Part shown: piece after piece, positions 1 through 64,000 of the stretch
Layout: the number at the start of each line of letters is the position of its first letter
How positions within the stretch are numbered: position 1 is the first letter of the stretch
Source of the DNA: Rubellimicrobium roseum
Lineage (GTDB): Bacteria > Pseudomonadota > Alphaproteobacteria > Rhodobacterales > Rhodobacteraceae
Direction of reading: 5' to 3'
Assembly: GCF_006152145.1 (NCBI RefSeq)
Contig: NZ_VDFV01000005.1
Location: forward strand, 62,001-126,000
DNA length: 64,000 nt
Notes under the pieces: model-generated
What the model saw: the letters and a program-made list of their open reading frames with translations, nothing else
Databases searched by the model: none
Told to the model about the DNA's origin: nothing
Position numbers and translations under genes: made by a program

Positions 1-1126
1 CCCAGCGGTAGTAGGGCACGCAGGCGTCCTCCCCTTGGCTGCAATCCGCGACGGGCGTCTGCCAGAACCGGATCTTGTCGAAGTCGTCGAAGCCGTTCTG
101 CGTGCAGATCTCGGGCGTCAGCATCCCGCGCCCGTCCGTGCAGGCCGCGGGCACCGAGGGATTGGCCCCGAACCACACCGCGAGGTCCGACTGGAGGTTC
201 GAGGACAGCTGGTGCTCGAACCACATATAGGCGCAGTTCGGGTGCTCGCTGTCCACGTGCAGCATGGTCGTGTCGGCCCAGCCCGTCGCCCCTTCCTCGG
301 GGATCGTGCTGGCCACCGGCGCGCCCCCGGCCTTGAGCAGGTTCACCTGGAACGGCCAGGACCCGCTCGCCACGACGCCCTCGTTCTTGAAGTCGTCGAT
401 CTGGATGAAGGCGTCGTGCCAGTAGCGCCCCACGAGCTGCCGCTGCCCGCGCAGCAGCTCCAGCGCGGCGTTGTACTGCTCCTCGTTGAGCTCGTAGGGC
501 GAGGTGATCCCCAGCTCGGGCTGGTGGTGCATCAGGTACTGCGCGGCGTCGGCGATGTGGATGGGCCCGTCATAGGCCTGCACCCGCCCGGCGTTCGACT
601 GCCCGTCGGGAAGCTGCTGCTCCTCGAAGACCACGTTCCACGAAGTCGGCGGCTCCTGGAAGACCTCGGTGTTGTACATCAGGACGTTGGGCCCCCACAT
701 GTAGGGCACGCCGTAATGCACGCCGTCCACCGTGTACCAGGGCGCGTCCTGCAGGCGCGGGTCGATCTGGTCCCAGGACGGGATCAGGTCCGTGTTGATG
801 GGCTGCACCCGCTCCCCGGCGATCAGCCGCAGGCTCGCGTCGCCCGAGGCGGTCACGAGGTCGAAGCCCCCCTCGTTCATCAGCGCCACCATCTCGTCCG
901 AGGTGTTGGCGGTCTTGACCGTGACCATGCAGCCGGTCTTTTCCTCGAACTCCGTCACCCAGTCAAAGGCCGGATCGGTCTCGCCCCGCTCGACGTAGCC
1001 GGCCCAGGCGACGATCGACAGCGCGCCCTCGCCTTCCCCGATCTCGGTCATCTGCGCCTGCGCGGCGGTCGCCGCGAGCATCGACAGGCAGGCCAGGGCG
1101 GAAGCACCCCGCTTCAGCATGGTCAT
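1..1126 (-). CDS. ABC transporter periplasmic solute-binding protein (PotD/spermidine-putrescine-like), 3' end outside the window
   Basis: The gene reads leftward off the window edge, so only its first 375 codons are visible. The protein begins with a Sec signal peptide of about 24 residues ending in AAQA. The mature part has the layout of polyamine-type binding proteins (SIVAWAGYVERG near the start, then DLVTASGDASLRLI, GVPYMWGPNVLMYNTEVF and HVDSEHPNCAYMWFEH). The start is the ATG at 1126, with GGGAG about 6 nt upstream; an in-frame ATG at 1120 is possible. By family knowledge it would capture a substrate in the periplasm for an ABC importer whose permease and ATPase genes should lie left of the window. 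The substrate (polyamine or other amine) is inferred only. The cupin and LysR genes lie upstream on the same strand and may be linked to it. Confidence 0.85.
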   Translation of the reverse strand, partial: MTMLKRGASALACLSMLAATAAQAQMTEIGEGEGALSIVAWAGYVERGETDPAFDWVTEFEEKTGCMVTVKTANTSDEMVALMNEGGFDLVTASGDASLRLIAGERVQPINTDLIPSWDQIDPRLQDAPWYTVDGVHYGVPYMWGPNVLMYNTEVFQEPPTSWNVVFEEQQLPDGQSNAGRVQAYDGPIHIADAAQYLMHHQPELGITSPYELNEEQYNAALELLRGQRQLVGRYWHDAFIQIDDFKNEGVVASGSWPFQVNLLKAGGAPVASTIPEEGATGWADTTMLHVDSEHPNCAYMWFEHQLSSNLQSDLAVWFGANPSVPAACTDGRGMLTPEICTQNGFDDFDKIRFWQTPVADCSQGEDACVPYYRW

Positions 1127-1256
1127 CGTCGTCTCCCTGTTGTGGCGGCCCGGCGCAAAGGTCCCGGCCCGCTCGGCTTTTGGCCAGAGAGTGCCGCGCC
1201 CCGCGACGTTTCGCAAATTCAATCGGGAGAATGGACCTATCGGAGTTTCCGAAACC

Positions 1257-1772
1257 TTAACGCCCCGCCATCCCGGCCCGTCGCCGCGCCGAGAGCCCGT
1301 CATGCCCGCCCAGCGGCTGCTGCGGCGCATCGGTCCAGCGCCGCTCCTCCGGCCCCGGCCGGTCAGGGTGCAGGGGATAGATGACCCGGTTGGCTGGCTT
1401 GGACGCCTCGCCCACCACCAGCAGGCGCACCTCCTCCTCCGTGTCGTTCAGGAAGGTGTGCGCCACCCCCGTCCCCGCCGGCAGGCCCACGGCATCGCCC
1501 GGCCGCAGCCGGTGCAGCACCCCGTCGAGCCAGACGTCCGGCGTGCCTTCCAGCACGAAGACGAACTCCTCCTCGTCGCTCTCGGCGTGGGGAAACGAGG
1601 TCCGCCGCCCCGGCGGCAGCCGCTCGTGGTGGATGCCGATCCGCGTGAGCCCCAGCCGCCGCCCGAGCGGCGCGCCGATGCTCATCAGCTCGTCGTCGCC
1701 CGGGTAATGCGACTCGTCGGGCTCCTCCATCTCGGTCCAGTGGGCGATGCAGCCGGGTCGCGCGTCGGTCAT
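1257..1772 (-). CDS. cupin domain-containing protein
   Basis: A 171-residue soluble protein without a signal peptide. A single cupin barrel is visible in the centre: motif 1 contains PHAESDEEEFVFVLEG (about residues 61-76) and motif 2 contains RPGDAVGLPAGTGVAHTFLN (about 89-108). The acidic, HxxxxEEE-like motif 1 is typical of small COG3837-like cupins of unknown substrate, which often bind a metal or a sugar/amine ligand. The C-terminal 40 residues are Arg/Pro-rich and probably disordered. It lies between the LysR regulator and the binding-protein gene, all on the minus strand, with about 130 bases to the next gene. Its function beyond 'cupin' is not determinable from sequence. Confidence 0.8.
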   Translation of the reverse strand: MTDARPGCIAHWTEMEEPDESHYPGDDELMSIGAPLGRRLGLTRIGIHHERLPPGRRTSFPHAESDEEEFVFVLEGTPDVWLDGVLHRLRPGDAVGLPAGTGVAHTFLNDTEEEVRLLVVGEASKPANRVIYPLHPDRPGPEERRWTDAPQQPLGGHDGLSARRRAGMAGR

Positions 1773-1815
1773 GGCGGGTCCTCCCCCGCGCGTTCTAGCC
1801 CGCCGTGCCGCCGCG

Positions 1816-2715
1816 TCAGCGCCCCCGCTGCCCCTGGCTCAGCGCGATGAAGTCGTGCGCCGCCGCGCTCAGCGGCGCGCCCCGCCGCCACACGATCCCC
1901 ACCTGCACGACGGGCAGCGCGCCGCCCACGTCGCGGCTCTCGATCCGGTCGCCCTCCAGGGACCAGGGCCGGTAGATCAGGTCCGGCAGCAGCGCCACCC
2001 CCGCCCCCGTGGCGACAAGGCTCCGCACCGCCTCCACGCTGCGGGTGCGGAAGGCCACGCGCGGGCGCGGGGACAGCGCCGACAGCATCCGCCCCGTCTC
2101 CTCCTCCATCTCGTCTACCATCAGCGCGATCAGCGGCTCGGGCGCGAGATCCCCAAGCTGGATCGCGTCCTGCCCGGACAGCCGGTGCCCCGCCGGCAGC
2201 CACAGCCGGAAGGGCGAGACCTCGATGATCTCCACCATCAGCGCCGCGCGGTGGCGCAGGCTGCCCGTCACCATCACGGCGGCGTCCAGCTCGCCCCCGA
2301 TCAGCAGGTGCTCCAGGTAGTCGCCCGAATCCTCGATGGCCGTGACCGTGACCTCCGGGTTCGCCCGCCGGAACCGCGCCAGCAGGTCGCTCATGACATA
2401 TCCCGCCATGAGCGAGGTCACGCCCAGGTGCAGCTCGCCCGTCAGCGCCTCCCGCTCGGCCATCAGCGCCCGGCGCGAGGCCGAGACCTGCGCCAGGATC
2501 GTCCGCGCGTGCCGCAGGAACAGGTGCCCCCGCTGCGTGACCGACAGCCCGCGCGCGTGCCGGTCGAACAGCCGCACCCCCAGGTCCGCCTCCAGCTCCC
2601 GCACCGACTCGGACACCGCCGACTGCGAGATCGACAGCCGCTGGGCCGCCCCGCTCACCGATCCGTTCTCGGCGACCGCAACGAAGGTGCGGAGCTGGCG
2701 CAGCGTGAAGGACAT
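1816..2715 (-). CDS. LysR-family transcriptional regulator
   Basis: A 299-residue protein of normal LysR length. The N-terminal winged helix-turn-helix covers about residues 3-62 (LRQLRTFVAVAENGSVSGAA, then QSAVSESVRELEADLGVRLF). It is followed by a periplasmic-binding-protein-like effector domain (about 90-290) with the usual GELHLGVTSLMAGYVM opening. It starts 104 bp from the divergent ugd start and is followed by the cupin and binding-protein genes on its own strand, so the most likely targets are those two genes and itself. The effector is unknown. LysR is a reliable family assignment; the regulon is inference from position. Confidence 0.9.
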   Translation of the reverse strand: MSFTLRQLRTFVAVAENGSVSGAAQRLSISQSAVSESVRELEADLGVRLFDRHARGLSVTQRGHLFLRHARTILAQVSASRRALMAEREALTGELHLGVTSLMAGYVMSDLLARFRRANPEVTVTAIEDSGDYLEHLLIGGELDAAVMVTGSLRHRAALMVEIIEVSPFRLWLPAGHRLSGQDAIQLGDLAPEPLIALMVDEMEEETGRMLSALSPRPRVAFRTRSVEAVRSLVATGAGVALLPDLIYRPWSLEGDRIESRDVGGALPVVQVGIVWRRGAPLSAAAHDFIALSQGQRGR

Positions 2716-2818
2716 GGCGATAACAAACTCCGGCCATGCTGCGACCGCAAGAAGCAGTTGACCCCCGGCGTGTCATGGGCCACGCAGGGCCGGATTGAGT
2801 GCCGGAGGCAGGTGAGCC
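2716..2818. promoter_or_regulatory. divergent intergenic region between the LysR gene and ugd
   Basis: A 103-bp spacer that must hold both promoters. On the plus strand a TTGACC hexamer at about 2758-2763 is a plausible -35 for ugd, and GGAGG lies about 10 nt before the ugd ATG. No convincing -10 sequence or clear LysR T-N11-A palindrome could be singled out. Confidence 0.35.
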
Positions 2819-4174
2819 ATGAAGATTGCGATGATCGGGACGGGCTATGTGGGCCTTGTGTCGGGGGTATGCTTCTCCGACTTCGGCCACGAGGTCGTCT
2901 GCGTCGACAAGCACGAAGGCAAGATCGCGGGCCTCCGCGAAGGCCGCATCCCCATCTACGAGCCCGGCCTCGACGCCCTTCTCGCCCGCAACGTGGCCGA
3001 GGGGCGCCTGTCGTTCACGACCGACCTGCGCGAGGCCGTGGACGGCGCCGACGCGGTCTTCATCGCCGTGGGCACGCCCTCGCGGCGCGGCGACGGCCAC
3101 GCGGACCTGTCCTATGTCTATGCGGCGGCCAAGGAGATCGCCGAGGCCGCGACCGCGCCCACCACGGTCGTCACGAAATCGACCGTCCCCGTCGGCACCA
3201 ACCGCGAGGTCGCCCGCATCCTGCGCGAGACGCGCCCCGACATGACCTTCGCCGTCGCCTCCAACCCCGAGTTCCTGCGCGAAGGGGCGGCCATCGAGGA
3301 CTTCATGAAGCCCGACCGCGTGGTGGTGGGCCTCGACGGCCATTCCGACCTCGCGCGCGCCACCATGGCGGACATCTACAAGCCGCTGTTCCTGCGCGAA
3401 TTCCCGATCGTCTACACCGACCTCGAATCGGCCGAGATGATCAAGTACGCCGCCAACGCCTTCCTCGCGATCAAGATCACCTTCATCAACGAGGTCGCCG
3501 CCCTCTGCGAGAAGGTGGGCGCCGACGTGAAGGCCGTCTCCAAGGGCATCGGCCTTGACGGCCGCATCGGCTCCAAGTTCCTGCACGCCGGCCCCGGCTA
3601 CGGCGGCTCGTGCTTCCCCAAGGACACCAACGCCTTCGCCCAGACGGGCCAAGACTTCGGTCAGCCGCTGCGGCTGGTGGAATCCACCATCACCGTCAAC
3701 GACGCCGTCAAGGCGCGCATGGTGGACAAGATCCTCGCGCTCGCGGGCGGCAGCCTTCAGGGCAAGTCGGTCGCGGTCCTGGGCGTGACCTTCAAGCCCA
3801 ACACCGACGACATGCGCGACGCCCCCTCGCTCGCCATCGTCCCCGCGCTCCAGGCGGCGGGCGCCACGATCCGCGCCGTAGACCCCCAGGGCCGGCGCGA
3901 GGGCGAGCATCTCCTGCCTGGCGTGCAATGGTCCGAGGACCCCTACTCCGCCGCCGAGGGCGCGCACATGGTCGTGGTCCTGACCGAATGGAACCAGTTC
4001 CGCGCCCTCGACCTCAAGCGCCTCGCGGGCGGCATGGCCGAGCCGCGCATGGCCGACCTGCGCAACGTCTACGGCCCGGACGAGGCTCGCGCCGCAGGCT
4101 TCCTGGCCTACGACGCCGTGGGCCGCCAGGGATTCGGCCCCGTGGCCCAGGCGACGCGCGCCGTCGCCGAATAG
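2819..4174 (+). CDS. ugd: UDP-glucose 6-dehydrogenase
   Basis: A 451-residue member of the UDP-glucose/GDP-mannose dehydrogenase family. It oxidises UDP-glucose to UDP-glucuronate with two NAD+ for envelope polysaccharide synthesis. The NAD-binding GTGYVGLVSG (residues 7-16) opens the Rossmann domain. KSTVPVGTN and EFLREGAAIEDFMKPDRVV follow. The catalytic cysteine lies in GGSCFPKDT at about residue 265, and GVTFKPNTDDMRDAPS marks the C-terminal UDP-binding domain. The start is supported by GGAGG upstream. It stands alone here with no glycosyltransferase neighbours, and a strong hairpin follows 30 bases after the stop. Confidence 0.95.
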   Translation: MKIAMIGTGYVGLVSGVCFSDFGHEVVCVDKHEGKIAGLREGRIPIYEPGLDALLARNVAEGRLSFTTDLREAVDGADAVFIAVGTPSRRGDGHADLSYVYAAAKEIAEAATAPTTVVTKSTVPVGTNREVARILRETRPDMTFAVASNPEFLREGAAIEDFMKPDRVVVGLDGHSDLARATMADIYKPLFLREFPIVYTDLESAEMIKYAANAFLAIKITFINEVAALCEKVGADVKAVSKGIGLDGRIGSKFLHAGPGYGGSCFPKDTNAFAQTGQDFGQPLRLVESTITVNDAVKARMVDKILALAGGSLQGKSVAVLGVTFKPNTDDMRDAPSLAIVPALQAAGATIRAVDPQGRREGEHLLPGVQWSEDPYSAAEGAHMVVVLTEWNQFRALDLKRLAGGMAEPRMADLRNVYGPDEARAAGFLAYDAVGRQGFGPVAQATRAVAE

Positions 4175-4204
4175 GGCCGCGCCCGTCTTCCCTGCTCCTT
4201 CGCG

Positions 4205-4239
4205 CGCCCGGCGGCTCCCTCCGCCGGGCGTTCTCGTTT
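4205..4239 (+). terminator. hairpin terminator of ugd
   Basis: A perfect 10-bp stem (CGCCCGGCGG at 4205-4214, CCGCCGGGCG at 4221-4230) with a 6-nt loop, followed by TTCTCGTTT. The U-rich tail is weak but the stem is very stable. It sits about 30 bases past the ugd stop codon. Confidence 0.65.
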
Positions 4240-4261
4240 CGTCGCCAAACGCGCCATACTT

Positions 4262-4279
4262 GTGTCAAATGCATGACAC
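4262..4279. promoter_or_regulatory. 18-bp inverted repeat GTGTCA-N6-TGACAC
   Basis: A perfect dyad with 6-bp arms around AATGCA, located just after CGCCATACT, which resembles a sigma-32 type -10 element, and overlapping the first codon of the small ORF. The position fits an operator for the small ORF/sRNA transcript. No regulator for it is recognised. Confidence 0.4.
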
Positions 4280-4392
4280 GCATGACGAACGAAGCCAGCA
4301 GCCTGCATCATCTGCTCAGAAATCAATCAGATACGCCCAGCCAGGCAGCCTACGACATCGCGACTTATGCCGCCAATGCATATCCGCCCTGA
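4273..4392 (+). CDS. possible small protein of 39 residues upstream of the sRNA
   Basis: A short open frame starting MTRMTNEASSLHHLLRNQ and ending DIATYAANAYPP. A second start at 4282 would give 36 residues. The amino-acid composition looks protein-like and hydrophilic, but no Shine-Dalgarno sequence precedes either ATG and no domain is recognised. In Rhodobacter the related CcsR RNAs are co-transcribed with a small DUF1127 gene. This ORF holds the same position but lacks the Arg-rich DUF1127 pattern. It may be a lineage-specific small protein, or simply the 5' part of the RNA. Confidence 0.3.
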   Translation: MTRMTNEASSLHHLLRNQSDTPSQAAYDIATYAANAYPP

Positions 4393-4439
4393 CCACTCGT
4401 CCATTGTGCAGGTGCAGAAAAACCGGCAAAAGGGTTCTC

Positions 4440-4567
4440 GGAACGAACGGCAAGCCATCCTCCTCCCGGTGAGCCGTAAACTGACAGGTTAGGCCGTCTC
4501 TCCTCCCTGATGACGGCATGAACCATAAGGCGGCGCCCTCCTCCTCCCTGGGCTGCCGCCTTTTTTT
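4440..4567 (+). ncRNA. CcsR/'cuckoo'-type small RNA with three anti-Shine-Dalgarno hairpins
   Basis: Three consecutive stem-loops are visible. Hairpin 1 has ACGGC (4447-4451) pairing with GCCGT (4473-4477), with CCTCCTCCC at 4459-4467 inside. Hairpin 2 has GCCGTC (4493-4498) pairing with GACGGC (4512-4517), with loop CTCCTCCC at 4500-4507. Hairpin 3 has AAGGCGGC-GCCC (4527-4538) pairing with GGGC-T-GCCGCCTT (4550-4562), loop CCTCCTCCC at 4540-4548, and ends in seven T's, making it a textbook intrinsic terminator. CUCCUCCC loops in serial hairpins define the alphaproteobacterial CcsR/cuckoo (suhB/ar14-related) RNAs. In Rhodobacter these are induced by RpoHI/RpoHII under oxidative and other stresses. 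The 5' end is not defined by the sequence; transcription may begin near 4265 and include the small ORF. Confidence 0.75.
4527..4567 (+). terminator. intrinsic terminator (third hairpin of the small RNA)
   Basis: A 12-bp G/C-rich stem with one unpaired T, a loop carrying CCTCCTCCC, and an uninterrupted T7 tract at 4561-4567. It ends 6 bases before the stop codon of the convergent oxidoreductase gene. Confidence 0.85.
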
Positions 4568-4572
4568 CTTTC

Positions 4573-5586
4573 TCAGATCGCCAGCCCGATCTTGCCGAAA
4601 TGCGCGCCGTCCCGCTCGTGGGCGAAGGCCGCGGCCGCCTCCTCCAGCGGGAAGACCCGATCCACCACGGGCCGCAGCGCCAGCGTGTCCAGCGCACGCA
4701 CGAAGTCCCCCTGCATCGCCCGGCTTCCCACGATCAGCCCCTGCAGCCGCTGCTGCCGCCGCATGAGGAGCCCCGTGGGCACCTCGCCCCCACGCCCGGC
4801 CAGCACTCCGATCAGCGCGATGTGACCGCCCACGCGGCAGGCCTCGATCGACTGCGGCAGCGTCCCCGCGCCGCCCACCTCGATCACGTGGTCCGCGCCG
4901 CGTCCTTCCGTCATCTCCAGCACCCGGCCCGCCCACTCGGGCACGGCGCGGTAGTTGATCCCGTGCGCGGCCCCCAGCTCCCGCGCCCGCTCCAGCTTCG
5001 CGTCGGACGAGGAGGTGACGATCACCCGGGCGCCCATCGCCCGCGCGATCTGGAGCGCCCAGATCGACACGCCCCCCGTCCCCAGCGCCAGCACCGTGTC
5101 CCCGGCCTTCAGCCCGCCGTCCACCACCAGAGCCCGCCAGGCGGTCAGCCCCGCCGTGGTGATGGTCGCGGCCTCGACCGCGCTCCAGCCCTGCGGTGCC
5201 CGCGTGAACCAGCCCGCGGGCGTGACCACGGCCTCGCGCGCGTAGCCATCGATCCCGTCGCCCGGCACGCGGTCGAAATGGTCCACCATACCGGTCGTCC
5301 CGTCCGCCCAGTCGGGGAAGAAGCAGGACACGACCGTGTCGCCCGGCGCGAACTCGGTCACGCCCTCGCCCACCGCCTCGACCTCCCCGGCCCCGTCCGA
5401 CAGCGGGATCAGCCCGTCGCGCAGGCCCGGGCGCCCGCCAGATACCACGCCCAGGTCATGGAAATTGAGCGAGCTGCCCCGCAGCCTCACCCGGATCTCG
5501 CCCGGCCCCGGCGCGCCGGGGTCCTCCGCCTCGACCATCTCCAGCGCATCGAGCCCGCCCGGTGCCCTCAGCCGCAACACCTTCAT
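4573..5586 (-). CDS. zinc-independent alcohol dehydrogenase/quinone oxidoreductase (MDR superfamily)
   Basis: A 337-residue NAD(P)-dependent medium-chain dehydrogenase/reductase. The N-terminal GroES-like domain carries PGEIRVRLRGSSLNFHD and GDGAGEVEAVGEGV-like segments. The cofactor-binding Rossmann domain has ALGTGGVSIWALQIARAMGA at about residues 167-186. The cysteines of the structural zinc loop are absent, and the catalytic-zinc ligand pattern of classical alcohol dehydrogenases is not seen, so it belongs with the zinc-less enoyl/quinone reductase branch. The substrate is unknown. It converges on the small RNA terminator and has no operon partner. Confidence 0.85.
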   Translation of the reverse strand: MKVLRLRAPGGLDALEMVEAEDPGAPGPGEIRVRLRGSSLNFHDLGVVSGGRPGLRDGLIPLSDGAGEVEAVGEGVTEFAPGDTVVSCFFPDWADGTTGMVDHFDRVPGDGIDGYAREAVVTPAGWFTRAPQGWSAVEAATITTAGLTAWRALVVDGGLKAGDTVLALGTGGVSIWALQIARAMGARVIVTSSSDAKLERARELGAAHGINYRAVPEWAGRVLEMTEGRGADHVIEVGGAGTLPQSIEACRVGGHIALIGVLAGRGGEVPTGLLMRRQQRLQGLIVGSRAMQGDFVRALDTLALRPVVDRVFPLEEAAAAFAHERDGAHFGKIGLAI

Positions 5587-5711
5587 CCCGCGCCCTCCCT
5601 TGTCCGCGCCCGAGGTTCGCGCCCGGCGGCCCCGAGCGCAAGCCGCGCCGCCAGAACGGCGGACGGCGGCCCAAGAGCCGCCGCACGAGGATCAGGTCGG
5701 ACAGGTGTCGC

Positions 5712-6332
5712 TCAGGCCACGCGCTTGGCCCGGCGCCGCGCCATCAGGCCCAGACCGGCCAGCCCGCCCGCGAGCAGCGGCAGCGAGGCCGGCACCGGCA
5801 CGGGCGCAACGTCGCCCATGGATTCGTTCAGGTAGATGTCATCGACCAGGAAGTGATTGCCGAAGCCAAGAACCAGTTGGTCGATCGCACCGTCCTGCGC
5901 GCCGAAGGCTTGGTAGCTGCCGTTCAGGGCTGTCTCGACGCTCCAGACCTGAACGCCATCGAGCAGGCCGGTGAGTTGACCGAACAGAGAAGGCTCCCCA
6001 CCCGATTCGGGCACGGTGCTCCAAGCCTTGGCCCAAAGCCCGCCAAAGGTGAAGTCGCTGCCATCGGCCGCCGTGATGACACCCTGACCACCGATGTTGT
6101 TGAGGATTGCGAAGTCGCCGCTCTTGGCTCCGTAATTCCACCAATTGGGCGTAGCGACCAGATCGATCCAGTCCAGCGTGGAATTGAAGCTGAATCCCAG
6201 ATAGGTCGGCATGTCGTCGAAGGTATTCTGAACGCTCCCGCCCGGAACATCCTCAAACGTCAGCACCGCCGCGTTCGCGCCCGAAGCACAAGTCAGGCAG
6301 ACCGCCGCTGCAGCCAAAAGCTTCTTCATCAC
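5712..6332 (-). CDS. secreted protein with VPLPA-CTERM (PEP-CTERM-like) sorting signal
   Basis: A 206-residue exported protein. The signal peptide covers about residues 1-22 (MMKKLLAAAAVCLTCASGAN, then AA). The mature part is rich in Gly, Asn, Asp and aromatic residues (FEDVPGGSVQNTFDDMPTYL) and resembles beta-sandwich PEP-CTERM surface proteins. The C-terminus PVPVPASLPLLAGGLAGLG followed by ARRRAKR is the tripartite VPLPA-CTERM signal: Pro-rich motif, hydrophobic helix, basic tail. In this lineage such signals are thought to be processed by a dedicated exosortase-like enzyme for surface display or EPS association; no such enzyme is in the window. Codon use in the middle is less GC-rich than in its neighbours, suggesting faster evolution or a later origin. 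Confidence 0.8.
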   Translation of the reverse strand: MMKKLLAAAAVCLTCASGANAAVLTFEDVPGGSVQNTFDDMPTYLGFSFNSTLDWIDLVATPNWWNYGAKSGDFAILNNIGGQGVITAADGSDFTFGGLWAKAWSTVPESGGEPSLFGQLTGLLDGVQVWSVETALNGSYQAFGAQDGAIDQLVLGFGNHFLVDDIYLNESMGDVAPVPVPASLPLLAGGLAGLGLMARRRAKRVA

Positions 6333-6429
6333 GTCACCCTATGCAAACACAATACAGGGCTCCGCACAGTGGGCTGCCCTTGCCCACAAACCTCGTCCCC
6401 GCTCCCCCGACGGCGCAAGCGTTCACTTC

Positions 6430-6444
6430 TTAACACACTGTTTA
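6430..6444. promoter_or_regulatory. CtrA-like box TTAA-N7-TTTA
   Basis: TTAACACACTGTTTA matches the CtrA consensus TTAA-N7-TTAA at seven of eight fixed positions. It lies in the AT-richer spacer between the divergent VPLPA-CTERM gene and the small gene at 6567. By family knowledge CtrA controls motility, competence and envelope genes in Rhodobacterales. Its role here is inferred. Confidence 0.4.
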
Positions 6445-6469
6445 CAATCAGGTCGCAACCCGCGCCGGA

Positions 6470-6533
6470 GGTGTTGCGCGAACCGGGCCCCCACCGTTCG
6501 GTGCTCCAAGGTTTCGTTAACCTCGCCCTGCGA
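6470..6533 (+). repeat. conserved upstream module, copy A
   Basis: GGTGTTGCGCG (6470-6480), 12 bases, ACCGTTCGGTG (6493-6503), 11 bases, CGTTAACC (6515-6522), then CCTGCGAC. The same three blocks with the same spacing recur at 49385 and 55932, always in plus orientation. Here it is followed about 45 bases later by AGGAGG and the ATG of the small ORF at 6567. Confidence 0.75.
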
Positions 6534-6566
6534 CGCTCCCCTCATGTCCCTGACAGGAGGCCCCGC

Positions 6567-6850
6567 ATGGACCCCGCGCTCGCGCTGACGCTGCCCCGCA
6601 CGCATTCCACCCGCATCGCGCGGCTCTGGAGCCTGCGCGACCGGCTCGTGACCTACCTGCCCGGCCGTCCCGACGCCGTGCCGCTGGCCGAGCGGGCGCT
6701 CCTGCGGCTGGCCGAGGTCGTGGCCTCCCCCACCCGCGGCGATGCGGAGGAGGCCACGGCGCGGGTCGCCATGGACGACGTCCTCGACACCTGTCTCGCG
6801 CTCTACGGAACCCTCGGCCCCTCAGGCCGCAACCAGCCCGCGCCCCTTGA
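6567..6850 (+). pseudogene. small gene without an in-frame stop, probably 3'-disrupted
   Basis: An excellent AGGAGG precedes this ATG. The first 85 or so codons have strong coding character (nearly all third positions G or C): MDPALALTLPRTHSTRIARL, later RALLRLAEVVASPTRGDAEE and MDDVLDTCLALYGTL. The frame then enters the convergent M3 peptidase gene near 6822 without a stop and stays open, antisense, for several kilobases. A +2 shift would reach a TGA at 6848-6850. The original 3' end therefore seems lost by deletion or frameshift, unless the protein really reads antisense into its neighbour. No domain is recognised. The end coordinate is the shifted stop and is approximate. Confidence 0.4.
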
Positions 6851-8843
6851 GCAGCGCCTCGACCCCCGGCATCCGGCCCCGGAACCGGGTGTAGAGCGCA
6901 TCCGCCTCCTCCGACCCGCCCGCCGACAGGATGTTACGCTCCAGGCTCGCGGCCAGCTCCGCGTCGAAGGGATCGCCCTTCTCGACGAAGGCCGCGAAGG
7001 CGTCGGCGTCCATGACCTCGGACCACATGTAGCTGTAGTAGCCCGCCGAGTAGCCGTCGCCCGAGAAGACATGGGCGAAGTGCGGCGTCGCATGCCGCAT
7101 CCGGATCGCGCGCGGCATGCCGAGGGATTCCAGCACCTCGGCCTGCCGCTGCATCGGGTCGGCGGGCGCGGGCCCGTCGTGGAAGGCCATGTCCACCAGC
7201 GCGCTCGCCACGTATTCCACGGTCTGGAACCCCATGTCGTACGTGGCCGCCGCAAGCAGGCGCTCGCGCAGGTCGCGCGGCATCGGCTCGCCCGTCTCCG
7301 CATGCGTCGCGAAGTCCTCAAGGACTTCCGGGACCTCGAGCCAATGCTCGTAGAGCTGCGAGGGCAGCTCCACGAAGTCGCGCGCCACGCGAGTGCCCGA
7401 GATCGACTCGAAGGTCACGTCCGACAGCATCTGGTGCAGCGCGTGCCCGAACTCGTGGAACAGCGTCCGCGCGTCGTCCCAGGACAGCAGGCTCGGCCCC
7501 GCCTCGCTCTTGGCGAAGTTGCAGACGTTGGTCACGATCGGTCGCACCTCGCCGTCCAGCCGGCTCTGCGACCGCATCGCCCCGCACCAGGCGCCCGAGC
7601 GTTTGCCGTCCCGCGCGAAGAAGTCGCCCACGAAGGTCGCCATGTGCCGCCCGTCGCGCGTGACCTCCCAGACCCGCACGTCCGGGTGGTAGCGCGGGGC
7701 GTCCTCGATCTCGCGGAACTCCAGCCGGAACAGGCGGGAGGCCACGGCGAAGCTCGCCTCGATCATCCGGTCGAGCTGGAAGAAGGGCTTCAGCGCCGCC
7801 TCGTCGAGGTCGTGCTCGGCCGCGCGCCGCTTCTCGCTGTAGTAGCGCCAGTCCCAGGGCTCCAGCGGCCCCGGATGCCCGTCCGCGCGCAGCATCCCTT
7901 CCAGCACGGCGGCGTCCCGCTCCGCCGCCGCCCGCGCGGGCGTCCAGACCTGCATCAGCAGGTCCTTCACTCGGGCGGGCTCGCGCGCCATCTCGGTCTC
8001 CAGCTTCCAGTCCGCGAAGCTGCCAAAGCCCAGGAGCCGCGCCCGCTCCTCGCGCAAAGCCAGCATCTCGGCCGCGATGGCGCGGTTGTCGGTAGCCCCG
8101 CCATTCGCGCCCCGCGCCACCCAGGCCTCGTAGGCCTTCCGCCGCAGGTCCCGGCGGGGCGAGAACTGGAGAAAGGGCACGATCAGGCTGCGCGACAGCG
8201 TCACCACCGGCCCGCCCTGCCCCTTGGACTCGCCCGCCGCGCGGGCCGCCTGAAGCACGAAGTCCGGCAGCCCCTCGGCGTCGGCCTCGGACAGGGGCAT
8301 GAACCACTCCCGCTCGTCCGCGAGAACGTTCTGGGTGAACTGGGTGCCCAGCACCGCGAGCCGGGCCTTCACGTCCTTCATCCGCTGGACCGCCTCCCCC
8401 TCCAGCCGCGCCCCGCTGCGGACGAAGCCGCGATGGGTGAGATAGAGGACGCGCATCTCCTCGCGGGACAGCCCGAGCGAGTCGCGCCGCTCCCACAGGT
8501 CGTCGATCCGCGCGAAGAGCGCCGTATTCGCCGTGATCTCGGACGAGTAGGCCGAGAGCTTGGGTGCGAAGTCCCGCTCCAACGCCTGCCGGGCGTCGTT
8601 GCTGGCCGCCCCCGCGACCGCGTGGAAGGCGCCGAGCACCCGGCCCAGCCGCTCGTCGGCCCGTTCCAGCGCGGCGATGGTGTTGGCGAAGGTCGGCGCC
8701 TCCGGGTCCCCGGCGATGGCCGCGATGCCCGCGCGGGCTTCCTCCAGCGCGACGTCGACGGCGGGGCCCCAGTCCTCGTCGCGGATCGCGTCAAAGGGCG
8801 GCAGGCCGAAGGGCGTGGTCCAGTCGGACAGAAGGGCGTTCAT
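6822..8843 (-). CDS. M3 family oligopeptidase (oligopeptidase A / dipeptidyl carboxypeptidase type)
   Basis: A 673-residue cytoplasmic zinc metallopeptidase, close to the usual 680 residues for PrlC/Dcp enzymes. The zinc motif HEFGH lies in TLFHEFGHALHQML around residue 463, with the downstream zinc-binding Glu expected about 25 residues later (SGTRVARDFVELPSQLYEHW). The N-terminal helical domain starts PFGLPPFDAIRDEDWGPAVD. It would degrade short peptides, including cleaved signal peptides. It is monocistronic and overlaps only the tail of the stop-less ORF on the other strand. OpdA versus Dcp specificity cannot be separated by eye, so no symbol is given. Confidence 0.93.
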   Translation of the reverse strand: MNALLSDWTTPFGLPPFDAIRDEDWGPAVDVALEEARAGIAAIAGDPEAPTFANTIAALERADERLGRVLGAFHAVAGAASNDARQALERDFAPKLSAYSSEITANTALFARIDDLWERRDSLGLSREEMRVLYLTHRGFVRSGARLEGEAVQRMKDVKARLAVLGTQFTQNVLADEREWFMPLSEADAEGLPDFVLQAARAAGESKGQGGPVVTLSRSLIVPFLQFSPRRDLRRKAYEAWVARGANGGATDNRAIAAEMLALREERARLLGFGSFADWKLETEMAREPARVKDLLMQVWTPARAAAERDAAVLEGMLRADGHPGPLEPWDWRYYSEKRRAAEHDLDEAALKPFFQLDRMIEASFAVASRLFRLEFREIEDAPRYHPDVRVWEVTRDGRHMATFVGDFFARDGKRSGAWCGAMRSQSRLDGEVRPIVTNVCNFAKSEAGPSLLSWDDARTLFHEFGHALHQMLSDVTFESISGTRVARDFVELPSQLYEHWLEVPEVLEDFATHAETGEPMPRDLRERLLAAATYDMGFQTVEYVASALVDMAFHDGPAPADPMQRQAEVLESLGMPRAIRMRHATPHFAHVFSGDGYSAGYYSYMWSEVMDADAFAAFVEKGDPFDAELAASLERNILSAGGSEEADALYTRFRGRMPGVEALLKGRGLVAA

Positions 8844-8900
8844 GGCGATGCTCCGCAGGTGTCCCGCCCAAGCTATGCACCCGTCGCGATGGACGCCACC

Positions 8901-9689
8901 CTACCCCCGCGCCCGCAATCGCACCTCCAGCCGCCGCAGCAGCAACGACAGCCCGATGGTCATCGTCAGGTAGATGAGCGCCACGACGTTGTAGGTCTCG
9001 AAGTAGCGGAAGTTTCCCGCCGCCGTGACCTTGCCCAGTTGCGTGACATCCGTGACGCCGAGAACGGAGACGAGCGAGGAGTCCTTGACCATCGCCACGA
9101 AGTCGTTGCCCAGCGCCGGGAAGATGGTGCGGAAGGCCTGCGGGAAGACGATCAGCCGGAATCGGTGCCAGCGCCCGAGCCCCAGCGAGGCCGCCGCCTC
9201 CACCTGGCCCCGGTCCACCGACAGGAGCCCCGCCCGGAAGATCTCCGCGAGGAAGGCCGAATAGGCCAGCGTCAGCGCGATCACCGCCCGCCACAGGAGC
9301 GAGAAGTCCCGCGGCCGCACCGGGTCGAGTCCCAGGAGCCCCCGCACGAAGTTCCAGACGTCCACGAGCGCCGGGGCCAGCACGAAGGCCACGTAGAGCA
9401 GGAGCACGATGATCGGCACGCCCCGCATCACCTCGACGTAGAGGCGCGCGACCTGCCGCAGGACCAGGCTCCGCGACAGCCCCATGAGCGCGAGCCCCAG
9501 GCCGATCAGGCAGGCTGCGACATAGGCGGTCACGGCGACCATGACCGTGACCCAGATCCCCTGCGCGAGCTTCTCCAGCACGCCGCTGTAGACCTCGGAG
9601 GAGAGCACTTCCCAGAACATCCAAAGGCCCGTCGCCAGGACGACGACGAGCCACCAGGGAAAGTCCTTCTCGGGCGAAGGGGGCGTCAA
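8901..9689 (-). CDS. amino-acid ABC transporter permease (HisM/GlnP family)
   Basis: A 262-residue inner-membrane protein. After a short cytoplasmic N-terminus there are about five to six hydrophobic segments. The family EAA loop is present as EAAASLGLGRWHRFRLIVFP followed by QAFRTIFPALGN. The GIWVTVMVAVTAYVAACLIG segment matches the N-terminal region of polar amino-acid permeases. It follows the binding-protein gene by 9 bases, so the two form one operon. No ATP-binding subunit is encoded next to them; the transporter must use an ATPase encoded elsewhere. The substrate is probably a polar amino acid, by family. Confidence 0.9.
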   Translation of the reverse strand: MTPPSPEKDFPWWLVVVLATGLWMFWEVLSSEVYSGVLEKLAQGIWVTVMVAVTAYVAACLIGLGLALMGLSRSLVLRQVARLYVEVMRGVPIIVLLLYVAFVLAPALVDVWNFVRGLLGLDPVRPRDFSLLWRAVIALTLAYSAFLAEIFRAGLLSVDRGQVEAAASLGLGRWHRFRLIVFPQAFRTIFPALGNDFVAMVKDSSLVSVLGVTDVTQLGKVTAAGNFRYFETYNVVALIYLTMTIGLSLLLRRLEVRLRARG

Positions 9690-9698
9690 CGCGGGGGC

Positions 9699-10484
9699 TT
9701 ACTGCCCCATGGCGTAGTCGACGAACCACTTCTGGTTCAGCGCGTCGAGCGTGCCGTCCGCGCGCATCGCTTCGATGGCGGCATTGATGGGCTCCACGAG
9801 ATCGGAACCCTTCGGGAAGATGAAGCCGAAGTCCTCGGTCCCCATGGGCTCGCCAATGATCTTGAGGCCGCCGTCCGAGGCCGCGACATAGCCGTTGGCG
9901 CCCGTGGAGTCGGACAGGACCATGTCCACGTCGCCCGTCCGCAGCGCCTCGAGCCCCGCGCCGAAGGTCTCGAACTTGATGATGCGCTCATTGGCCTCGT
10001 TCCCGTCCAGCACCTCGTAGACGGTGACGTAGAAGGGCGTGGTGCCGGGCTGGGCCGCCGCCAGAAGCTCGGGATCGGCGGCGAAGGAGGCAGCGTCGGT
10101 GAAGCGCTCCTCGTCGCCGCGCACCAGCATGACCATCTGGCTGGTCATGTAGGGCGCGGAGAAGTCCACGACCTCCTTGCGGTCGTCGCGGATGGTGATC
10201 CCGGTCATGCCGATGTCGTACTGCCCTTCGGAGACAGCAGGGATCATGGCGTCCCACGAGATGTTCTCGTAGACCACCGTGGCGTTCAGCCGCTCGGCGA
10301 TCTCGGCCATGGCATCGTACTCCCACCCGACCGCATCGCCTTCGGCGTCGATGAACTGGAGCGGCGGATAAGCGTTCTCGGTGACGACGGTGATCTCGCG
10401 CCCGCCCAGGTCGGGGAGGTCCTGCGCGAAAGCCGGAGCCGCCGCGAGAGCGAGCGCGGCAAGGGCGAGGTGGCGGACGGTCAT
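9699..10484 (-). CDS. amino-acid ABC transporter substrate-binding protein
   Basis: A 261-residue periplasmic binding protein of family 3. The signal peptide is [20 protein letters not shown] (1-20). The mature sequence has the hallmark openings [17 protein letters not shown] and [10 protein letters not shown], then [19 protein letters not shown], which supplies the conserved Arg/Asp contacts to the amino-acid alpha groups. It delivers ligand to the permease encoded 9 bases downstream. Specificity (Gln, Arg, cyst(e)ine or similar) cannot be assigned. Confidence 0.92.
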
Positions 10485-10556
10485 GGGGCGGCTCCCTGTG
10501 CGGTGCGTTCCGCCGGAGATTGGCCCCGCGGCCCCGTCATTGCAAGGCGGGCCGGC

Positions 10557-10826
10557 TCAGCCGCCGGCGCTGCGCCGCAGGCCCTGGACGAAGCGCCGGG
10601 CGACCTCGCGCACGGCCTCGTCGTCCTTGGTGTCGTCGTCGGCGTGGTCGCCCAGATGCTCGATGCTGCCCTCAAGGTGCTCGAAAAGCCCGGGGAACTG
10701 CTTCTCGACGTAGATCAGCGTCCAGAACAGCATGTGCTCGGTCGCCAGCTCGCGGTGGCGGGCCTCGGCGCCGGACGCCATGAGCGAGGCGCCGAGCGAG
10801 GAACGGGTGTCGGGTGCTTGTGCCAT
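10557..10826 (-). CDS. small conserved hypothetical protein (89 aa)
   Basis: An 89-residue, mainly helical, acidic protein with no signal peptide or membrane helix (ELATEHMLFWTLIYVEKQFP, then DDDTKDDEAVREVARRFVQG). It looks like a genuine small gene by codon use and stands alone between the binding-protein gene and the ThiF-like gene, 42 bases from the latter. No family is recognised. Confidence 0.6.
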   Translation of the reverse strand: MAQAPDTRSSLGASLMASGAEARHRELATEHMLFWTLIYVEKQFPGLFEHLEGSIEHLGDHADDDTKDDEAVREVARRFVQGLRRSAGG

Positions 10827-10868
10827 GGCGGGGGAGCTAGAGGCCGCCCCCGCCCCTTCAAGGGGGCA

Positions 10869-11933
10869 TCAGCCCCGTCCGGCGCCCTTGCCGCCGCAGA
10901 CCGGGCAATCGGCCCGCGCCTCCAGCGTCACGACCCGCGCCTCGGCGTGCAGCCCGTCGAAAAGGAGCATTCGCCCCCGCAGCGTCTCACCCGCGCGCGC
11001 GAGGTGCTTGACCGCCTCCAGCGCCATGAGGCTCCCCATTACGCCCGGCAGCGGCCCCGCCACGCCCGCCTCGGCGCAAGAGGGCGAGAGGCCGGGCGCG
11101 GGCGCCTCGGGGAACAGGCAGGCGTAGCAGGGTCCGCCCAGCTCGGGGTCGTAGAGGCTGATCTGCCCCTCCCACTGGGTCAGCGCGGCGGCGATCAGCG
11201 GCTTGCCGGCCCGCACCGTCGCCCGGTTCAAGAGGTCGCGCGTCGGCCAGTTGTCAGAGCCGTCGAGGATAAGGTCGTAGCCCGTCAGCAGTTCGTCGAT
11301 GATGTCGGGGGTGAGGCGGCGCGAATAGGTCCGCACGGAGATATGCGGATTGAGCGAGGCCACCGCGTCGCCGGCCGACTGCGCCTTGGGACGGCCGAGG
11401 TCGGCCTCGCCGTGGATCACCTGCCGCTGGAGATTGGAGGCCTCCACGTCGTCGCCGTCGATGACGCCCAGATGCCCAATCCCGGCCGCGCCTAGATAGA
11501 GGAGCGCCGGGCTCCCCAAGCCCCCGGCGCCCACGACCAGAACGCGCGCGTCCCGCAGCGCCCGCTGCCCCGGCCCGCCGATCTCGCGCAGGGTGATGTG
11601 CCGGGCGTAGCGGCCGAGTTCCGCCTCGGAGAAGGTGCCGGGCGGGGCGGGCGGCGGCGCGGCGGGGGTCTGGCGGCGCGTCGCCTCGGCCCGGACCCGG
11701 CCGAGAAGTTGCGTATAGCCCCAGGCCAGCGCCACCAGCACGACGAGCAGCACCCAGAAGGCAGGCTCTCGCCCCGTAGCCTCGCGCAGCGGATGTCCGT
11801 CGGGCAGGACCACGTGCAGGGCCACGACGGCCGTGAGGAGGAGGCCGAGCATCAGGAGCCGCGCCTGCCGAGGCGCGCCCATAGCCCAACCCATCCCCCA
11901 GATGGCCGCCATCATGGCTCCGACAACGATCAC
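10869..11933 (-). CDS. membrane-anchored ThiF/MoeB/HesA-family E1-like adenylyltransferase
   Basis: About 354 residues. The N-terminal ~90 residues carry two hydrophobic segments ([19 protein letters not shown] and [19 protein letters not shown]) that would anchor the enzyme in the membrane. The rest is a full E1-like domain: [18 protein letters not shown], nucleotide loop [46 protein letters not shown], the CYAC and CPVC zinc cysteine pairs, and the [18 protein letters not shown] segment. It would adenylate the C-terminal glycine of a sulfur-carrier protein (molybdopterin or thiamine type). The chosen GTG at 11933 overlaps the dut stop (GTGA); ATG codons at 11915 and 11912 are alternatives. 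It is the last gene of the coaBC-dut operon. Confidence 0.85.
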
Positions 11934-12397
11934 GGACCGCGCCCCGTCGAGCCGAAGCCGCCAGCCCCGCGCGCCGTGTCGTCCAGCGCATCGGCCAGCA
12001 TGAACTTTGCCTGTGCGACCGGCGCCACCACCAATTGCGCGATCCGTTCGCCGTGACCGATCGTCACCGGCCCGGACCCGGCGTTGAGCAGCAGCACCAT
12101 CACCTCGCCCCGGTAGTCGGCGTCGATGGTGCCGGGTGCATTGGGCAGCAGGACTCCGCGCCGCCCGAGGCTCGACCGGGCGCGCACCTGCCCCTCGAAC
12201 CCTTCGGGGATGGCGATCCGAAGACCGGTGGACACCGCGACCACCACCCCGGGCGCAAGGCCGAGCCCGCCGTCGCGCGTCTCGACCGGCAGATGAGCGC
12301 AGAGATCGGCCCCGGCCGCGCCGTCCGTCTTGTAGGCGGGCAACGGCAAGTTCCGGTCCGCGCACTCGGCCCAGGCCACCTGCACCACGGGCGTCAT
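11930..12397 (-). CDS. dut: deoxyuridine 5'-triphosphate nucleotidohydrolase (dUTPase)
   Basis: A 155-residue trimeric-type dUTPase that hydrolyses dUTP to dUMP and PPi, keeping uracil out of DNA. All family motifs are visible: AGADLCAH (I), [11 protein letters not shown] (II), [17 protein letters not shown] (III, with the catalytic Asp), [10 protein letters not shown] (IV) and the Gly-rich [11 protein letters not shown] tail (V). Its ATG overlaps the coaBC stop (ATGA), indicating translational coupling. The coaBC-dut arrangement is common in proteobacteria. Confidence 0.96.
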
Positions 12398-13593
12398 GCC
12401 AGCGCCCGCGCGATGCGATCGGCGAGCCTCGCCGCCACCGCGTCCTTGCCCATCCGCTCCCAGCTCTCCTCGCCGTCCGCGGTGATGAGCGTCACGGCGT
12501 TCTCGGCGCCTCCCATGATCCCGGTCGCCGGCGATACATCATTGGCCAAGATCCAGTCGCAGCCCTTGCGCCGCCGCTTGGCCCGCGCGTGCTCCAGGAC
12601 GTTCTCCGTCTCGGCCGCGAAGCCTATCACCAGGCGCGGACGCCCCAGGCTCAGTCCCGCGACGGCGGCCAGGATGTCCGGGTTCTGCACGAAGGTCAGG
12701 GTCGGCGGACCGTCCTCTCCCTTCTTGAGCTTCTGGTCCGAAGCCGCAGCCACCCGCCAGTCGGCGACGGCGGCAGCCATGATGGCGGCATCGGCCGGCA
12801 GCGCGGCCCGCACGGCGTCCAGCATCTCGGCGGCGGTCTCCACGCGGATCACCTCGACGCCGGCCGGGGGCGGGACGCTTGCCGGCCCGGTCACGAACGT
12901 CACGCGGGCGCCCTGCGCCGCCAACGCCGCGCCGATGGCCGTGCCCTGCGCCCCCGACGAGCGGTTGGCGATGTAGCGCACCGGGTCGATGGGCTCCTGC
13001 GTGGGGCCCGACGTCACCAGTATGTGCCGCCCCGCCAAGGCCCGCGACGCGGGCGCGAGTGCGGCTTCGATCGCCGCGACGATCTCCAGCGGCTCGGCCA
13101 TGCGGCCGTAGCCGAACTCGCCGCAGGCCATCGGCCCTTCGTTCGGCCCGACGAACAGGACGCCGTCGCGCCGCAGCATCTCGACGTTGCGCCTCACCGC
13201 AGGATGTTCCCACATGCGGACGTTCATCGCCGGAGCCAGCAGGACCCGCTTGTCGGTGGCCAGGAGCAGCGTCGCGGCAAGGTCGGGTGCGAAGCCGTTC
13301 GCCGCTCGGGCGATCAGGTCGGCCGTGGCCGGTGCCACCACGACCAGATCCGCCGCCCGACTCAGCTCGATGTGACCCATCTTCGCCTCGGCCGTGAGGT
13401 CGAAAAGCGTCCGATGGACCTCTTCCCCCGCCAGCGCGGAGACGGAAAGAGGCGTCACGAACTCCGCTCCCGAGCCGGTCAGCACCGGCGTCACCTGGAC
13501 GCCGCGCTCCTTGAGCCGCCGGATGAGGTCCAGCGCCTTGTAGGCGGCGATGCCGCCGCCGATGACGAGAAGGATATGGCGTCCCGCGAGCAT
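12394..13593 (-). CDS. coaBC: bifunctional phosphopantothenoylcysteine decarboxylase/phosphopantothenate-cysteine ligase
   Basis: A 399-residue bifunctional enzyme of coenzyme A synthesis. The N-terminal CoaC flavodoxin-like domain (about 1-180) shows [35 protein letters not shown] and [13 protein letters not shown]. The C-terminal CoaB domain shows [20 protein letters not shown], the Lys-containing [10 protein letters not shown] and [10 protein letters not shown]. CoaB makes phosphopantothenoylcysteine from phosphopantothenate, cysteine and CTP; CoaC decarboxylates it with FMN. The start is the ATG at 13593 just before the conserved [17 protein letters not shown]; the open frame extends further upstream but would overlap rpoH's region without conservation. 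Confidence 0.96.
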
Positions 13594-13681
13594 GGGCGGA
13601 CATTTGGCGGGACGGCAGGCAGAGTCAACGGAGGGGCCGAGGCCCGAAGGCCCGGCCCCTGCCCGTGAATCCCCAAGACCG

Positions 13682-14560
13682 TCAGTTGAAGAAGTGCAGC
13701 ACCTCGCGCGACTGGGTCTCCAGGCATCGGCGCATCTTGCCGAAGGCCGCGGCCTCGAGCTGGCGCACCCTTTCCTTGGACAGGCCCAATTCATCGCCGA
13801 GCGATTCGAGCGTCCGTGGCTCGTCGCGCAGCTTGCGCTCGCGAACGATGAAGCGCTCGCGGTCGTTGAGCGCCGACAGCGCGGTCAGGAGCCACTGGCG
13901 CAGCGTGTCGGTGTCGTGGTTCACCTCGACCCGCTCGGCAGCCTGCGGGCCGTCATCCTCCAGAGCCTCGATCCATTCGCGGCCTTCCTCCTCGGCCGAC
14001 TGCGTGGCGTTCAGCGAATAGTCCGAGCCCGAAAGCCGCCCTTCCATCATCTCCACGTCGGCGAGCGGCACGCCCACCTCCTTGGCGATCATGGCGCGCA
14101 CCTCGTGGGGGGCGAGGGTGAGGCCCTCGGCCTGGGCCTCGCGCTCGATGCGGGCCTGCACGCGGCGCATGTTGAAGAAGAGCGACTTCTGCGACGAGGT
14201 CGAGCCCGTCCGCACCATCGACCAATTGCGCATCACGTAATCCTGGATCGACGCCTTGATCCACCACACCGCATAGGTCGAGAAACGCACCCCCCGGTCG
14301 GGGTCGAACTTGTCCGCGGCCTTCATGAGGCCGAGGCTGGCCTCCTGAATGAGGTCGTTCATCGGCGCGCCGTAGCGGCGGAACTTGCCCGCCATCGAGA
14401 TCGCCAGCCGCATGTAGGCCGTGATGAGACGGTGCAGCGCCCTCTCGTCGCGGTGGTCGCGCCAGGCGTAGGCGAGCCGCAGCTCCGTGTCCGCGTCGAG
14501 GAGCTCCGCCTTCATCGCCGTGCGCGACAGGTGCTGGTCCGCGTAGCCGTCCAATGCCAT
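13682..14560 (-). CDS. rpoH2: RNA polymerase sigma-32 factor, RpoHII type
   Basis: A 292-residue group-3 sigma factor. Region 2 reads FRRYGAPMNDLIQEASLGLM, KFDPDRGVRFSTYAVWWIKA and YVMRNWSMVRTGSTSSQK; region 4.2 is LESLGDELGLSKERVRQLEA. The MALDGYADQHLSR start and the NATQSAEEEGREWIEALEDD segment match the RpoHII paralogue of Rhodobacterales rather than RpoHI, as remembered from Rhodobacter. There RpoHII works with RpoE in the singlet-oxygen and oxidative-stress response and drives, among others, the CcsR small RNAs. It is divergent from cobU (about 100 bp apart). The split into HI and HII is by recollection of the sequences, not alignment. Confidence 0.9.
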   Translation of the reverse strand: MALDGYADQHLSRTAMKAELLDADTELRLAYAWRDHRDERALHRLITAYMRLAISMAGKFRRYGAPMNDLIQEASLGLMKAADKFDPDRGVRFSTYAVWWIKASIQDYVMRNWSMVRTGSTSSQKSLFFNMRRVQARIEREAQAEGLTLAPHEVRAMIAKEVGVPLADVEMMEGRLSGSDYSLNATQSAEEEGREWIEALEDDGPQAAERVEVNHDTDTLRQWLLTALSALNDRERFIVRERKLRDEPRTLESLGDELGLSKERVRQLEAAAFGKMRRCLETQSREVLHFFN

Positions 14561-14659
14561 ATTGCCTCGGGTCCCTTATTCTTGGCCCTCGGGGCTGTTC
14601 CCCGTCGCCCATTGCCCATACGTGGCGAAAACGTGTCCAGACGGAGAGAAGTTCCCACC

Positions 14660-15184
14660 GTGAACTTGCCAAAGCTCACTTTGGTCCTAGGAGGCGCCGC
14701 CTCCGGAAAGTCATTCTGGGCCGAGCAACTGGTCGGCCGCGCCGGACGGCCCAAGGCCTACATCGCCACGGCCCAGGCCTGGGATGCTGAAATGCAAGCG
14801 AAAATCGCCCGACACCGCGAGATGCGCGGACCCCTCTGGCGAACGATAGAAGCGCCACGCGATGTGGCCAGCACACTCGGCGGAATCTTGCCGACAGAAA
14901 CAGCGCTTCTCGACTGCGCCACATTGTGGCTGACGAACACGATGCTGGCCGAGGCCGACCTGCCGACCGAGGAGGAGCGGCTGCTGGCGGCGTTGGGGGC
15001 TTGCCCGGCGCCCGTCGTCGTGGTCTCGAACGAGCTGGGCTTGGGCCTCGTGCCAGAGACGGCCTTGGGCCGGCGATTCCGCGATGCGCAGGGACGGCTC
15101 AACCAGCGGCTCGCGACACAGGCCGACCTTGTTGTCTTCGTGGCGGCCGGGCTGCCGCTGGTACTCAAGGGGGTGCTGCCGTGA
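14660..15184 (+). CDS. cobU: bifunctional adenosylcobinamide kinase/adenosylcobinamide-phosphate guanylyltransferase
   Basis: 174 residues, normal for CobU/CobP. The P-loop GGAASGKSFWAEQL lies at about residues 9-22. KAYIATAQAWDAEM, the guanylylation-site segment IARHREMRGPLWRTIEAP, DCATLWLTNTM and VVVSNELGLGLVPE follow in the normal order. It phosphorylates adenosylcobinamide and transfers GMP for the nucleotide-loop assembly of cobalamin. The start is a GTG at 14660 with GGAGA upstream. The stop overlaps the GTG start of the next gene. Only these two cobalamin genes are present, and no cobalamin riboswitch is seen upstream. Confidence 0.94.
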   Translation: MNLPKLTLVLGGAASGKSFWAEQLVGRAGRPKAYIATAQAWDAEMQAKIARHREMRGPLWRTIEAPRDVASTLGGILPTETALLDCATLWLTNTMLAEADLPTEEERLLAALGACPAPVVVVSNELGLGLVPETALGRRFRDAQGRLNQRLATQADLVVFVAAGLPLVLKGVLP

Positions 15185-15750
15185 GGCGGCTCTGGCTCGT
15201 GCGGCATGGCCCGACGGGAGCCAAGGGGATGTGCGGCTGGACCGACCTGCCGGCCGACCTGTCGGATGTGGCGCGGCTCAACCGGCTGTCGCTCGCCCTG
15301 CCCTGGGTCCCGGTCGTCTCCTCCGACCTGCGACGTGCGGTGACGACGGCCGATGCCTTGGCCGAGGACCGCCCGCGCCTGCCCCATGACCCCGCCCTGC
15401 GTGAGATGCATTTCGGCGCCTGGGAGATGCGGACCCACCTGGAGGTGGAGGCCGAGGCGCCGGTCTTGGCCCGCGCGCTCTGGGCCGAGCCTGGCGACCA
15501 CGCCCCGCCCGGCGGCGAGAGTTGGAACGCGCTGCGCCGGCGCATCGGGTCGGCGCTCGACCGGCTGCAGGCGGCGCATCCCGAGTTGATCGTGGTCTGT
15601 CATTTCGGCCCCATCCTGGCGACGCTCCAGCGCGCACGCGGGATCTCGGCCCTGGAGGTATTCGCCCAGCGGATCGAGCCCCTGTCTCTGACCGTCCTGA
15701 CTCGGGACGAGTCGGGCTGGCGCGTGGAGGCCGTCGATCACCGCCCGTGA
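15181..15750 (+). CDS. histidine phosphatase family protein, probable alpha-ribazole phosphatase
   Basis: 189 residues of the phosphoglycerate-mutase-like histidine phosphatase family. The catalytic RHG is at the N-terminus (LVRHGPTGAKG), the second arginine in SSDLRRAVTTADALA, the acid region in LREMHFGAWE, and the second histidine in IVVCHFGPILATL. The GTG start overlaps the cobU stop (GTGA). By coupling to cobU it is most likely CobC, which dephosphorylates alpha-ribazole 5'-phosphate (or the cobalamin phosphate). The specific substrate is inferred from context. Confidence 0.85.
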   Translation: MRRLWLVRHGPTGAKGMCGWTDLPADLSDVARLNRLSLALPWVPVVSSDLRRAVTTADALAEDRPRLPHDPALREMHFGAWEMRTHLEVEAEAPVLARALWAEPGDHAPPGGESWNALRRRIGSALDRLQAAHPELIVVCHFGPILATLQRARGISALEVFAQRIEPLSLTVLTRDESGWRVEAVDHRP

Positions 15751-15830
15751 TGGGCGACCCCGGCAAACGTCGCTTTTCCCTCGGCTTACGCTTCTCTAAC
15801 CTTGGCACGACCAAGAGAGGGGAGGCCGTC

Positions 15831-16706
15831 ATGACCTATGACCTTGCCATCGGGGACCGAGCCTATTCGAGTTGGTCCTTGCGCGGCTGGCTTCTTCTCG
15901 ACGCCTTCGGGCTAGCGGTGCGGACCCACTCGGCACGCCTCTACAGCGACGACCTCGCGAACGTGCTGCGCGACTTCGCCCCCGCCCGCACCGTGCCGGC
16001 GCTGCGCCTTCCTGACGGGACGGTGGTGATGGAAAGCCTCGCCATCGCCGAGGAACTGGCCTCGCGCCACCCCGAGGCGGGGCTCTGGCCCCAGGACCCA
16101 CGCGCCCGCGCCGTCGCCCGCTCGCTCGCGGCCGAGATGCACGCGGGCTTCTTGCAGCTGCGCGGCCAGTGCCCGATGAACCTGCGTGCCGCCTACCGGG
16201 ACTGGCCCCTGACCTCAGGCCTTCGCGCCGACCTCGACCGCCTGGAGGAGATCTGGTCCTGGGCGCGCGCGACCCTTGGGGGCGAAGGGCCTTGGCTCTG
16301 CGGTTCCTACTCGGCGGCCGACGCCTTCTTCGCGCCCGTGGCAAGCCGGATCGCCACCTACGACCTGCCGGTCTCCGACACCGCCCGCGCCTATGTCGCC
16401 GCGCATCTGGCGCATCCCTCGTTCCGCCGCTGGCGCGCCATGGCTTTGGTGGACGGACCCGACCAGCCGGTCTACGCCCGCGAGCAGCCCCGCCGCCCCT
16501 GGCCGGGCCCCGAGCCCCTGCCTGCCCGCGCCATTCATGAGGGGACACCCGAGAACGCGGCCTGCCTCTACTCCGGCCGACCGGTCACCCATCTTCTGGA
16601 GGCCGGGGGCCGCATCTTCGGCTTCTGCAACGCCTTCTGCCGCGACAAGACCGTGGCCGACCCGCTGGCCTGGGGGTCTTTCGTCTCGGCCTGGGGCGTC
16701 CGTTAA
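15831..16706 (+). CDS. glutathione S-transferase family protein
   Basis: A 291-residue cytosolic protein. An N-terminal thioredoxin-like domain (DRAYSSWSLRGWLLLDAFGL, then ARTVPALRLPDGTVVMESLA with the glutathione-binding ES) is followed by the helical GST C-domain (DPRARAVARSLAAEMHAGFL, GSYSAADAFFAPVASRI). The last ~65 residues are an extra extension after the canonical fold (AIHEGTPENAACLYSGRPVT and a Cys-containing FGFCNAFCRDK), which makes it longer than a typical ~220-residue GST. GGAGG precedes the ATG. The substrate is unknown. Confidence 0.85.
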   Translation: MTYDLAIGDRAYSSWSLRGWLLLDAFGLAVRTHSARLYSDDLANVLRDFAPARTVPALRLPDGTVVMESLAIAEELASRHPEAGLWPQDPRARAVARSLAAEMHAGFLQLRGQCPMNLRAAYRDWPLTSGLRADLDRLEEIWSWARATLGGEGPWLCGSYSAADAFFAPVASRIATYDLPVSDTARAYVAAHLAHPSFRRWRAMALVDGPDQPVYAREQPRRPWPGPEPLPARAIHEGTPENAACLYSGRPVTHLLEAGGRIFGFCNAFCRDKTVADPLAWGSFVSAWGVR

Positions 16707-16717
16707 CCCTTCGCTAA
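16703..16717 (+). promoter_or_regulatory. CtrA box in front of comM
   Basis: TTAACCCTTCGCTAA fits TTAA-N7-TTAA with one mismatch and continues CC. It overlaps the stop codon of the GST gene and lies 44 bp before the comM ATG. Competence genes including comM are reported as CtrA-dependent in Rhodobacter capsulatus, so the site makes biological sense. Direct binding here is inferred. Confidence 0.6.
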
Positions 16718-16760
16718 CCATTCGCGCCCATCCTGGCGCGGGAACAGGGGAGCGGATGGC

Positions 16761-18275
16761 ATGGTCGCGCTGGCCTATACGGTGGCGTTCGAAGGCGTGG
16801 AGGCGCGGCTGGTCGAGGTGCAGTGCGCCGTCGCGCCGGGTATGCCGGCCTTCGGAATCGTCGGCCTGCCCGATAAGGCCGTTTCTGAAGCGCGTGAACG
16901 GGTGCGCGCCGCCCTGACCGAAATGGCCATCGCGCTGCCCTCCAAGCGGATCACGGTGAACCTCTCGCCGGCCGACCTGCCCAAGGAGGGTTCGCATTTC
17001 GACCTTCCCATCGCGCTGGCGCTGCTCGCGGCGCTCGACGTTCTTCCGCGCGAGGACGTGGCTCGGACCGTCGCCTTGGGCGAGCTCTCGCTCGGCGGCC
17101 AGCTCGTGCCGGTCTTGGGCGCCCTTCCCGCCGCCATGGCCGCGGCCGAGGAAGGGCGCACGCTGCTCTGCCCCCAAGCCTCGGGCGCCGAGGCTGCCTG
17201 GGTGGGCGCCGTGGAGGTGATCGGCGCGGGGTCGCTCGCCGAGGTCGTCCGGCATTTCACCGGCGACGCCCCCATCTCGCCATCGCAGCCCGGCGAAGTC
17301 GTCGAGGCTCCCTTTTCCCGCGACCTGCGCGACGTGAAGGGTCAGGAAAGGGCCAAGCGCGCCCTAGAGATCGCCGCGGCGGGGCGGCACCACCTGCTGC
17401 TCGTGGGATCGCCCGGGTCGGGCAAGTCGATGCTGGCGGCGCGGCTCCCCGGCATCCTGCCGCCGCTCGCCCCGGTCGAGGCGCTGGAAACATCGATGAT
17501 CCACTCCCTTGCCGGACTCCTGACCGAAGGAGGCATCAGCCGGACGCGTCCTTTCCGCGAACCCCACCACACCGCAAGCATGGCCGCCATCATCGGGGGT
17601 GGGCGGGGGGCGAAGCCGGGCGAGGTCAGCCTCGCCCACAACGGCGTGCTCTTCCTCGACGAGTTCCCCGAGTTTCCCAAATCGGTGCTGGAAACGCTGC
17701 GCCAACCCATCGAGACCGGTGAGGTCGTGGTCGCCCGCGCCAACGCCCATGTGCGCTATCCCTGCCGGTTTCTTCTGGTGGCGGCTGCCAATCCCTGCCG
17801 CTGCGGGCACCTGGGCGATGCGGGCCGCTCCTGCGCGAAGGCGCCCCTGTGTGGCGAGGATTACATGGGCCGCATCTCGGGGCCGCTGATGGACCGCTTC
17901 GACCTGCGGGTCGAGGTGCCGCCCGTCGCCTTCCAGGATCTCGACCTGCCCGCCTCGGGCGAATCCTCCCAAGAGGTCGGCGCACGCATCGCCCGCGCCC
18001 GCGCCTTGCAGGCTCGCCGTTTTGCCGGCCAGGTCAGGGTGCGGCTCAACGCCGATGCCGAAGGACGCCTTCTGGAGGAGATTGCCGAGCCCTGCGCCGA
18101 GGGGCGCGACCTTCTGGGCAGGGTGGCCGAGCGGATCGGATTGTCGGCGCGGGGCTACCACCGCGTGCTGCGAGTCGCACGCACGATCGCCGACCTCGAC
18201 GGCGCAGAGCGAGTCCGCCGCCCCCATGTGGCCGAAGCCGTCGGTTACCGCCTCGCCTTCTCGCGAGAGGTCTGA
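16761..18275 (+). CDS. comM: ComM/YifB-family Mg-chelatase-like AAA ATPase (competence-related helicase)
   Basis: 504 residues, full length for the family. The N-terminal Lon-like domain has VEVQCAVAPGMPAFGIVGLP and ITVNLSPADLPKEGSHFDLP. The central AAA+ module has Walker A GSPGSGKSMLAARLPGILPP at about residues 216-235, Walker B GVLFLDEFPEF and CRFLLVAAANPCRCG. The C-terminal lid has SARGYHRVLRVARTIADL. ComM promotes branch migration during integration of transforming DNA; in Rhodobacterales it serves uptake of gene-transfer-agent DNA. A start 5 nt upstream is out of frame. The CtrA box upstream agrees with this role. Confidence 0.95.
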   Translation: MVALAYTVAFEGVEARLVEVQCAVAPGMPAFGIVGLPDKAVSEARERVRAALTEMAIALPSKRITVNLSPADLPKEGSHFDLPIALALLAALDVLPREDVARTVALGELSLGGQLVPVLGALPAAMAAAEEGRTLLCPQASGAEAAWVGAVEVIGAGSLAEVVRHFTGDAPISPSQPGEVVEAPFSRDLRDVKGQERAKRALEIAAAGRHHLLLVGSPGSGKSMLAARLPGILPPLAPVEALETSMIHSLAGLLTEGGISRTRPFREPHHTASMAAIIGGGRGAKPGEVSLAHNGVLFLDEFPEFPKSVLETLRQPIETGEVVVARANAHVRYPCRFLLVAAANPCRCGHLGDAGRSCAKAPLCGEDYMGRISGPLMDRFDLRVEVPPVAFQDLDLPASGESSQEVGARIARARALQARRFAGQVRVRLNADAEGRLLEEIAEPCAEGRDLLGRVAERIGLSARGYHRVLRVARTIADLDGAERVRRPHVAEAVGYRLAFSREV

Positions 18276-18295
18276 CAGCCCACCTGCCAGGAACT

Positions 18296-18328
18296 GAAAA
18301 ACGGCGGACCCCGCAGGTGTCCGCCGTT
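18296..18328 (-). terminator. intrinsic terminator of the minus-strand gene at 18353
   Basis: A perfect 10-bp stem, AACGGCGGAC (18300-18309) with GTCCGCCGTT (18319-18328), around a 9-nt loop. Read on the minus strand it is followed by TTTTTCAG. It may also stop comM transcription from the other side, though without a T tract. Confidence 0.8.
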
Positions 18329-18352
18329 CATGACGTCACAGGTCGTGCGATC

Positions 18353-19504
18353 TCAGGCGGCTTCGGCCTGCGGCACCTGCGCGACGGCGGCCGCGCGCAT
18401 CAGATCGTAGAGTTCGAGCATGTCGGCCACGGCCTGCTTTTCGTCCTCGGCCAGTTCGACCTCGCAGAAGTAGGGGTCGCCCTTGTAGCGCAGCGTCACA
18501 TCGCGCGCGCCTGCCATCGAACGCAGCACCTCGACTTGATAGAACGTAGCCTGCTCGTCCCGCCACTCCCAGCCAAGGGCGTCGGCATCGATCTTGTAGG
18601 CCCCTTCGGTCAACGTCTCGGTCATCCCGTCGTAGATGACCTCGATGCCCTGCACCGCGATCCGGGATTCGCCCAGCCAGTTGGTGCGCAGACGGAACCA
18701 GGGCTGCCCGTCCTCCTTGCAGCCGATGTAGAGCCAGATGGGCAGCCGCACGTCGTCGAAGCGCGGATTGTAGGGGTGGTTATACCAGACGGTGCCGGGC
18801 TCGAAGCGGTCCTCGTCGCGGGTGAGTTGCGCCAACAGGTCCTTGCGCCGGTCCTCCAGCGCGCCCTGGAAGCGCAGGACGCGCGCGGCATAGTCGGCGT
18901 TGGCCGGGTCGAGCATCGCAAGCAGACGATAGCCCCCCAGGCCAGCCCGAACCTCGCGCTCGGGAAGCGCGCGCAGCCTGTCGAGCGCCGGGCCCTCGAC
19001 CACGGCGGCCAGCTCCGCAAGCCCGAGGCCCCGGCCGGCATGGCCCTGGACGCAAGCCAGTGCCCGATCCCACTGCAAGGCGCCGACCAGCGAAAGCAGC
19101 TCGGCCCGCTGCTCCTCGGTCAGGCCCGAGGTCGTCGCCTCGGCCAGGGCCACGGGGGCGATCGGGCGCGGAGCCTTCGGCTTTCCGCCCGCAGGGGCGA
19201 CGCGGCGAACCTTGACGGTCGCGCGCGGCTCCTCGACGACCCCAGCCGGCTCCGACATGGGGACGAACGGGACCACCACCGTTTCATCCAAAGGCAGGGG
19301 CTTCAGGGCCACCATCTGCGCCGGCACGATCTCGATGGGACCGTCGGGCAGCAGCGCCACGTCGGGCCGCAGGGGCTCGGGCCGCTTGCGGCCCTTGGGG
19401 GCCTTGCGGCGCCGGGCGATCTGGACCGACCCATATAGGGCCCCGGATGCGGCGAGGGCGCTGACGGCACCTGCGACGCCCATGGCGGTATCGATCTGAA
19501 ACAT
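18353..19504 (-). CDS. conserved hypothetical protein with N-terminal membrane segment (383 aa)
   Basis: The protein starts MFQIDTAMGVAGAVSALAAS, giving one probable N-terminal membrane helix (about residues 7-28), then a basic stretch ARRRKAPKGRKR. A Pro/Val-rich linker (to about residue 120) leads to a helical middle and an acidic C-terminal domain with VWYNHPYNPRFDDVRLPIWL and many aromatic and acidic residues. The ATG at 19504 was chosen because it begins the hydrophobic segment; an upstream ATG would add 8 residues. No catalytic motif or known domain is recognised. It follows gshB on the same strand after a 109-bp gap containing a hairpin. Confidence 0.65.
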   Translation of the reverse strand: MFQIDTAMGVAGAVSALAASGALYGSVQIARRRKAPKGRKRPEPLRPDVALLPDGPIEIVPAQMVALKPLPLDETVVVPFVPMSEPAGVVEEPRATVKVRRVAPAGGKPKAPRPIAPVALAEATTSGLTEEQRAELLSLVGALQWDRALACVQGHAGRGLGLAELAAVVEGPALDRLRALPEREVRAGLGGYRLLAMLDPANADYAARVLRFQGALEDRRKDLLAQLTRDEDRFEPGTVWYNHPYNPRFDDVRLPIWLYIGCKEDGQPWFRLRTNWLGESRIAVQGIEVIYDGMTETLTEGAYKIDADALGWEWRDEQATFYQVEVLRSMAGARDVTLRYKGDPYFCEVELAEDEKQAVADMLELYDLMRAAAVAQVPQAEAA

Positions 19505-19526
19505 GCGGTTCACTCCCCGGCCTGCC

Positions 19527-19554
19527 ATGGCCGGGTGGGGCTCACCCCGGCCAT
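19527..19554. other. strong inverted repeat between gshB and the downstream gene
   Basis: ATGGCCGGG (19527-19535) pairs with CCCGGCCAT (19546-19554), with further inner pairing. No T tract follows on either strand. It could be a leader hairpin of the gene at 19504 or an attenuation/processing element after gshB. Confidence 0.4.
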
Positions 19555-19613
19555 CCTCTTGGGGTGATGGTCAACGCCAAACCGCGCAACAATGCGGCGG
19601 TGGCGTGGATTTT

Positions 19614-20570
19614 TCAGGGGGCTTCCCGGCCGCTCCGGCGACGCTCCACTGCACTCCACACCAAAGCTGCCGCATTTGTGCCATCGAAACGCTCCAGCTC
19701 TTGGATCCCCGTCGGAGAGGTGACGTTGATCTCGGTCAGCCAGTCGCCGATCACGTCGATGCCGACGAAGACCAGCCCCTTCTCGCGCAGGGTGGGTCCG
19801 ATGCGGGCGCAGATCTCGCGGTCGCGGTCGGTGACGGCAACGGGCTCGGGCCGCCCGCCCACGTGCATGTTGGAGCGCGTCTCTCCCTTGGCGGGCACGC
19901 GATTGATGGCACCCACGCATTCGCCGTCCACGAGGATCACCCGCTTGTCGCCGTTCTTCACCTCGGGGAGGTACTTCTGCACGATCAACGGCTCGCGCGA
20001 GAAGCCGGTGAAGAGTTCGAAAAGCGAGGCGAGGTTGCCGTCGTCCATCGAGAGCTTGAACACCCCCGCGCCCCCGTTGCCGTACAGCGGCTTGAGGATG
20101 ATGTCGCCGTGCCGCTCACGAAATGCGCGCAGGGTGGGGAGGTCGCGCGCGATGGCGGTCGGCGGCGTGAGGTCGGGGAAGCGCAGCACGAGGAGCTTCT
20201 CGGGCGAGTTGCGCACCCAGTTGGGGTCGTTCACCACCAGCGTCCGGGGATGGATCATCTCCAGCAGGTGCGTGGTGGTGATGTAGTTCATGTCGAAGGG
20301 CGGGTCCTGTCGCAGCCAGACCACGTCGAAGCTCGACAGGTCCACTTCGATCTCCGAACCCAGCGTGAAGTGGTCGCCCTGCACCCGTCGCACCGAAAGC
20401 GGCCAGCCCCGGGCCATGACGCGCCCCTCCTGGTAGGAGAGCCGGTCGGGCGTGTAGTAGAAGAGCTCGTGCCCCCGCTCCTGCGCCTCGAGCGCGATGC
20501 GGAAGGTGGAGTCGGCGTTGATGTTGACCGCTCCGATGGGGTCCATCTGGAACGCGACCTTGAGACCCAT
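19614..20570 (-). CDS. gshB: glutathione synthetase
   Basis: 318 residues, the usual GshB size. It joins gamma-glutamylcysteine and glycine with ATP. Recognisable segments are [20 protein letters not shown] at the start, the substrate-binding [15 protein letters not shown], the ATP-grasp [27 protein letters not shown], and the C-terminal [24 protein letters not shown] lies 6 nt before the ATG at 20570. The order rsmI-yraN-gshB on one strand is common in alphaproteobacteria. Confidence 0.97.
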
Positions 20571-20711
20571 GCGGCCCTCCCTTGCTGGCCTCCGCTTCAT
20601 GGCGCAGCCATCGAAGCACGGCAAGGCGCAGCAGGGCCAGCCAGCGGGGCGCGGCGGGACGGCCCCGTCGGAACGGAGGATCGGGGCGCCGACTTGGCCC
20701 CGCGAACGGGA

Positions 20712-21113
20712 TCAGTAATCCTCGCCGAAGGCGTTTTCGATCACCCTGACCCGCCCCATCGCGTCCACGAGCGCGAGGTCGAAGCGCAGATCGGTCAGCG
20801 CGCCCCGGGGTTCGCCCGCGCAGAAGGCCTGGGCGGCGGCGCAGAGGCGGTCCATCTGGCGCCGGCCCAGCCGATGCGCGGCGGCGTCGAAGTTCCGGGC
20901 CTTTTTCACCTCCACCACGACCACGGTCGCAGCCTCGCGGAGGATCAGGTCGACCTCGCCCCAAGGGCTGCGCCAGCGCCGTGCGACGACAGCACCACCC
21001 CGGGCCTCGTACCAACGGGCGACGGCCTCCTCGGCCATCGCGCCGCTCCGCCAGGCTAGCCCGCCGCGCTCGGCTCGCTGCGCCGCCGTAGGGATGGTCG
21101 CTCCACCTGCCAT
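20712..21113 (-). CDS. YraN family protein (UPF0102, endonuclease-like fold)
   Basis: 133 residues. The conserved core is visible: GAMAEEAVARWYEARGGAVV, then RSPWGEVDLILREAATVVVV with the E-V-D-L and EVK signature (VEVKKARNF) of the restriction-endonuclease-like UPF0102 family, and AAAQAFCAGEPR. Possible nuclease activity on recombination intermediates is a family-level suggestion only. The ATG starts 1 base after the rsmI stop, so the two are one transcript. Confidence 0.9.
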   Translation of the reverse strand: MAGGATIPTAAQRAERGGLAWRSGAMAEEAVARWYEARGGAVVARRWRSPWGEVDLILREAATVVVVEVKKARNFDAAAHRLGRRQMDRLCAAAQAFCAGEPRGALTDLRFDLALVDAMGRVRVIENAFGEDY

Positions 21114-21114
21114 C

Positions 21115-21966
21115 TCAATCCTCTCTCATCCCTAGCGCAAGCTGATAGACCCTCTGCCGCGGCAGCCCCAGTGCCCCGGCCACCGCCGTTGCCGCGTCCT
21201 TCATCCGCATCGTCCGCATCGCCTCGGCCAGACGGGCGCGGATGTCCTCTTCCGTCACCTCGCGCGCCCCGCCCCGGCCGACCACGACGACCACCTCGCC
21301 CCGCACCTCGTCGTCGAGGCCCGCGAGCAACGCGCCGAGCGTCCCCCGCCGCACCTCCTCGAATCGCTTGGTGAGCTCGCGGCAGATCGCGGCCTCGCGT
21401 TCTCCCAAGACTGCCACGAGATCGGTTAACAAGGCGTGAATGCGCTTGGGGGACTCGTAGAGCACCAGCGTCGCGGGCACCGGGGCCAGTTCCGCAATGG
21501 CGGCGCGGCGGGCGGATTCGGTCGTGGGCAGGAAGCCGACGAAGAGGAAACGGTCGGCCGGCAGCCCCGCCACCGCGAGCGCAGCCAGCAGCGCTGAAGG
21601 ACCGGGCGCCGCCGTCACCGGCAATCCCCGCGCGATGGCGGCGCGGGCGAGCGTGAAGCCCGGGTCCGAGACGAGCGGGGTTCCCGCCTCAGAGACGTAG
21701 ACCACCGAGGCGCCTCCCGCGATTGCCTCCACGAGACCTTCGATCACGCCTTCCCCCGAATGATCGTGGCAGGCCACGAGCCGCCGTCCGTTCAGGGGCA
21801 CGCCGTGGATGTCCATGAGCTTGCGGGCCGAGCGCGTGTCCTCGGCCGCGATCATGTCGGCGTCCCGCAGAAGGTCGAGCGTCCGCAACGTGATGTCGCG
21901 CGCCGCGCCGATGGGCGTCGCGGCAAGGTAGAGCCCGGCGGAAAGTGGCACCTTTGCGTCGTTCAC
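21115..21966 (-). CDS. rsmI: 16S rRNA (cytidine(1402)-2'-O)-methyltransferase
   Basis: 283 residues of the tetrapyrrole-methylase-fold RsmI family. GLYLAATPIGAARDITLRTL opens the SAM-binding fold; AEDTRSARKLMDIHG, SEAGTPLVSDPGFTLARAAI and TAAPGPSALLAALAVAGLPA are the family motifs; VLYESPKRIHALLTDL and CRELTKRFEEVRRGTL follow. It 2'-O-methylates C1402 in the ribosomal P site. It is divergent from the LpoA-like gene at 22058, a neighbourhood also seen in enterobacteria (yraL-yraM-yraN). Confidence 0.96.
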   Translation of the reverse strand: MNDAKVPLSAGLYLAATPIGAARDITLRTLDLLRDADMIAAEDTRSARKLMDIHGVPLNGRRLVACHDHSGEGVIEGLVEAIAGGASVVYVSEAGTPLVSDPGFTLARAAIARGLPVTAAPGPSALLAALAVAGLPADRFLFVGFLPTTESARRAAIAELAPVPATLVLYESPKRIHALLTDLVAVLGEREAAICRELTKRFEEVRRGTLGALLAGLDDEVRGEVVVVVGRGGAREVTEEDIRARLAEAMRTMRMKDAATAVAGALGLPRQRVYQLALGMRED

Positions 21967-22057
21967 GGCTGGACCCCCCCTGCCCCGTGCCTATGATGCG
22001 GCCCCAGAAGGCGGGCCGCCGTCCCGCCCAGCCATGAAATGCCAGGGGAGTTCCGCC

Positions 22058-23242
22058 ATGTTCGCAAGGGTTCTCAGCCGCCGCAAGCTGCTCGGGCAGG
22101 CCGCCCTGGGCGCCCTGGCCCTGGCCACCGCCTGCGCGCCGGTGGCTGGCCCCGTCCCCGGCGGCGCCGAGGCCCCGGCTGTCGAGCCCGGCGCGCCCGT
22201 GCCTGTGGCGCTACTGGTTCCGGCCGGCTCGCCCACCGAATCCGATAACTTCGTGGCCCAGAACCTCGAGAACGCGGCCCGCCTCGCGATCGGGGACCTC
22301 AGCGGGGTCGAGATCGACCTGCGGGTCTACGCGACGGGCGGCGATCCGCAGCAGGCGGCGGCCGTGGCCCAGACCGCCGTGGCCGAAGGCGCGGCCATCA
22401 TCCTGGGCCCGCTGCGCGCCGAGGAAGCGAACGCCGTGGGCGTGGCCGTCGCGGACAGCGGCGTCAACGTGCTGGCCTTCTCCAACAACCCCACCATCGC
22501 GGGCGGCAACGTCTTCGTCTTGGGGCCCACCTTCCGCAACAGCGCCGAGCGGCTGATCCGCTACGGGCGTGGCCAGGGGATCGACCGTTACCTCGTGGCC
22601 CACGGCAACGACCTGGGCGGCACGCTCGGGCGGGACGCGATCCAGGCCGCGGCGGCGGCGAACGGAGCGACGGTGACGGGCGTGCAGACTTATCCGCTCT
22701 CGCAGCAGGGCATCCAGCAGGCCGCCTCCGGGATCGCCGCCGCGGCGACCTCGACCGGGGCCCAGGCGATCTTCACCACGGCCGATTCCACCGTCGACCT
22801 GCCCTTCCTCGCCGCGGCGCTGCCCGAGGCGGGGCTTCCGGCCGGCACCGTGCGGATGGTGGGACTCACGCGGTGGGACGTGACGCCCCAGGTGCTGACG
22901 CAGCCCGCGCTGCAGGAGGGTATCTTCGCCATCCCCGACACCACCCTGAGCGAGGCCTTCGAATCGCGCTACGAGGCCGCATACGGCGGGACGCCCCTGC
23001 CCATCGCGGCGCTGGCCTATGACGGGATCGCCGCCATCGGCGCGCTCGCGCAACGGGGGGGCGGGGCGGCGCTGTCGCGCTCGGCTCTCCTCCAGGGGCA
23101 AGGCTTCCAGGGCACGGCGGGGATCTTCCGCTTCCTGCCCGACGGCACCAACCAGCGCGGCCTCGCTGTCGCCACGGTGCGCAACAACCAAGTGGTGATC
23201 CTTGACCCCGCTCCCCGCAGCTTCGCCGGCGCCGGCGCCTGA
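22058..23242 (+). CDS. LpoA-like penicillin-binding protein activator lipoprotein
   Basis: 394 residues. The N-terminus has basic residues, a hydrophobic stretch and a lipobox ending LATAC (lipidated Cys near residue 28). It is followed by a Pro/Ala-rich linker and a periplasmic-binding-protein fold (VALLVPAGSPTESDNFVAQN, EGAAIILGPLRAEEANAVGV, NVLAFSNNPTIAGGNVFVLG). This is the YraM/LpoA C-domain, which activates PBP1a-type synthases in gamma-proteobacteria; the alphaproteobacterial version lacks the TPR half and its function is inferred. The ATG at 22058 is preceded by GGGGAG. The gene's 3' end overlaps the proposed glnD start. Confidence 0.82.
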   Translation: MFARVLSRRKLLGQAALGALALATACAPVAGPVPGGAEAPAVEPGAPVPVALLVPAGSPTESDNFVAQNLENAARLAIGDLSGVEIDLRVYATGGDPQQAAAVAQTAVAEGAAIILGPLRAEEANAVGVAVADSGVNVLAFSNNPTIAGGNVFVLGPTFRNSAERLIRYGRGQGIDRYLVAHGNDLGGTLGRDAIQAAAAANGATVTGVQTYPLSQQGIQQAASGIAAAATSTGAQAIFTTADSTVDLPFLAAALPEAGLPAGTVRMVGLTRWDVTPQVLTQPALQEGIFAIPDTTLSEAFESRYEAAYGGTPLPIAALAYDGIAAIGALAQRGGGAALSRSALLQGQGFQGTAGIFRFLPDGTNQRGLAVATVRNNQVVILDPAPRSFAGAGA

Positions 23243-26030
23243 CATTTCCGTTCCGAGCCTGACCGTCCCGCCGGACGGCCTGATCTGTCCGGCCTCAGCC
23301 ATCTGGGACGCCCCCCGGATGGAGGCCCGGCTGGCCGAGGCGTTGGCCCCCCTCGCCCAGCCCGAGGCCGACCCCAAGGCCGTCCGGCGCGAGGTCGTGC
23401 GGCTCCTGTCGGAGGCGCGCAAGGAGGGCATGGCCGCGATCCGCGCGGCCTTCGAGGCCCGGCCGTCCTCCGGCCGCGAGACCACCCGTTCGATCGCCTG
23501 GCTCACCGACGGCGTGGTGACGTCGGCCTGCGCGGCGGCCCGCGCGCTCGATCCCCTTTCGCCCGGCGAGGAGCGGCTCGCCCTTCTGGCGGTGGGTGGC
23601 TACGGCCGGGGCGAGATGGCGCCGCAGTCCGACGTGGACCTGATGGTGCTGCTGCCCGGCGCGCTGACGCCTGCCAAGAAGACGCTGGTCGAGGGGCTCC
23701 TGTATCTCCTCTGGGACCTCAAGCTGAAGGTCGGCCACGCCACGCGCTCCATCAAGGAAGCCTTGGCGCTGGCGAGCGAGGACACGACGATCCGCACGAG
23801 CCTGCTGGAGATGCGCCACCTCACGGGGGACGAGTCGCTCACCGCCAGCCTGCGGGAGCGGTTCTGGCGGGAGCTCGTGCGCGTCACCGGGCCCGACTAC
23901 CTCCAGGCCAAGCTGGAGGAGCGCGCCCAGCGCCACGCCCGCCAGGGCGGCCAGCGCTACGTGGTCGAGCCCAACGTGAAGGAAGGCAAGGGCGGCCTGC
24001 GCGACCTCCATTCGTTGTTCTGGATCGGGAAATACGTCAACGGCGTCGAGACCACCGACGAACTGGTGACCCGCGGCGTCTTCACCCCCGAGGAGTTCGC
24101 CACCTTCCGCCGGGCCGAGGATTTCCTCTGGGCCGTGCGCTGCCACATGCATTTCCTCACTGGGCGCCCCGTGGACCAGCTCACCTTCGACCTCCAGGTC
24201 GAGGTCGCGACCCGCATGGGCTACGAGGGCGGTGACGGCCGCCGCGCGGTAGAGCGCTTCATGCAGGACTACTTCCGCCACGCGACGCAGGTGGGCGAGC
24301 TCACGCGGATCTTCCTGGTGTCGCTGGAAGCGGGCCACCTGAAGCCCGAGCCGATGCTCATGCGGCTCTTCGCGCGCCGGCCCAAGGCGCGGGTGCCCTA
24401 CGCCATCAAGCAGAACCGCCTGACGGTCGCGGACGACCGGACCTTCCTGGCCGATCCGCTGAACCTCCTGCGCATCTTCGAGGAAGCGCTGCGCACGGGA
24501 ACGCTGCTGCATCCCGACGCGATGCGGCTCCTGGCGGCGAACCTGCACCTGATCGACGACCGCCTGCGCGCCGACCCGCGGGCCAACGCGATCTTCCTCG
24601 ACCTGCTGCTGCGCCACGGCAACCCCGAGCGGGCGCTGCGCCGGATGAACGAGCTGGGCGTCCTTGCCGCCTTCATCCCCGAGTTCGAGCCCGTCGTCGC
24701 GCTCATGCAGTTCAACATGTACCACCACTTCACGGTGGACGAGCATACCATCCAGTGCATCAGCCACCTCGCCCGCATCGAGAAGGGCGAGTTGGTCGAG
24801 GAGCTGCCGGTGGCGAGCGGCATCCTCACGGCGGGCGTGAACCGGCGGGTGCTCTATGTGGCGCTTCTCCTTCATGACATCGGCAAGGGGCGGCCGGGGG
24901 ACCATTCGGTCGTGGGGGCCGAGATCGCGGGCCCGCTGGCGCGACGGCTGGGCCTGGGCGCGGGCGAGACGGACACGGTGGTCTGGCTCGTGCGCAACCA
25001 CCTGCTGATGTCCGACGTGGCGCAGAAGCGCGACATCGCCGAGCCGCGGACAGTGCGCGACTTCGTGGCCCGCGTGGGCACCAAGGAACGGCTCGACCTT
25101 CTGACGGTGCTGACCGTCTGCGACATCCGGGGCGTCGGGCCCGGCACCTGGAACAACTGGAAGGCCATGCTGCTGCGCGCGCTCTACACCGCGGCGGATG
25201 CGGCGGTGCTGGCGCAGCAGGCGCAGGTCCCGGCCGAGGTCGCCCGCTCCCCGCGCGAGGAGGAGGCCCGCCGGGCGCTCGCCTCCGCCCTGCCCGGCTG
25301 GACGCGCGCCGAGGTCGAGGCGGAGCTCGGGCGCCACTACGGCCCCTACTGGCTGGGCCTGCCGACCGAGCTGCACGCCGTCTTCGCGCATCTGCTGCAC
25401 GGGATCGGCACCGACGCCTTCCACATCGACATCAAGCCCGACGAAGGGCGCGACGCCACCCGCGTGGCCTTTGCCATGACCGACCATCCGGGGCTCTTCT
25501 CGCGGCTTACCGGCGCCCTGGCGCTCGTGGGCGCGAACATCCGCGACGCGCGCACCTACACCTCGAAGGACGGCTACGCGACGGCCGCCTTCTGGATCCA
25601 GGACGGCGAGGGCAAGCCCTTCGAGGAGGCGCGATTGCCGCGCCTGCGCCAGATGATCGAGCGCACGCTCAAGGGCGAGGTCGTCGCGCGCGAGGCGTTC
25701 AAGACCCGCGACAAGCTCAAGAAGCGCGAGGCCGCCTTCGAGGTGCCCACCAGCATCGCCTTCGACAACACCGGGTCCGACATCTACACGATCATCGAGG
25801 TGGACACCCGCGACCGGCCCGGCCTTCTGTACGATCTCACGCGGACGCTGGCGGCGAACAACGTCTACATCGCCTCGGCGGTGATCGCGACCTATGGCGA
25901 GCAGGCGGTCGACACCTTCTACGTCAAGGATATGTTCGGCCTGAAGTTCCACGCCGAAGGACGCCAGCGCGCGCTGGAGCGCAAGCTGCGCGAGGCGATC
26001 GAGCAGGGCGCGGCGCGCGCGCGGGCCTGA
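23202..26030 (+). CDS. glnD: [protein-PII] uridylyltransferase / uridylyl-removing enzyme
   Basis: 942 residues, the expected GlnD size. The nucleotidyltransferase domain has GGYGRGEMAPQSDVDLMVLL at about residue 131, the HD domain LLLHDIGKGRPGDHSVVGAE at about 553, and two C-terminal ACT domains have FAMTDHPGLFSRLTGALALV (about 756) and VDTRDRPGLLYDLTRTLAAN (about 866). It senses glutamine and uridylylates or de-uridylylates PII to set nitrogen assimilation. The only full-length start is a TTG at 23202, inside the last 41 bases of the preceding lipoprotein gene; a shorter form from the ATG at 23319 is possible. Confidence 0.95.
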   Translation: MTPLPAASPAPAPDISVPSLTVPPDGLICPASAIWDAPRMEARLAEALAPLAQPEADPKAVRREVVRLLSEARKEGMAAIRAAFEARPSSGRETTRSIAWLTDGVVTSACAAARALDPLSPGEERLALLAVGGYGRGEMAPQSDVDLMVLLPGALTPAKKTLVEGLLYLLWDLKLKVGHATRSIKEALALASEDTTIRTSLLEMRHLTGDESLTASLRERFWRELVRVTGPDYLQAKLEERAQRHARQGGQRYVVEPNVKEGKGGLRDLHSLFWIGKYVNGVETTDELVTRGVFTPEEFATFRRAEDFLWAVRCHMHFLTGRPVDQLTFDLQVEVATRMGYEGGDGRRAVERFMQDYFRHATQVGELTRIFLVSLEAGHLKPEPMLMRLFARRPKARVPYAIKQNRLTVADDRTFLADPLNLLRIFEEALRTGTLLHPDAMRLLAANLHLIDDRLRADPRANAIFLDLLLRHGNPERALRRMNELGVLAAFIPEFEPVVALMQFNMYHHFTVDEHTIQCISHLARIEKGELVEELPVASGILTAGVNRRVLYVALLLHDIGKGRPGDHSVVGAEIAGPLARRLGLGAGETDTVVWLVRNHLLMSDVAQKRDIAEPRTVRDFVARVGTKERLDLLTVLTVCDIRGVGPGTWNNWKAMLLRALYTAADAAVLAQQAQVPAEVARSPREEEARRALASALPGWTRAEVEAELGRHYGPYWLGLPTELHAVFAHLLHGIGTDAFHIDIKPDEGRDATRVAFAMTDHPGLFSRLTGALALVGANIRDARTYTSKDGYATAAFWIQDGEGKPFEEARLPRLRQMIERTLKGEVVAREAFKTRDKLKKREAAFEVPTSIAFDNTGSDIYTIIEVDTRDRPGLLYDLTRTLAANNVYIASAVIATYGEQAVDTFYVKDMFGLKFHAEGRQRALERKLREAIEQGAARARA

Positions 26031-26303
26031 GGGCCGGACGCGCGCGGCCCGTCCCCGGAGGGACGGCAGGGCGGCGGAACGGGTGATGCGGTCGCGTGTC
26101 ATGGCGGCAGGATCGCCCGGACCGGTTAACGGACCCTTGCACCACCGCGCGGTGGTCCGGGGATCGGCGCAACACCCCCCGCGCCGGGCCCATCCTGCAA
26201 GGTCGGCCCCCGGCCCAGGGACGCCGAGCCCTCTGGGCACCCGCCTTCGCTGGGGCTAGAGGAACGGCAACGCCCGCCCCGGCGGGCCGGAGGGACAGAC
26301 ATC
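26031..26303. promoter_or_regulatory. glnD-murJ intergenic region with nested inverted repeats
   Basis: A 273-bp spacer without a credible ORF. It contains the 6-bp hairpin CCGTCC-CCGGAG-GGACGG (about 26048-26065) just after glnD. A perfect 16-bp palindrome ACCACCGCGCGGTGGT lies at 26141-26156, nested inside CCGGACC...GGTCCGG (about 26117-26160), with a GTTAAC between the arms. Whether these act as DNA operators or RNA structure is unknown. Confidence 0.4.
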
Positions 26304-27845
26304 ATGGCCAAGCCGATCCGCCTCGTCCGGGGCGTCCTGACCGTCGGGTCCTGGACGCTGCTGTCCCGCGTCGCGGGCTTCACGCGGGACGTGATGATGG
26401 CGGCCTACCTGGGCGCGGGCCCGGCGGCCGAGGCCTTCCTCGTGGCCTTCAGCCTCCCCAACATGTTCCGGCGCTTCTTCGCGGAAGGGGCGTTCAACAT
26501 GGCCTTCGTGCCGATCTTCGCCAAGAAGCTGGAAGGCGGCGAGGACGCCCGCGGCTTCGCCCGCGACGCCTTCAACGGGCTGGCCACGGTCCTGATCCTC
26601 TTCTCGCTCCTCGGCACGCTGCTGATGCCCTGGCTCGTCTGGGCCATGGCGGCGGGCTTCGCGGGGGACGAGCGCTTCGACCTGGCGGTGCTCTATGGGC
26701 GCATCGCCTTCTGCTACATCCTGTTCATCAGCCTCGTGGCGCTGCTGTCGGGCGTGCTCAACGCCTTCGGCCGGTTCACCGAAGCCGGCGTGGTCCCGGT
26801 GCTGATGAACCTCATGTTCATCGCCGCGATGCTGCTGGCCGACGCGGCCGGGTGGGACATGGGGCTCACGCTCGCCTGGACGGTGCCGGTCACGGGGATC
26901 GCGCAGCTCGCCCTGACCTGGGTGGCTGCGCGGCGCGCGGGCTACGCGCCCCGGCTCCAGCGCCCGCATCTCTCGCCCGACCTCAAGCGCCTGGCCCGCA
27001 TCGCCGGGCCCGCGATGCTGGCGGGCGGGGTGGTGCAGGTCAACCTGCTCGTCGGCCGGCAGGTGGCGAGCTTCTTCGAGGGCGCGGTGGCCTGGCTGTC
27101 CTACGCCGACCGGCTCTACCAGCTGCCCCTGGGCGTGGTGGGCATCGCCATCGGCACGGTGCTGCTGCCGGACCTGTCGCGCCGCCTGCGCGCGGACGAC
27201 CACGAAGGGGGGCGCCACGCCTTCAACCGCGCGGCCGAGATCGCGCTGGCGCTGACCGTCCCGGCGGCCGTGGCGCTGGTGGTGCTGGCCTACCCGCTGA
27301 TCTCGGTCCTGTTCGAGCGCGGCGCCTTCGACCGCGAGGACACGATCGCCACCGCCTGGGTCCTGGCCGTCTATGGCGCGGGCCTGCCGGCCTTCGTGCT
27401 CCACAAGGTGCTCCAGCCGCTGTTCTACGCCCGCGAGGACACGCGGAGGCCCTTCCATTACGCGGTCTGGGCCATGGTGGTGAACGCCGCCGTGGCCGTG
27501 GGCCTTTCCCCCTTCATCGGCTTCCTCGCCGCCGCGCTGGGAACGACCGTCGCGGGCTGGACGATGGTCTGGCAACTCTGGCGCGGCGCGCGCTCCATGG
27601 GCGACGCGAGCCGGATGGACGACCGCCTGCGCGCCCGGCTGCCGCGCATCGCGGGGGCCTCGGTGGCGATGGGGGCGGTCCTGTGGCTGGGGGCGGAGGC
27701 GCTCGACGCGGCGCTGCACGCGCCGGGGCTGCGCTACCTTGCGCTGGCGGGGCTCTGCGCCTTGGGGATCGCGGCCTATTTCGGCACCGGCTTCGCCATC
27801 GGCGCCTTCCGCGCCGCCGACCTGCGCGGGGCGCTGCGCCGCTAG
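26304..27845 (+). CDS. murJ: lipid II flippase MurJ (MviN)
   Basis: 513 residues with about 14 hydrophobic segments, typical of the MurJ/MOP exporter family, which flips lipid II across the inner membrane. The conserved opening TVGSWTLLSRVAGFTRDVMM and LPNMFRRFFAEGAFNMAFVP carry the functionally important Arg residues; LYQLPLGVVGIAIGTVLLPD and VLHKVLQPLFYAREDTRRPF are further family markers. GGAGG lies before the ATG. It directly precedes a convergent rhomboid-like gene, with which it overlaps by 4 bases. Confidence 0.97.
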   Translation: MAKPIRLVRGVLTVGSWTLLSRVAGFTRDVMMAAYLGAGPAAEAFLVAFSLPNMFRRFFAEGAFNMAFVPIFAKKLEGGEDARGFARDAFNGLATVLILFSLLGTLLMPWLVWAMAAGFAGDERFDLAVLYGRIAFCYILFISLVALLSGVLNAFGRFTEAGVVPVLMNLMFIAAMLLADAAGWDMGLTLAWTVPVTGIAQLALTWVAARRAGYAPRLQRPHLSPDLKRLARIAGPAMLAGGVVQVNLLVGRQVASFFEGAVAWLSYADRLYQLPLGVVGIAIGTVLLPDLSRRLRADDHEGGRHAFNRAAEIALALTVPAAVALVVLAYPLISVLFERGAFDREDTIATAWVLAVYGAGLPAFVLHKVLQPLFYAREDTRRPFHYAVWAMVVNAAVAVGLSPFIGFLAAALGTTVAGWTMVWQLWRGARSMGDASRMDDRLRARLPRIAGASVAMGAVLWLGAEALDAALHAPGLRYLALAGLCALGIAAYFGTGFAIGAFRAADLRGALRR

Positions 27846-28552
27846 CGGGCCCGCAGCCGCGCCCGGAGCGCCCGAAGGCCGCCGGGCGCCACCGCCACCG
27901 CCGCGAGGCCCCCCGCGACGAAGCCCGCCACGTCGCCCACCCATTGCGGGCTGCCCCCGAACAGCGCCGCGAAGACTAGCTGGATCGCCAGGAGCATCCC
28001 GATCATGCGGAAGGCCATGAGCCGGTTCTCTCCCACCTGCCCGAGCCGCAGCCAAGTCAGGTAGGTGAAGGCCCCGATCAGGCCGTAGATGCCCGGATAG
28101 GCCCCGAAGAGCGGCTGCGCCCCGTCGAGGAGCAGCCCGAAGCCCAGCGCCCCCCCGACCGTCCCGGCCACGAAGACCGCGAGCGCCGCCGCCTGCCCCA
28201 TCCCCTCGGCCACGAACTTGCCCAGCGCCAGCAGCAGCGCCCCGGCGAAGAGCGCGTGCATGACGCTGCCGTGGACGAAGGGATAGGCTACGAAGCGCAG
28301 GAGCAGGGGGCCATCCCAGCGCCCCATGAGGGCATAGTCGACCACGGCCGGCGAGACGGCGAAGCGCTCGATCAGCGCCACGCGCCAGCCTACGGCGCCG
28401 GGCCCGCCCGCAAGTCCCGCGCCTCCCAGCGACAGCGCCGCCTCGGTCAGCCCGAGCACCAGCACCAGCGCCACCACCGCGGGCGGCACGGGGTTGACCG
28501 GGCTCTGCCCCGGCACGGGCTCGGGCAGCGGGCGCTGGAAGGATCGGGCCAT
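27842..28552 (-). CDS. rhomboid-family membrane protein lacking all catalytic residues
   Basis: 236 residues with about six hydrophobic segments in the rhomboid order. The active-site positions are replaced. The HxxxxHxxxN of TM2 reads HGSVMHALFA (Asn to Ala). The GxSG serine loop reads FGAYPGIYGLIGAF (Ser and Gly to Tyr and Pro). The TM6 histidine region reads GDVAGFVAGG (His to Asp). It should therefore be a pseudoprotease, perhaps a chaperone- or iRhom-like membrane factor, though that role is speculation. The ATG at 28552 has GGAGA upstream. It converges with murJ and is divergent from trpS. Confidence 0.85.
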   Translation of the reverse strand: MARSFQRPLPEPVPGQSPVNPVPPAVVALVLVLGLTEAALSLGGAGLAGGPGAVGWRVALIERFAVSPAVVDYALMGRWDGPLLLRFVAYPFVHGSVMHALFAGALLLALGKFVAEGMGQAAALAVFVAGTVGGALGFGLLLDGAQPLFGAYPGIYGLIGAFTYLTWLRLGQVGENRLMAFRMIGMLLAIQLVFAALFGGSPQWVGDVAGFVAGGLAAVAVAPGGLRALRARLRAR

Positions 28553-28641
28553 GGCGGGTCTCCGTGGGGCGGGGCTCGGTTGACGTGGGTCGGGGGCCCC
28601 GATAATCGAGCCCGACCCCATAGGCCAGCGGACATCCCCCC

Positions 28642-29676
28642 ATGAGCGAGCCCACGCGCGAGAGCCGTTTCACCCCCCGCGTCTTCTCGGGGATCAAGCC
28701 CTCGGGCGGGCTCACGCTCGGGAACTACCTGGGCGCGATCAAGCGCTTCGTGCAGACGCAGGACGAAGGCTCCTTCGAGACGATCTACTGCGTCGTGGAC
28801 CTCCATGCGATCACCGTCTGGCAGGACCCGGCCGAGCTGCGCGCCGCCACGCGCGAGGTCGCGGCGGGGTTCCTGGCCTCGGGCATCGACCCGGAGCGGT
28901 CGATCCTGTTCAACCAGTCCCAGGTGAGCCAGCACGCCGAGCTGGGCTGGATCTTCAACTGCGTGGCCCGCGTGGGCTGGATGGACCGCATGACGCAGTT
29001 CAAGGAGAAGGCCGGCAGGAACGCCGAAAAGCAGTCGCTCGGCCTTTACGCCTATCCGTCGCTGATGGCGGCGGACATCCTGCTCTACCACGCGACCCAC
29101 GTCCCCGTGGGCGAGGACCAGAAGCAGCATGTGGAGCTGACGCGCGACATCGCGGCCAAGTTCAACCACGACTTCGGCGTGGACTTCTTCCCGCTCACCC
29201 ATCCGGTGATCGAGGGGCCCGCGATGCGGGTGATGAACCTGCGCGACGGCACCAAGAAGATGTCCAAGTCCGGCGAATCGGACATGGAGCGCATCAACAT
29301 GACCGACGACGCGGACCTGATCGCGAAGAAGCTCCAGAAGGCGCGCACCGACCCCGCGCCGCTGCCCGAGACGGTCGAAGGACTGGAGGGGCGGCCCGAG
29401 GCGAAGAACCTCGTGGACATCTACGCGGCGCTCGCGGACCTGTCGCCCGCCGAGGTGCTGGCGCAGTATCCCGGCGCGGGCTGGGGGCGGTTCAAGCCGG
29501 CGCTGGCCGAACTGGCGGTCGAGAAGCTGTCGCCCATCTCGGCCGAGATGAAGCGCCTGACCGCAGACCCCGCCGAGATCGACCGCCTGCTCGCCCGCGG
29601 GGCCGAGCGCGCGCGCGCCATCGCGCAGCCGATCCTTCAGCGCACCTACGACATCGTGGGCCTCGTGAGGGCCTGA
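28642..29676 (+). CDS. trpS: tryptophan-tRNA ligase
   Basis: 344 residues, a class-I aminoacyl-tRNA synthetase that charges tRNA-Trp. [20 protein letters not shown] carries the HIGH-like TLGN motif near residue 25; [16 protein letters not shown] and [20 protein letters not shown] are tryptophan-pocket segments. The KMSKS loop is KKMSKSG at about residue 207. The C-terminus with [20 protein letters not shown] is typical. There is no T-box or attenuator upstream, only 89 bp shared with the divergent rhomboid-like gene. Confidence 0.97.
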
Positions 29677-29803
29677 GGCCCTTCGCGGGCCGGCGGCACA
29701 GGGGGGTGACGATGACGCCCCCCGCCTGCGCCCGTCGCGCCGGCCCCGGTTGCAAGGGGGCGGGCCTTCGGCCAGATTGGCCGCGCAGCCGGGGGGAGGG
29801 CGC

Positions 29804-30259
29804 GTGCGCAAGTTTCTGGTGGTTCTCGACGACACGCGCGAATGCCTCAACGCAATGCGCTTCGCCGCGATGCGCGCGGCGCGCACGGGGGGCGGCGTGC
29901 AGGTGCTGTCCATCGTCGACCCGGCCGACTTCGGCGCCTGGGTGGGCGTGGGCGACATCATGCGCGAGGAAGCGCGCGAGCGCATCGCCGTCCACTTCGA
30001 GGTCTTCGCCAAGTGGATGCGCGACCGGCAGGGCGTCGACCCCGAGCTGGTGATCCGCGAGGGCGAGGCCGTGCCCGAGATCATGGCCCAGATCCGCGAG
30101 GACCCGGAGATCGCCGTGCTGGTCCTGGGCGCGGGCACCGACAGCAAGGGGCCGGGCCCGCTCGTGACCGCGCTCAGCAAGCAGGCGGGCACCCTGACCG
30201 TGCCCATCACCATCGTGCCGGGGGATCTGTCCAAGGAGCGCCTGGAGGCGATCACCTGA
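29804..30259 (+). CDS. universal stress protein family (UspA-like)
   Basis: 151 residues of the Usp alpha/beta fold: KFLVVLDDTRECLNAMRFAA at the start, a variable middle (VGVGDIMREEARERIAVHFE), and VLVLGAGTDSKGPGPLVTAL, which corresponds to the nucleotide-binding G-x2-G-x9-G(S/T) region but is imperfect. The GTG at 29804, with GGGGGGAGG 5 nt upstream, begins the first beta strand; the open frame extends upstream without conservation. The next gene starts 3 bases after the stop. It acts in the cytoplasm; its target is unknown. Confidence 0.87.
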   Translation: MRKFLVVLDDTRECLNAMRFAAMRAARTGGGVQVLSIVDPADFGAWVGVGDIMREEARERIAVHFEVFAKWMRDRQGVDPELVIREGEAVPEIMAQIREDPEIAVLVLGAGTDSKGPGPLVTALSKQAGTLTVPITIVPGDLSKERLEAIT

Positions 30260-30262
30260 GCC

Positions 30263-30880
30263 ATGGACGGCCGTCTCGCCTTCGGGGCCGTCCTGGCGAT
30301 CCCCCTCCTTTACGGCCTTCTCCACCTCCTGACGGGCTGGCTGCCGCCCCTGGTGGGCGCGGGCCTCGGGCTTGTGGCCTACTGGGCGACCCTGGGCGCG
30401 GTGCTGGCGCGGCAGGACCGGGACGGGCTGCTGGCGCTCGCGCAGGCCCGTTCGCCGGGGCGGCTCGCGGCGGTGCTCCTCGCGCTGCCGGTGATCGCGC
30501 TGGGGGCCGTCACCATGCGCCTCCTGGGGACGGTCGTGCTGCCGGCCCATCTGCTGCTGGCCGCGGGGCTGGCCGCCATCCTTCACGCGGTGCTCGAGGA
30601 GCTGTTCTGGCGCGGCGCGCTGTGGCCCCGCCCCGATCCGGGGCCGGCGGCGCTGGCGCTGGGGCTCTACTGGGCATTCCATCTCGCCTGGCTCGGGGCG
30701 CAGGGCGTTTCGACCGGGCTCGCGCCCCATCTGGCGGTCATGGCGCCCCTGGCGCTGGGCGGGGTCTGGACGGCGGCGCGGCTCCTCAGCGGGACGCTCG
30801 GGGTCTCGATCCTGGCCCATGCCGGGCTCAACCTTTTCCTCTTCACGGGCCTCCTCGCGCAGTCGGGCGCCGCCGGCTGA
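30263..30880 (+). CDS. CPBP-family intramembrane metalloprotease
   Basis: 205 residues, nearly all hydrophobic, with about six to seven membrane segments. The CPBP (CAAX protease/bacteriocin-processing, Abi) motifs are visible: EELFWRG (EExxxR) near residue 113, WAFHLAW (FxxxH) near 136, and a late AHAGLNLFLF-type motif (ILAHAGLNLFLFTG). These residues bind the catalytic metal in the membrane. The substrate is unknown. It is probably co-transcribed with the stress protein gene 3 bases upstream. Confidence 0.85.
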   Translation: MDGRLAFGAVLAIPLLYGLLHLLTGWLPPLVGAGLGLVAYWATLGAVLARQDRDGLLALAQARSPGRLAAVLLALPVIALGAVTMRLLGTVVLPAHLLLAAGLAAILHAVLEELFWRGALWPRPDPGPAALALGLYWAFHLAWLGAQGVSTGLAPHLAVMAPLALGGVWTAARLLSGTLGVSILAHAGLNLFLFTGLLAQSGAAG

Positions 30881-30894
30881 AGGGACCGGCCCTA

Positions 30895-30909
30895 CGTGAA
30901 AAATTCACG
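30895..30909. promoter_or_regulatory. 15-bp inverted repeat CGTGAA-AAA-TTCACG
   Basis: A perfect dyad in the 122-bp spacer before the small secreted protein gene, about 95 bp from its ATG. A second smaller dyad GGAAA-CC-TTTCC lies at about 30929-30940. The position suits an operator; the binding factor is unknown. Confidence 0.35.
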
Positions 30910-31002
30910 GAGCCGTTCCCGCGCCCAAGGAAACCTTTCCCAACTACGGCGCGTTGCCTGCCGGACCGCACAAGAGGCGGACCCTTTCACGAGGACCACG
31001 AC

Positions 31003-31410
31003 ATGAACAAGCTTGCCATTCTGGCAGCGGCCGCCCTGATCGGCTCGGCCGGCCTTGCCACCGCCCAGGAAACCCTCGCCACCGCCGACGCCTTCGGGAT
31101 CATCCCCGTCCAGGACAGCAACAACGTCATCGAGATCCCGTTGGTGACGGCCACCGCCGATGGCGAGGTGCAGATCCGCCGCATCGCCGGCACCAACGAG
31201 GGCGAGGTGCTGGGCTCGATCCCCGTGACGGCGGGCGCCAACGAGAACGTGCGCATCACGCTCCTGACCCCGCCCAACGCCGACTCGGTGCTGGCCGTTC
31301 TGGTCGAAGGCGGCGCCGACGTGGCCGAGCAGGAGATCGAGATGAGCCCGCCCGGCAATCCCGGCGGCGACGGTGACGGCGGCGACGGCGACGGCCAGGC
31401 CGACAACTGA
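31003..31410 (+). CDS. small periplasmic/secreted protein with Asp/Gly-rich tail
   Basis: 135 residues. A clear Sec signal peptide is visible (MNKLAILAAAALIGSAGLAT, then AQ). The mature part of about 95 residues appears to be all beta (VIEIPLVTATADGEVQIRRI, NENVRITLLTPPNADSVLAV). The tail PPGNPGGDGDGGDGDGQADN is an acidic Gly/Asp repeat that might bind calcium or be disordered. GAGG precedes the ATG by 8 nt. No family is recognised. Confidence 0.75.
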   Translation: MNKLAILAAAALIGSAGLATAQETLATADAFGIIPVQDSNNVIEIPLVTATADGEVQIRRIAGTNEGEVLGSIPVTAGANENVRITLLTPPNADSVLAVLVEGGADVAEQEIEMSPPGNPGGDGDGGDGDGQADN

Positions 31411-31561
31411 TCGAACGCGCAATCCAAGTCAGGGCGTCGGCCAGTCCGGCGCCCTTTCGCATGGGCCGGTCCGGCCCGGCACGGCCAGATTAGAACCATT
31501 CCAAATCCTTGACGTCCGGGGTCCGAGGGCGCATATCGGGGTCCTCACGGAGGCCCGCCCC

Positions 31562-32125
31562 ATGTTCATCCAGACCGAATCGACGCCCAATCCGGCCACG
31601 CTCAAGTTCCTGCCCGGCGAGACGGTGCTGGGCACCGGCACCGCCGACCTGCCCGACGCCGAGTCCGCGCAGAAGTCGCCGCTCGGGCGCCGCATCTTCG
31701 CGATCGAGGGCGTGACGGGCGTGTTCCTGGGCTCGGATTTCGTGACCGTCACCAAGGCGGCCGAGGTGGACTGGACCCACATCAAGCCCGCGATCCTGGG
31801 CGCGATCATGGACCATTTCCAATCCGGCCAGCCGGTGCTGGACGGCCCGGCGCCCGCCGCCTCGGGCCATGCGGCCCATGACGGCGCCGACGCCGCCATT
31901 GTCGAGCAGATCAAGGAGCTTCTGGACACCCGCGTCCGGCCCGCGGTCGCGCAGGACGGCGGCGACATCACCTTCCACGGCTTCGAGCGCGGCGTGGTCT
32001 ACCTGCACATGCAGGGGGCCTGCGCGGGCTGCCCCTCCTCGACGCTCACGCTCAAGATGGGGATCGAGAACCTCCTGCGGCACTACATTCCCGAGGTGAC
32101 CGAGGTCCGCCCTGTCGCGGCCTGA
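31562..32125 (+). CDS. NifU/NfuA-type Fe-S cluster carrier protein
   Basis: 187 residues. The N-terminal domain (about 1-85) is the Nfu-N/scaffold-like fold opened by MFIQTESTPNPATLKFLPGE. After an Ala/His-rich linker, the C-terminal NifU domain (about 110-180) has RPAVAQDGGDITFHGFERGV and the cluster-ligating CAGC in GACAGCPSSTLTLKMGIENL. It receives and delivers 4Fe-4S clusters to apo-proteins. The stop lies inside the proposed start region of tsaB (14-nt overlap). Confidence 0.95.
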   Translation: MFIQTESTPNPATLKFLPGETVLGTGTADLPDAESAQKSPLGRRIFAIEGVTGVFLGSDFVTVTKAAEVDWTHIKPAILGAIMDHFQSGQPVLDGPAPAASGHAAHDGADAAIVEQIKELLDTRVRPAVAQDGGDITFHGFERGVVYLHMQGACAGCPSSTLTLKMGIENLLRHYIPEVTEVRPVAA

Positions 32126-32765
32126 GCCCCTCGTCCTTGCCTTCGACACCTCGGCCGCGCATTGCGCGGCCGCGCTGCTGTCGGAAGACCGGGTCCTCGC
32201 GAGCCGCGCGGAGGCCATGTCTACCGGACAGGCCGAGCGGCTCCTGCCGCTTCTGGAGGAGATCCTGCGCGAGGGCGGCGTCACCTGGCGCGACCTTTCG
32301 GCCCTGGGCGTCGGCACCGGGCCCGGCAACTTCACGGGCGTCCGCATCGGCGTGGCGCTCGCGCGCGGCCTGGCGCTGGGGCTTAAGGTTCCCGCCATCG
32401 GCGTCACCGTCTTCGAGGCTCTGGCCTGGGGCCGTGACGCGGCGCTCGTGGCCCGCGACGCGCGGCTCGGGCAGGTCCATCTCCAGGCCTTCGGGCCGGC
32501 GGCCTTCGCCCCGCTCACGCAGGGAATGGACGCCTCTCTGCCCTCCCTGCCCCCCGGCACGCCCGTGATCGGCGACTTCGCCGAGACGCTGGCCGCGCGT
32601 TGCGGCGGCGTCGCCTCCCCTCCCCTCGTTCCCTTGGCCGAGGGCGTCGCCCGCCTTGCCGCGAGCCGCCTGGGTCAGGACAACCCGCGGCCCGCGCCGC
32701 TCTATCTGCGCGCGCCCGACGCCGCGCCCCCGCGCGATCCCGCCCCCTCGATCCTGCCCGGATGA
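32112..32765 (+). CDS. tsaB: tRNA threonylcarbamoyladenosine biosynthesis protein TsaB, apparent CTG start
   Basis: With a CTG start the protein has 217 residues and begins MSRPEPLVLAFDTSAAHCAA, exactly the N-terminus expected for the family (beta strand plus DTS). The frame is closed by TGA at 32097-32099, and no ATG, GTG or TTG occurs before the ATG at 32217, which would delete the first 35 residues including DTS. GAGG at 32102-32105 lies 6 nt before the CTG. The GVGTGPGNFTGVRIGVALAR segment (about residues 68-87) is the other TsaB hallmark. It works with TsaD and TsaE in making t6A37 of tRNAs. It overlaps nfuA by 14 nt and rimI by 4. Confidence 0.88.
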   Translation: MSRPEPLVLAFDTSAAHCAAALLSEDRVLASRAEAMSTGQAERLLPLLEEILREGGVTWRDLSALGVGTGPGNFTGVRIGVALARGLALGLKVPAIGVTVFEALAWGRDAALVARDARLGQVHLQAFGPAAFAPLTQGMDASLPSLPPGTPVIGDFAETLAARCGGVASPPLVPLAEGVARLAASRLGQDNPRPAPLYLRAPDAAPPRDPAPSILPG

Positions 32766-33175
32766 CGCCCGAGGCCCTGGCCCGGCTGCACGCCGCCGCC
32801 TTCGACAGCGACCGGCCCTGGTCGGCGGCGGAGTTCGCGTCGCTGCTGGGCCTCCCCGGTACGGTCCTGCTGGGCGACGACCGCGCCTTTCTCCTGGGCC
32901 GCGTGACGCTGGACGAGGCCGAGGTCCTGACCGTCGCCACCGATCCCGCGCACCGGCGGCGGGGGCTGGCCGCCGCCCTCCTCGCCCGCTTCGAGGCCGA
33001 AGCCCGGACGCGGGGTGCCGAGAGGGCCTTCCTGGAGGTGGCCGAGGACAACGCGCCCGCCCGCGCGCTCTATGCGAATCGGGGCTATGCGCAGGTTGGC
33101 CGCCGTCCCGGATATTATCCCCGAAACGGTGCCGTTCCGGCCGCCGCATTGGTTCTGTCCCGCCCGCTCCGGTGA
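32762..33175 (+). CDS. rimI: GNAT-family N-acetyltransferase, ribosomal protein alanine acetyltransferase type
   Basis: 137 residues. The acetyl-CoA binding loop VATDPAHRRRGLAAALLARF (Q/RxxGxG/A) is at about residues 59-78, followed by FLEVAEDNAPARALYANRGY, the RimI hallmark including the conserved N-x-x-A-x-x-L-Y, and RRPGYYPRNGAVPAAALVLS. It is expected to acetylate the N-terminus of ribosomal protein S18 or similar. Its ATG overlaps the tsaB stop (ATGA); the tsaB-rimI pairing is widely conserved. Confidence 0.92.
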   Translation: MTPEALARLHAAAFDSDRPWSAAEFASLLGLPGTVLLGDDRAFLLGRVTLDEAEVLTVATDPAHRRRGLAAALLARFEAEARTRGAERAFLEVAEDNAPARALYANRGYAQVGRRPGYYPRNGAVPAAALVLSRPLR

Positions 33176-33208
33176 CGCACCGTCGCGGAAAAGGCACGGA
33201 AAAGCCAG

Positions 33209-33237
33209 TTGACCCTTTCGACGGGCCGATGCTTGAT
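33209..33237 (+). promoter_or_regulatory. candidate promoter of the BMP/purine transporter operon
   Basis: TTGACC (33209-33214), 17 bases, CTTGAT (33232-33237), in the 112-bp gap before the binding-protein gene. The -35 is good and the -10 weak. GGGAG serves as ribosome binding site at about 33279. Confidence 0.35.
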
Positions 33238-33287
33238 CGCGCATGGCCTGGGGCCACTGCGGCCCCCAAGACAGGACTGGGAGACGC

Positions 33288-34289
33288 ATGACGAAACTTT
33301 CGACCTTCCTTGGCGCCTCGGCGCTGGCGCTTCTGGCCGGCGGCGCGATGGCGCAGGACGCCGGCCCGGCGGTGATTTTCGACCTGGGCGGCAAGTTCGA
33401 CAAGTCCTTCAACGAGAGCGCCTTCAACGGCGCCCAGCGCTGGGCGGAAGAAACCGGCGAAAGCTACGCCGAGTTCGAGCTGACCGCCGAGCCCCAGCGC
33501 GAGCAGGCCATCCGCCGCTTCGCGGAGCAGGGCCACAGCCCCATCATCATGGTGGGCTTCATGTCCGCCACGCCCCTGAACGAGATCGCCCCCGACTACC
33601 CCGAGACCAAGTTCGTCATCGTCGACGCCGTGGTCGAGCAGCCCAACGTCCGCTCGGTGGTGTTCAACGAGCACGAGGGCTCCTACCTCGTAGGCCTGAT
33701 GGCCGGCATGGCGTCGGAGTCCGGCACCGTGGGCTTCGTGGGCGGCATGGACATCCCGCTCATCCGCAAGTTCGGCTGCGGCTACGCGCAGGGCGTGAAG
33801 GCGGCGAACCCCGACGCCACCATCGTCACCAACTTCACCGGCACGACGCCCGCTGCCTGGAACGACCCGGCCCGCGCCTCGGAGCTGACGTTGGCCCAGA
33901 TCAGCCAGGGCGTGGACGTGGTCTATGCCGCGGCCGGCGGCAGCGGCCTGGGCGTGCTGCAGACGGCGGCCGACAACGATATCCTGTCGATCGGCGTCGA
34001 CTCGAACCAGAACTACCTCCACCCGGGCGAGGTGCTGACCTCGATGGTCAAGCGCGTCGACAACGCCGTCCACGAGGCCATGACGGCCGGCGCCGAGGTC
34101 GAGGTGGGCGTGCAGGTGATGGGCGTGGGCAACGAGGGCGTGGGCTACGCGCTCGACGAGCACAACCAGCCCCTCGTCACCGAGGAGATCAAGGCCGCCG
34201 TCGACCAGGCCGCCGCGCAGATCGCGAGCGGCGAACTCACGGTCCACGACTACATGACGGACGAGAGCTGCCCCGCGCTGACCTTCTGA
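33288..34289 (+). CDS. BMP-family (Med/PnrA-like) nucleoside-binding protein
   Basis: 333 residues with a Sec signal peptide (MTKLSTFLGASALALLAGGA, then MAQ; no lipobox Cys, unlike PnrA lipoproteins of spirochaetes). The mature protein shows BMP-family landmarks: AVIFDLGGKFDKSFNESAFN, PIIMVGFMSATPLNEIAPDY, GFVGGMDIPLIRKFGCGYAQ, VDVVYAAAGGSGLGVLQTAA and SIGVDSNQNYLHPGEVLTSM. It should bind purine nucleosides in the periplasm for the ABC transporter encoded next. Purine specificity is supported by the purine-nucleoside phosphorylase gene at the end of the cluster. Confidence 0.92.
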   Translation: MTKLSTFLGASALALLAGGAMAQDAGPAVIFDLGGKFDKSFNESAFNGAQRWAEETGESYAEFELTAEPQREQAIRRFAEQGHSPIIMVGFMSATPLNEIAPDYPETKFVIVDAVVEQPNVRSVVFNEHEGSYLVGLMAGMASESGTVGFVGGMDIPLIRKFGCGYAQGVKAANPDATIVTNFTGTTPAAWNDPARASELTLAQISQGVDVVYAAAGGSGLGVLQTAADNDILSIGVDSNQNYLHPGEVLTSMVKRVDNAVHEAMTAGAEVEVGVQVMGVGNEGVGYALDEHNQPLVTEEIKAAVDQAAAQIASGELTVHDYMTDESCPALTF

Positions 34290-34367
34290 TCCGCGCGCGC
34301 TGACATCGGGGGGCCGCGGCCGGGCATCCGGGTCGCGGCCCCCTTCCGCAATCGGAAGGACCCGCCC

Positions 34368-35921
34368 ATGGCCCTCGACACGGTTCCCGCCGCCACCGCC
34401 GTCCCCGCCATCGAGCTGCGCGGCATCTCCAAGGCCTTCGGCCCCGTGCAAGCCAACAAGGACATCACCCTGCGGGTGATGCCGGGCACCATCCACGGCA
34501 TCATCGGCGAGAACGGGGCGGGCAAGTCCACCCTGATGTCGATCCTCTACGGCTTCTACCACGCCGATTCGGGCGAGATCCTGGTCGCGGGCCGCCCGAC
34601 CCGCATCCCCGATTCCCAGGCCGCCATCCGCGCCGGGATCGGCATGGTGTTCCAGCACTTCAAGCTCGTGGAGAACTTCACGGTGCTGGAGAACATCGTC
34701 CTGGGGGCCGAGGATTCGGGTCTCCTGCGCCCCTCGCTCGCCCGCGCCCGGCGCGAGCTTAGGAGCCTCGCCGAGGAATACGAGCTGGAGGTCGACCCCG
34801 ACGCCGTGATCGAGGAGATCGGCGTGGGCTTCCAGCAGCGGGTGGAGATCCTCAAGGCCCTCTACCGCAAGGCCGACATCCTGATCCTCGACGAGCCCAC
34901 GGGCGTGCTGACCCCGCCCGAGGCCGACCACCTGTTCCGCATCCTTCGCAACCTGCGCGAGCAGGGCAAGACCATCATCCTGATCACCCACAAGCTGCGC
35001 GAGATCATGGAGATCACCGACACGGTGTCCGTGATGCGCCGGGGCGAGATGACGGCGACCGTCAGGACCGCCGAGACGAGCCCCGTCCAGCTCGCCGAGC
35101 TGATGGTGGGCCGCAAGGTGCTGCTGAACGTCGACAAGGTCCCCGCCACCCCGCGAGAGCCGGTGCTGGAGGTCGAGAACCTCCGCGTCGTGGACGCCAA
35201 GGGCGTGGAGCGGCTCAAGGGCGTCTCGCTCACCGTCCGCGCCGGAGAGATCCTGGGCATCGCCGGCGTCGCCGGCAACGGCCAGTCCGAGCTGCTGGAG
35301 GTGCTGGGCGGCACCATGCGCGCCACGGGGACCGTCCGCATGAAGGGCCGCCCCCTCGACCTCACGGGCCGCGAGGACGCGCGCGACCGGCGCGACGCCG
35401 GCATCGGCCACATCCCCGAGGACCGTCAGGCGCAGGGCCTCATCCTCGATTTCGCCGCATGGGAGAACATCGCGCTGGGCTACCACGCCCGCGACGCCTA
35501 TTCGAAGGGCGCGATGATGGACCAGGCCGCCATGAAGGCCGACACGGCCGACAAGATGGCCCGCTTCGACGTGCGCCCGCCCGACCCGATGCTGGCCGCC
35601 AAGAACTTCTCGGGCGGCAACCAGCAGAAGATCGTCGTCGCGCGCGAGATCGAGTCCGGCCCCGACCTCCTGCTGATCGGCCAGCCCACGCGCGGCGTGG
35701 ACATCGGCGCCATCGAGTTCATCCACAAGCAGATCGTGGCCCTGCGGGACGCGGGCAAGGCGATCCTGCTGGTGAGCGTGGAACTCGACGAGATCCTGTC
35801 GCTGTCGGACCGCATCGCGGTGATGTTCGACGGCCGCATCATGGGCGAGCGGCTGGCCACCCAGACCAACGCCAACGAGCTCGGCCTCCTGATGGCCGGC
35901 GTGACCGAGGGGGCCCGCTGA
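34368..35921 (+). CDS. double-domain ABC transporter ATP-binding protein (nucleoside/BMP system)
   Basis: 517 residues containing two ABC domains. Domain 1 has Walker A GENGAGKST (about residues 47-55), LILDEPTGVLTPPEADHLFR as Walker B and a degenerate signature (VGFQQRVE). Domain 2 has the altered Walker A GVAGNGQSE (about 301-309), signature FSGGNQQKIVVARE and Walker B LLIGQPTRGVDIGAIEFIHK. This is the sugar/nucleoside arrangement (RbsA/NupO-like) in which one site hydrolyses ATP better than the other. Its stop overlaps the first permease start by 1 nt (TGATG). Confidence 0.95.
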   Translation: MALDTVPAATAVPAIELRGISKAFGPVQANKDITLRVMPGTIHGIIGENGAGKSTLMSILYGFYHADSGEILVAGRPTRIPDSQAAIRAGIGMVFQHFKLVENFTVLENIVLGAEDSGLLRPSLARARRELRSLAEEYELEVDPDAVIEEIGVGFQQRVEILKALYRKADILILDEPTGVLTPPEADHLFRILRNLREQGKTIILITHKLREIMEITDTVSVMRRGEMTATVRTAETSPVQLAELMVGRKVLLNVDKVPATPREPVLEVENLRVVDAKGVERLKGVSLTVRAGEILGIAGVAGNGQSELLEVLGGTMRATGTVRMKGRPLDLTGREDARDRRDAGIGHIPEDRQAQGLILDFAAWENIALGYHARDAYSKGAMMDQAAMKADTADKMARFDVRPPDPMLAAKNFSGGNQQKIVVAREIESGPDLLLIGQPTRGVDIGAIEFIHKQIVALRDAGKAILLVSVELDEILSLSDRIAVMFDGRIMGERLATQTNANELGLLMAGVTEGAR

Positions 35922-37090
35922 TGGACCGCATGCCGCGCTGGGCCGACGTCATCCTGATCCCGCTGATCTCGCTGCTGCTGGCCGCGATCATCTCGGCGGG
36001 GGTGCTCCTGGCCATCGGTCAGAACCCCTGGGAGGCGCTGCGGATCATGGTCTCGGGCTCCGTGGGCTCGACCTACGCCTGGGGCTACACGCTCTACTAC
36101 GCGACGAACTTCATGTTCACGGGCCTTGCCGTGGCCGTGGCCAGCCATGCGCGGCTCTTCAACATCGGAGGCGAGGGGCAGGCCGCGATCGGGGGCCTGG
36201 GCGTGGCGCTCGTCGCGCTCTACCTGCCCTGGCCGCACTGGAGCCTCGCGCTGATCGGCGCGGTCGTCGCCTCCGCGCTCTTCGGGGCGGCCTGGGCGGC
36301 GATCCCGGCGGTCCTGCAGGCCAAGCGCGGCAGCCACATCGTCATCACGACGATCATGTTCAACTTCATCGCCGCGGCGCTGCTCAACTACCTGCTCGTG
36401 GGGCCGCTCAAGCCCACGGGCACCATGGAGACGGCGACCGCCCCCTTCCCCGAGGCGACCCACGTCCCCTCCTTCCGGGACATGTTCTCCTTCGGCGAGA
36501 CGATCCTGTTCCGCGGCACGCCCGCGAACGTCACCTTCTTCGTAGCGGTGGCCTTGTGCGTGCTGGTCTGGCTGCTGATCTGGAAGACGCGCCTGGGCTA
36601 CGAGATCCGGGCCTTCGGCTTTTCGGAGGGAGCCGCGCGCTACGCGGGCATCGGCTCGACCAAGATCATCGTCGTGACCATGCTCATCTCGGGCGCGCTC
36701 GCGGGGATGATGGCGATCAACAACACCCTGGGCGAGGCCGAGCGGCTGATCCTCAACGCCGTCGAGGGCGCGGGCTTCATCGGCATCGCCGTGGCGCTCA
36801 TGGGCCGGTCGCATCCGTTGGGCGTGTTCCTGGCCGCGATCCTGTTCGGCATCCTTTACCAAGGCGGCAGCGAGCTGGGCCTGATGCTGGGCATCCCGCG
36901 CGAGATGATCGTGGTCATCCAGGCGCTCGTCATCCTGTTCACCGGCGCGCTCGACAACATGGTGCGGATGCCGGTGGAGCGGCTCTTCGCTCGCCGCCGC
37001 GCACGGGCCCCGCTCTCGCCACCGGGGCCGACGCGTCACCCGCCGGGCCGCGACGCGGCCCCCACCTCCACCACCCCGGCCGCGGAGTAA
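35921..37090 (+). CDS. ABC transporter permease, BMP/nucleoside type, subunit 1
   Basis: 389 residues with about nine hydrophobic segments. The branched-chain/ribose-type permease signature is visible as NIGGEGQAAIGGLGVALVAL and YEIRAFGFSEGAARYAGIGS, with the coupling region GFIGIAVALMGRSHPLGVFL. A Pro/Ala-rich cytoplasmic tail of about 30 residues ends the protein. It pairs with the second permease to form the membrane channel. The ATG at 35921 is translationally coupled to the ATPase gene. Confidence 0.93.
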   Translation: MDRMPRWADVILIPLISLLLAAIISAGVLLAIGQNPWEALRIMVSGSVGSTYAWGYTLYYATNFMFTGLAVAVASHARLFNIGGEGQAAIGGLGVALVALYLPWPHWSLALIGAVVASALFGAAWAAIPAVLQAKRGSHIVITTIMFNFIAAALLNYLLVGPLKPTGTMETATAPFPEATHVPSFRDMFSFGETILFRGTPANVTFFVAVALCVLVWLLIWKTRLGYEIRAFGFSEGAARYAGIGSTKIIVVTMLISGALAGMMAINNTLGEAERLILNAVEGAGFIGIAVALMGRSHPLGVFLAAILFGILYQGGSELGLMLGIPREMIVVIQALVILFTGALDNMVRMPVERLFARRRARAPLSPPGPTRHPPGRDAAPTSTTPAAE

Positions 37091-37093
37091 GGC

Positions 37094-38065
37094 ATGGACT
37101 GGCTCGCCCTTCTCCAGATCCTCGACTCCACGCTGCGGCTCGCCACGCCGCTGCTGCTCGCGTGCCTCGCGGGCCTCTTCTCGGAACGCGCGGGCATCTT
37201 CGACATCGGGCTCGAAGGCAAGATGCTGGTCTCGGCCTTCCTTGCGGCCGCGATCGCCGCCGTGACCGGCTCGGTCTGGCTGGGCCTTCTCGTGGGGACG
37301 CTGGGCTCGCTCCTCTTCGCGGCCATCCACGGGCTCGCCTCCATCACCTTCCGGGGCAACCAGCTCATTTCGGGCGTGGCGATCAACTTCCTGGCCGCCG
37401 GCCTCACCGTGGTCGTGGGCCAGTACTGGTTCGCGGAAGGCGGCCGCACCCCGCAACTGGGCCAGGGCCAGCGCTTCGAGCAGCTCACCCTGCCCTTCGC
37501 CGCCGAGATGCGCGATATCCCGGTCCTCGGCACTCTCTACGCCGAGGTGATCTCGGGCCACTCGATCCTGACCTACATGGCGCTCCTCGCGGTGCCGCTG
37601 TCGTGGTGGCTGCTCTACCGCACGCGCTTCGGCCTGCGCCTGCGCGCGGTGGGCGAGAACCCGGCCGCCGTGGACACCGCGGGCATCTCGGTGCGCCGCC
37701 TGCGCTTCGCCGCCGTGGGCATCGCGGGCCTCCTCTGCGCGCTGGCGGGCGCCCAGCTGTCCACGGCGGAACCGGCCGCGGGCTTCATCCGCGACATGAC
37801 GGCGGGGCGGGGCTACATCGCGCTCGCGGCGCTGATCTTCGCCAAGTGGCGCCCCTGGACGGCGCTGGGGGCCTGCCTGCTCTTCGGCTTCCTCCAGGCG
37901 GTGGCGCTGCGGCCCGCGCTCTTCGAGCAGACGCTCGGCTTCCGCATCCAGGGCCAGCTTCTCGACGCCCTGCCCTACATCCTGACCGTGGTCATCCTCG
38001 CGGGCTTCGTGGGCCGCGCCATCCCCCCCCGCGCGGGCGGCGAGCCCTACGTCAAGGAACGCTGA
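37094..38065 (+). CDS. ABC transporter permease, BMP/nucleoside type, subunit 2
   Basis: 323 residues with about eight hydrophobic segments. It contains IFDIGLEGKMLVSAFLAAAI (the equivalent of NIG(G/A)EGQ), TFRGNQLISGVAINFLAAGL, RAVGENPAAVDTAGISVRRL and GRGYIALAALIFAKWRPWTA, the usual landmarks of the second permease in PnrA-type systems. It starts 3 bases after the first permease. About 280 bases separate it from the phosphorylase gene, with only weak hairpins in between. Confidence 0.93.
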   Translation: MDWLALLQILDSTLRLATPLLLACLAGLFSERAGIFDIGLEGKMLVSAFLAAAIAAVTGSVWLGLLVGTLGSLLFAAIHGLASITFRGNQLISGVAINFLAAGLTVVVGQYWFAEGGRTPQLGQGQRFEQLTLPFAAEMRDIPVLGTLYAEVISGHSILTYMALLAVPLSWWLLYRTRFGLRLRAVGENPAAVDTAGISVRRLRFAAVGIAGLLCALAGAQLSTAEPAAGFIRDMTAGRGYIALAALIFAKWRPWTALGACLLFGFLQAVALRPALFEQTLGFRIQGQLLDALPYILTVVILAGFVGRAIPPRAGGEPYVKER

Positions 38066-38347
38066 CGGCCCCATCCGGCCGCGCCACGACCGCCGAGCCG
38101 CCCGTTCCTCGGGCGGCCCGCGTGGCGTTTCGGACACGAAAAAGCCCGACAACACCCGAATGCCTCGCATTTTTCATGATTTGGCTCGATGACGCCCGAC
38201 ATGATGAACCAGCGCCGCGCGCGCGCCTCCGAGTCGGGGCAGCCACGCCGCGACGCAGGCCCGTCCGTGCCCCAGTCGGGGCGAAGGCCGGACCCAGGAA
38301 AGGCCGGGCCGCCCCAGAACGGGTGGCCGTCGCAGAAGGTGACAGAC

Positions 38348-39148
38348 GTGAACTCCAAGGAGATCGCCGCCCAGATCCAGTCCCGCGCGGGCGCCGAGCC
38401 CATCCGGCTGGGCCTCGTGCTGGGCTCGGGGCTCGGGCACATCGCCATGCAGGTTAACGGCGTGGGCATCCCCTATTCGGACCTCGAAGGCTTCCCCGCC
38501 GGGGGCGTGTCGGGCCACAACCCCTTCCTCGTGGTCGGAGAGTTCGAAGGCGTCCGCGTCGCCGTCCTGGGCGGCCGGGCCCACTACTACGAATCGGGCG
38601 ATCCCGCCGCCATGCGCCGCCCGCTGGAGGTCCTGCGCCACCTGGGCACCGAGGAGGTGATCCTCACCAACGCCGCCGGCTCGCTGCGCTCGGACATGCC
38701 CACGGGCTCGGTCATGCTGCTGTCGGACCACATCAACTTCTCGGGGCTGAACCCGCTCATCGGCGAGCCCACCGACGCCCGCTTCGTGCCGATGACGCAC
38801 GCCCACAACCCTGCGATCCGCACCCGCCTGCGCGAGGCGGCGGTGGCCGAGATGGTCCACCTGCACGAAGGCGTCTACGCCTGGTATTCGGGCCCTTCCT
38901 TCGAGACCCCGGCCGAGATCCGCGCCATCCGCACCCTGGGCGCCGACGCCGTGGGGATGTCCACGGTGCCCGAGGTGATCCTGTCCTGCTTCCTGGGCAT
39001 AAAGGTCGCGGCGCTGTCGGTCATCACCAACATGGCGGCGGGCATGTCCTCCGAATCGATCAGCCACGACCACACCAAGGCCATGGCGCCCATAGGCGCG
39101 GCCAAGCTGGAGAAGGTCCTGCGCCGGATGCTGCGCGACATGGCCTGA
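38348..39148 (+). CDS. purine-nucleoside phosphorylase (trimeric, PunA/inosine-guanosine type)
   Basis: 266 residues from the GTG at 38348, preceded by AGAAGG at a spacing of 8; a GTG at 38339 is also in frame, and a longer ORF upstream is not conserved-looking. Family motifs are [85 protein letters not shown] and GADAVGMSTVPEVI. It cleaves purine nucleosides with phosphate to base and ribose 1-phosphate, the logical step after uptake by the adjacent transporter. Confidence 0.94.
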   Translation: MNSKEIAAQIQSRAGAEPIRLGLVLGSGLGHIAMQVNGVGIPYSDLEGFPAGGVSGHNPFLVVGEFEGVRVAVLGGRAHYYESGDPAAMRRPLEVLRHLGTEEVILTNAAGSLRSDMPTGSVMLLSDHINFSGLNPLIGEPTDARFVPMTHAHNPAIRTRLREAAVAEMVHLHEGVYAWYSGPSFETPAEIRAIRTLGADAVGMSTVPEVILSCFLGIKVAALSVITNMAAGMSSESISHDHTKAMAPIGAAKLEKVLRRMLRDMA

Positions 39149-39276
39149 CGCCCGCCGGGCGCGGTCCCGGCGCGTTTCGGTTGCCCCGGCCGGACTTTTT
39201 TGGGCCCGGCTCGCCCAAGCGTCATTGGCATTCGGCGCCCCTGCCTGTTCACTGGTCCGCAGTCGCAGGGACGCCC

Positions 39277-40185
39277 ATGCAGCTCTACCTCCCCATCGCC
39301 GAGGTCTCGGTCAACGCCTTCCTCCTCCTGGGCCTCGGGGGGCTCGTGGGGCTGCTGTCGGGGCTCTTCGGGGTGGGCGGGGGCTTCCTCATCACGCCGC
39401 TGCTGTTCCTGGTCGGCATCCCCCCGGCGGTGGCAGTGGCGACCTCGGCCAACCAGATCGTCGCCTCCTCCTTCTCCGCGCTGCTCGCGCATCTGCGCCG
39501 CCGCACGGTGGACATGTGGATGGGGACGGTCCTGCTCATGGGCGGCCTGCTGGGCTCGGCGCTGGGGGTGATGGTCTTCAACCTGCTCAAGGCCATGGGC
39601 CAGGTCGACCTGCTGGTGCGCCTCTGCTACGTGGCCTTCCTCGGGACCGTGGGCGGCCTCATGCTGTGGGAATCGCTGCGGGCAAGCCTCCGCCAGCGGC
39701 AGGGCGCGGCGCCGCAGAGGCGGCGGCACAACTGGGTCCACGCCCTGCCCTTCAAGTCGCGCTTCCGGGTCTCGGGCCTCTACATCTCGGTGATTCCGCC
39801 CCTGGGCGTCGGCGTCTTCGTCGGGCTACTCTCGGCCATCATGGGCGTGGGCGGCGGCTTCATCCTCGTTCCGGCGATGATCTACCTCCTGGGCATGCCC
39901 ACCAAGGTCGTCGTTGGCACCTCGACCTTCCAGGTGATCTTCCTCACCGCCTTCACGACCATGCTGCACGCGGTGACCAACCAGACGGTGGACGTGGTGC
40001 TGGCGCTGCTCCTCATCCTGGGCGGCGTGATCGGCGCACAGGTGGGCGCGCAGCTCGGCACCCGGCTCAAGCCCGAGCACCTGCGCCTTCTCCTGGCGCT
40101 CCTGGTGCTGACGGTCTGCGGGCAGATCGCGATCTCGCTCCTGCTGCGCCCCACCGAGCTCTTCTCGGTCGAGCCGGTCGGATGA
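39277..40185 (+). CDS. TauE/SafE-family sulfite exporter-like permease
   Basis: 302 residues with about eight hydrophobic segments arranged as two repeated halves, each opened by a Gly-rich turn (SGLFGVGGGFLITPLLFLVG and SAIMGVGGGFILVPAMIYLL). This internal duplication is the hallmark of TauE/SafE. GTSTFQVIFLTAFTTMLHAV follows. It likely moves an organosulfonate, sulfite or sulfoacetate-type anion, but the substrate is not shown by the sequence. Its stop overlaps the next start (ATGA), and TauE-TIGR02186 pairs are common in Rhodobacterales. Confidence 0.9.
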   Translation: MQLYLPIAEVSVNAFLLLGLGGLVGLLSGLFGVGGGFLITPLLFLVGIPPAVAVATSANQIVASSFSALLAHLRRRTVDMWMGTVLLMGGLLGSALGVMVFNLLKAMGQVDLLVRLCYVAFLGTVGGLMLWESLRASLRQRQGAAPQRRRHNWVHALPFKSRFRVSGLYISVIPPLGVGVFVGLLSAIMGVGGGFILVPAMIYLLGMPTKVVVGTSTFQVIFLTAFTTMLHAVTNQTVDVVLALLLILGGVIGAQVGAQLGTRLKPEHLRLLLALLVLTVCGQIAISLLLRPTELFSVEPVG

Positions 40186-40934
40186 GGGCGCTCCTTCTCG
40201 CCCTCCTGCTCCTCCTCGCCGCGCCGCTCGGCGCCGAGGAGATCGTTGGCGGCCTTTCGGACGAGGAGGTGGCGATCACCACCGACTTCGACGGCTCGGA
40301 CATCCTGATCTTCGGCGCCGTCAAGCGCACGGGCGCCGCCCCCGCCGCCGCGCCGCTGGAGGTCATCGTCACCGTCTCGGGCCCGCTGCGTCCCCTGACC
40401 GTGCGCGAGGCGGGACGGCGGATGGGCATCTGGGTCAACACGGCCGGCGTCAAGGTCAACTCCGCGCCCACCTTCTACGCCGTCGCCACCACCAGCCGGC
40501 TGGACGAGATCCTTCTCGACACCGAGGACCTGCGCCATTCCATCTCGATCTCGCGCGCGATCCGCGCCATCGGCAACGAGGTGGGCAACCGCGACGACTT
40601 CCTCGACGCCCTGATCCGCATCCGCGCCCGCGAGGGCGTCTACCAGCGGCTCGACGGCGCGGTGGACTTCGCACAGCAGACGCTCTTCCGTACCGAGATC
40701 GCCCTGCCCGCCAACCTGACCGAGGGCGACTACGCCACGCGCATCTTCCTCACGCGCGAAGGGCAGGTCGTGGACAGCTACGAGACCATGATCGAGGTCC
40801 GCAAGGTCGGGCTCGAACGCTGGCTTTACGCGCTCGCGCAGGAGCAGCCCTTCCTCTACGGCCTCCTGGCCCTCGCCATCGCGATCGCCGCCGGCTGGGG
40901 CGCGTCGGCCGGCTTCCGGGCCCTGCGGGGATGA
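40182..40934 (+). CDS. TIGR02186-family membrane-anchored protein
   Basis: 250 residues: a signal peptide (MRALLLALLLLLAAPLGA), a periplasmic domain of about 200 residues beginning EEIVGGLSDEEVAITTDFDG, and one C-terminal membrane helix (FLYGLLALAIAIAAGWGASA). The topology and the GSDILIFGAVKR segment match the TIGR02186 family of unknown function, which is typically found beside TauE/SafE permeases. It is translationally coupled by ATGA overlaps to both neighbours. Confidence 0.85.
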   Translation: MRALLLALLLLLAAPLGAEEIVGGLSDEEVAITTDFDGSDILIFGAVKRTGAAPAAAPLEVIVTVSGPLRPLTVREAGRRMGIWVNTAGVKVNSAPTFYAVATTSRLDEILLDTEDLRHSISISRAIRAIGNEVGNRDDFLDALIRIRAREGVYQRLDGAVDFAQQTLFRTEIALPANLTEGDYATRIFLTREGQVVDSYETMIEVRKVGLERWLYALAQEQPFLYGLLALAIAIAAGWGASAGFRALRG

Positions 40935-41407
40935 GCGGTCCCCCGCCCCTGGTCCGCGCCCTGATCCGGGCGGGCGTGTCGTCCTTCCAGTCCCTTCGCC
41001 GCGCCGTCTGGTTCGTCACCCGGCCCGAGGCGCGGGGCGTCCATGCCGTCCCCCTCACTCCCGAGGGGCACGTCGTCCTCCTCCGCCTCACCTATGCCAA
41101 GGGCTGGCGCCTGCCCGGCGGCGGCCTCAAGCGCGGCGAGAACCCCCGCGAGGCCATCCTGCGCGAATTGCGTGAGGAGATCGGCCTGCAAACCCATATG
41201 GCGCTCGATGATCTGGGCGAGTTCCACCACCGCCCCGACTTCCGGCGCGGCGTGGCCGAGGTCTTTCTCGTGCGTGGCGCGACCTACGCGCCCCCCGCCT
41301 GGTCCCTGGAGGTCGAGGAGGTGCGCGCCTTCCCGCCCGAGGCGCTGCCCCCCGATCTGCCCGCCGTCACGGCCCACCAGCTCCGCATGGCGGGCCTGCT
41401 GCCGTGA
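40931..41407 (+). CDS. NUDIX hydrolase
   Basis: 158 residues. The Nudix box is complete: GGGLKRGENPREAILRELRE followed by EIGL (G-x5-E-x7-REUxEExGU) at about residues 61-84. The N-terminal 30 residues are basic. It would hydrolyse a nucleoside diphosphate linked to another moiety; the substrate is unknown. The start overlaps the previous stop by 4 nt (ATGA), making it the third gene of this coupled set. Confidence 0.92.
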   Translation: MSGPPPLVRALIRAGVSSFQSLRRAVWFVTRPEARGVHAVPLTPEGHVVLLRLTYAKGWRLPGGGLKRGENPREAILRELREEIGLQTHMALDDLGEFHHRPDFRRGVAEVFLVRGATYAPPAWSLEVEEVRAFPPEALPPDLPAVTAHQLRMAGLLP

Positions 41408-41457
41408 CGGGGCGGCGCCTCTGGCCCCCCGGGGCGCGGACGGCTAGGTAGGCGGGC

Positions 41458-42984
41458 ATGGCCGACCTCCCCGCCCTGTCCCCCGACCAGTCCGACGCCT
41501 GGGCTTCCGTCTCCGCGCTGCTCGCCCAGGCCGGGGTCGGGCTCGACGACGGCGACCTCGCCCCCGCGAACCCCGACCGCGCGCCCTCCGTGCTGGCCAT
41601 CACCGGCAAGGCGGGCTCGGGCAAGACGCTGCTCCTCGCGGCGCTGACCAAGGCCCTCCGCAAGGCCGGCGTGGACATCGTCTCGCCCGACTGGGAGGGC
41701 AAGCGCAAGAAGGACCGCCGCACGCTCGCGATCCTCGCGCCCACCAACAAGGCGGCCTCGGTCCTGCGCGCCAAGGGCGTGCCCGCGACCACGATCCACC
41801 GCATACTGTACACGCCGGTCTATGATCCGGAGTTCGAGAAGGTCGCGGAATGGCTGTCCGGCCAGGGCGACCGTCCGGCGGCGGGGCAGCTCACCGACAT
41901 CCAGCTCGACCGCGCGAAGGAATCCTACGGCCTGCACGGCTCGGTGCCTGCGGCGCTGGCGGCGGCGGGCTTGCGCGGCTCGGACTTCATCACCGGCTGG
42001 AAGCGGCGCGAGGAGCCGCTGGACCTCGGCTTCATCGACGAATCCTCCATGCTCGACGAACGCCAGTTCGATGACCTGCGCGAGATCTTCCCGACCCTCG
42101 TCCTCTTCGGCGATCCCGCGCAGTTGCCCCCCGTGCAGGGCCAGGGCGGCGGAATGGTCTTCGAGCGGCTGCCCAGGGACAAGGTGAAGGCCCTCACCCG
42201 CGTCCATCGGCAGGCGACGGACTCGCCCATCCTCGACCTCGCTCACGCGCTGGCCGATCCGGCGCTGGAGTTCGACGCCTTCGAGGACATGGTGCAGGAG
42301 GCCGCCCGCCGCGACGAGCGCGTGCATGTCTCGGGGCGCGTCGACAGCGACCTGATGGCCCGCTCGCCGGTGCTGGTCTGGCGCAACGCCACGCGGATCA
42401 AGCTCATTCACGCCTTCCGCACCGCCCATGGGGCGCCGGAAACGGAGCTCCTGCCCGGCGAGCCGCTGATCTGCGACGGGATCGAACTGCCACTCAAGCA
42501 CCGCAAGAAGCGGCTGGACCTGGAGGCGCGCGGCCTCATCAAGGGCGCGCAGGTGATCTATCTGGGCCCCGGCAAGCGCCCCGGCTTCTCCCGCCTCCAC
42601 GTCATCGGCGCCGAGGAGCCGCAGGTCTCCGCCGCCTCCATCGTCAAGATCGAGAAGGAAGGCGAGGAGGAGCCCTTCATCCCCTACGCCGCGCAGATGG
42701 GCGCGACCTTCCTCCACGGCGCGGCCGTCACGATCCACAAGGCGCAGGGGTCCCAGTGGGACACCGTGCAGGTCTTCGCCCCCGACATCTTCGTCGCCGC
42801 CAAGGTGGGCCGGGTCGAGGCCGGCCAGCCACTCTGGAAGCGCCTGGCCTATGTCGCCATCACCCGCGCAAGCCACGAGCTGCGCTGGATCGTCGCCAAC
42901 CGCCTCGCGCGGCCCCAGGCGCCGCTCGGCATCGAGGACCTGAAGGCGCCCCCGTCCGCGCTGGCGCTCGCGGCCGAGGACTAG
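41458..42984 (+). CDS. RecD/TraA-like ATP-dependent DNA helicase (AAA ATPase)
   Basis: 508 residues of a superfamily 1B helicase. Walker A is in AITGKAGSGKTLLLAAL at about residues 46-62, LAPTNKAASVLRAKG and IDESSMLDERQFDDL (Walker B) follow, then LFGDPAQLPPVQGQG and LTRVHRQATDSPILD. The C-terminal motif VTIHKAQGSQWDTVQVFAPD and YVAITRASHELRWIV complete the UvrD/RecD C-domain. It is the stand-alone RecD-like type without RecB/C partners. A role in repair or replication-fork processing is inferred. It is monocistronic and convergent with the DUF1737 gene. Confidence 0.9.
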   Translation: MADLPALSPDQSDAWASVSALLAQAGVGLDDGDLAPANPDRAPSVLAITGKAGSGKTLLLAALTKALRKAGVDIVSPDWEGKRKKDRRTLAILAPTNKAASVLRAKGVPATTIHRILYTPVYDPEFEKVAEWLSGQGDRPAAGQLTDIQLDRAKESYGLHGSVPAALAAAGLRGSDFITGWKRREEPLDLGFIDESSMLDERQFDDLREIFPTLVLFGDPAQLPPVQGQGGGMVFERLPRDKVKALTRVHRQATDSPILDLAHALADPALEFDAFEDMVQEAARRDERVHVSGRVDSDLMARSPVLVWRNATRIKLIHAFRTAHGAPETELLPGEPLICDGIELPLKHRKKRLDLEARGLIKGAQVIYLGPGKRPGFSRLHVIGAEEPQVSAASIVKIEKEGEEEPFIPYAAQMGATFLHGAAVTIHKAQGSQWDTVQVFAPDIFVAAKVGRVEAGQPLWKRLAYVAITRASHELRWIVANRLARPQAPLGIEDLKAPPSALALAAED

Positions 42985-42985
42985 G

Positions 42986-43189
42986 CTACAACTGCCCCAG
43001 CTTGATCTCGGGCGAATAGGTGCCGGGGACCTCCTTGGTCACCGCCTGCCCGCAGCGCATGATGCCCCGGTGGGCATCGAAGGCGTAGGTCGGCTCGCCG
43101 TAGAGTTCCCAGCCCTTCGACAGGGCTTCGGACACCTTGTGGCAGAAGGCCGAGGTGTCGTCCTCGGAAAGAAAGCGGTAAAGGCGCAT
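42986..43189 (-). CDS. DUF1737 domain-containing protein
   Basis: 67 residues: MRLYRFLSEDDTSAFCHKVS, EALSKGWELYGEPTYAFDAH and GIMRCGQAVTKEV follow the DUF1737 pattern (RLYRFLT..D.SAFC..V...L..GW.L.G.P.YAF). It is a small soluble protein of unknown function. It starts 4 bases after the nnrU-like stop, so the two share a transcript. Confidence 0.85.
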   Translation of the reverse strand: MRLYRFLSEDDTSAFCHKVSEALSKGWELYGEPTYAFDAHRGIMRCGQAVTKEVPGTYSPEIKLGQL

Positions 43190-43193
43190 CGCA

Positions 43194-43745
43194 TCACGTC
43201 CCGAAGGGCCAGGGCCCGATCCAGCCGTGGACGTAGCCCACCACGGCGACCAGCGCCAGCGTCGCCAGCACGGCGGCCGCTTCCTTGCCGAGGGGCGGCC
43301 GGGGCGGCGGCGTCCAGCCGGGCACCGCGCGGTTGATGAGAAGGATCTCGGCCACCGCCCAGGTCAGGAGCCCTCCGAAGAGCACGATGGAGGCGAGGTC
43401 GCCGTTCACCAGCAGATGCGCCACGGCCCAGAGGATGACGCCCGTGAGCTGCGGGTGCCGGTTCACCCGCGCGCCCCAGACCCCCATCCCCGAGGCCACG
43501 AAGAAGTAGAAGCCCAGCACGACGAGCAGGTTGTTGAGGTGCGTGAGCCAGGGTGCGGGCTGCCAGACCTGCGGCGCGTCCGCCCAGGCGCCGTAGCCCC
43601 GTGCGATCAGCCAGATCCCCCCGATCGCCAGCACCGCCACGATCCCCTTGCCCGGATCGCCCAACCCGTTGCGGGAGGCGGGAAACAGCCGCTTCCACAG
43701 ATGCGGCAGGCTGAAGGCCAGAAGGCCCAAGGGAAGCTGGAACAC
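43194..43745 (-). CDS. NnrU family membrane protein
   Basis: 183 residues with about five to six hydrophobic segments. GLLAFSLPHLWKRLFPASRN and NNLLVVLGFYFFVASGMGVW, then RHPQLTGVILWAVAHLLVNG match the NnrU family (methyltransferase-like isoprenylcysteine carboxyl-methyltransferase fold), originally linked to denitrification. No nitrogen-oxide genes are near, so that link is not supported here. The GTG at 43745 follows AAGGAG at a spacing of 8; the longer upstream frame has no hydrophobic continuity. Confidence 0.83.
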   Translation of the reverse strand: MFQLPLGLLAFSLPHLWKRLFPASRNGLGDPGKGIVAVLAIGGIWLIARGYGAWADAPQVWQPAPWLTHLNNLLVVLGFYFFVASGMGVWGARVNRHPQLTGVILWAVAHLLVNGDLASIVLFGGLLTWAVAEILLINRAVPGWTPPPRPPLGKEAAAVLATLALVAVVGYVHGWIGPWPFGT

Positions 43746-43938
43746 GTGTGCCGCTCCTTGCGATGCGCGGAAAACCTCGCGCGGGCCCGGCGAGGGTGCA
43801 ACGATTCGCTGACGCGCGCGTTGGCGGATCAGCACCGCAGGTTCCCGTCAACCCATTTTTCAGGATGGCGTGGCATCCTCGCCGCGACGCACCCCCTCGC
43901 CCGTCCTCCCCGACGGCTCCAGACACAAGGTGACGATC

Positions 43939-44241
43939 ATGATCCGTATGACGACCACCGCCCTCGCGCTCGGCCTCGCCGCCGGGGCCGCCCAGGCCCA
44001 GGACCACCGCTGCTTCGAGCACGAGCAGATGGCCCGCCACCTGGCCGAGAACTGGGGCGAAAGCCGCCAGTCCATCGCGCTCGACGCCGCCAACTCGATG
44101 GTGGAGCTTTACGCCTCGCCCGAGACGGGCACCTGGACGCTGACCGTCACCACGCCCGACGGCCCCACCTGCATGATCGCCTCGGGCCACGCCTTCGAGC
44201 TCACCAGCGAAACGCTGCCCGTGCTCGACGAAGGCGCATAA
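43939..44241 (+). CDS. small periplasmic protein, unknown function
   Basis: 100 residues with a Sec signal peptide (MIRMTTTALALGLAAGAAQA, then QD). The mature 78 residues contain two cysteines (HRCFEHEQ and PTCMIASG) that could form a disulfide, and a mixed alpha/beta pattern (SMVELYASPETGTWTLTVTT). AAGG precedes the ATG; a second start at 43948 would also keep the signal. No family is recognised. Confidence 0.75.
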   Translation: MIRMTTTALALGLAAGAAQAQDHRCFEHEQMARHLAENWGESRQSIALDAANSMVELYASPETGTWTLTVTTPDGPTCMIASGHAFELTSETLPVLDEGA

Positions 44242-44400
44242 CGGCGTTTTGTGGACAGTCCTGTGACGCGGGCTTGACAAAGATCCCGGAACCCGGTCGC
44301 GCCGTTCCAAGTTATCCACATCAGAACGGCCCCGACCACGACGGGGCCAGACAACAAGGGCGGTCAGGCGGGCCGCCCCAGCCGAGGCAGGAGACCAGGG
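44242..44400. promoter_or_regulatory. intergenic region with a DnaA box, a -35-like hexamer and a GC hairpin
   Basis: TTATCCACA at 44312-44320 is a perfect DnaA box; TGTGGACAG at 44250-44258 matches the inverted box at seven of nine positions. TTGACA at 44274-44279 is a consensus -35, but no good -10 follows at 17 bp. A 7-bp hairpin GGCCCCG/CGGGGCC lies at 44328-44348. Confidence 0.45.
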
Positions 44401-45875
<1,475 letters not shown>

Positions 45876-45956
45876 GACGGGCCGGTTTTCCCGACTACCT
45901 GACGGCCGGGATCGCGGATTAGGCTCCGAGGGCAGCAGCCCCCGGAGCCTTTTCAC

Positions 45957-47153
45957 ATGCGCCACCTCCTCGCCCCCGCCCTCCTCGCCCTCGCCACGGC
46001 CGCGCAGGCGGACGTGTCCGACGACATCGCCGCGCGGGGCCTGCGCGCCACCGAGACGGCGCTCGCGGCCCTGCCCTCGCCCACGCCGTCGGACCGCTTC
46101 GCCCTGGGCGGCGTCCGCTTCCTCGCGGGCGTCGAGCGCGCCCTCCAGCTCCGCTGGCGCGTGGGGCTTTCCGAGGGCATGGCCCAGGCCTCGGGCCTTC
46201 CCGTCCTGCGCCTGCCCATCCCCGAGAACCCGCGCCCCGACCCCTTCGAGCCCGCGATGATCGAGGCCCACTTTGAGGGGATCGAGGCCGACATGGCCGG
46301 CGCGCTCGATGCGCTGGAGACGATCCGGGACGCCGACGACGTGGGCCTGGAGATCGACACCGCCGACCTGTGGTTCGACATCGACGCGAACGGCACCCGC
46401 TCCCCCGGCGAGGGCCTGGGCGAGGTCGCGGGCTGGACCCTGTCGGGCGGCTTCGCCGAGGCCGCGCTGCCTTCCACGACCATCCGCTTCGATACCGCCG
46501 ACGCGGCCTGGCTGTCCGCCTACGCCCATCTCCTGTCGGGCCTCTCGAACGGCATCCTGGCAGTCGGACCTTCCGAGGGCATCGCCCGCGTCCTCGACGC
46601 CCGCGCCGCCTTCGACCGGCTGGGTCGCCCCAAGAGCCCCGACGATTTCAGCTTCGAGGCCATGGGCGGCGAATGGGTCGATCTCGCCGCCATGTGGATC
46701 ATGGCCATCGAGGGCCAGCCCGACGCGAGCCGCACCCAGGCGCTGCGCCGCCACCTCCTCGCCTGCATCGAGCAGAACCGCCGTTTCTGGACCCTGGCCC
46801 CGCGCGAGGCGGACAACGACCGCGAATGGATTCCCAACAAGAACCAGACCTCGGCCACGGGCCTGCCCTTCCCGGAAGGCATCGGCTCCCGCTGGCTCGC
46901 CGTCCTCCACGACGCCGACCGCATCCTGAAGGGCGAGCTGCTGATCCCCTACTGGCGCGTGGGCTCCCACGCCGGGCTCGACCTCGCCGCCCTTCTGGAG
47001 TCCCCGCCCGTTCTCGACGTCGCGGGCCTGATCCAGGGCGCGGCGCTGGTGCCCTACCTGCGCGAGGGGCCAGTAGCCAGCACTCAGAGCCTGCAGCTCT
47101 TCACTGCGCTGGTGCAGGGTGATTCGGCGCTTTACGTGGCGATGCTGAACTGA
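45957..47153 (+). CDS. periplasmic protein of unknown function with an EF-hand-like loop
   Basis: 398 residues with a Sec signal peptide (MRHLLAPALLALATAAQA). The mature protein is largely helical. A canonical 12-residue EF-hand loop DIDANGTRSPGE (D-x-D-x-N-G-x5-E) lies at about residues 141-152 and should bind Ca2+. Other notable segments are HFEGIEADMAGALDALETIR and EQNRRFWTLAPREADNDREW. It sits between mdh and sucC in the direction of transcription, 81 bases after mdh. No enzyme family is recognised. Confidence 0.8.
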   Translation: MRHLLAPALLALATAAQADVSDDIAARGLRATETALAALPSPTPSDRFALGGVRFLAGVERALQLRWRVGLSEGMAQASGLPVLRLPIPENPRPDPFEPAMIEAHFEGIEADMAGALDALETIRDADDVGLEIDTADLWFDIDANGTRSPGEGLGEVAGWTLSGGFAEAALPSTTIRFDTADAAWLSAYAHLLSGLSNGILAVGPSEGIARVLDARAAFDRLGRPKSPDDFSFEAMGGEWVDLAAMWIMAIEGQPDASRTQALRRHLLACIEQNRRFWTLAPREADNDREWIPNKNQTSATGLPFPEGIGSRWLAVLHDADRILKGELLIPYWRVGSHAGLDLAALLESPPVLDVAGLIQGAALVPYLREGPVASTQSLQLFTALVQGDSALYVAMLN

Positions 47154-47167
47154 GCGGGCCCGCAACC

Positions 47168-47198
47168 TGCGATCACGGCCCGAAAGGCTGTGATCACA
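47168..47198. promoter_or_regulatory. tandem GATCAC dyads upstream of sucC
   Basis: TGCGATCACG at 47168-47177 and the perfect palindrome TGTGATCACA at 47189-47198 are 21 bp apart, two helical turns. They lie just upstream of the candidate sucC promoter, a position suited to a dimeric regulator. The factor is unknown. Confidence 0.45.
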
Positions 47199-47208
47199 AC
47201 GGTCGGTT

Positions 47209-47237
47209 TTTAGCGCTCCCACCGCATTTCCTTATGT
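47209..47237 (+). promoter_or_regulatory. candidate sigma-70 promoter of the sucCDAB operon
   Basis: TTTAGC (47209-47214), 17 bases, TTATGT (47232-47237), 55 bp before the sucC ATG, in an unusually AT-rich stretch for this genome. The hexamers are imperfect. Confidence 0.4.
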
Positions 47238-47292
47238 TCCCGTTCATATCTCTGTGGTTGAAGGACCGCGACGACCAACACGGGACCCTGCC

Positions 47293-48486
47293 ATGAACAT
47301 CCACGAGTATCAGGCCAAGGAGCTGCTCCGCGCTGCCGGGGCCCCTGTCGGCGACGGCCGAGTCGTGCTGCGCGCCGAAGAGGCCAAGACCGCCGCGGGC
47401 CAGATCGATGGCCCGATCTGGGTCGTGAAGGCGCAGATCCACGCCGGTGGCCGCGGCAAGGGCCACTTCAAGGAGGCCGACGCCGGCGAGAAGGGCGGCG
47501 TCCGCCTCGCCCGCTCCGTCGAGGAGGCCGAGATGGAGGCCCGCCGGATGCTGGGCCGCACCCTCGTGACGATCCAGACGGGCGAGGCCGGCAAGCAGGT
47601 CAACCGCGTCTACATCGAGGACGGCGCCGACATCGCGCGCGAGCTGTACCTCGCGATCCTCGTCGACCGCGGCACCTCGCGCATCAGCTTCGTCTGCTCG
47701 ACCGAGGGCGGCATGGACATCGAGGAGGTGGCGCACAGCACCCCCGAGAAGATCCTGACCCTGACCATCGACCCCGCGACGGGCTACCAGCCCTATCACG
47801 GCCGCCGCATCGCCTATGCGCTGAAGCTCGAGGGCGCGCAGGTCAAGCAGTGCGTCTCGCTCATGGGCACGCTCTACAAGCTCTTCGTCTCCAAGGACAT
47901 GGAGATGCTGGAGATCAACCCGCTGATCGTGACCAAGGACGGGAAGCTGCACTGCCTCGACGCCAAGGTGGGCTTCGACAACAACGCGCTCTACCGCCAC
48001 CCCGATATCGCCGCGCTGGCCGACGAGACCGAGGTCGACCCCAAGGAGCTCGCCGCGCAGAAGTTCGACCTGAACTATATCGCGCTCGACGGCGACATCG
48101 GCTGCATGGTGAACGGCGCGGGCCTTGCCATGGCGACGATGGACATCATCAAGCTCTACGGCGCGGAACCGGCCAACTTCCTCGACGTGGGCGGCGGCGC
48201 CACCAAGGAGAAGGTGACCGAGGCCTTCAAGATCATCACCTCCGACCCGAACGTGAAGGGCATCCTGGTCAACATCTTCGGCGGCATCATGCGCTGCGAC
48301 ATCATCGCCGAGGGCATCCTCGCCGCGGTGAAGGAGGTCGGCCTCCAGGTCCCGCTCGTGGTGCGCCTCGAAGGCACGAACGTCGATCTCGGCAAGCAGA
48401 TCATCCGCGACTCCGGGCTCAACGTGATCCCGGCGGACGATCTTTCGGATGCGGCCCAAAAGGTCGTCAAGGCAGTCAGGGGCTAA
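47293..48486 (+). CDS. sucC: succinyl-CoA synthetase beta subunit (ADP-forming)
   Basis: 397 residues, the exact usual length. The ATP-grasp domain begins [40 protein letters not shown] binds nucleotide, and [40 protein letters not shown] and [17 protein letters not shown] are the C-terminal CoA-ligase landmarks. With SucD it interconverts succinyl-CoA and succinate with ATP/GTP formation. It is 4 bases from sucD. Confidence 0.98.
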
Positions 48487-48490
48487 GCGG

Positions 48491-49372
48491 ATGTCCATCC
48501 TCGTCAACCAATCCACCAAGGTCATCTGCCAGGGCTTCACCGGCTCCCAGGGCACCTTCCACTCCGAGCAGGCCATCGCCTACGGCACCAAGATGGTCGG
48601 CGGCGTCACGCCCGGCAAAGGCGGCTCCGAGCATCTCGGCCTGCCCGTCTTCGACTCGGTCCACGAGGCCGTGGCGCAGACCGGCGCCGACGCGTCCGTG
48701 ATCTACGTGCCGCCGCCCTTCGCGGCCGACTCGATCCTCGAAGCCATCGACGCGCAGATCCCGCTGGTGGTCTGCATCACCGAAGGCATCCCCGTCCTCG
48801 ACATGATGCGCGTCAAGCGGGCGCTCCAGGGCTCCTCGACCCGCCTCATCGGGCCGAACTGCCCCGGCATCCTGACGCCCGGAGAATGCAAGATCGGCAT
48901 CATGCCGGGCTCGATCTTCTCCAAGGGCTCGGTGGGCGTGGTCTCCCGCTCCGGGACGCTCACCTACGAGGCGGTCAAGCAGACCTCCGACGTGGGCCTC
49001 GGCCAGTCGACCGCCGTCGGCATCGGCGGCGACCCGATCAAGGGCATGGAGCACATCGACGTGCTGGAGATGTTCCTGGCCGACGAGGCCACCCAGTCGA
49101 TCATCATGATCGGCGAGATCGGGGGCTCCGCCGAGGAGGAGGCCGCCCAGTTCCTCGCCGACGAGAGGAAGCGCGGCCGCTGGAAGCCCACCGCGGGCTT
49201 CATCGCGGGCCGGACGGCGCCCAAGGGCCGCCGCATGGGCCACGCGGGCGCGATCGTCTCGGGCGGCAAGGGCGACGCGGAATCGAAGATCGAGGCCATG
49301 AAGTCCGCCGGCATCGTCGTCGCCGACAGCCCCGCGGGGCTCGGCGAAGCCGTGCTCAAGGCGATCGGCTGA
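48491..49372 (+). CDS. sucD: succinyl-CoA synthetase alpha subunit
   Basis: 293 residues. CoA binding: [20 protein letters not shown] at the start and [47 protein letters not shown] and the phosphorylated histidine in [20 protein letters not shown] (about residue 251) are present. GCGG lies before the ATG, weakly; translation may be coupled to sucC. Copy B of the conserved upstream module separates it from sucA. Confidence 0.98.
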
Positions 49373-49384
49373 CCCAAGGCGGGG

Positions 49385-49450
49385 GGTGTTGCGCGAAACC
49401 GTGATGACCGTTCGGTGCCCTCACCCTCCGTTAACCTCCTATCTGTAGGC
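49385..49450 (+). repeat. conserved upstream module, copy B
   Basis: GGTGTTGCGCG (49385-49395), 11 bases, ACCGTTCGGTG (49407-49417), 11 bases, CGTTAACC (49429-49436), followed by a looser match of the tail (CTGTAGGCTTCTCC). It occupies the sucD-sucA gap, 67 bp before the sucA ATG, so it may provide an internal promoter or control point within the suc operon. Confidence 0.75.
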
Positions 49451-49502
49451 TTCTCCCTGTCCGAGCAGCCGCCCTGTCCGGTAAGCCCTCCAAGGTGATC
49501 CC

Positions 49503-52445
49503 ATGACCGACCAGCCCTCCAACGACCAGTTCCGCGCCTCGTCCTTCCTGCAGGGGGGCAACGCCGCCTACATCGAGGGGCTGCACGAGGCTTACGGCCG
49601 CGACCCCGCAAGCGTGGACCAGTCCTGGCGCGACTTCTTCGCGGCGCTCGCCGAGCCGGCCTCGCCCCAGCCCTCCTGGGCGCGCGCGGACTGGCCGCCC
49701 ATGCCCACGGACGAGCTGACCTCGGCCCTCACCGGCCAGTGGCCGGCGGCCGAGGCGAAGTCCGCGGGCGACAAGGTCAAGGCCAAGGCCGCCGAGAAGG
49801 GCGTCCAGATCACCGACGCGCAGGTGCGCCAGGCGGTGCTCGACTCGCTCCGGGCGCTCATGCTGATCCGCGCCTACCGGATCCGGGGCCACCTGATCGC
49901 CAACCTCGACCCGCTGGGCCTGCGCTCCGAGACGCCGCATCCCGAGCTCGACCCCGCCTCCTACGGCTTCGGCCCGGCGGACATGAGCCGCCCGATCTTC
50001 ATCGACAACGTGCTGGGCCTTGAGGTCGCGACCATGTCGCAGATCCTCGACCTCGTGCGGCGCACCTACTGCGGCACCTTCGCCATGCAGTACATGCACA
50101 TCTCGAACCCCGCCGAGGCCGCCTGGCTCAAGGAGCGGATCGAGGGCTACGGCAAGGAGATCTCCTTCACCCAGAACGGGCGCAAGGCGATCCTGAACAA
50201 GCTCGTCGAGGCCGAGGGCTTCGAAAAGTTCCTCCACGTCAAGTACACCGGCACCAAGCGCTTCGGCCTCGACGGCGGCGAGGCGCTGATCCCGGCGATG
50301 GAGCAGATCATCAAGCGCGGCGGCGCGCTGGGCGTGCAGGAGATCGTCATCGGCATGCCCCACCGGGGCCGGCTGAACATCCTCGCCAACGTGATGAGCA
50401 AGCCCTACCGGGCCATCTTCCACGAGTTCCAGGGCGGCTCCTACAAGCCCGACGACGTGGACGGCTCGGGCGACGTGAAGTACCACCTCGGCGCCTCCTC
50501 GGACCGCGAGTTCGACGGCAACAAGGTCCACCTGTCGCTGACGGCCAATCCCTCGCACCTCGAGGCGGTGAACCCCGTGGTGATCGGCAAGGTCCGCGCC
50601 AAGCAGGACCAGCTCCACGACGCCGACCGCACCAGGGTCCTGCCGATCCTGCTCCATGGCGACGCGGCCTTCGCGGGCCAGGGCGTGGTGGCGGAATGCT
50701 TCGGGCTGTCGGGCCTCAAGGGGCACCGCACCGGCGGCACCATCCACATCGTGGTGAACAACCAGATCGGCTTCACCACCGCGCCGCACTTCTCGCGCAG
50801 CAGCCCCTACCCCACCGACATCGCCCTGATGGTCGAGGCGCCGATCTTCCACGTGAACGGCGACGACCCCGAGGCGGTGGTCCACGCGGCCAAGGTGGCG
50901 GTCGAGTTCCGGCAGAAGTTCCACAAGGACGTGGTCCTCGACATGTTCTGCTACCGGCGCTTCGGCCACAACGAGGGCGACGAGCCCATGTTCACCAATC
51001 CGGCGATGTACAACCGGATCAAGAAGCAGAAGACGACGCTGACGCTCTACACCGAGCGGCTGGTGAAGGACGGCCTCATCCCCGAGGGCGAGGTCGAGGA
51101 GATGAAGGCCCAGTTCCAGGCCCGCCTGAACGAGGAGTTCGAGGCCGGCAAGGTCTTCCGCCCGAACAAGGCGGACTGGCTCGACGGCCGCTGGTCGCAT
51201 CTCGACCGCCAGAACGACAAGGACTACGAGCGCGGCGACACCGCCATCACGTCCGAGACGCTGCAGCAGGTGGGCGCGGCCCTGACCCGCATCCCCGAGG
51301 GCTTCGCCATCCACAAGACGGTGGAACGCCAGCTCGACGCCAAGAAGCAGATGTTCGCCTCCGGCGAGGGCTTCGACTGGGCGACCGCCGAGGCGCTGGC
51401 CTTCGGCAGCCTGCTCACCGAGGGCTACCCGGTCCGCCTGTCGGGCCAGGACTCGACGCGCGGCACGTTCAGCCAGCGCCATTCGGCCTTCATCAACCAG
51501 ACCACGGAGGAGCGGCACTACCCGCTCAACCACATCCGCGACGGCCAGGCCCGCTACGAGGTCATCGACTCGATGCTCTCGGAATACGCGGTGCTGGGCT
51601 TCGAATACGGCTACTCGCTCTCGGAGCCCAACGCGCTGGTGATGTGGGAGGCGCAGTTCGGCGACTTCGCCAACGGCGCGCAGATCATGTTCGACCAGTT
51701 CATCAGCAGCGGCGAATCCAAGTGGCTGCGGATGTCGGGCCTGGTGATGCTCCTGCCCCACGGCTTCGAGGGCCAGGGGCCCGAGCACTCCTCGGCGCGC
51801 CTCGAACGCTTCCTCCAGATGTGCGGCAGCGACAACTGGATCGTGGCGAACTGCACGACGCCCGCGAACTACTTCCACATCCTGCGGCGCCAGCTTCACC
51901 GCAACTTCCGCAAGCCGCTGGTGCTGATGACGCCCAAGTCGCTGCTGCGCCACAAGCTCGCGGTCAGCCGGGCCGAGGACTTCACCACGGGCTCGTCCTT
52001 CCACCGGGTCGTCTGGGATGACGCGCAGAAGGGCAACTCCAAGGCGCAGCTCCGGCCGGACGACCAGATCCGCCGCGTCGTCCTTTGCTCGGGCAAGGTC
52101 TACTACGACCTTCTGGAGGAGCGCGACGCCCGCGGCCTCGACGACATCTACCTCCTGCGGGTCGAGCAGTTCTATCCGTTCCCGGCCCAGAGCCTCGTCC
52201 AGGAGCTGTCGCGCTTCAAGGACGCCGAGGTGGTCTGGTGCCAGGAGGAACCCAAGAACCAGGGCGCCTGGACCTTCATCGAGCCCAACATCGAATGGGT
52301 CCTCGGCCGGATCGGCGCGCGTCACGGCCGGCCCGTCTATGTCGGCCGCGCGGCCTCGGCGAGCCCCGCGACCGGCCTCGCCTCCTCGCACAAGGCCCAG
52401 CAACAGGCGCTCGTGGACGAAGCGCTGACCATCGAAGGAAAGTAA
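49503..52445 (+). CDS. sucA: 2-oxoglutarate dehydrogenase E1 component
   Basis: 980 residues, the usual E1o length. The N-terminus FRASSFLQGGNAAYIEGLHE resembles the E2-docking segment. The thiamine-diphosphate domain shows VIGMPHRGRLNILANVMSKP, HLSLTANPSHLEAVNPVVIG, LLHGDAAFAGQGVVAECFGL and YRRFGHNEGDEPMFTNP. The transketolase-like C-half has SGQDSTRGTFSQRHSAFINQ and LPHGFEGQGPEHSSARLERF. It decarboxylates 2-oxoglutarate and transfers the succinyl group to the lipoyl E2 (SucB), encoded 6 bases downstream. Confidence 0.98.
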   Translation: MTDQPSNDQFRASSFLQGGNAAYIEGLHEAYGRDPASVDQSWRDFFAALAEPASPQPSWARADWPPMPTDELTSALTGQWPAAEAKSAGDKVKAKAAEKGVQITDAQVRQAVLDSLRALMLIRAYRIRGHLIANLDPLGLRSETPHPELDPASYGFGPADMSRPIFIDNVLGLEVATMSQILDLVRRTYCGTFAMQYMHISNPAEAAWLKERIEGYGKEISFTQNGRKAILNKLVEAEGFEKFLHVKYTGTKRFGLDGGEALIPAMEQIIKRGGALGVQEIVIGMPHRGRLNILANVMSKPYRAIFHEFQGGSYKPDDVDGSGDVKYHLGASSDREFDGNKVHLSLTANPSHLEAVNPVVIGKVRAKQDQLHDADRTRVLPILLHGDAAFAGQGVVAECFGLSGLKGHRTGGTIHIVVNNQIGFTTAPHFSRSSPYPTDIALMVEAPIFHVNGDDPEAVVHAAKVAVEFRQKFHKDVVLDMFCYRRFGHNEGDEPMFTNPAMYNRIKKQKTTLTLYTERLVKDGLIPEGEVEEMKAQFQARLNEEFEAGKVFRPNKADWLDGRWSHLDRQNDKDYERGDTAITSETLQQVGAALTRIPEGFAIHKTVERQLDAKKQMFASGEGFDWATAEALAFGSLLTEGYPVRLSGQDSTRGTFSQRHSAFINQTTEERHYPLNHIRDGQARYEVIDSMLSEYAVLGFEYGYSLSEPNALVMWEAQFGDFANGAQIMFDQFISSGESKWLRMSGLVMLLPHGFEGQGPEHSSARLERFLQMCGSDNWIVANCTTPANYFHILRRQLHRNFRKPLVLMTPKSLLRHKLAVSRAEDFTTGSSFHRVVWDDAQKGNSKAQLRPDDQIRRVVLCSGKVYYDLLEERDARGLDDIYLLRVEQFYPFPAQSLVQELSRFKDAEVVWCQEEPKNQGAWTFIEPNIEWVLGRIGARHGRPVYVGRAASASPATGLASSHKAQQQALVDEALTIEGK

Positions 52446-52451
52446 GAGCAA

Positions 52452-53741
52452 ATGGCCATCGAAGTCCGCGTGCCCTCCCTGGGCGAAAGCGTCACCGAGG
52501 CGACCGTCGCCACCTGGTTCAAGAAGCCGGGCGACACCGTCGCCGCCGACGAGATGCTCTGCGAGCTCGAGACCGACAAGGTGACGGTCGAGGTCCCGGC
52601 GCCTTCCGCCGGCACCCTGGGCGAGATCCTCGCCGCCGAGGGCTCGACCGTCGGGCCCAACGCGCTGCTCGCCACGATCGCGGAAGGGGCCGGCGCCGCG
52701 GCTCCGGCCAGGGCCGCCGAGCCGGCCGGCGTCGCCACCGCGCCGCAGGACAGCCCTGCGACGCACGCCGCCCCCGTGGGCGCCCCCTCGGGCCCGGCGA
52801 ACTACGGCCCCGAGCCCACGACCCCGGCGAGCATCCCCCGCGCCGACGCCGAGGACGCGCCGTCGGCCAAGAAGCTGATGGCCGACAACAACGTCGCGCG
52901 TGACGCCGTGCAGGGCACGGGCCGCGACGGCCGCGTGATGAAGGAGGACGTGCTGCGCCTCCTCGACCAGCCCAAGGCGCCCAGCCAGCCCGCGCCCGCC
53001 GCCCCGGCCGCGCCCCGCGCGCCGACGGCCGCCCATGACGTGGGCCGCGAGGAGCGGGTCAAGATGACCCGCCTGCGCCAGACCATCGCCCGCCGCCTCA
53101 AGGAGGCGCAGAACACCGCGGCGATGCTCACCACCTACAACGAGGCCGACATGTCGGCCATCATGGCGCTCCGGAACGAGTACAAGGACGCCTTCGAGAA
53201 GAAGCACAAGACCAAGCTGGGCTTCATGTCCTTCTTCGTGAAGGCCTGCGTCCACGCCCTGCAGGAGGTGCCCGAGGTCAACGCCGAGATCGACGGCGAC
53301 GAGATCGTCTACAAGCGCTACGTCCACATGGGCGTGGCCGTGGGCACGCCCACGGGCCTCGTCGTCCCGGTGGTGCGCGACGCGCAGAACAAGGGCTTCG
53401 CCGCCATCGAGAAGGAGATCGCCGAGCTGGGCCTGCGCGCCCGCGACGGCAAGCTATCGATGGCCGACATGCAGGGCGGGTCGTTCACCATCTCGAACGG
53501 CGGCGTCTACGGCTCGCTGATGTCCTCGCCGATCCTCAACCCGCCGCAATCGGGCATCCTGGGGATGCACAAGATCCAGGACCGCCCGGTGGTCGTGGGC
53601 GGGCAGATCGTCATCCGCCCGATGATGTATCTCGCGCTCAGCTACGACCACCGCATCGTGGACGGCAAGGGCGCCGTGACCTTCCTCGTGCGCGTCAAGG
53701 AGGCGCTCGAGGACCCGCGCCGGCTGCTGATGGATCTCTGA
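52452..53741 (+). CDS. sucB: 2-oxoglutarate dehydrogenase E2 component (dihydrolipoyllysine succinyltransferase)
   Basis: 429 residues. One lipoyl domain (about 1-78) has the lipoylated Lys in [17 protein letters not shown]. An Ala/Pro linker follows, then the peripheral subunit-binding domain [25 protein letters not shown] split at about residues 138-170, and a second linker. The catalytic domain (about 195-429) ends with [20 protein letters not shown], containing the His and Asp of catalysis. It forms the core of the complex and transfers succinyl groups to CoA. Confidence 0.98.
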
Positions 53742-53756
53742 CGGGTCAGGCTGGAT

Positions 53757-53785
53757 GCGCACCCTACAATCCCTGTAGGGTGCGC
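53757..53785. repeat. long perfect hairpin between sucB and the next gene (REP-like)
   Basis: GCGCACCCTACA (53757-53768) pairs perfectly with TGTAGGGTGCGC (53774-53785) around ATCCC. No T tract follows. It sits 15 bases after the sucB stop and can act as partial terminator or mRNA-end stabiliser. The TAGGGTGCGC arm recalls dispersed intergenic repeats of Rhodobacteraceae, from memory. Confidence 0.7.
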
Positions 53786-53814
53786 TTCAGCGCGCCATTG
53801 TCAGGATTTCCGCC

Positions 53815-54060
53815 ATGATGCAGCTCCTCTGCCAGCTCGACACCAACGACTTCCCCGGCTGGAAGCGCGACTTCGACTCCGAGGCCACCGAGCGGATGGA
53901 GGCCGGGCTCACCCTCCTCCAGATGTGGCGCGACGCCGACTCGCGCTCGCGCGTGATCCTGCTGTTCGAGGCCAACGACCGTCCCCGGGCCGAGCAGTGG
54001 CTCCGCAAGGAGCAGGGCTTCGGCGGCCCCATGACCGCCACCTTCCTGGAGTTCGCATGA
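53815..54060 (+). CDS. small hypothetical protein (81 aa) in the suc-lpd interval
   Basis: 81 residues, soluble, alpha/beta in pattern: [60 protein letters not shown]. It resembles small ferredoxin-like-fold (dimeric alpha-beta barrel) proteins but no family is certain. Its stop overlaps the ATG of the MAPEG gene (ATGA), so the two are coupled. Confidence 0.7.
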
Positions 54061-54449
54061 CCGCCGAGCTTGTCGCCCTCGTCATCGCCGCCTTCATCCA
54101 GTTCCTGCACATCGGCGTCTCCGGCTACTTCATGAACCGGACGCCCGAGGGGCAGGCCTGGAACATGTCCCCCCGCGACACGCCCCGCGACCCCGGCATC
54201 AAGGGCGGGCGGGCGCAGCGGGCGGGCGACAACCACCAGACCGCGCTCCTCCTCTTCGCCGTGGCGATCCTGACGCTGGCCGTCTCCGGCCAGTTCAACG
54301 GCTGGACCGCGTTCCTCGCCTGGCTCTACGTGATCGCCCGGCTCCTCTACATCCCCGCCTATGTCCAGGGCTGGTCGCCGCTCCGGTCGATCATCTGGAT
54401 GCTGGGCTCCGCCGCGACGGCGCTCCTGCTGCTCGCCGCCCTCTTCTGA
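54057..54449 (+). CDS. MAPEG family membrane protein
   Basis: 130 residues with four membrane helices: [60 protein letters not shown] and [20 protein letters not shown]. The cytoplasmic loop contains [14 protein letters not shown], the E/QR-x-x-x-N-x-x-E-like MAPEG signature. MAPEG proteins are membrane glutathione-dependent enzymes or related proteins of unclear substrate. It lies 17 bases before lpdA. Confidence 0.87.
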
Positions 54450-54466
54450 CGTTTCGGAGACTGTTC

Positions 54467-55852
54467 ATGGCCACCTACGACCTCATCGTGATCGGCGCGG
54501 GCCCCGGCGGCTACGTCTGCGCCATCCGCGCGGCGCAACTCGGGATGAAGGTGGCCGTGGCCGAGGGGCGTGCCACCCTGGGCGGCACCTGCCTGAACGT
54601 GGGCTGCATCCCGTCCAAGGCGCTGCTGCACGCCACGCACGAGCTGCACGAGGCCAACCACAACTTCGCCAAGATGGGCCTGATCGCCGAGACCAAGGTC
54701 GATTGGGCCCGCATGGTCGCCTACAAGGACGAAGTGATCGGCCAGAACACCGGCGGGATCGAGTTCCTGTTCAAGAAGAACAAGATCGACTGGCTCAAGG
54801 GCTATGCCTCCATCCCTGCCGCGGGCCGGGTCGCCGTCAACGGCGACACGCACGAGGCCAAGGCCATCGTCGTGGCCTCCGGCTCGCAGGCCTCCACGCT
54901 GCCGGGCGTCACCATCGACGAGGAGGTGGTCGTCACCTCCACCGGCGCGCTCTCGCTCAAGGCGATCCCCGAGCGGCTCGTGGTCATCGGCGCGGGCGTC
55001 ATCGGGCTGGAGATGGGCTCGGTCTACGCGCGCCTCGGGAGCAAGGTCACGGTCGTCGAGTACCTCGACCAGATCACCCCCGGCATGGACGGCGAGGTGT
55101 CCAAGCAGTTCCAGCGCATCCTCGCCAAGCAGGGGATCACCTTCGTCCTGGGCACCGCCGTGCAGGGCGTGGAGCGCACCAACGCCGGCGCGGTGGTGGT
55201 CCACAGGTCCCGCAAGACCGAAACCGAGGAGCGGCTGGAGGCCGACGTCGTCCTCGTCGCCACGGGCCGCAAGCCCTATGTCGACGGGCTCGGGCTCGAC
55301 GCGCTGGGCGTGCAGATGACGCCGCGCGGCCAGATCGCGACCGACGCGCGCTTCGCGACCAGCATCCCCGGCGTCTACGCCATCGGCGACGTGCGCGAAG
55401 GCCCCATGCTCGCCCACAAGGCCGAGGACGAGGGCGTCGCCGTGGCCGAAATCCTGGCCGGCCAGCACGGCCACGTGAACTACGGCGTGATCCCCTCGGT
55501 CATCTACACCACGCCCGAGGTGGCCTCGGTCGGCCTCACCGAGGAGCAGCTCAAGGCCGAGGGCCGCGCGTACAAGGTCGGCAAGTTCCCCTTCCTGGGC
55601 AACGGCCGCGCCAAGGCGGTCTTCCAGGGCGAAGGCTTCGTGAAGATCCTGGCCGACAAGGCGACCGACCGCATCCTGGGCGCCCACCTGATCGGCCCCA
55701 TGGCCGGCGACCTGATCCACGAGGTCGCCGTCGCCATGGAGTTCGGCGCCGCGGCCGAGGACCTCGCCCGCACCTGCCACGCGCACCCGACGTTCTCCGA
55801 GGCCGTGCGCGAGGCCGCGCTCGCCTGCGGCGACGGCGCGATCCACGCCTGA
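54467..55852 (+). CDS. lpdA: dihydrolipoyl dehydrogenase (E3)
   Basis: 461 residues. FAD binding at [20 protein letters not shown], the redox-active disulfide in [17 protein letters not shown] (about residues 41-57), NAD binding at [23 protein letters not shown] contact [20 protein letters not shown], and the catalytic His-Glu in [16 protein letters not shown] near the C-terminus. It reoxidises the dihydrolipoyl groups of SucB and probably also of other 2-oxoacid dehydrogenases. A strong hairpin follows. Confidence 0.98.
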
Positions 55853-55896
55853 CCCGTCCGATCCTCAGGGCGGCGCGGTCCCAGGGACCCCATCAC

Positions 55897-55922
55897 GCAG
55901 GGCGGGCTTCGGCCCGCCCTGC
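55897..55922 (+). terminator. strong hairpin ending the suc-lpd transcript
   Basis: GCAGGGCGGGC (55897-55907) and GCCCGCCCTGC (55912-55922) form an 11-bp stem closed by a TTCG tetraloop. No T tract follows, so it may block exonucleases or cooperate with Rho. It lies 45 bases after the lpdA stop. Confidence 0.6.
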
Positions 55923-55931
55923 GCGTTCGTG

Positions 55932-55998
55932 GGTGTTGCGCGGATCGGGGATGGACCGTTCGGTGGTGTCAGACTTCGTTAACCTTCGCCTGCGACCT
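55932..55998 (+). repeat. conserved upstream module, copy C
   Basis: GGTGTTGCGCG (55932-55942), 12 bases, ACCGTTCGGTG (55955-55965), 11 bases, CGTTAACC (55977-55984), then TTCGCCTGCGACC, which is almost the same as in copy A. It begins 10 bases after the lpdA hairpin and is upstream of aroQ with a 302-bp leader between. Confidence 0.75.
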
Positions 55999-56286
55999 TT
56001 CTCCTTGCGACGGGGGCCGGAACACAGGCTCCGCCCCGCGCCCCCGGAGGCCGGCTCGCCAGAGCCGATGGAACCGTCCCCTCGGGTGCCGTGCTCTTTG
56101 GGAACCGGGACGGGGTTCGCTGGTGCCATGCCAGCCGCCGCGCGTCGAGGACGCGCCCCCTGCGCCCCGGGTCCGGCCCCCTGGCGCAGCGTCGGAGGCC
56201 GTCCCGAGGACAAGGGAAACGCTCCGACCCCTTCCCGCCGGCCGCGACCCGAGGCACAAGGACCCGGACCCATCACGGAATATCCC
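55999..56286 (+). other. long GC-rich leader of aroQ with several potential stem-loops
   Basis: About 290 bases without a credible gene. Visible inverted repeats include GGCTC-GCCA-GAGCC (near 56053), CGTCCC with GGGACG (near 56076 and 56109), and GCGCGTC-GAG-GACGCGC (near 56136). No riboswitch class is recognised. The open frames across it on both strands look like GC-rich artefacts. Confidence 0.35.
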
Positions 56287-56721
56287 ATGCCCCTGGTCCT
56301 GATCCTGAACGGCCCGAACCTCAACCTCCTCGGCCAGCGCCAGCCCGAGATCTACGGGCGCGAGACGCTGGACGACGTGGCCCGCGACTGCGCCGCGCTG
56401 GGGGCGGAACTGGGCCTCGACACCGACCTGCGCCAGTCCAACCACGAAGGCCAGATCATCGACTGGATCCACGAGGCACGCCGGACCGCGCAGGGCATCA
56501 TCATCAACCCCGGCGCCTTCACGCATACTTCGGTGGCGATCCTCGACGCCCTCCACGCCTTCGACGGCCCCGTGATCGAGGTCCACATCTCCAACGTCCA
56601 CAAGCGCGAAAGCTTCCGGCACCACTCCTACGTGAGCCTTCGCGCCGATGGCGTGATCGTCGGCTGCGGCGTGCAGGGCTACCAGCTCGCCCTGCGCCGC
56701 CTCGCCGCGCTGATCGCCTGA
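56287..56721 (+). CDS. aroQ: 3-dehydroquinate dehydratase, type II
   Basis: 144 residues, the type II length. [20 protein letters not shown] holds the catalytic Tyr; [40 protein letters not shown] and [20 protein letters not shown], with the catalytic His, are all conserved. It dehydrates 3-dehydroquinate to 3-dehydroshikimate in aromatic biosynthesis. It is alone in its transcription unit and ends 1 base before the convergent betA stop. Confidence 0.97.
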
Positions 56722-56722
56722 C

Positions 56723-58411
56723 CTACTCGGCCGCCTGCGCGAGGCCGCCCCGCAGCGGCCTTTGGGCCACCCGCCAGTCCGGGTCGGACCACGGCTCCCG
56801 CTCGTCGCGCGGCAGCGCCTGACGGCCCAGGATATGGTCGGCGGCCTTCTCGCCCGTCATGATCGACGGCGCGTTCAGGTTGCCGTTCGTCACGCGCGGG
56901 AAGATCGAGGAGTCCGCCACCCGCAGCCCCTCGACCCCGATCACCCGGCATGCCGGGTCCACGACCGCCATCGGATCGTCGGCCGCGCCCATCCGGCAGG
57001 TCCCGCAGGGATGGTAGGCGCTCTCGACATGCTCGCGGATCGCCTCGTCGAGCTGCTCGTCCGTCACCACGTCCGGTCCCGGGCTGATCTCGTGCCCTCG
57101 GAACGGTGCGAAGGCTTCCTGCGAGAAGATCTCGCGCGTGAGCCGGATGCAGGCCCGGAAGTCGCGCCAGTCCTCCTCCGTGCTCATGTAGTTGAACAGG
57201 ATCTTGGGCGCCGCCGCCGGATCGGGCGACCGCAGCGTGACGGCCCCGCGCGACGGCGACCGCATCGGCCCCACATGCGCCTGGAACCCGTGCCCCTCGG
57301 CGGCCGCCTGCCCGTCGTAGCGGACGGCGATAGGCAGGAAATGGAACTGGACGTCCGGGTAGTCCACGCCCGCGCGCGACCGGATGAAGGCCCCCATCTC
57401 GAACTGGTTCGAGGCCCCGAGCCCCTGCCCCGTGAACAGCCAGTGCGCCCCGATCAGCGCCTTGCCCCAGAGATTCCAGTAGCGATAGAGCGACACCGGC
57501 TGCGTCGCGGCCTGCTGGACGTACATCTCCAGATGGTCCTGAAGGTTCTGCCCCACGCCGGGCCGGTGGGCCGTGACCGAAAGGCCCATCTCCTGCAGGT
57601 GCTCGCCCGGCCCGATGCCCGACTGCATCAGCAGCTTGGGCGAATTGATCGAGGACGAGGTGACGATCACCTCGCGCCGCGCCTTGACGACCTGCACGCC
57701 GTTGAAGCTGTCGATCTCGACCCCCGTCGCGCGGCCCTCCTCGATCAGGACCTTCCGCGCGATCCCCGGCACGAGGTCGCAGTTCACCCGACGCAGCGCG
57801 GGACGCAGGTAGGCGAAGGCCGCCGACCAGCGCCGCCCCTGCCAGATGGTGGCCTCCATGGGGCCGAAGCCCTCCTGCTGGCGGCCGTTCGGGTCCTCGG
57901 TCACCGGATAGCCCGCCTGCGCCCCCGCCCGCAGGAAGGCCTGCGCTAGCGGGTTGGCGGCCGGACCCCGCGTCACGTGCAGCGGCCCGTCCTGGCCGCG
58001 CCAGGACGCCTCGCCGCTGCGCCCGTGCCAGTGCTCCATGCGCCGGAAGTAGGGCAGCACGTCGGCATAGGCCCAGCCCGTGGCCCCGCTCTCGGCCCAG
58101 TGGTCGTAGTCCCTGGCGTGCCCGCGCACGTAGACCATGCCGTTGATCGACGACGACCCGCCGATCACCCGCCCGCGCGGCGTGGCAAGCTGCCGCCCGC
58201 CCAGATGCGGCTCGGGCTCGGTCCGGAAGCCCCAGTCGTAGCGGGCCATGTTCATCGGATAGCTCAGCGCGGCGGGCATCCGGATGAAGGGTCCCCAGTC
58301 GGACCCCCCCGCCTCGATCACCAGCACCGAGCGCCCGGCCTCGGACAGCCGGTAGGCGATGGCGCATCCGGCGCTCCCGGCGCCCACGACGACGTAATCG
58401 GCTTCCATCAT
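56723..58411 (-). CDS. betA: choline dehydrogenase (GMC oxidoreductase)
   Basis: 562 residues. The FAD-binding motif [20 protein letters not shown] starts at about residue 5; the GMC signature region contains [20 protein letters not shown], then [20 protein letters not shown]. The C-terminal active-site region has [13 protein letters not shown] and the His-containing [19 protein letters not shown]. It oxidises choline to betaine aldehyde, membrane-associated, feeding electrons to the respiratory chain. The ATG at 58411 follows GAGG; an adjacent ATG at 58408 is equivalent. It is the last gene of betI-betC-betB-betA. Confidence 0.95.
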
Positions 58412-58424
58412 GGCTCTGCCCTCC

Positions 58425-59876
58425 TCAGAAGGGGGCCCATGCCGGGCCCATCCCGACATAGACGGACTTGAGTTGGCTGTAGTGCTCGATGGCCGCCTGC
58501 CCGTTCTCGCGGCCGATCCCCGAGCGCTTCATGCCCCCGAAGGGCGCCTCGACCGGGGTCAGGTTATAGGCGTTAATGAAGCAGGTCCCCGCCTCGAACC
58601 CCGCCGCCACCCGGTGCCCGCGCGAAAGGTCCCGCGTGAACACCCCGGCAGCCAGCCCGAATTCGGTGGCGTTGGCCCGCGCCAGCACCTCCTCCTCCGT
58701 GTCGAAGTCGAGCACCGACATGACGGGCCCGAAGATCTCGTCCCGCGCGATGGTCATCCCGTCGGTCACGTCGGCGAAGACCGTAGGCTCGATCCAGAAC
58801 CCGGGCCGGTCGGGCCGCCGTCCGCCAGCGACCAGCCGCGCGCCCTCGGCGATACCCTTCTCGATGAAGCCCTCGACGATCCCGCGCTGCCGCTCGCTCA
58901 CCATCGGGCCGAAGTTGGTGGCCTCGTCCAGCGGATCGCCCATGACGACGCCCTTCAGCCGCTCGGTCAGACGCGCCAGGAACGCCTCTTTGATTCCCCG
59001 CTGCACGAAGACCCGCGTCCCGTTCGAGCAGACCTGCCCCGAGGAGTAGAAGTTCCCCAGGATCGCCCCCGACACGGCGCTGTCCAGGTCCGCGTCCTCG
59101 AACACGATCAGGGGGGACTTGCCCCCCAGCTCCAGCGTGACGTGTTTGAGGCCCTTGGCCGCCGCCTCATAGACCTTGGTCCCCGTGGGCACCGACCCGG
59201 TGATCGACACCTTGGCCACGCGCGGGTCCGCGATCAGGGCCGAGCCCACGGCCCCCATCCCCTGCACGACGTTGTAGAGTCCCGCAGGCGCCCCGGCCTC
59301 CATCAGGATCTCCGCGAGCTTCAAGGCCCCCAGCGGCGTCGTCTCGGACGGCTTGAACACCATCGCGTTCCCGCAGGCGAGCGCCGGGGCCCCCTTCCAG
59401 GCCGCGATCTGGGTCGGGTAGTTCCAGGCCCCGATGCCGACGCAGACGCCCAGGGGCTCGCGCCGGGTGTAGACGAAGTCCTGCCCAAGCTGGATGTGCT
59501 CGCCCGACAGCGTCGCGGCCAACCCGCCGAAATACTCCAGCGCATCGGCCCCGCTCAGGGCGTCCGCGACCAGCGTCTCGGACAGCGGCTTGCCGGTGTC
59601 ATGGGTCTCGATCACCGAAAGGTCGCGGTTCCGCTCCCGGATCAGGTCGGCGGCCCGGCGCAGCACCCGTCCCCGCTCCACGCCCCGCAACGCGGCCCAT
59701 TCCTTCTGCGCCCGCGCCGCCGAGGCCAGCGCCTCCTCGATCACGGCCGGAGTGGCGGCGTGAACGGTGGCGATCACCTCGCCGGTCGCCGGATAGACGA
59801 CGGGGATCGCCTCCCCGGCGGTGTCCTCGCGGTACTGGCCATTCACGAAATGGCTGGCGGTCGGCTGGATGTTCAT
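58425..59876 (-). CDS. betB: betaine aldehyde dehydrogenase
   Basis: 483 residues of the aldehyde dehydrogenase family. The conserved [20 protein letters not shown] and [16 protein letters not shown] bind the cofactor, the general-base Glu is in [17 protein letters not shown], and the catalytic Cys is in [32 protein letters not shown] is typical for BetB. It oxidises betaine aldehyde to glycine betaine with NAD(P)+. The ATG at 59876 follows AGAGGGG; an ATG at 59882 overlapping the betC stop would add two residues. Confidence 0.96.
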
Positions 59877-59878
59877 CC

Positions 59879-61384
59879 TCATTCCCCTCTCGGGAAGCGC
59901 TGGTTCTCCTCCAGCACGTTCAGGTCCATGTGGTTGCGCATGTACCGCTCGGAGGCGCGCTGGAGCGGCTGGAAATCCCAGGGGAAATAGGCCCCGTTGC
60001 GCAGCGCCTCGTAGACGACCCAGCGTCGCGCCTGACTCTCGCGCACCTCGGCGTCGAAGGCCGACAGGTCCCACCGCGCGTCGGCCAGCGCCCGCAGCCG
60101 TTCCAGCACCCCGGCGTGCTCCGGCGCGCCAGCAAGGTTCCGCAACTCCTGCGGGTCGGCCTCCAGGTCGAACAGCATCTCCGGGTCGGCCGGGCAGCGC
60201 ACGTATTTCCAGCGGCCGTCGCGCAGGGCGACCATGGGGGTGATGGTCCCCTCCGCCGCATACTCCATCGGCACCGGCCCCCGCGCATGGCCCCGCGCCA
60301 CGGGCACCAGCGACACCCCGTCCGTCCAGGGCATCACCTCCTCCATCGACACCCCCGCGAAGTCGCAGAGCGTCGGGCAGAGGTCGATGGTGGAGACGGG
60401 CGTGTCCACCCGCCCCGGCTCCAGCCCGGGCGCCGCGATCATCAGCGGCACGGCGGCCGAGCCCTCGAAGAAGTTCATCTTGAACCACAGGCCGCGCTCG
60501 CCCAGCATGTCGCCGTGGTCCGACAGGAAGACGACGACCGCCTCCTGCCGCGTGGCCTCCAGCACGGTCAGGATCTCGCCGATCTTCTCGTCCACGTAGG
60601 TGATGTTGGCGAAGTAGCCCCGCCGCGCGCGGCGCACCATCTCGGGCGTGATCTCGGACTTGCGCCAGTCGCAGGCGTCCATCAGCCGCCGGGAATGCGG
60701 GTCCATCTCGTCATAGGGGATGGGCGTCACCTCGGGGTCGAGGTGCGCGCAGTCCTCGTAGAGGTCCCAGTACCTCCGCCGCGCCACGTAGGGGTCGTGC
60801 GGATGCGTGAAGCTCACCGTCAGGCACCAGGGCCGCGCATCGTGCCCGCGACCGAGGTCATAGAGCTTCTGCACGGCGTGGTGGGCCACTTCGTCGTCGT
60901 ATTCATACTGGTTGGTGATCTCGGCTACGCCCGCGCCCGAGACCGAACCGAGGTTGTGGTACCACCAGTCGATCCGCTCGCCGGGCTTGCGGTAGTCCGG
61001 CGTCCAGCCGAAGTCGGCCGGGTAGATGTCGGTCGTCAGCCGCTGCTCCAGCCCATGGAGCTGGTCCGGCCCCACGAAGTGCATCTTGCCCGACAGCGCC
61101 GTCTGGTAGCCCGCCCGCCGCAGATGATGCGCGAAGGTCGGCACCGACGAGGTGAACTCGGCGGCGTTGTCATAGACCCGCGTGCGCTGGGGCAACTGCC
61201 CCGCCATGAACGACGCCCGCGCCGGCGCGCAGAGCGGGGAGCCCGTATAGGCGTTGGAGAACCGCACCGACCGCTCGGCCAGCCGACGCAGGTTCGGCGC
61301 GTGGAGCCACTCGGCCGGGCCGTCGCGCCACAGGGTGCCGGTCAGCTGGTCGACCATCAGGATCAGGATGTTGGGCCGGCTCAT
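59879..61384 (-). CDS. betC: choline-sulfatase
   Basis: 501 residues, arylsulfatase-type. The metal-binding opening is [13 protein letters not shown]. The formylglycine precursor cysteine is Cys52 in [14 protein letters not shown] (C-x-P-x-R). [20 protein letters not shown] supplies further metal ligands, and the C-terminal extension typical of choline-sulfatases is present (ENQRFPRGE end). It hydrolyses choline-O-sulfate to choline and sulfate. Its start overlaps the betI stop (ATGA). Confidence 0.96.
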
Positions 61385-61956
61385 GCCGCCACCTCGCGGG
61401 ACAGATAGTTGAGAACGAGCTGCGCCGCGGCCTGCCGGTCGGGCGAGGTGCCCGCCAGGGCCTGCCGCAGGTAGACCCCGTCGATGAGAGCCCCCAGCCC
61501 CTCGGCCACCTGATCCGCCCGATCGCCCACCATGGGGCGCAGCGAATGCACGAGGTTCGACTTCAGCCGCCGCCGGTAGAGCGACAGGAGCCGCCGCGCC
61601 TCGGGCATGGTCTGGGCCAGGACGTAGAAGTTGAGCCAGGCCGCGATGACCTCGCGCCGGAAGGACCCGGCCGAGAAGCTCGCCCGCACGATGGCCTCGA
61701 CCCGCTCGCGCGGGGAATCGGCGGTGGCCAGCGCCCCCCGCACCTCGGCGCCGAAGACGGTCAGGACATGGCGCATGGCGGCGACGAAGATCGCCTCCTT
61801 GGAGCCGAAGTAATGATGCGCGAGCGCGGACGACACCCCCGCCTTGCCGGCGATCTGTGCGACCGTCACCTCCAGGGACCCTGCCCGCGCGACCTCCTGG
61901 ATCGTTGCCTTGACGATCGCTGCCCGTCGGATAGGCTCCGCTGAATGTCGCGGCAT
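61381..61956 (-). CDS. betI: TetR-family transcriptional repressor BetI
   Basis: 191 residues. The start is the ATG at 61956 with GAGGAAAG upstream. The HTH is in EVTVAQIAGKAGVSSALAHH YFGSKEAIF at about residues 29-57, and the C-terminal choline-sensing domain follows. BetI represses the bet genes in the absence of choline; here a perfect palindrome overlaps its own promoter in the divergent region with choX. It is the first gene of the operon, giving autoregulation. Confidence 0.95.
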   Translation of the reverse strand: MPRHSAEPIRRAAIVKATIQEVARAGSLEVTVAQIAGKAGVSSALAHHYFGSKEAIFVAAMRHVLTVFGAEVRGALATADSPRERVEAIVRASFSAGSFRREVIAAWLNFYVLAQTMPEARRLLSLYRRRLKSNLVHSLRPMVGDRADQVAEGLGALIDGVYLRQALAGTSPDRQAAAQLVLNYLSREVAA

Positions 61957-61986
61957 GGCTTTCCTCGAAAAAGTCTTGCCACGCCG

Positions 61987-62015
61987 CAATATCGAGTGAT
62001 TGATTGACTCGTCAA
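61987..62015 (-). promoter_or_regulatory. candidate betI operon promoter
   Basis: On the minus strand TTGACG (62015-62010), 17 bases, ATATTG (61992-61987): a good sigma-70 arrangement about 30 bp before the betI ATG. The -35 and much of the spacer fall inside the BetI operator. Confidence 0.6.
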
Positions 62016-62019
62016 TCAA
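62000..62019. promoter_or_regulatory. BetI operator palindrome
   Basis: TTGATTGACTCGTCAATCAA is a perfect 20-bp inverted repeat (8-bp arms TTGATTGA/TCAATCAA around the self-complementary-like CTCG). It resembles the ATTGATTG-type sequence of known BetI operators and lies centrally between betI and choX, so one site could repress both directions. Confidence 0.75.
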
Positions 62020-62062
62020 GAAACGGCGGAACCAAACCGCCCGTCCATAGGGAGACTGCCAC

Positions 62063-62983
62063 ATGAACCTTCGCTCGACGCTGAGCGCCCTCGCGCTGCT
62101 CGCGGCCGCGACCCCGGCCCTTTCGCAGGAGGCCTGCACCGCGGTCAGCCTGTCCGACGTGGGCTGGACCGACATCACCGCCACCACTTCGGCCGCCAAG
62201 CAGGTGCTCGAGGCACTGGGCTACGACGTGAACGTGCAGGTCCTCTCGGTCCCCGTGACCTTCCAGGCCCTGTCCTCAGGCGATCTCGACGTGTTCCTGG
62301 GCAACTGGATGCCCTCGCAGCAGAGCGCCATCCAGCCCTACCTGGACGACGGCTCCATCGAGACGGTCGGCATCAACCTCGAAGGCACCAAGTACAACCT
62401 CGCGGTGCCCACCTACCTCCACGAGCAGGGCCTCCAGACCTACGAGGACCTGGCCGAGTTCCGCGAGCAGCTGAACGGCGAGATCTACGGCATCGAGCCC
62501 GGCAACGAGGCCAACAGCTACCTCATCGGCCTGACCGAAGCCGGCGGTGCGCTCGAAGGCTTCGAGATCGTCGAATCCTCCGAGCAGGGGATGCTCGCCC
62601 AGGTCCGCCGCGCCGTGGACAACGAGGAGCCCGTGGTCTTCCTCGCCTGGGCGCCGCACCCGATGAACTCCAACTTCGACATCCAGTACGTCGAGGGCGG
62701 CCAGGACTTCTTCGGCGGCGAGGGCAACGTCTACACCGTGACGCGCCAGGGCTTCGCCGAGGACTGCCCGAACGTGGCCACGCTTCTCCAGAACATGAAG
62801 TTCACCCTGCCCATGGAGAACGAGATGATGGGCCTCATCCTCGACGACGGCATGGACCCCGACACGGCCGTGAAGCAGTGGCTGACCGAGCATCCCGAGA
62901 CCTTCGACGCCTGGCTTGCGGGCGTGACGACGGTGGACGGCGGCGAGGGCCTGCCCGCCGTCAAGTCGGCCATGGGCCTCTGA
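62063..62983 (+). CDS. choX: choline ABC transporter substrate-binding protein
   Basis: 306 residues with a Sec signal peptide (MNLRSTLSALALLAAATPAL, then SQ). It matches the OpuAC/ProX type II fold: VSLSDVGWTDITATTSAAKQ, FLGNWMPSQQSAIQPYLDDG, GIEPGNEANSYLIGLTEAGG and VFLAWAPHPMNSNFDIQYVE supply the aromatic choline-binding box. Two cysteines (EACTA and EDCPN) could form the disulfide known for ChoX. It binds choline, more weakly acetylcholine, in the periplasm. Divergent from betI under the shared operator. Confidence 0.95.
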   Translation: MNLRSTLSALALLAAATPALSQEACTAVSLSDVGWTDITATTSAAKQVLEALGYDVNVQVLSVPVTFQALSSGDLDVFLGNWMPSQQSAIQPYLDDGSIETVGINLEGTKYNLAVPTYLHEQGLQTYEDLAEFREQLNGEIYGIEPGNEANSYLIGLTEAGGALEGFEIVESSEQGMLAQVRRAVDNEEPVVFLAWAPHPMNSNFDIQYVEGGQDFFGGEGNVYTVTRQGFAEDCPNVATLLQNMKFTLPMENEMMGLILDDGMDPDTAVKQWLTEHPETFDAWLAGVTTVDGGEGLPAVKSAMGL

Positions 62984-63036
62984 GGCCGGGCGGCCCCCGG
63001 ACCTGATCCCGGGGGCCGGCCGCGCAGGTCGCGCGC

Positions 63037-63870
63037 ATGGAGTGGCTCACCCAGAAGATCCCCGTCGGGCGGCTGGCCGCCGACCTGTTCGATTGGCTCC
63101 AGGACAACGGGCAGGTCGTCTTCGACGGCATCGCCGACGTCATGAGCGGCCTCATCGACGCTATCCTGTGGGTGCTGCAGACGCCGCACCCCCTGTTCAT
63201 CATCGCGGTCTTCGTGGCCCTGACCTGGCTCCTCCAGCGGTCGTGGAAGACCTGCCTCCTCGTGCTGGTGGGCTTCCTCTTCATCCTCAACCAGGGCTAC
63301 TGGGAGGAGACGACCGAAAGCCTGACGCTGGTGCTCACCGCCTGCGCGGTCTGCATGGGGATCGGCGTGCCCATCGGCATCGCGGCGGCGCACCGGCCTC
63401 GGCTTCACCAGGCCATGGCGCCGGTGCTGGACCTGATGCAGACGCTGCCCACCTTCGTCTACCTGATCCCGGCCATCGTCTTCTTCGGCCTGGGCATGGT
63501 GCCGGGGCTCATTGCCACCGTCATCTTCGTCCTGCCCGCCCCCATCCGCCTCGCGCATCTGGGCATCTCCTCGACCCCCCCCGCGCTCCTCGAGGCCGCG
63601 CAGGCCTTCGGCGCCACCCCGCGCCAGACGCTCTGGAAGGTGGAGCTGCCCTACGCGCTCCCGCAGATCATGACCGGGCTGAACCAGGCGATCATGCTGT
63701 CGCTGTCGATGGTGGTGATCGCGGCGCTGGTGGGCGCCAACGGGCTCGGCGTGCCGGTGGTGCGGGCACTCAACTCCGTCAACACCGCGCTGGGCTTCGA
63801 GTCCGGCTTCATCATCGTCGTGGTCGCCATCATCCTCGACCGCATGCTTCGGGTGAGCCGACCGCAATGA
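63037..63870 (+). CDS. choW: choline ABC transporter permease
   Basis: 277 residues with about six hydrophobic segments. It matches ProW/ChoW: VCMGIGVPIGIAAAHRPRLH, VLDLMQTLPTFVYLIPAIVF, the EAA-type coupling loop LLEAAQAFGATPRQTLWKVE and LPQIMTGLNQAIMLSLSMVV. It forms the inner-membrane channel for ChoX and ChoV. Its stop overlaps the choV start (ATGA). Confidence 0.95.
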   Translation: MEWLTQKIPVGRLAADLFDWLQDNGQVVFDGIADVMSGLIDAILWVLQTPHPLFIIAVFVALTWLLQRSWKTCLLVLVGFLFILNQGYWEETTESLTLVLTACAVCMGIGVPIGIAAAHRPRLHQAMAPVLDLMQTLPTFVYLIPAIVFFGLGMVPGLIATVIFVLPAPIRLAHLGISSTPPALLEAAQAFGATPRQTLWKVELPYALPQIMTGLNQAIMLSLSMVVIAALVGANGLGVPVVRALNSVNTALGFESGFIIVVVAIILDRMLRVSRPQ

Positions 63871-64000
63871 CCGCCGTCCACTTCGACCACGTGAACATCG
63901 TCTTCGGCGACCGTCCCGACCGGGCGCTGCCCCTGATGGACGAAGGCCTCAGCCGCTCCGAGATCCAGGACCGCACCGGCCAGATCCTGGGCGTCCACGA
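63867..64000 (+). CDS. choV: choline ABC transporter ATP-binding protein, 3' end outside the window
   Basis: Only the first 44 or so codons are visible: VHFDHVNIVFGDRPDRALPL, then MDEGLSRSEIQDRTGQILGVH. The N-terminal extension before the ABC domain, with SRSEIQDRTG-like sequence, is characteristic of ChoV/ProV. The Walker motifs lie beyond the window end. The ATG overlaps the choW stop. Confidence 0.85.
   Translation, partial: MTAVHFDHVNIVFGDRPDRALPLMDEGLSRSEIQDRTGQILGVH

Follow-up and report, generated by a model that had tools for sequence, protein, structure and literature searches.

A stand-alone three-hairpin anti-Shine-Dalgarno RNA downstream of ugd, a probable DUF1127-free relative of the ccaF1–CcsR operons

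A short region 3′ of ugd, at positions 4367–4568 of the 64,000-nt stretch of DNA that was analysed (hereafter the window), probably forms a promoter and small RNA unit that is a stand-alone, DUF1127-free relative of the ccaF1–CcsR operons. In the mechanism that belongs to this reading, a LysR regulator of the VtlR/LsrB type would bind an ATGC-N7-GCAT/GCAT-N3-nG-N3-T box and activate a promoter whose -35 lies within TTGTGCA. An RNA of ~130 nt would be transcribed and would end at its own terminator, and its CCUCCUCCC loops, carried on variable stems, would pair with GGAGGAGG-like ribosome binding sites and so block translation of several mRNAs. The RNA appears to have broken away from an operon consisting of a DUF1127 gene and a hairpin array, taking the promoter with it; the DUF1127 frame and the inner hairpins would be gone, and the signature promoter and the terminal anti-Shine-Dalgarno hairpins would have been retained. 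Because neither DUF1127 nor 3′ UTR processing would be needed, the RNA could supply an extra dose of, or independent timing for, the same response.

The features of the unit and its neighbours, in window coordinates, are the following.
2819–4174 (+): ugd (UDP-glucose/GDP-mannose dehydrogenase family), upstream neighbour of the RNA
4204–4231 (+): terminator-like hairpin 3′ of ugd, between ugd and the RNA, from an intrinsic-terminator scan
4367–4381 (+): ATGC-N7-GCAT box of the generic LysR-type form (T-N11-A), without mismatch and 22 nt upstream of TTGTGC
4377–4391 (+): TGCATATCCGCCCTG, overlapping VtlR/LsrB-like box; GCAT-N3-nG-N3-T is kept, with 3 mismatches to TGCATwGCnGCATTG, the consensus of the listed named loci
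4404–4417 (+): TTGTGCAGGTGCAG, the putative -35 region, forming the latter half of the composite promoter
4427–4432 (+): expected -10 at a 17-nt spacer, CAAAAG, degenerate
4438–4568 (+): proposed small RNA, ~130 nt, with a putative 5′ end placed by promoter geometry
4447–4477 (+): hairpin 1, loop CCUCCUCCC at 4459–4467
4493–4517 (+): hairpin 2, loop CUCCUCCC at 4500–4507
4527–4562 (+): hairpin 3, the intrinsic terminator stem, whose loop contains CCUCCUCCC at 4540–4548
4561–4567 (+): T7 run of the terminator, the first two T being paired in the fold
4573–5586 (-): zinc-type medium-chain dehydrogenase, convergent, downstream neighbour of the RNA

The initial annotation had described three stems with anti-Shine-Dalgarno loops, the last of them a terminator hairpin that itself carries the motif. 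Folding of 4435–4570 placed all three stems identically, the loops and the T7 run are present in both sequence and fold, and the hairpin 3 loop does hold CCUCCUCCC. Hairpin 2 is closed further by pairing of 4487–4490 with 4521–4524, and the CUCCUCCC of its loop is preceded by U. The motif CTCCTCCC stands at 4460–4467, 4500–4507 and 4541–4548, with one further copy elsewhere in the 64 kb, so that three of four copies fall within 89 nt. Because the total of 4 is near the 5.9 expected by chance, only the clustering is unusual: three same-strand motifs within 90 nt were found in none of 400 Markov-simulated 64-kb windows. The 151-nt region has a minimum free energy of -56.2 kcal/mol (z = -2.9), which 2 of 200 shuffles also reach. 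Under a strict loop rule (motif at least 80% unpaired and an enclosing stem of at least 4 bp) two of the three window motifs pass, the other failing on the inner stem of hairpin 1, which has only 3 bp. The RNA's own terminator was not listed by a simple terminator scan, since its 11-nt loop exceeds the 8-nt loop limit of that scan. A scan of the 64-kb window for Shine-Dalgarno-like sequences returned 16 lines, some of them nested.

As had been annotated, the RNA lies 3′ of ugd and away from DUF1127, with ugd and the dehydrogenase gene as its neighbours. No DUF1127 gene stands alongside it, which sets it apart from the published definition of CcsR RNAs as lying in the 3′ UTR of a DUF1127 gene. 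The same intergenic region holds an inverted repeat, GTGTCA-N6-TGACAC, at 4262–4279, immediately 5′ of a 39-aa frame that ends at a TGA near 4394 and overlaps the LysR-type box. The frame has no NCBIfam match, and a counterpart of region 4236–4440 is absent from the 7 other genus genomes. The protein encoded at 5712–6332 (-) bears a VPLPA-CTERM (PEP-CTERM type) sorting signal (NCBIfam TIGR03370, 32.1 bits).

Relatives of the RNA were sought in 8 genus genomes by DNA search and with a covariance model seeded by 10 stand-alone RNAs, that of the window included. The CUCCUCC RNAs of the genus are of two kinds, arrays and stand-alone three-hairpin RNAs. An array of roughly seven hairpins or more, preceded by a small gene, is present in each of the 8 genomes; by a home-made profile, a DUF1127-like frame follows the array promoter in all 8. 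Three genes of the window's own genome, the array gene and two others with the same promoter, are confirmed by Pfam as DUF1127 genes. The third of these DUF1127 genes with the composite promoter described below (L054, G000:C107, ~1501–2100) adjoins a seemingly decaying hairpin array, with one CTCCTCCC and several CUCCC-type remnants, and another locus (L052) has a DUF1127 gene and the promoter without an array. In the stand-alone kind the distance from TTGTGC to the first loop motif is 49–56 nt; the median in the 116 listed named loci is 333 nt.

Counting strong model matches, we find 11 stand-alones including the window RNA, in 5 of the 8 genomes (one in G000, two in G002, three in G003, four in G005 and one in G007). 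None was recognised in G001, G004 or G006, of which G001 is 88% and G004 85% complete. Matches below ~40 bits are left out of these counts (G007:C41, G000:C120, G002:C33:265987, G003:C47:14050 and G005:C4 among them), as is L140, a decayed copy in G005 at 4849–4986 (-) whose hairpin 3 loop is lost and which has no TTGTGCA in the 150 nt upstream. L140 directly follows what reads as an ABC-transporter-ATPase-like frame. At E≤1e-10 there are 18 matches among 18 window/genus sources, and 6 of these 18 are the 3′ ends of arrays. The array loci matched by the model have a DUF1127-like frame after the promoter, and their last hairpins align with the stand-alones, inter-hairpin linkers included. Matches at E≤0.1 under stricter filters occur in 125 of 149 family genomes, a figure that includes weak, possibly chance matches.

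The stems covary in these relatives. In the 18-sequence alignment, which leans towards the model's own structure, 95.8% of cells are paired and 13 pairs are changed on both sides (shuffle mean 7.3, with 0 of 500 shuffles as high). The covariation score is 0.355, compared with 0.044–0.116 when partners are slid. By the strict rule 39 of 53 motifs lie in hairpin loops, as against 10.6% with shuffled flanks; thirteen of the 14 misses are hairpin 3, in which the first C of the motif pairs with the stem, and the remaining one is hairpin 1 of the window.

All 8 genus genomes have ugd, and the other ten stand-alones lie on contigs other than that of ugd, beside different genes. In G003, ugd and the dehydrogenase gene are adjacent, with ~100 bp between them and no RNA. 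A comparison of the locus in relatives had been proposed as a check, and the disappearance of the three loops from close relatives had been named as grounds for giving up the small RNA. The ugd site is indeed not conserved, being empty in G003, but the loops are kept in stand-alone copies elsewhere in the genus, so that the small RNA reading is not refuted on this ground. L032 and L039 have a common CN-hydrolase neighbour, and L047 (G005:C13) and L049 (G005:C14) have ~2 kb of common flank that is 87% identical. An ArdC antirestriction gene adjoins L047 and a zeta-toxin-like gene is found near L049; the duplicated flank and these neighbours suggest that both copies are carried on mobile elements. 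L033 and L034 are 98.6% identical over the 213 bp covering promoter and RNA, and then diverge. Given the scatter of the stand-alones, the end of the L033/L034 identity and the empty G003 site, promoter and RNA appear to have moved or been duplicated as a unit.

The promoter, too, links the window RNA to the DUF1127 operons. The composite pattern, ATGCN7GCAT-N22/23-TTGTGCANNYGCAG, is matched exactly by 4367–4417 (19 fixed positions and one C/T position), and ATGC-N7-GCAT at a spacing of 22 or 23 arose in 1 of 20,000 shuffles of the window's upstream sequence. With one genome per genus, the composite promoter is present in 87 of 149 family genomes (reversed control 0) and absent in its exact form from the other 62; in a class sample, none of the 187 genomes from outside the family carries it. 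The window's own genome has exactly 4 such promoters, namely that of the window and three before DUF1127 genes. DUF1127 promoters and stand-alones both carry ATGC-N7-GCAT 22 or 23 nt upstream, and 10 of the 11 stand-alones do so with at most one mismatch (5 exact, 5 with one); the box of L032 is poor, with 4 mismatches.

A scan of named genomes gave at least 116 loci with the composite promoter, 116 of which were analysed, from records with titles mostly of Rhodobacteraceae type and some reading only 'bacterium' or 'Alphaproteobacteria'. The two halves of the pattern are 23 nt apart in 63 of the 116 listed loci and 22 nt apart in 53; spacings of 21 or 24 do not occur. A DUF1127-like frame lies within 700 nt in 107 of them, and 94 of the 100 listed loci that have at least 700 nt downstream show two or more hairpin motifs within 1.5 kb. 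The window RNA has the composite promoter of the DUF1127-array operons in exact form, but the -10 part is not conserved. Nine of the 116 listed loci are frame-free. L180 breaks off after 18 nt, and in L202 the array is preceded by a short frame only. L205, from an AT-rich 'bacterium' MAG and lacking hairpins, was judged a chance match outside the family and is counted in the 116. In the other six (L150, L158, L214, L230, L239 and L253) hairpins follow the promoter directly; their titles are Roseovarius, Yoonia, Rhodovulum, Paracoccus, a Rhodobacteraceae MAG and Meridianimarinicoccus. Three hairpins, as in the window, are found in L230 (Paracoccus chinensis), two in L253 and seven in L158. These loci in other genera suggest, from their sequences rather than from a tree, that DUF1127 has been lost more than once, and they favour reading the window RNA as a stand-alone derivative; the -10 counts given below alter the odds little.

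A related element, TTGTGCANNNGCAGC, occurs exactly at 4 places in the window's own genome, before the three DUF1127 genes and just upstream of phaR. The window's copy differs from it in the last base alone, and when one mismatch is allowed the number of matches does not rise above noise (42, compared with 61 for the reversed pattern). With one exact place at phaR, the promoter element might be an operator of the PHB-sensing regulator PhaR and tie the RNA to the state of the storage granules. We give this hardly any credence, since the PhaR boxes described in excerpts of two papers are GC-N3-GC (PMC12542648, PMC10888616) and the element here is GC-N4-GC, the genome's own phasin promoter has two GC-N3-GC sites, and the element is linked to a LysR-type box 22–23 nt upstream that the phaR site does not have. 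The phaR locus itself (L051, 1501–1515, -) has an exact TTGTGCATCTGCAGC just upstream of the gene, with GC-N4-GC unlike the GC-N3-GC sites of the phasin gene. A resemblance of TTAGCGCTAA to a LacI-type operator was set aside, TTAGCGCTAA being absent from the window.

The core promoter is where the window copy departs from its relatives. In the 115 named promoters listed, TTGTGC is followed after a 16-nt spacer by TA in 70 and after a 17-nt spacer by CATnTT in 34; the remaining 11 show neither form, and nor does the window with its CAAAAG. The CATnTT form resembles the -10 of heat-shock sigma factors. Such a form would fit the control by RpoHI/RpoHII reported for ccaF1–CcsR in an excerpt of the published description. 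TA is present in eight of the 11 genus stand-alones, L033 and L048 among them; in seven of these eight it forms part of TAACTT or TAACTC at a 17-nt spacer. L039 and L141 have GATCTT and GATGTT. With a degenerate -10, which is the main evidence on this point, and a VtlR-like box 3 mismatches from consensus, the window copy may be weak or decaying, and its strong expression is uncertain. At the extreme, it could be an unexpressed pseudo-copy, a stand-alone unit after ugd that has lost its -10 box. The decayed relative L140 and the failure to find a copy at ugd in other genus genomes agree with this, as do the absence of TA and CATnTT and the divergent box, but the window copy retains all three loops and its terminator, its stems pair, and it matches the composite promoter exactly. 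Moreover, the missing -10 is no proof of death because 11 of the 115 listed promoters have neither form. One of these 11, L208, has CAAAAC before a DUF1127-like frame, so a CAAAAG-like -10 can occur in an operon. On balance we think a dead copy unlikely and prefer a promoter and small RNA unit that may be weakly expressed.

The candidate activator of this unit is a VtlR/LsrB-type protein. According to excerpts of the literature on these regulators (PMC8844928, PMC12595884, PMC7486931), the box is GCAT-N3-TG-N3-T or CAATGCAGCCATGCA, in the abcR1 promoter of S. meliloti it occupies -61 to -49, and VtlR activates DUF1127 genes and AbcR RNAs. The window box reads GCAT-ATC-CG-CCC-T, compared with the published TG form. 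In the 116 listed loci the G is kept in 114 and the final T in 115, but 110 have A or G where the published TG has its T. Over the ten positions that lie beyond our search pattern, 85 of the 116 listed loci match the VtlR motif with up to two mismatches, as against 0 of 3,424 control 10-mers. The box would be at about the same position as in abcR1 if transcription starts ~34 nt after TTGTGC. Every one of the 8 genus genomes encodes one VtlR/LsrB-type protein (357–369 bits; next LysR protein 181), whose first 60 residues are identical at 50–51 of 60 positions to a trxB-linked VtlR-type protein of the class; in G000 the gene lies at G000:C98:102105–102974. Of 30 trxB loci retrieved from the class, 15 have a LysR protein alongside, and 11 of these proteins were aligned as the query. 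The protein was sought by homology because trxB–vtlR synteny was not found in the genus: trxB followed by a LysR gene was not seen in the three genus trxB loci read, nor in any of the 8 genus loci by a pattern test, which was insensitive. At L271, L274 and L277 trxB is flanked by what read as an Lrp/AsnC-type regulator and a sulfate-adenylyltransferase-like gene.

Beyond the window, we tentatively suggest that the ~200-bp unit of VtlR/LsrB-type operator, promoter and anti-Shine-Dalgarno RNA may be a dispersing small RNA gene, which would have split from the DUF1127–CcsR operon more than once without its protein partner and been copied to many unrelated intergenic sites in the genus (four intact in one genome), and that VtlR/LsrB may be an unrecognised activator of CcsR-type operons family-wide. 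Such a unit would multiply a global translation brake and uncouple it from its RNA-binding protein. It would also offer a testable origin for stand-alone anti-Shine-Dalgarno RNAs, through loss of the reading frame from an operon of a gene and a 3′ UTR RNA, and a candidate regulator for CcsR-type operons, which the excerpts of their description present as RpoH-dependent only. The Rhizobiales LsrB/VtlR circuit (AbcR, NfeR1 and DUF1127) would then be joined to the family's CcsR-type RNAs as one conserved stress circuit. Neither a composite family-wide promoter with a VtlR/LsrB-like box nor dispersed DUF1127-free units were found in the literature searched, which did not extend to the original cuckoo/CcaF1/CcsR descriptions.

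The RNA had initially been assigned to the CcsR/cuckoo/ar14 kind, with an Rfam covariance search as a check. At Rfam's own cut-offs nothing was found in the window. The best permissive match is ar14 (RF02344), over its full length, at 37.0 bits (E 1.9e-5) and below the gathering cut-off of 58.8; CcsR1 (RF02791) scores 21.3 bits, below its cut-off of 65.3. The assignment therefore holds for the architecture, for the sub-threshold ar14 match and for the homology of the last hairpins to CcsR-like arrays, and does not hold as Rfam-grade membership of ar14 or CcsR1 or as a place in a DUF1127 operon. The 13 related loci, three of them arrays, likewise attain no Rfam cut-off, and the genus arrays L036, L142 and L031 also stay below that of CcsR RF02791; Rfam cut-offs thus leave an annotation gap covering the window RNA and 13 related loci.

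Among known systems, ar14/NfeR1 of Sinorhizobium and other Rhizobiales has, in the excerpts available, the same layout of three hairpins with CCUCCUCCC loops on variable stems, and its own promoter with a LysR/LsrB box (PMC10746234); the window RNA has this layout with CUCCUCCC in loop 2, and with two of its three motifs exposed by the strict rule. The same source describes NfeR1 as activated by LsrB and as silencing ntrBC via its loops (PMC10746234). That the window RNA is an ordinary, vertically inherited ortholog of ar14/NfeR1 and no derivative of a DUF1127 operon is nevertheless quite improbable. The full-length ar14 match speaks for common descent, but it is below the cut-off, the genomic context is different, the genomes sampled show the composite promoter in the window's family alone, the genus stand-alones have no common site except L032/L039 and L047/L049, and the 3′ ends of arrays match the model with the same inter-hairpin linkers. 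A mode of action mainly by titration of a protein, DUF1127/CcaF1 or another loop-binding protein, instead of mRNAs has little probability in our view: the genome has three DUF1127 genes with the same promoter, but the related NfeR1 acts on mRNA via these loops, as the cited excerpt describes. We expect the RNA of the stand-alone unit to work like an anti-Shine-Dalgarno RNA of the NfeR1/CcsR type.

CcsR1–4 with ccaF1 (DUF1127) in Rhodobacter sphaeroides, and the CIN1/cuckoo loci, resemble the window RNA in their serial hairpins with CUCCUCC loops. In the listed named loci the composite promoter precedes DUF1127-like frames and hairpin arrays, and the terminal hairpins of the genus arrays are homologous to those of the window. 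Unlike CcsR1–4, the window RNA has three hairpins instead of an array, no DUF1127 frame and a degenerate -10, and it is proposed to be a short transcript of its own, whereas CcsR arise by 3′ UTR processing. Excerpts of the R. sphaeroides work report maturation of CcsR by RNase E and a ccaF1–CcsR promoter dependent on RpoHI/RpoHII, with a LysR regulator unmentioned in that part of the description. The VtlR/LsrB regulon of the Rhizobiales, with its AbcR small RNAs and DUF1127 small proteins, is like the present system in having a LysR-type box before DUF1127 genes and small RNAs, in the likeness of the box to TGCATGGCTGCATTG and in the one VtlR/LsrB-type protein found per genus genome. It differs in that the box here, in another group, stands before arrays of anti-Shine-Dalgarno hairpins and before stand-alone hairpin RNAs, and has the form GCAT-N3-RG-N3-T rather than TG in those 110 listed loci, and in the trxB–vtlR neighbourhood, which was not seen in the genus.
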